A stretch of 8,203 nt of DNA from Bacteroidota bacterium (GTDB taxonomy: Bacteria > Bacteroidota > Bacteroidia > Bacteroidales > F082), in NCBI GenBank assembly GCA_002686705.1, contig NYYH01000047.1, positions 1 to 8,203 on the forward strand, in the 5' to 3' direction. The position numbers and the translations under genes were made by a program. Below, piece by piece: positions 1 through 8,203 of this stretch. Position 1 is the first letter of the stretch, and each line of letters starts with the position of its first letter. The notes under the pieces are model-generated. The model searched no databases. It saw only the letters and a program-made list of their open reading frames with translations, and was not told the DNA's origin.

Positions 1-29
1 TTTCCATTTTATGTTAACTTTATGAGACA

Positions 30-2162
30 ATGTCACAAAGTTACCCACAATATTCATTCTCGGTTGGTGTGCTATTTTTAGCTCATGGGTATTTCATCTT
101 ATTAGTAGTTAATTCCTGTAGTGGGCAACACCCAAACAACTCTAAAAAACTAAGTATGAACAATCTAATATATTCATCAAGTCCGTATCTTCTTCAACAT
201 GCTGATAACCCTGTGCATTGGCAGGAATGGAGTGAAGAAATACTTCAAAAAGCTAAAGATGAGAACAAACCTTTATTAATCAGTATTGGTTATGCAGCTT
301 GTCATTGGTGCCATGTTATGGAGCACGAGAGTTTTTCTGACGAGGAAGTTGCTGCCTATATGAATGAAAATTTTGTGTGTATAAAAGTTGACAGAGAAGA
401 AAGGCCGGATGTTGACAGGATCTATATGGATGCCGTCCAGTTGCTAAGTGGCAAGGGCGGGTGGCCTCTTAATGCTTTTGCACTACCAGATGGGAAGCCA
501 TTCTTTGCTGGAACATATTTTAATAAAAACCAATGGATGGATCTCCTGAGTAAAATCAGTGATTTGTATAAAAATGATTGTGAAAAAGTTTTGGCCTATG
601 CAAATCAGTTAACACAAAGAATAGTATCAAACTCCTTGGTTAGCACCGTCGTTGACAATGAAATAAAATTTGACAAAAGTGAATACGAAAATCTATTTTC
701 TGGATGGAAATCACAAATTGACTATAAAAATGGTGGTTTCAACAGAGCTCCAAAATTTCCTCTTCCTGTAGTATGGGAGTTTTTGCTTCAGTATAATTAT
801 TTAACTGATGATAAAGATGCACTTAATGCAGTTTTAATTACCCTTGACGAAATGGCTAAGGGTGGAATATACGATCAAATAGGAGGAGGTTTCTCTCGAT
901 ATTCAGTTGATGGTTATTGGAAGGTGCCACATTTTGAAAAAATGCTTTACGATAATGCACAGCTCATAAGTTTATACTCACATGCATATCAAATCACCAA
1001 AGACGAAAAATATAAAGAAATTATTGAGCCAACAATTGAGTTTATAAATCGGGAATTATCCAACTCCGATGGCGGATACTACTCTTCCCTCAATGCTGAT
1101 AGCGAAGGTGAAGAGGGCAAATATTATGTCTGGACAGATCATGAGTTTTCTGAAGCTTTGGACATCAACCTGGAAAAGCTTATGGCCGATTATTATCAGA
1201 TTTCTACAAAAGGTAATTGGGAACATGGGAAAAACATCCTTCTTCCTAAATATTCAAAAGAGAAATTTGTTGATATCAATGATGTTGATTTGAGGCAATT
1301 TAATTCAATGTTGAAAACGGCAAATAGTCAATTGCTCAAATATCGCGAATCTCGTGTTAGGCCAAGTACTGATGATAAAATTCTAACATCCTGGAATGCT
1401 TTAATGCTGATGGCATATATTGATGCGTTCAGGGCGTTGGGTAACAAAAATTATTTACGGTCAGCAATTCAAAGTGCTTCATTCCTCGAAACAAAGATGC
1501 TTAATGAGGATGGTAGTTTAAATAGAAACTACATGAACGACAAAGCCTCTATACAGGCTTTCCTTGACGATTATGCTCTGCTGGCCCAGTCATATATGGA
1601 ATTATATTCTGTAACTTTTGACAAGCATTGGCTCGACCTAAGCAAAAAACTAGCTGATTATTGCATTGATCATTTTTTAGATAATGAAACAGGGATGTTT
1701 TTCTATACTTCTGATATTTCTGAAAGTCTTTTCGCCAGAAAACATGACCTTGCTGATAATGTTATACCCGCCTCCAATTCAGTGATGGCAAACGTACTGT
1801 TAAAGTTAGGGCATTATTTTGATAATGATAATTATATAAAAATGGCTGAACGCATGTTTGGCCATATGGAGGAAAACGTTAAGAATTCAGGATTGTGGTA
1901 TGCGAACTGGGCAATGTTGATGGGAACCTTAAGTTTTGATCTAAACGAAGTTGCTTTAGTGGGCAAAGAAGCGATTTCTATCAATAATGAAATACAATCA
2001 AACTATCTACCAACTGCGATGTTTTTAGGTCGAGATGTAGAAAACCTTCCCTTGCTTGAAGGCAAACTTGTGAACGAAGAAACCTGGATTTATGTATGTA
2101 GAAATAAAGTATGTAAACTTCCGGTTACTAATATTGAAGACGCGATTAAACAAATTGATTAG
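30..2162 (+). CDS. DUF255/YyaL-type thioredoxin-domain protein, probable lipoprotein
   Basis: This is a 710-residue member of the DUF255 family (B. subtilis YyaL, human SPATA20), near the family's usual length. The family joins an N-terminal thioredoxin-like domain to an alpha/alpha-barrel domain resembling N-acylglucosamine epimerases and glycosidases; its substrate is not established. Visible motifs are [15 protein letters not shown] (residues about 49-63), the redox motif C91-H-W-C94, [11 protein letters not shown] followed by [13 protein letters not shown] (about 278-310), [15 protein letters not shown] (about 353) and [12 protein letters not shown] (about 449). Domain homology proper begins near Met43 (position 156). 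The 42 residues before it contain a hydrophobic stretch ending in VNSC, a plausible lipobox, so the ATG at 30 would give a lipoprotein. An in-frame TAA at 15-17 excludes a longer protein. The n-region has no Lys or Arg, which is odd for a signal peptide, so a start at GTG 69 or ATG 156 (cytoplasmic) remains possible. The family assignment is firm; the start is not. Confidence 0.93.
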
Positions 2163-2229
2163 TCTGGTAACCCATATTTTAAAAAGTCAGTCTATAATTT
2201 AAGAATTACTTAATTTCATTATGTTTTTC

Positions 2230-2259
2230 TTGATGTATTATTATGTTTAGGTATATTTG
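2230..2259 (+). promoter_or_regulatory. Bacteroidota-type promoter of the HAD phosphatase gene
   Basis: TTG at 2230-2232 is followed after exactly 19 nt by TATATTTG at 2252-2259, a full match to the Bacteroidota -7 box TAnnTTTG. Transcription would start near 2264-2267, leaving a leader of only 10-15 nt before the ATG at 2278. This separates the HAD gene from the DUF255 gene, which ends 115 nt upstream. Confidence 0.65.
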
Positions 2260-2277
2260 TGGCGATAAAAAAACGTA

Positions 2278-2922
2278 ATGAGTATAAAAAATATAATTTT
2301 TGATTTTGGTGGGGTTGTATTGGATATTGATCCACAACTAACCATTGATGAATTCGTTAAACTTGGTTTTACCGATTTTGATAAACTATCAACTCCTGAG
2401 TTCACTGATGAAATTATCGGGAAATTTGAGCGTGGGATACTTACACCTGAAGTGTTTCGCACCAAACTTAAAAAGTTTTTAGATATTGATGTAACCGACC
2501 AGCAACTCGATGATGCATGGAATTCATTGCTTTATGATATCCCCAGAGAAAGAATTGAGATTCTTGAACAGGTGAAGAAAAACTACCAAATTATTTTACT
2601 AAGTAACTCTAACGAAATTCATTACGATCTATTTGTGAGAGATTTACAATTACGTTTTGGATATCGTGAATTTGATGATCTATTTCATAAATCATATTTT
2701 TCGTTCGACCTTCATTTGTTGAAACCAAACTCTGAGGTTTATGAATTCGTCATAAATCAACATGGGATTCTACCTGAAGAAACTTTGTTTATTGATGACA
2801 AAGAGGAAAATATTGTAGCCGCCAAAAAACTAGGGTTAAGAACTTATAAGCTTGATAAACCTGAAAGAATAAGGGATATATTTATTGATGGTAAACTTAA
2901 ATCTGATCTGAACATTAGTTAA
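2278..2922 (+). CDS. HAD-superfamily hydrolase, subfamily IA (YihX-like phosphatase)
   Basis: This 214-residue cytosolic protein has all four HAD motifs in order: I, D9-F-G-G-V (nucleophile Asp9); II, LLSNSN with Ser109; III, K149-P; and IV, FIDD with Asp173-Asp174. The helical cap lies between motifs I and II (about 15-85), as in subfamily IA. The family forms a phospho-aspartate intermediate and dephosphorylates small phosphorylated metabolites. The opening FDFGGVVLDID and overall length are closest to E. coli YihX, a glucose-1-phosphate phosphatase, but the substrate cannot be read from the sequence. Position 11, two after the nucleophile, is Gly where most HAD phosphatases carry the acid/base Asp; from memory YihX shows the same replacement. 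The ATG at 2278 lies three residues before the first beta strand and shortly after a good promoter. The gene is probably monocistronic and converges on dusB. Confidence 0.9.
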   Translation: MSIKNIIFDFGGVVLDIDPQLTIDEFVKLGFTDFDKLSTPEFTDEIIGKFERGILTPEVFRTKLKKFLDIDVTDQQLDDAWNSLLYDIPRERIEILEQVKKNYQIILLSNSNEIHYDLFVRDLQLRFGYREFDDLFHKSYFSFDLHLLKPNSEVYEFVINQHGILPEETLFIDDKEENIVAAKKLGLRTYKLDKPERIRDIFIDGKLKSDLNIS

Positions 2923-2931
2923 TTAAAGTCG

Positions 2932-2961
2932 TATTTGTAATTCGGGTTAGGGTTACGAATA
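2932..2961. terminator. Weak hairpin between convergent HAD and dusB genes
   Basis: TATTTGTAA (2932-2940) can pair with TTACGAATA (2953-2961) as a 9-bp stem with one G-T wobble and a 12-nt loop. It fills the 30-nt gap between the two stop codons and overlaps the last codons of dusB. It has little GC and no strong T tract on either side, so a terminator role for the convergent transcripts is only a suggestion from position. Confidence 0.25.
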
Positions 2962-3930
2962 AAATAATTTTATTTCCTGAAGTATTATAAGGATTTCATC
3001 AAGCGAATCTGAATTCATTATTTTCAACCTAAATGGTTTAAAATTAGGATATCCTTTAAAATAATCTCCCCAATGCTTTCGTATTTCCAACACACCTCTT
3101 CTTTCACCCTTCCACTCAACTGACTTTTCAAGTTGAATTGTACATATTCTTATTCTCTCTTCTATATCAGGTGCAGGTAATATCTCTCCTGTTTTCAAAT
3201 AATGTTTTATCTCATTGAATATCCATGGGTTTCCATAAACACCCCTTGCTACCATGAGCCCGTCCACTCCAAAATTATCTTTAAAATATTTTGCAGAAAC
3301 AGCGTCTACAACATCTCCATTGCCAAATACCGGAATATGCATTCTAGGATTATTTTTCACTTCTCCTATTAATGTCCAGTCAGCCGGAATACGTGGTTTT
3401 TGTGTTCTGGTCCGTCCGTGTATTGTGATTGCCTTAACGCCAACATCTTGTATTCTTTCGGCTATTTCAACAATCTCTTTGTGCTCATCATCATATCCAA
3501 GACGTGTTTTGACAGTTACCGGCAATGTAACAGAATTCACAACTGCCTGTGTCATTTTTACCATTTTTGGAATGTCATTTAGTATGCCGGCGCCGGCACC
3601 TTTTGTTACAACTTTTTTAACGGGACAACCATAATTTATATCAATAAGATCGGGATTTGCTCGCTCGGCATATTGGGCTGCTTTTACCATCGAATCAATA
3701 TCATGTCCAAATATCTGTATGCCGATTGGACGTTCAAACTCCTCAAAATCGAGCTTTTTAACACTTTTTGCGGCATCGCGTATTAATCCTTCAGATGAGA
3801 TAAATTCTGTAAACATCATATCGGCACCAAACATTTTGCACACATACCTGAATGGAGGATCGGTTACATCCTCCATAGGTGCAAGCAGGATTGGAAACTC
3901 GCCAAGACTTATTTCATCTATTTTTACCAA
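2953..3930 (-). CDS. dusB: tRNA-dihydrouridine synthase DusB
   Basis: This 325-residue FMN enzyme reduces uridine to dihydrouridine in the D-loop of tRNAs using NADPH. It is close to E. coli DusB in length. Diagnostic motifs are LAPMEDVTDPPFR (16-28), the active-site loop NYGCPVKKVVTKGAGAG with catalytic Cys102 (99-115), the FMN-binding VKTRLGY (140-146), HGRTR (171-175), GNGDV (203-207) and ARGVYGNPWIF (228-238); the C-terminal helical tRNA-binding domain follows. The start is unusual: the frame is closed by TAA at 3936-3934, one codon before TTG at 3930-3928, and the first ATG (Met19) lies inside the flavin-binding APM motif. TTG at 3930 is therefore the most reasonable start. The gene converges on the HAD gene and diverges from the CPBP protease gene across a 249-nt gap. 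I found no TAnnTTTG match for it. Confidence 0.95.
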   Translation of the reverse strand: MVKIDEISLGEFPILLAPMEDVTDPPFRYVCKMFGADMMFTEFISSEGLIRDAAKSVKKLDFEEFERPIGIQIFGHDIDSMVKAAQYAERANPDLIDINYGCPVKKVVTKGAGAGILNDIPKMVKMTQAVVNSVTLPVTVKTRLGYDDEHKEIVEIAERIQDVGVKAITIHGRTRTQKPRIPADWTLIGEVKNNPRMHIPVFGNGDVVDAVSAKYFKDNFGVDGLMVARGVYGNPWIFNEIKHYLKTGEILPAPDIEERIRICTIQLEKSVEWKGERRGVLEIRKHWGDYFKGYPNFKPFRLKIMNSDSLDEILIILQEIKLFYS

Positions 3931-4081
3931 CGATTATTATGAATTAGTTTAATTTATTAAAATTGGTGTGTTCCTTTTCTTTGGCATATTAATAATTAAA
4001 ATGATGCATGGAAATATGGATATAATGGAATAAGGATAATTTAAAGAACCCATATTAACCATATACCCAATATTACCCTAT

Positions 4082-4114
4082 TCCTGTTAGGAAATTAATA
4101 TTCAATTAACAGGA
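4082..4114. repeat. Inverted repeat in the dusB/CPBP divergent intergenic region
   Basis: TCCTGTTA (4082-4089) and TAACAGGA (4107-4114) form a perfect 8-bp inverted repeat around a 17-nt AT-rich spacer. It lies about 30 nt upstream of the putative CPBP -7 box, where an operator could sit. No regulator is implied by the neighbours, and an arm of this length may occur by chance in AT-rich DNA. Confidence 0.3.
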
Positions 4115-4145
4115 TTTAGTAACTACAAGTTCTGTGCAAAAATAT

Positions 4146-4153
4146 TAATTTTG
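4146..4153 (+). promoter_or_regulatory. Possible -7 box of the CPBP protease gene
   Basis: TAATTTTG at 4146-4153 matches the Bacteroidota -7 consensus TAnnTTTG and would place the transcript start near 4160, about 20 nt before the ATG at 4180. No TTG occurs at the right distance upstream, so the -33 element is missing or degenerate. Confidence 0.45.
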
Positions 4154-4179
4154 CTCTTCTTTAAAAATCAACAGTTGTA

Positions 4180-5121
4180 ATGAAAAGAATTGCATTCTTG
4201 TCTTCACTTTCTCCATTTGGGAAACTGTTATTATTAATTGGGATTGTATTTTTATTCGCTATTACTATATCCTTTGCAGGTCTGGTAGCAGGTAGGTTTT
4301 TTTTTAATACCCCATTCGGTGAACTTGCTAATTTTATAGCAAACCCAAATACTCCAACAGCAGTTTCTTTTCTTAAATTTTACCAAATAATTAATCAGGT
4401 TGGAATTTTTATCCTTCCGTCAATATTCTTCTCATATCTTGTAAGTAATTCATCTTTTACATATCTTTCTCTTGATAAAACACCAAGGTTAATAAGTATA
4501 CTTGTTGGGGGATTAATTATTTATACAATATTACCTTTTAATAATTACTTAGATGAACTTAACAGGCAACTAAGTTTACCTGATTTTCTTTCAGGTTTAG
4601 AAGTATGGATGAAAGAAAAGGAAAATCAAGCAAGAGAATTAACAGAATTATTTTTAAACACTCGCTCATTAATTGGTTTGTTTGCAAATATTATTATTGT
4701 GGCAGTACTCCCAGCTATTGGTGAAGAGTTACTATTTAGAGGTTTATTGTTGAAACTTTTTAGCAATCTTTTTAGAAACATTCATGTTGGTGTTATATTG
4801 TCGGCAATAATTTTTAGTGCTATTCACCTTCAGTTCTATGGATTTTTACCAAGATTAGCGCTGGGTATGGTACTGGGTTATTTGTTTGTTTTTACGGGTA
4901 ATTTGTGGGTTCCCATTTTTGTTCATTTTTTAAACAATGCTTCCTCAGCAATTGTATACTACCTGCATTACAATGATTACATAAATATTCCTATGGAAGA
5001 TTTTGGGTCGTCATCAAACATAGTTTATATAATTGGCAGTTTACTTATTACAATATGGCTTATGATAATTATTTACCAGAAGGAAGGGGCAGAAATTACC
5101 ATAAAAAAAAGGCTGCATTAA
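4180..5121 (+). CDS. CPBP-family intramembrane glutamic endopeptidase (CAAX-protease-like)
   Basis: This 313-residue integral membrane protein has about eight hydrophobic segments (roughly 15-38, 70-87, 104-119, 165-180, 203-216, 225-240, 243-262, 280-299). It carries the three family motifs: E182-E183-LLFR187 (EExxxR), His216 in SAIHLQF, and H249-FLNN253 (HxxxN). These supply the catalytic glutamate and its histidine partners inside the membrane in Rce1-type proteases. Bacterial relatives (formerly Abi, PF02517) are linked to processing of membrane peptides or bacteriocin self-immunity; no substrate or bacteriocin gene is nearby, so the role here is unknown. The segment at about 120-160 is a long charged loop. 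The ATG at 4180 fits a short n-region, MKRIAFLSSL, before the first helix. The gene stands alone; its stop codon lies in the hairpin that terminates the converging exb operon. Confidence 0.92.
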   Translation: MKRIAFLSSLSPFGKLLLLIGIVFLFAITISFAGLVAGRFFFNTPFGELANFIANPNTPTAVSFLKFYQIINQVGIFILPSIFFSYLVSNSSFTYLSLDKTPRLISILVGGLIIYTILPFNNYLDELNRQLSLPDFLSGLEVWMKEKENQARELTELFLNTRSLIGLFANIIIVAVLPAIGEELLFRGLLLKLFSNLFRNIHVGVILSAIIFSAIHLQFYGFLPRLALGMVLGYLFVFTGNLWVPIFVHFLNNASSAIVYYLHYNDYINIPMEDFGSSSNIVYIIGSLLITIWLMIIIYQKEGAEITIKKRLH

Positions 5122-5132
5122 TAAATGCAGCC
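5103..5132 (-). terminator. Intrinsic terminator of the exb operon
   Basis: GGCTGCATT (5111-5119) and AATGCAGCC (5124-5132) form a perfect 9-bp stem with a 4-nt loop. On the minus strand the stem is followed directly by eight T residues (5110-5103), a textbook intrinsic terminator starting 32 nt after the exbD2 stop. The stem and T tract overlap the last six codons and the stop codon of the CPBP gene. For the + strand the hairpin is present but only a scattered T-rich stretch follows, so termination there should be weaker. Confidence 0.85.
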
Positions 5133-5164
5133 TAGATATTTCATTTTAAGAATTTGATTAATAA

Positions 5165-5626
5165 TCAATCTCGTCCTTTACGTGTAGAATAATTGATTTT
5201 AAGTGCGCCTGCTTTTCGGAGTTCTTGTTTTACATCTGTAACAATTCCCATCTTGGTCAGGCCATCTACTTTAAGGGAGGTTGTTATGAACTTCCTGTCA
5301 GCTTCATCTCTGTCTTCTCTTTCTTTGGCTACAAACTCCTGAATATCTCCAATATTTGCAAACGTGTCATTTAATTGAATTCGAGAATTTGTTCCGTAAA
5401 GTTTTGATTTTACAGGAGGTCCTATGTAAATATAACTAACTAATGATTTCTTGTCAAGCTTTTGAATTTCTGTTGCCTGTGGTAATTTTAACTTCACCTT
5501 AAGAGATACTTCACGCATTACCGTAGTTACCATAAAAAAGAACAGTAACATGAAAATAATATCGGGTAACGACGAAGTATTTATCCCGGGAGATCCCTTT
5601 CCTTTTTTTGTTTTAAATCTCGACAT
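5165..5626 (-). CDS. exbD: ExbD/TolR-family biopolymer transport protein (second copy, exbD2)
   Basis: This 153-residue single-pass inner-membrane protein matches ExbD/TolR in size. A short basic cytoplasmic tail (MSRFKTKKGKG) precedes one transmembrane helix at about 20-36. Asp22 in SLPDIIFMLLFFF sits where E. coli ExbD has its proton-carrying Asp25. The remainder is periplasmic. The protein should form a dimer in the pore of an ExbB pentamer and pass proton-driven motion to a TonB-like partner. It is the last gene of the operon, one nucleotide after the exbD1 stop, and is followed by the intrinsic terminator. Its sequence differs clearly from exbD1 beyond the helix, so the pair may form a heteromer or serve different partners; TolR is an alternative name for either. 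Confidence 0.92.
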   Translation of the reverse strand: MSRFKTKKGKGSPGINTSSLPDIIFMLLFFFMVTTVMREVSLKVKLKLPQATEIQKLDKKSLVSYIYIGPPVKSKLYGTNSRIQLNDTFANIGDIQEFVAKEREDRDEADRKFITTSLKVDGLTKMGIVTDVKQELRKAGALKINYSTRKGRD

Positions 5627-5627
5627 A

Positions 5628-6206
5628 CTAACTGCCTCCTATATCTTCTGGTTCTGCTTCGGAAATACGAACAGGAACTGCTTTATTAATTCCTTTGATT
5701 TTAGTCTTATCAATCAGCTGTTTGTATTTAAGACCAAATAATCTAAGTGACAATTCATCTTTCATCTCATGAAACGCAGCTGCAAGTTCGTTTTGAACAG
5801 CAATATACATATCATACGATGTACCTCTATCGTTTTTCAGTGATATAATACCCTTTGAGGCTTCAATATCAATTCCAAGTTCTTCGATGTACTTAGGCTG
5901 ATATTCTGGATAACTGTCATCATTAGGATGGATGGCCATAAAATCGATTGCTTTTTGTTTTAGCATACTTATGTCGCCAGGTTTACCATCAATAAGAAGA
6001 CGGTTGTGGCTGTTTATAAGAACCTTTAGTACGTTTCGGTCTTTAACAACAATATCATCATCCTGCTCCTCAACCGGTGGAGGTAATTTTCTGGTAATAC
6101 CAGTATCAACATCCATTGTTGTGGTTACGAGGAAAAATATAAGCAGCAGGAAGGCAATATCCGCCATCGAACCAGCATTAATTTCAGGAGCTGCTCTTCT
6201 AGCCAT
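5628..6206 (-). CDS. exbD: ExbD/TolR-family biopolymer transport protein (first copy, exbD1)
   Basis: This 192-residue single-pass inner-membrane protein has the basic start MARRAAPEINAGS and one transmembrane helix at about 14-30. Asp16 in SMADIAFLLLIFFLVTT is the expected protonatable residue of the ExbD/TolR family. Its periplasmic part is longer than in the 140-150-residue relatives: a Pro- and Asp-rich segment (about 41-52), then an inserted polar stretch rich in Asp, Pro and Tyr (about 93-115), then a tail to residue 192. It lies 6 nt after the membrane-protein gene and 1 nt before exbD2, so translation of the operon is probably coupled. Long first ExbD copies of this kind are common in Bacteroidota exb operons. 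The family call is firm; the partner (TonB or a TolA-like protein) is not shown. Confidence 0.92.
   Translation of the reverse strand: MARRAAPEINAGSMADIAFLLLIFFLVTTTMDVDTGITRKLPPPVEEQDDDIVVKDRNVLKVLINSHNRLLIDGKPGDISMLKQKAIDFMAIHPNDDSYPEYQPKYIEELGIDIEASKGIISLKNDRGTSYDMYIAVQNELAAAFHEMKDELSLRLFGLKYKQLIDKTKIKGINKAVPVRISEAEPEDIGGS
5635..5640 (-). promoter_or_regulatory. Shine-Dalgarno-like AGGAGG before exbD2
   Basis: Minus-strand AGGAGG (5640-5635) ends 8 nt before the exbD2 ATG and lies within the last codons of exbD1. It supports the start at 5626. Shine-Dalgarno sites are used little in Bacteroidota, and the motif also encodes part of an Ile-Gly-Gly-Ser tail, so it could be a coding coincidence. 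Confidence 0.4.
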
Positions 6207-6212
6207 ACTTTA

Positions 6213-6629
6213 TTATTTAAAAATTTTACTTATTGATGCATAAAAAATGGCAACGACAGTCAAGCCAAACGTAATATAAGTTGCATACAATCCCATTCCA
6301 ACTAAAGTAGATGTGTGGGCGGTTGTTCTCAATTCTTCCAATTGGTACTCTGTAAATTCATTACCAGCAACTGCATAGGCGATTACAATAACCACAACCA
6401 TTACACCAATGCTAATGAGCATTTTTATAATATTTTGCGGATTTGTAATAAATCCATAAATAGGAGATAAAAACATTACAGCTACACCAATGATAAGCAA
6501 TATTTTTGCCCAGTTGATAAAAGTTCCTGGACTAATCACATTAGTGTAAAACAACACTCCAGGAATCACTGAAAGTGCCAGCAACAGGTACAAAATCCAT
6601 TTTGTTATATTGGCAATATTATCTTTCAT
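6213..6629 (-). CDS. Four-helix membrane protein of the exb operon, function unknown
   Basis: I do not recognise a named family with certainty. The 138-residue product has four predicted transmembrane segments (about 11-28, 39-61, 68-88 and 108-132), short loops, and one polar stretch, GNEFTEYQLEELRTTAHTS (about 89-107), between helices three and four. It begins 5 nt after the exbB stop and ends 6 nt before exbD1, so it is almost certainly cotranscribed with and functionally tied to the proton channel. A small membrane protein in this exact place is a recurring feature of Bacteroidota exbB-exbD-exbD operons. It might be an accessory or assembly subunit of the complex. It has no acidic residue in a helix that would suggest a proton path of its own. 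Confidence 0.85.
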   Translation of the reverse strand: MKDNIANITKWILYLLLALSVIPGVLFYTNVISPGTFINWAKILLIIGVAVMFLSPIYGFITNPQNIIKMLISIGVMVVVIVIAYAVAGNEFTEYQLEELRTTAHTSTLVGMGLYATYITFGLTVVAIFYASISKIFK

Positions 6630-6634
6630 GATTC

Positions 6635-7459
6635 TTATTTTTTACTGAATTGGTTAAGGAGATCAATAAATGCAATTGAACTGTCTTCCATATCGTTAAC
6701 AAGATTCTCAATCTTCGAAATGATATAATTGTAGAAGATTTGGAGGATAATAGCAACAATAAGACCAAACACGGTAGTTAACAAAGCCACTTTAATACCA
6801 TCAGCAACAACAGTAGGTGAAATATCTCCGGCAGCTGCAATATCATCAAATGCTTTGATCATACCTATAACCGTACCCATAAATCCAAGCATCGGCGCCA
6901 GTGCAATAAACAATGAAATCCAGCTTACGCCACTTTCAAGTCTGCCAGTAACAACACTTCCATATGCTATTATAGCTTTTTCAACTTCTCCTAAACCGTC
7001 ATTATAACGATTCAGGCCTTCGCCAAAAATACTAGCCACGGGACCCTTTGTGTCACGCACAACTTCTTTTGCACCATCAATGCCTCCGCTTTCGAGAGCA
7101 GATTCAACGTTTGTCAACAACTTTTTGGTGTTAATTGATGCCATGCTTAAGTAAATAATACGTTCGATACTAATTGCTAAACCAAAGATAAGAGCTAATA
7201 ATACAACGCCCATAAATCCAGGACCACCTTCAATAAACTTTTCCTTTAGGATCTGGTGAAATGATTGTGGTTTATCAGGTTCTGTTGCTATTTCAGCAAC
7301 ATCCTGAGCAATTTCTTCTGCTGGTGTAGTTGAATCTCCAGCAATTGATTCAACAATAGCAGTTGTGTCTTCAGCAACATAATCCTGTGCATAAGAATAG
7401 TTTAACATCGCTGCGGAAGTCATAATAATTAAAGAAAGTAAAGCAATAAATTTTCTCAT
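6635..7459 (-). CDS. exbB: MotA/TolQ/ExbB proton-channel family protein
   Basis: This 274-residue inner-membrane protein is the channel subunit of a proton-driven ExbB-ExbD motor. An N-terminal signal peptide (about 1-24, MRKFIALLSLIIMTSAAML with cleavage likely at SYA-Q) precedes an acidic, Thr/Ala-rich periplasmic segment (about 25-65). Three family helices follow: about 81-104 (GFMGVVLLALIFGLAISIER), 178-200 and 222-246. The core signature is APMLGFMGTVIGMIKAF (188-204), with Thr196 in the pore helix, and VALLTTVFGLIVAI (224-237). The cytoplasmic domain lies between helices one and two (about 105-177). Five copies are expected to surround an ExbD dimer. It is the first gene of the operon, with a promoter about 50 nt upstream and the next gene 5 nt downstream. 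TolQ is the alternative name, but the signal peptide and extended periplasmic N-terminus are typical of Bacteroidota ExbB. Confidence 0.94.
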   Translation of the reverse strand: MRKFIALLSLIIMTSAAMLNYSYAQDYVAEDTTAIVESIAGDSTTPAEEIAQDVAEIATEPDKPQSFHQILKEKFIEGGPGFMGVVLLALIFGLAISIERIIYLSMASINTKKLLTNVESALESGGIDGAKEVVRDTKGPVASIFGEGLNRYNDGLGEVEKAIIAYGSVVTGRLESGVSWISLFIALAPMLGFMGTVIGMIKAFDDIAAAGDISPTVVADGIKVALLTTVFGLIVAIILQIFYNYIISKIENLVNDMEDSSIAFIDLLNQFSKK

Positions 7460-7505
7460 GATTGTAAAAATTATATTCGGTTTTTATTTTACTTTTTAGA
7501 GTCGA

Positions 7506-7533
7506 CAAAGTTATAAATATATTTTAAAATCAA
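7506..7533 (-). promoter_or_regulatory. Probable promoter of the exb operon
   Basis: On the minus strand TTG (7533-7531) is followed after 17 nt by TAACTTTG (7513-7506), a full match to the Bacteroidota -7 box TAnnTTTG. Transcription would begin near 7500, giving a leader of about 40 nt before the exbB ATG at 7459. The spacer is about two bases shorter than the usual 19, so the -33 element is less certain than the -7 box. Confidence 0.55.
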
Positions 7534-7754
7534 TACTTATTACTCTTTGTCTCAATTATTCAAACGGCAAATATAAAAATATATGATTGTTCTTACAGAA
7601 ATATTTAAAAATAATCTTATTTCAAAATCATTATTAGCGTATGAACAACCTTATCCAAAAAGAAATTGTTATACCAAAATAACGACTACCGTATTTAAAT
7701 GTTGTACTAATTAGTGATTAAGCTCATAACTATAAGTATCAGAACTCAAGTATG

Positions 7755-7868
7755 GGGATTAATTGCATTGATCCCTGGGGGAAGTACCTGGCATGCATAG
7801 AAACCCAATCCTCTGGTGAGGATTTTGTGTTTTTAATTTTCTTTTCGCATTGACAAACAAGTTTGTCA
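7755..7868 (+). repeat. Structured tandem repeat, copy A
   Basis: This is the first of three copies. Read on the + strand it contains: hairpin 1, GGGATTAAT/ATTGATCCC (7755-7763 with 7767-7775, loop TGC, one T-G pair); a linker with GGCATGCATAG (7790-7800); hairpin 2, AATCCTC/GAGGATT (7807-7813 with 7818-7824, loop TGGT); a T-rich tail (7825-7845); and hairpin 3, a perfect palindrome TGACAAAC-AA-GTTTGTCA (7851-7868). It matches copy B at 84 of 86 positions over 7755-7840 and matches copy C over its whole length with about nine substitutions and one inserted base. I do not recognise a named repeat family. Confidence 0.85.
7807..7840 (+). terminator. Terminator-like hairpin in repeat copy A
   Basis: A perfect 7-bp stem AATCCTC/GAGGATT with loop TGGT is followed by TTGTGTTTTTAATTTT. 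The tail is T-rich only on the + strand side, so if it terminates transcription it acts on + strand transcripts. No promoter for such a transcript is visible. Confidence 0.45.
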
Positions 7869-7895
7869 AAGCAGAAGAAATTGAATCGTTCATTA

Positions 7896-7981
7896 GGGAT
7901 TAATTGCATTGATCCCTGGGGGAAGTACCTGGCATGCATAGAAACCTAATCCTCTGGGGAGGATTTTGTGTTTTTAATTTT
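7896..7981 (+). repeat. Structured tandem repeat, copy B (lacks the third hairpin)
   Basis: The second copy starts 141 nt after copy A and keeps hairpin 1 (7896-7904 with 7908-7916), the GGCATGCATAG linker, hairpin 2 (7948-7954 with 7959-7965, loop TGGG) and the T-rich tail to 7981. Its two differences from copy A are in the linker and the hairpin 2 loop, not in a stem. After 7981 similarity stops: the third hairpin of copies A and C is replaced by an unrelated 22-nt spacer before copy C. Confidence 0.85.
7948..7981 (+). terminator. Terminator-like hairpin in repeat copy B
   Basis: The same stem AATCCTC/GAGGATT as in copy A has loop TGGG instead of TGGT and is followed by the identical T-rich tail. 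The single change lies in the loop, so the stem is intact. A function in termination is inferred from shape only. Confidence 0.45.
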
Positions 7982-8003
7982 AACGTTAGTTTCAAACTTG
8001 ATA

Positions 8004-8117
8004 GGATTAACTGCGTTGATCCCTGAGGGGGAGAACCTGGCATGCATAGAAACCCAATCCTCTGGTGAGGATTTTGTGTTTTTAATTTTCTTTTTGCTTT
8101 GGCAAACGAGTTTGCCA
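8004..8117 (+). repeat. Structured tandem repeat, copy C
   Basis: The third copy starts 107 nt after the matching point of copy B. Hairpin 1 is GGATTAAC/GTTGATCC (8004-8011 with 8015-8022); its inner pair is C-G where copies A and B have T-A. One extra base in the linker near 8025 shifts any reading frame. Hairpin 2 (8056-8062 with 8067-8073) and the T-rich tail are identical to copy A. Hairpin 3 is TGGCAAAC-GA-GTTTGCCA (8100-8117), again perfect, with a G-C pair where copy A has A-T. It ends only about 8 nt before the T tract of the tRNA-Ser terminator. Confidence 0.85.
8056..8089 (+). terminator. Terminator-like hairpin in repeat copy C
   Basis: The 7-bp stem AATCCTC/GAGGATT, loop TGGT and T-rich tail are identical to copy A. 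Its orientation is opposite to the neighbouring tRNA-Ser and exb genes, so it cannot serve as the terminator of either. Confidence 0.45.
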
Positions 8118-8124
8118 CGCTCTA

Positions 8125-8159
8125 GAAAAACAAAAACCCACAACTTCTGTTGTGGGTTT
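8125..8159 (-). terminator. Intrinsic terminator of the tRNA-Ser gene
   Basis: AAACCCACAAC (8134-8144) and GTTGTGGGTTT (8149-8159) form a perfect 11-bp stem with a 4-nt loop. On the minus strand it is followed by TTG and TTTTT (8133-8125). It starts 7 nt after the tRNA 3' end, so it should end the tRNA transcript. Confidence 0.85.
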
Positions 8160-8166
8160 CCTTATG

Positions 8167-8203
8167 CGGAGAGAGCGGGATTCGAACCCGCGGTACACTT
8201 TTG
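8167..8203 (-). tRNA. tRNA-Ser, 3' part only (runs off the window)
   Basis: On the minus strand the sequence gives the 3' half of a variable arm (AAAAGTGTACC), a T-stem and loop GCGGG-TTCGAAT-CCCGC (8191-8175), the 3' acceptor strand TCTCTCC (8174-8168) and discriminator G73 at 8167. A long variable arm with G73 points to serine; leucine and tyrosine tRNAs, which also have long arms, normally have A73. The anticodon is outside the window, so the isoacceptor is unknown. The next bases read CAT, so CCA is not encoded and must be added enzymatically. Confidence 0.85.

Follow-up and report, generated by a model that had tools for sequence, protein, structure and literature searches.

What are the three tandem copies of a structured repeat at the right-hand end of an 8,203-nt stretch of Bacteroidota DNA (hereafter the window), and on which strand does their fold act? 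A unit of 86 nt occurs on the + strand at positions 7755, 7896 and 8004, with identities to copy one of 98% for the second and 80% for the third, and among the 20 of 43 direct-repeat families listed for the window it is by far the longest, the runner-up measuring 25 nt. The sequence GGCATGCATAGAAAC, with up to three mismatches allowed, has three occurrences in the window, a number reached in none of 200 shuffles. The sequence-only reading had described three structured copies at these positions; repeat analysis confirmed them, and their coordinates were checked by eye and by script. Copy A (7755–7869, delimited by repeat analysis, reading of the sequence and the coordinate script) comprises hairpin 1 (7755–7775), a G-run (7777–7781), the linker GGCATGCATAG (7790–7800), hairpin 2 (7807–7824) followed by a T-rich tail, and a central hairpin (7850–7869). 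Copy B (7896–7981) has the first four parts in the same order (7896–7916, 7918–7922, 7931–7941 and 7948–7965), and no central hairpin (hairpin 3) was seen in it. Copy C (8004–8096), which adjoins a tRNA gene, carries them at 8004–8022, 8027–8031, 8039–8049 and 8056–8073. To the left of the repeats, four − strand ORFs (5165–7459) resemble by eye an ExbB/ExbD-like gene set. The array itself has no ORF longer than 78 aa and thus no integrase of its own; a protein-coding role for its small ORFs (65–78 aa, both strands) was rejected, as the aligned copies differ by 1- and 2-nt gaps.

The paired changes reported between the copies were found as described: the inner pair of hairpin 1 is T7763-A7767 in copy A and C8011-G8015 in copy C, the corresponding change in hairpin 3 is from A7853-T7866 to G8102-C8115, and a T-G pair in hairpin 1 is present in all three copies (7760-7770 in A, 8008-8018 in C). 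By itself, a set of two changed pairs in three neighbouring copies is weak evidence. We therefore rely on an alignment of 27 copies, including those of the window, which folds into hairpins 1 and 2. Across its 421 cells, 96.4% are paired, compared with 88.1% in shuffles (s.d. 0.8) and 34–53% when the partners are slid; both partners have changed in 8 of 16 pairs, and covariation scores 0.243, compared with 0.096 in shuffles and 0.045–0.066 in slid controls. The paired fraction, like all five measures used, was reached in none of 500 shuffles; as the copies were picked by similarity and are related, we give more weight to the slid controls and to the nature of the substitutions. Within hairpin 1, the inner pairs vary jointly while the outer GGGATT/TGATCC sequences are almost fixed, and the T-G pair is present in 25 of the 27 rows. 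Covariation of hairpins 1 and 2 thus supports the earlier proposal that the folded form is under selection, and a folded single-stranded DNA could account for it equally as well as an RNA. The repeat also appeared to belong to no named family, and among the 11 Rfam 15 matches to the window up to an E-value of 5 none reached its gathering score; those lying over the repeats (CRISPR-DR21, E-value 4.1; SNORA40, E-value 4.6) were taken as chance.

The repeat unit makes up one half of an imperfect palindrome of ~170 bp; the opposite half consists of the terminator and 3′ end of a tRNA gene. Hairpin 3 of copy C is the middle of this larger palindrome, which is centred at 8097–8119 (no strand assigned) around the core TGGCAAACGAGTTTGCCA (8100–8117) and extends to 8159. 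Its right half, on the − strand, is the tRNA trailer (8120–8165), which contains the terminator hairpin AAACCCACAAC-TTCT-GTTGTGGGTTT (8134–8159, read on the − strand); next to it, cut by the window edge, lies the 3′ portion of a tRNA-Ser gene (8166–8203, − strand). All 38 of its nucleotides are identical to the tRNA-Ser(GGA) region of another locus (L006). ARAGORN called no tRNA gene in the window, which we attribute to the truncation. The interval first drawn around the element (7755–8117) does contain the three copies, and it left outside both the other half of the palindrome (8120–8165) and the tRNA-Ser end. One Rfam match, to the plastid psbL-rps4 3′UTR family (8167–8203, E-value 1.9e-5), falls below gathering and overlies the antisense tRNA-Ser end, its most likely cause.

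Similar elements were found elsewhere in the phylum. A 19-nt piece of the linker matched four places in a one-genome-per-species collection, three of them Bacteroidetes metagenome-assembled contigs with two, two and three tandem copies (L001, L003 and L004); at the fourth (L002) the rest of the unit was absent, and it was taken as chance. The arrays of L003 and L004 both terminate next to a tRNA-Ser(TGA) gene on the opposite strand. A DNA search of 149 genomes of the family gave matches in 25, and tRNA-Ser genes were present in 22 of the 28 loci scanned from it (anticodons TGA, CGA, GCT and GGA; some loci overlap). A covariance model built from the 27 copies matched 62 places, forming 45 clusters, in 29 of 295 genomes of the order, and the same type of search matched 15 of 296 genomes in a phylum sample; under the strict filters used, both genome counts are lower bounds. 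A looser pattern for hairpin 1 matched 36 of 296 phylum genomes, compared with 7 for a reversed control pattern, and a tRNA gene was present in only 9 of the 29 loci scanned, so that many of its three-mismatch matches are probably chance; the arrays among these loci adjoin tRNA-Arg and tRNA-Ser genes. A strict gapped pattern matched 3 of 395 phylum genomes. One further match (L113, genome G726) is a genuine element cut by a contig end. The single control genome outside the phylum had no match (0/1, which shows little), and none was found in plasmid and phage collections.

The viral contigs had no match to the linker 19-mer, and three scans of them with hairpin patterns returned five loci (L140–L144). 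Judged by eye, L140 and L143 have the element beside a cut tRNA-Ser end, at what seems to be the boundary of an integrated element; L141 and L142 resemble phage coding sequence, and L144 is left without an explanation. In one genome (L130, G723), hairpin-1-like repeats occur at a distance from tRNA genes, close to protein genes and small terminators, and may be a scattered cousin of the element. Searches of the literature found no paper matching the element, as was the case for Rfam, and these small, non-coding palindromes of Bacteroidota DNA apparently form a family not described before.

The covariance model contained no tRNA information, and tRNA neighbours were scored afterwards in the 45 clusters. 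An intact tRNA or tmRNA gene lay within 171 bp of 35 clusters, on the right side and antisense in all 35, and no cluster of the 45 had a sense-strand tRNA gene within 400 bp. Among the remaining clusters, two had an antisense T-arm only, three ended at a contig edge and five had no tRNA gene near. In the phylum sample, 12 of the 17 clusters examined (leaving out three from G003, two from G180, and G202:C30) had a convergent tRNA gene within 403 bp, two were at a contig end and three had none. The genes next to the clusters found by the model are those of tRNA-Ser, -Pro, -Val, -Cys and -Met and of tmRNA, with tRNA-Arg in other searches. The element is thus tied to the 3′ ends of tRNA and tmRNA genes in a fixed orientation. 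This context, decisive for the interpretation, had escaped the first reading; the element is not an intergenic repeat that scatters freely.

The complete element runs from hairpin 1, usually GGGATT..TGATCCC, through a few nucleotides, a G-run, an arm, hairpin 2 and a T-rich arm to the central palindrome, followed on the right by a mirror arm, the tRNA terminator, a second mirror arm and the tRNA 3′ end. The G-run is present in most copies and is missing at several tRNA-Arg loci (L076, L078, L080 and L259). In 57 units, kept from 71 loci offered, the distance from hairpin 1 to the antisense T-arm averages 175 nt (s.d. 7.8, range 162–198), a narrow spread that is partly built in by a search window of ~140–215 nt; hairpin 1 is misplaced in four of the units (G589:C12, G629:C105, G724 and L047). 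The distance in the window is also 175 nt. When the same units were used to compare arms, the arms scored a mean of 55.6 against the trailer of their own locus and 29.7 against those of other loci; the own trailer was the best of all in 37 of the 57 units, and at most two others equalled it in 51. The window fits less well than most loci, with an arm score of 40.0 that is reached by 7 of the 56 others.

The original proposal that the fold probably acts as an RNA read from the + strand was not supported as worded, and a + strand RNA is no more than a possibility. This would be a small-RNA gene of ~85 nt that opens with a 5′ hairpin, continues through a conserved single-stranded linker to an intrinsic terminator, is kept convergent to the tRNA gene and has multiplied in tandem. 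Both hairpins covary; in many copies hairpin 2 and the T-runs after it resemble a terminator by eye; taken alone, hairpin 1 has its stabler fold on the + strand in 54 of the 57 units; and the linker CCTGNNCAANCATAGAAACC is conserved within one subgroup. However, the + strand bias of hairpin 1 reflects the single near-invariant T-G position rather than 57 independent facts, other subgroups carry a different linker (L004b; L026–L037), the body favours the opposite strand, and a small RNA leaves unexplained both the position behind tRNA and tmRNA genes and the displaced gene ends described below. We consider such a gene unlikely.

An equally doubtful alternative places the function on the tRNA strand, where the element would be the distal half of a tRNA 3′-end device, its long hairpin and mirrored terminators serving two-way termination and trailer processing and its copies arising by local inverted and tandem duplication without mobility. 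In 49 of the 57 units the stabler fold of the body is that of the tRNA strand, although the body as measured contains the terminator of the tRNA itself; among arm mismatches, 66 are G.T on the tRNA strand, compared with 33 on the + strand and 246 of other kinds; the arms follow the local trailer; and by eye a T-run ends each half on its own strand. Such a device leaves the conserved hairpin 1 and the G-run unexplained, and it fits poorly with the lack of a match in most genomes of the order and phylum samples (lower bounds, as above) and with a common hairpin 1 behind seven kinds of gene (Ser, Pro, Val, Cys, Met, Arg and tmRNA), which suggests spread between loci. Taken as whole units, stability is split 31 to 26 between the strands, and neither bias settles which strand acts, because that of hairpin 1 comes from one position and the body contains the tRNA terminator.

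Signs of insertion were found at the left edge of the element. Hairpin 1 opens with the antisense T-arm sequence of the neighbouring gene, usually GGATT, and by eye variant T-arms are copied as well, such as GAGATT at tRNA-Pro (L100 and L138) and GGAGT at tmRNA (L097). A displaced 3′ end of the neighbouring gene itself, at least 10 nt long, lies directly to the left of hairpin 1 in 21 of 64 loci, about a third, when one mismatch is allowed and up to 40 nt are examined; nine of 73 loci had been dropped for want of an antisense T-arm. Counted by rows, it is present in 24 of 112, which include a few pattern matches inside elements or in the wrong register (L056, G667, G589:C12, G629:C105 and L047) that mostly hide copies. 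In 19 of the 24 rows the end of no other tRNA type matches as long; in the other five one does, because Ser genes share similar ends. The remaining 43 loci, the window among them, have no displaced end of at least 10 nt, although a one-base register error hides some (for example L056 and G667).

At several loci the terminator is displaced too (by eye; L018, L240/L241 and the tmRNA loci L160, L163 and L165). In L160 and L163 the order is tmRNA, element, a copy of the tmRNA end, terminator and tRNA-Arg(ccg); L165 is alike, with a tRNA-Arg that was not called and is recognised by eye only. In L240 and L241 gene end, trailer and terminator are all repeated; their displaced trailer is the element's own trailer, and simple duplication would give the same. 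Some tandem units include the gene end, as in three units of 158 bp that each contain a tRNA-Val end (L133) and in 177-bp units at a tRNA-Ser gene (L077). Short-unit arrays (~105–140 bp), the type seen in the window, do not include this end and must therefore form in a different way.

Comparison of relatives gave variable occupancy. At tRNA-Val(gac) in three genomes of one family, the element is present in three copies in the first, as a body lacking hairpin 1 in the second and not at all in the third (G583). Among 11 genomes searched for tmRNA, seven matches passed the cut-off, of which by eye three have the element with a displaced end and four lack it (L161, L162, L164 and L166). The flanks of these tRNA-Val and tmRNA loci are too little orthologous to be joined, and no strictly orthologous empty site was found in a close relative. 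The genus of G471 has one genome and offers no relative for such a comparison; in that of G013, with five genomes, two sites are filled and have duplicated trailers, one has an element without a displaced end, one has its tRNA gene at a contig edge and one has no match.

We favour the explanation, with a probability of about one half, that the element is a non-autonomous mobile element inserted at the 3′ ends of tRNA and tmRNA genes and that the copies in the window are a tandem array of it. Site-specific insertion would most likely occur at the T-arm of the gene, with the junction after the antisense GGATT. The element would bring a 3′ end and terminator that keep the gene intact, and the old 3′ end would be pushed away and then decay. 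Because the element has no ORF of note, a recombinase or nuclease would have to act in trans, and we infer that this enzyme recognises hairpin 1 as a folded single strand. Tandem copies could arise by repeated insertion or by unequal recombination. The family, its structure, its tie to tRNA and tmRNA genes and the displaced gene ends at a third of loci are shown; mobility, recognition as a single strand, the trans-acting enzyme and decay of the old end are inferences. The five clusters away from any tRNA gene speak against this explanation.

No recombinase tied to the element was found. An ordinary integrase owning it was considered in L140, where a tyrosine-integrase-like ORF (by eye) lies beyond a tRNA gene cut well upstream of the T-arm and not at the element; the element therefore looks native to the tRNA end. 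In genome G180 (contig C41, 57.7–88.1 kb; L089/L090), ~30 kb lie between two copies of a tRNA-Ser end with an element at both edges, and by eye its ORFs resemble a restriction-modification enzyme, a KAP-type NTPase and QueC-like and TatD-like proteins; no integrase was recognised by eye among the ORFs of at least 120 aa.

A further alternative is that the element is a satellite of GIY-YIG homing-type cassettes, which also carry tRNA 3′ ends and are arrayed in tandem behind tRNA genes. An ORF with this domain (PF01541, 4.2e-17) lies in a cassette inside an element array (L077/L091, G202), and at a second locus (L226) the element and a GIY-YIG match lie between three copies of a tRNA-Pro end. 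Genome G202 has 25 PF01541 matches (UvrC-type included), several in tandem behind tRNA genes with partial tRNA copies. However, the two are joined at these two loci only, a motif scan of the loci then collected found the ORF at a single element locus, the hairpin-1 pattern (up to two mismatches) is present in 1 of 20 GIY-YIG stretches (L226), and the cassettes, where readable, duplicate longer pieces of the tRNA. The association is suggestive, and a satellite of this kind seems very improbable. In L226 (G178, 1170–1760), the tRNA-Pro 3′ end stands before the element, before the GIY-YIG match and in the real gene. Elsewhere in G202 and in G174 (L220–L222 and L227), GIY-YIG ORFs form tandem arrays with units of ~365–520 bp, each ORF joined to a partial or near-full tRNA pseudo-copy (Arg, Asp and Val among those read); these have the look of homing-type cassettes by which tRNA 3′ ends are restored.

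Another, improbable reading is a recombination system of its own kind, in which a minimal ORF-less cassette would be joined as a folded single strand to any tRNA or tmRNA T-arm by a trans-acting enzyme, giving integron-like arrays in which GIY-YIG genes would now and then serve as cargo or as drivers. Hairpin 1 and the G-run would then be the recognition end, and the palindromic body would be free to vary. The attC sites of integrons are imperfect palindromes with conserved ends and a variable interior that form tandem arrays at one site and act as a folded single strand. The element shares the palindrome, conserved ends, variable interior and tandem arrangement, and possibly the use of a folded single strand, but its site is a tRNA gene, the attC core boxes were not matched by eye and an integron integrase was not seen.

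Other known systems resemble the element in part. MITEs and other non-autonomous transposable elements are small, non-coding, rich in inverted repeats and mobilised in trans, as the element presumably is. Unlike them, it is tied to tRNA and tmRNA 3′ ends in one orientation, its inverted repeat lies inside the element as a mirror of the tRNA trailer, and the repeat at its ends is the tRNA 3′ end; no cognate transposase is known. The rtT repeats of Escherichia coli tyrT (Rfam RF00391) form tandem arrays of ~180-bp units downstream of a tRNA gene, every unit repeating the tRNA 3′ end, and are alike in length, arrangement and gene end. They belong to another phylum, RF00391 is absent from the Rfam matches of the window up to an E-value of 5, and this family-model search sets the two apart. 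PINSR, a 188-bp repeat of Prevotella intermedia and P. nigrescens with 177–184 intergenic copies per genome, is likewise from Bacteroidota, of similar length and thought to be non-coding; it is set apart by its description, which says that terminal inverted repeats are absent and, in the section concerned, mentions no tie to tRNA genes (PMC4755523). The closest parallel in target is the genomic island inserted in a tRNA or tmRNA gene, for which the Islander account describes a regenerated gene and a displaced fragment (PMC4383910). The element has the same kind of target and, in the third of loci given above, a displaced fragment, and it would likewise restore the 3′ end of the gene. Unlike islands with a tyrosine integrase, the element is ~170 bp long with no ORF of note and no integrase, has an imperfectly palindromic body and a conserved, covarying hairpin, and forms tandem arrays, and in the window it has no displaced fragment.

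Genes for tRNA and tmRNA are classical landing sites of genomic islands. If the preferred explanation is true, an ORF-less palindromic insert of 170 bp that restores the gene end at such a site and accumulates in tandem would show how little DNA integration needs, and would suggest that Bacteroidota possess an undescribed recombinase. Because the hairpin covaries, whether it is recognised as RNA or as folded single-stranded DNA can be tested directly. It would also mean that the tRNA genes of Bacteroidota repeatedly receive new 3′ trailers and terminators.
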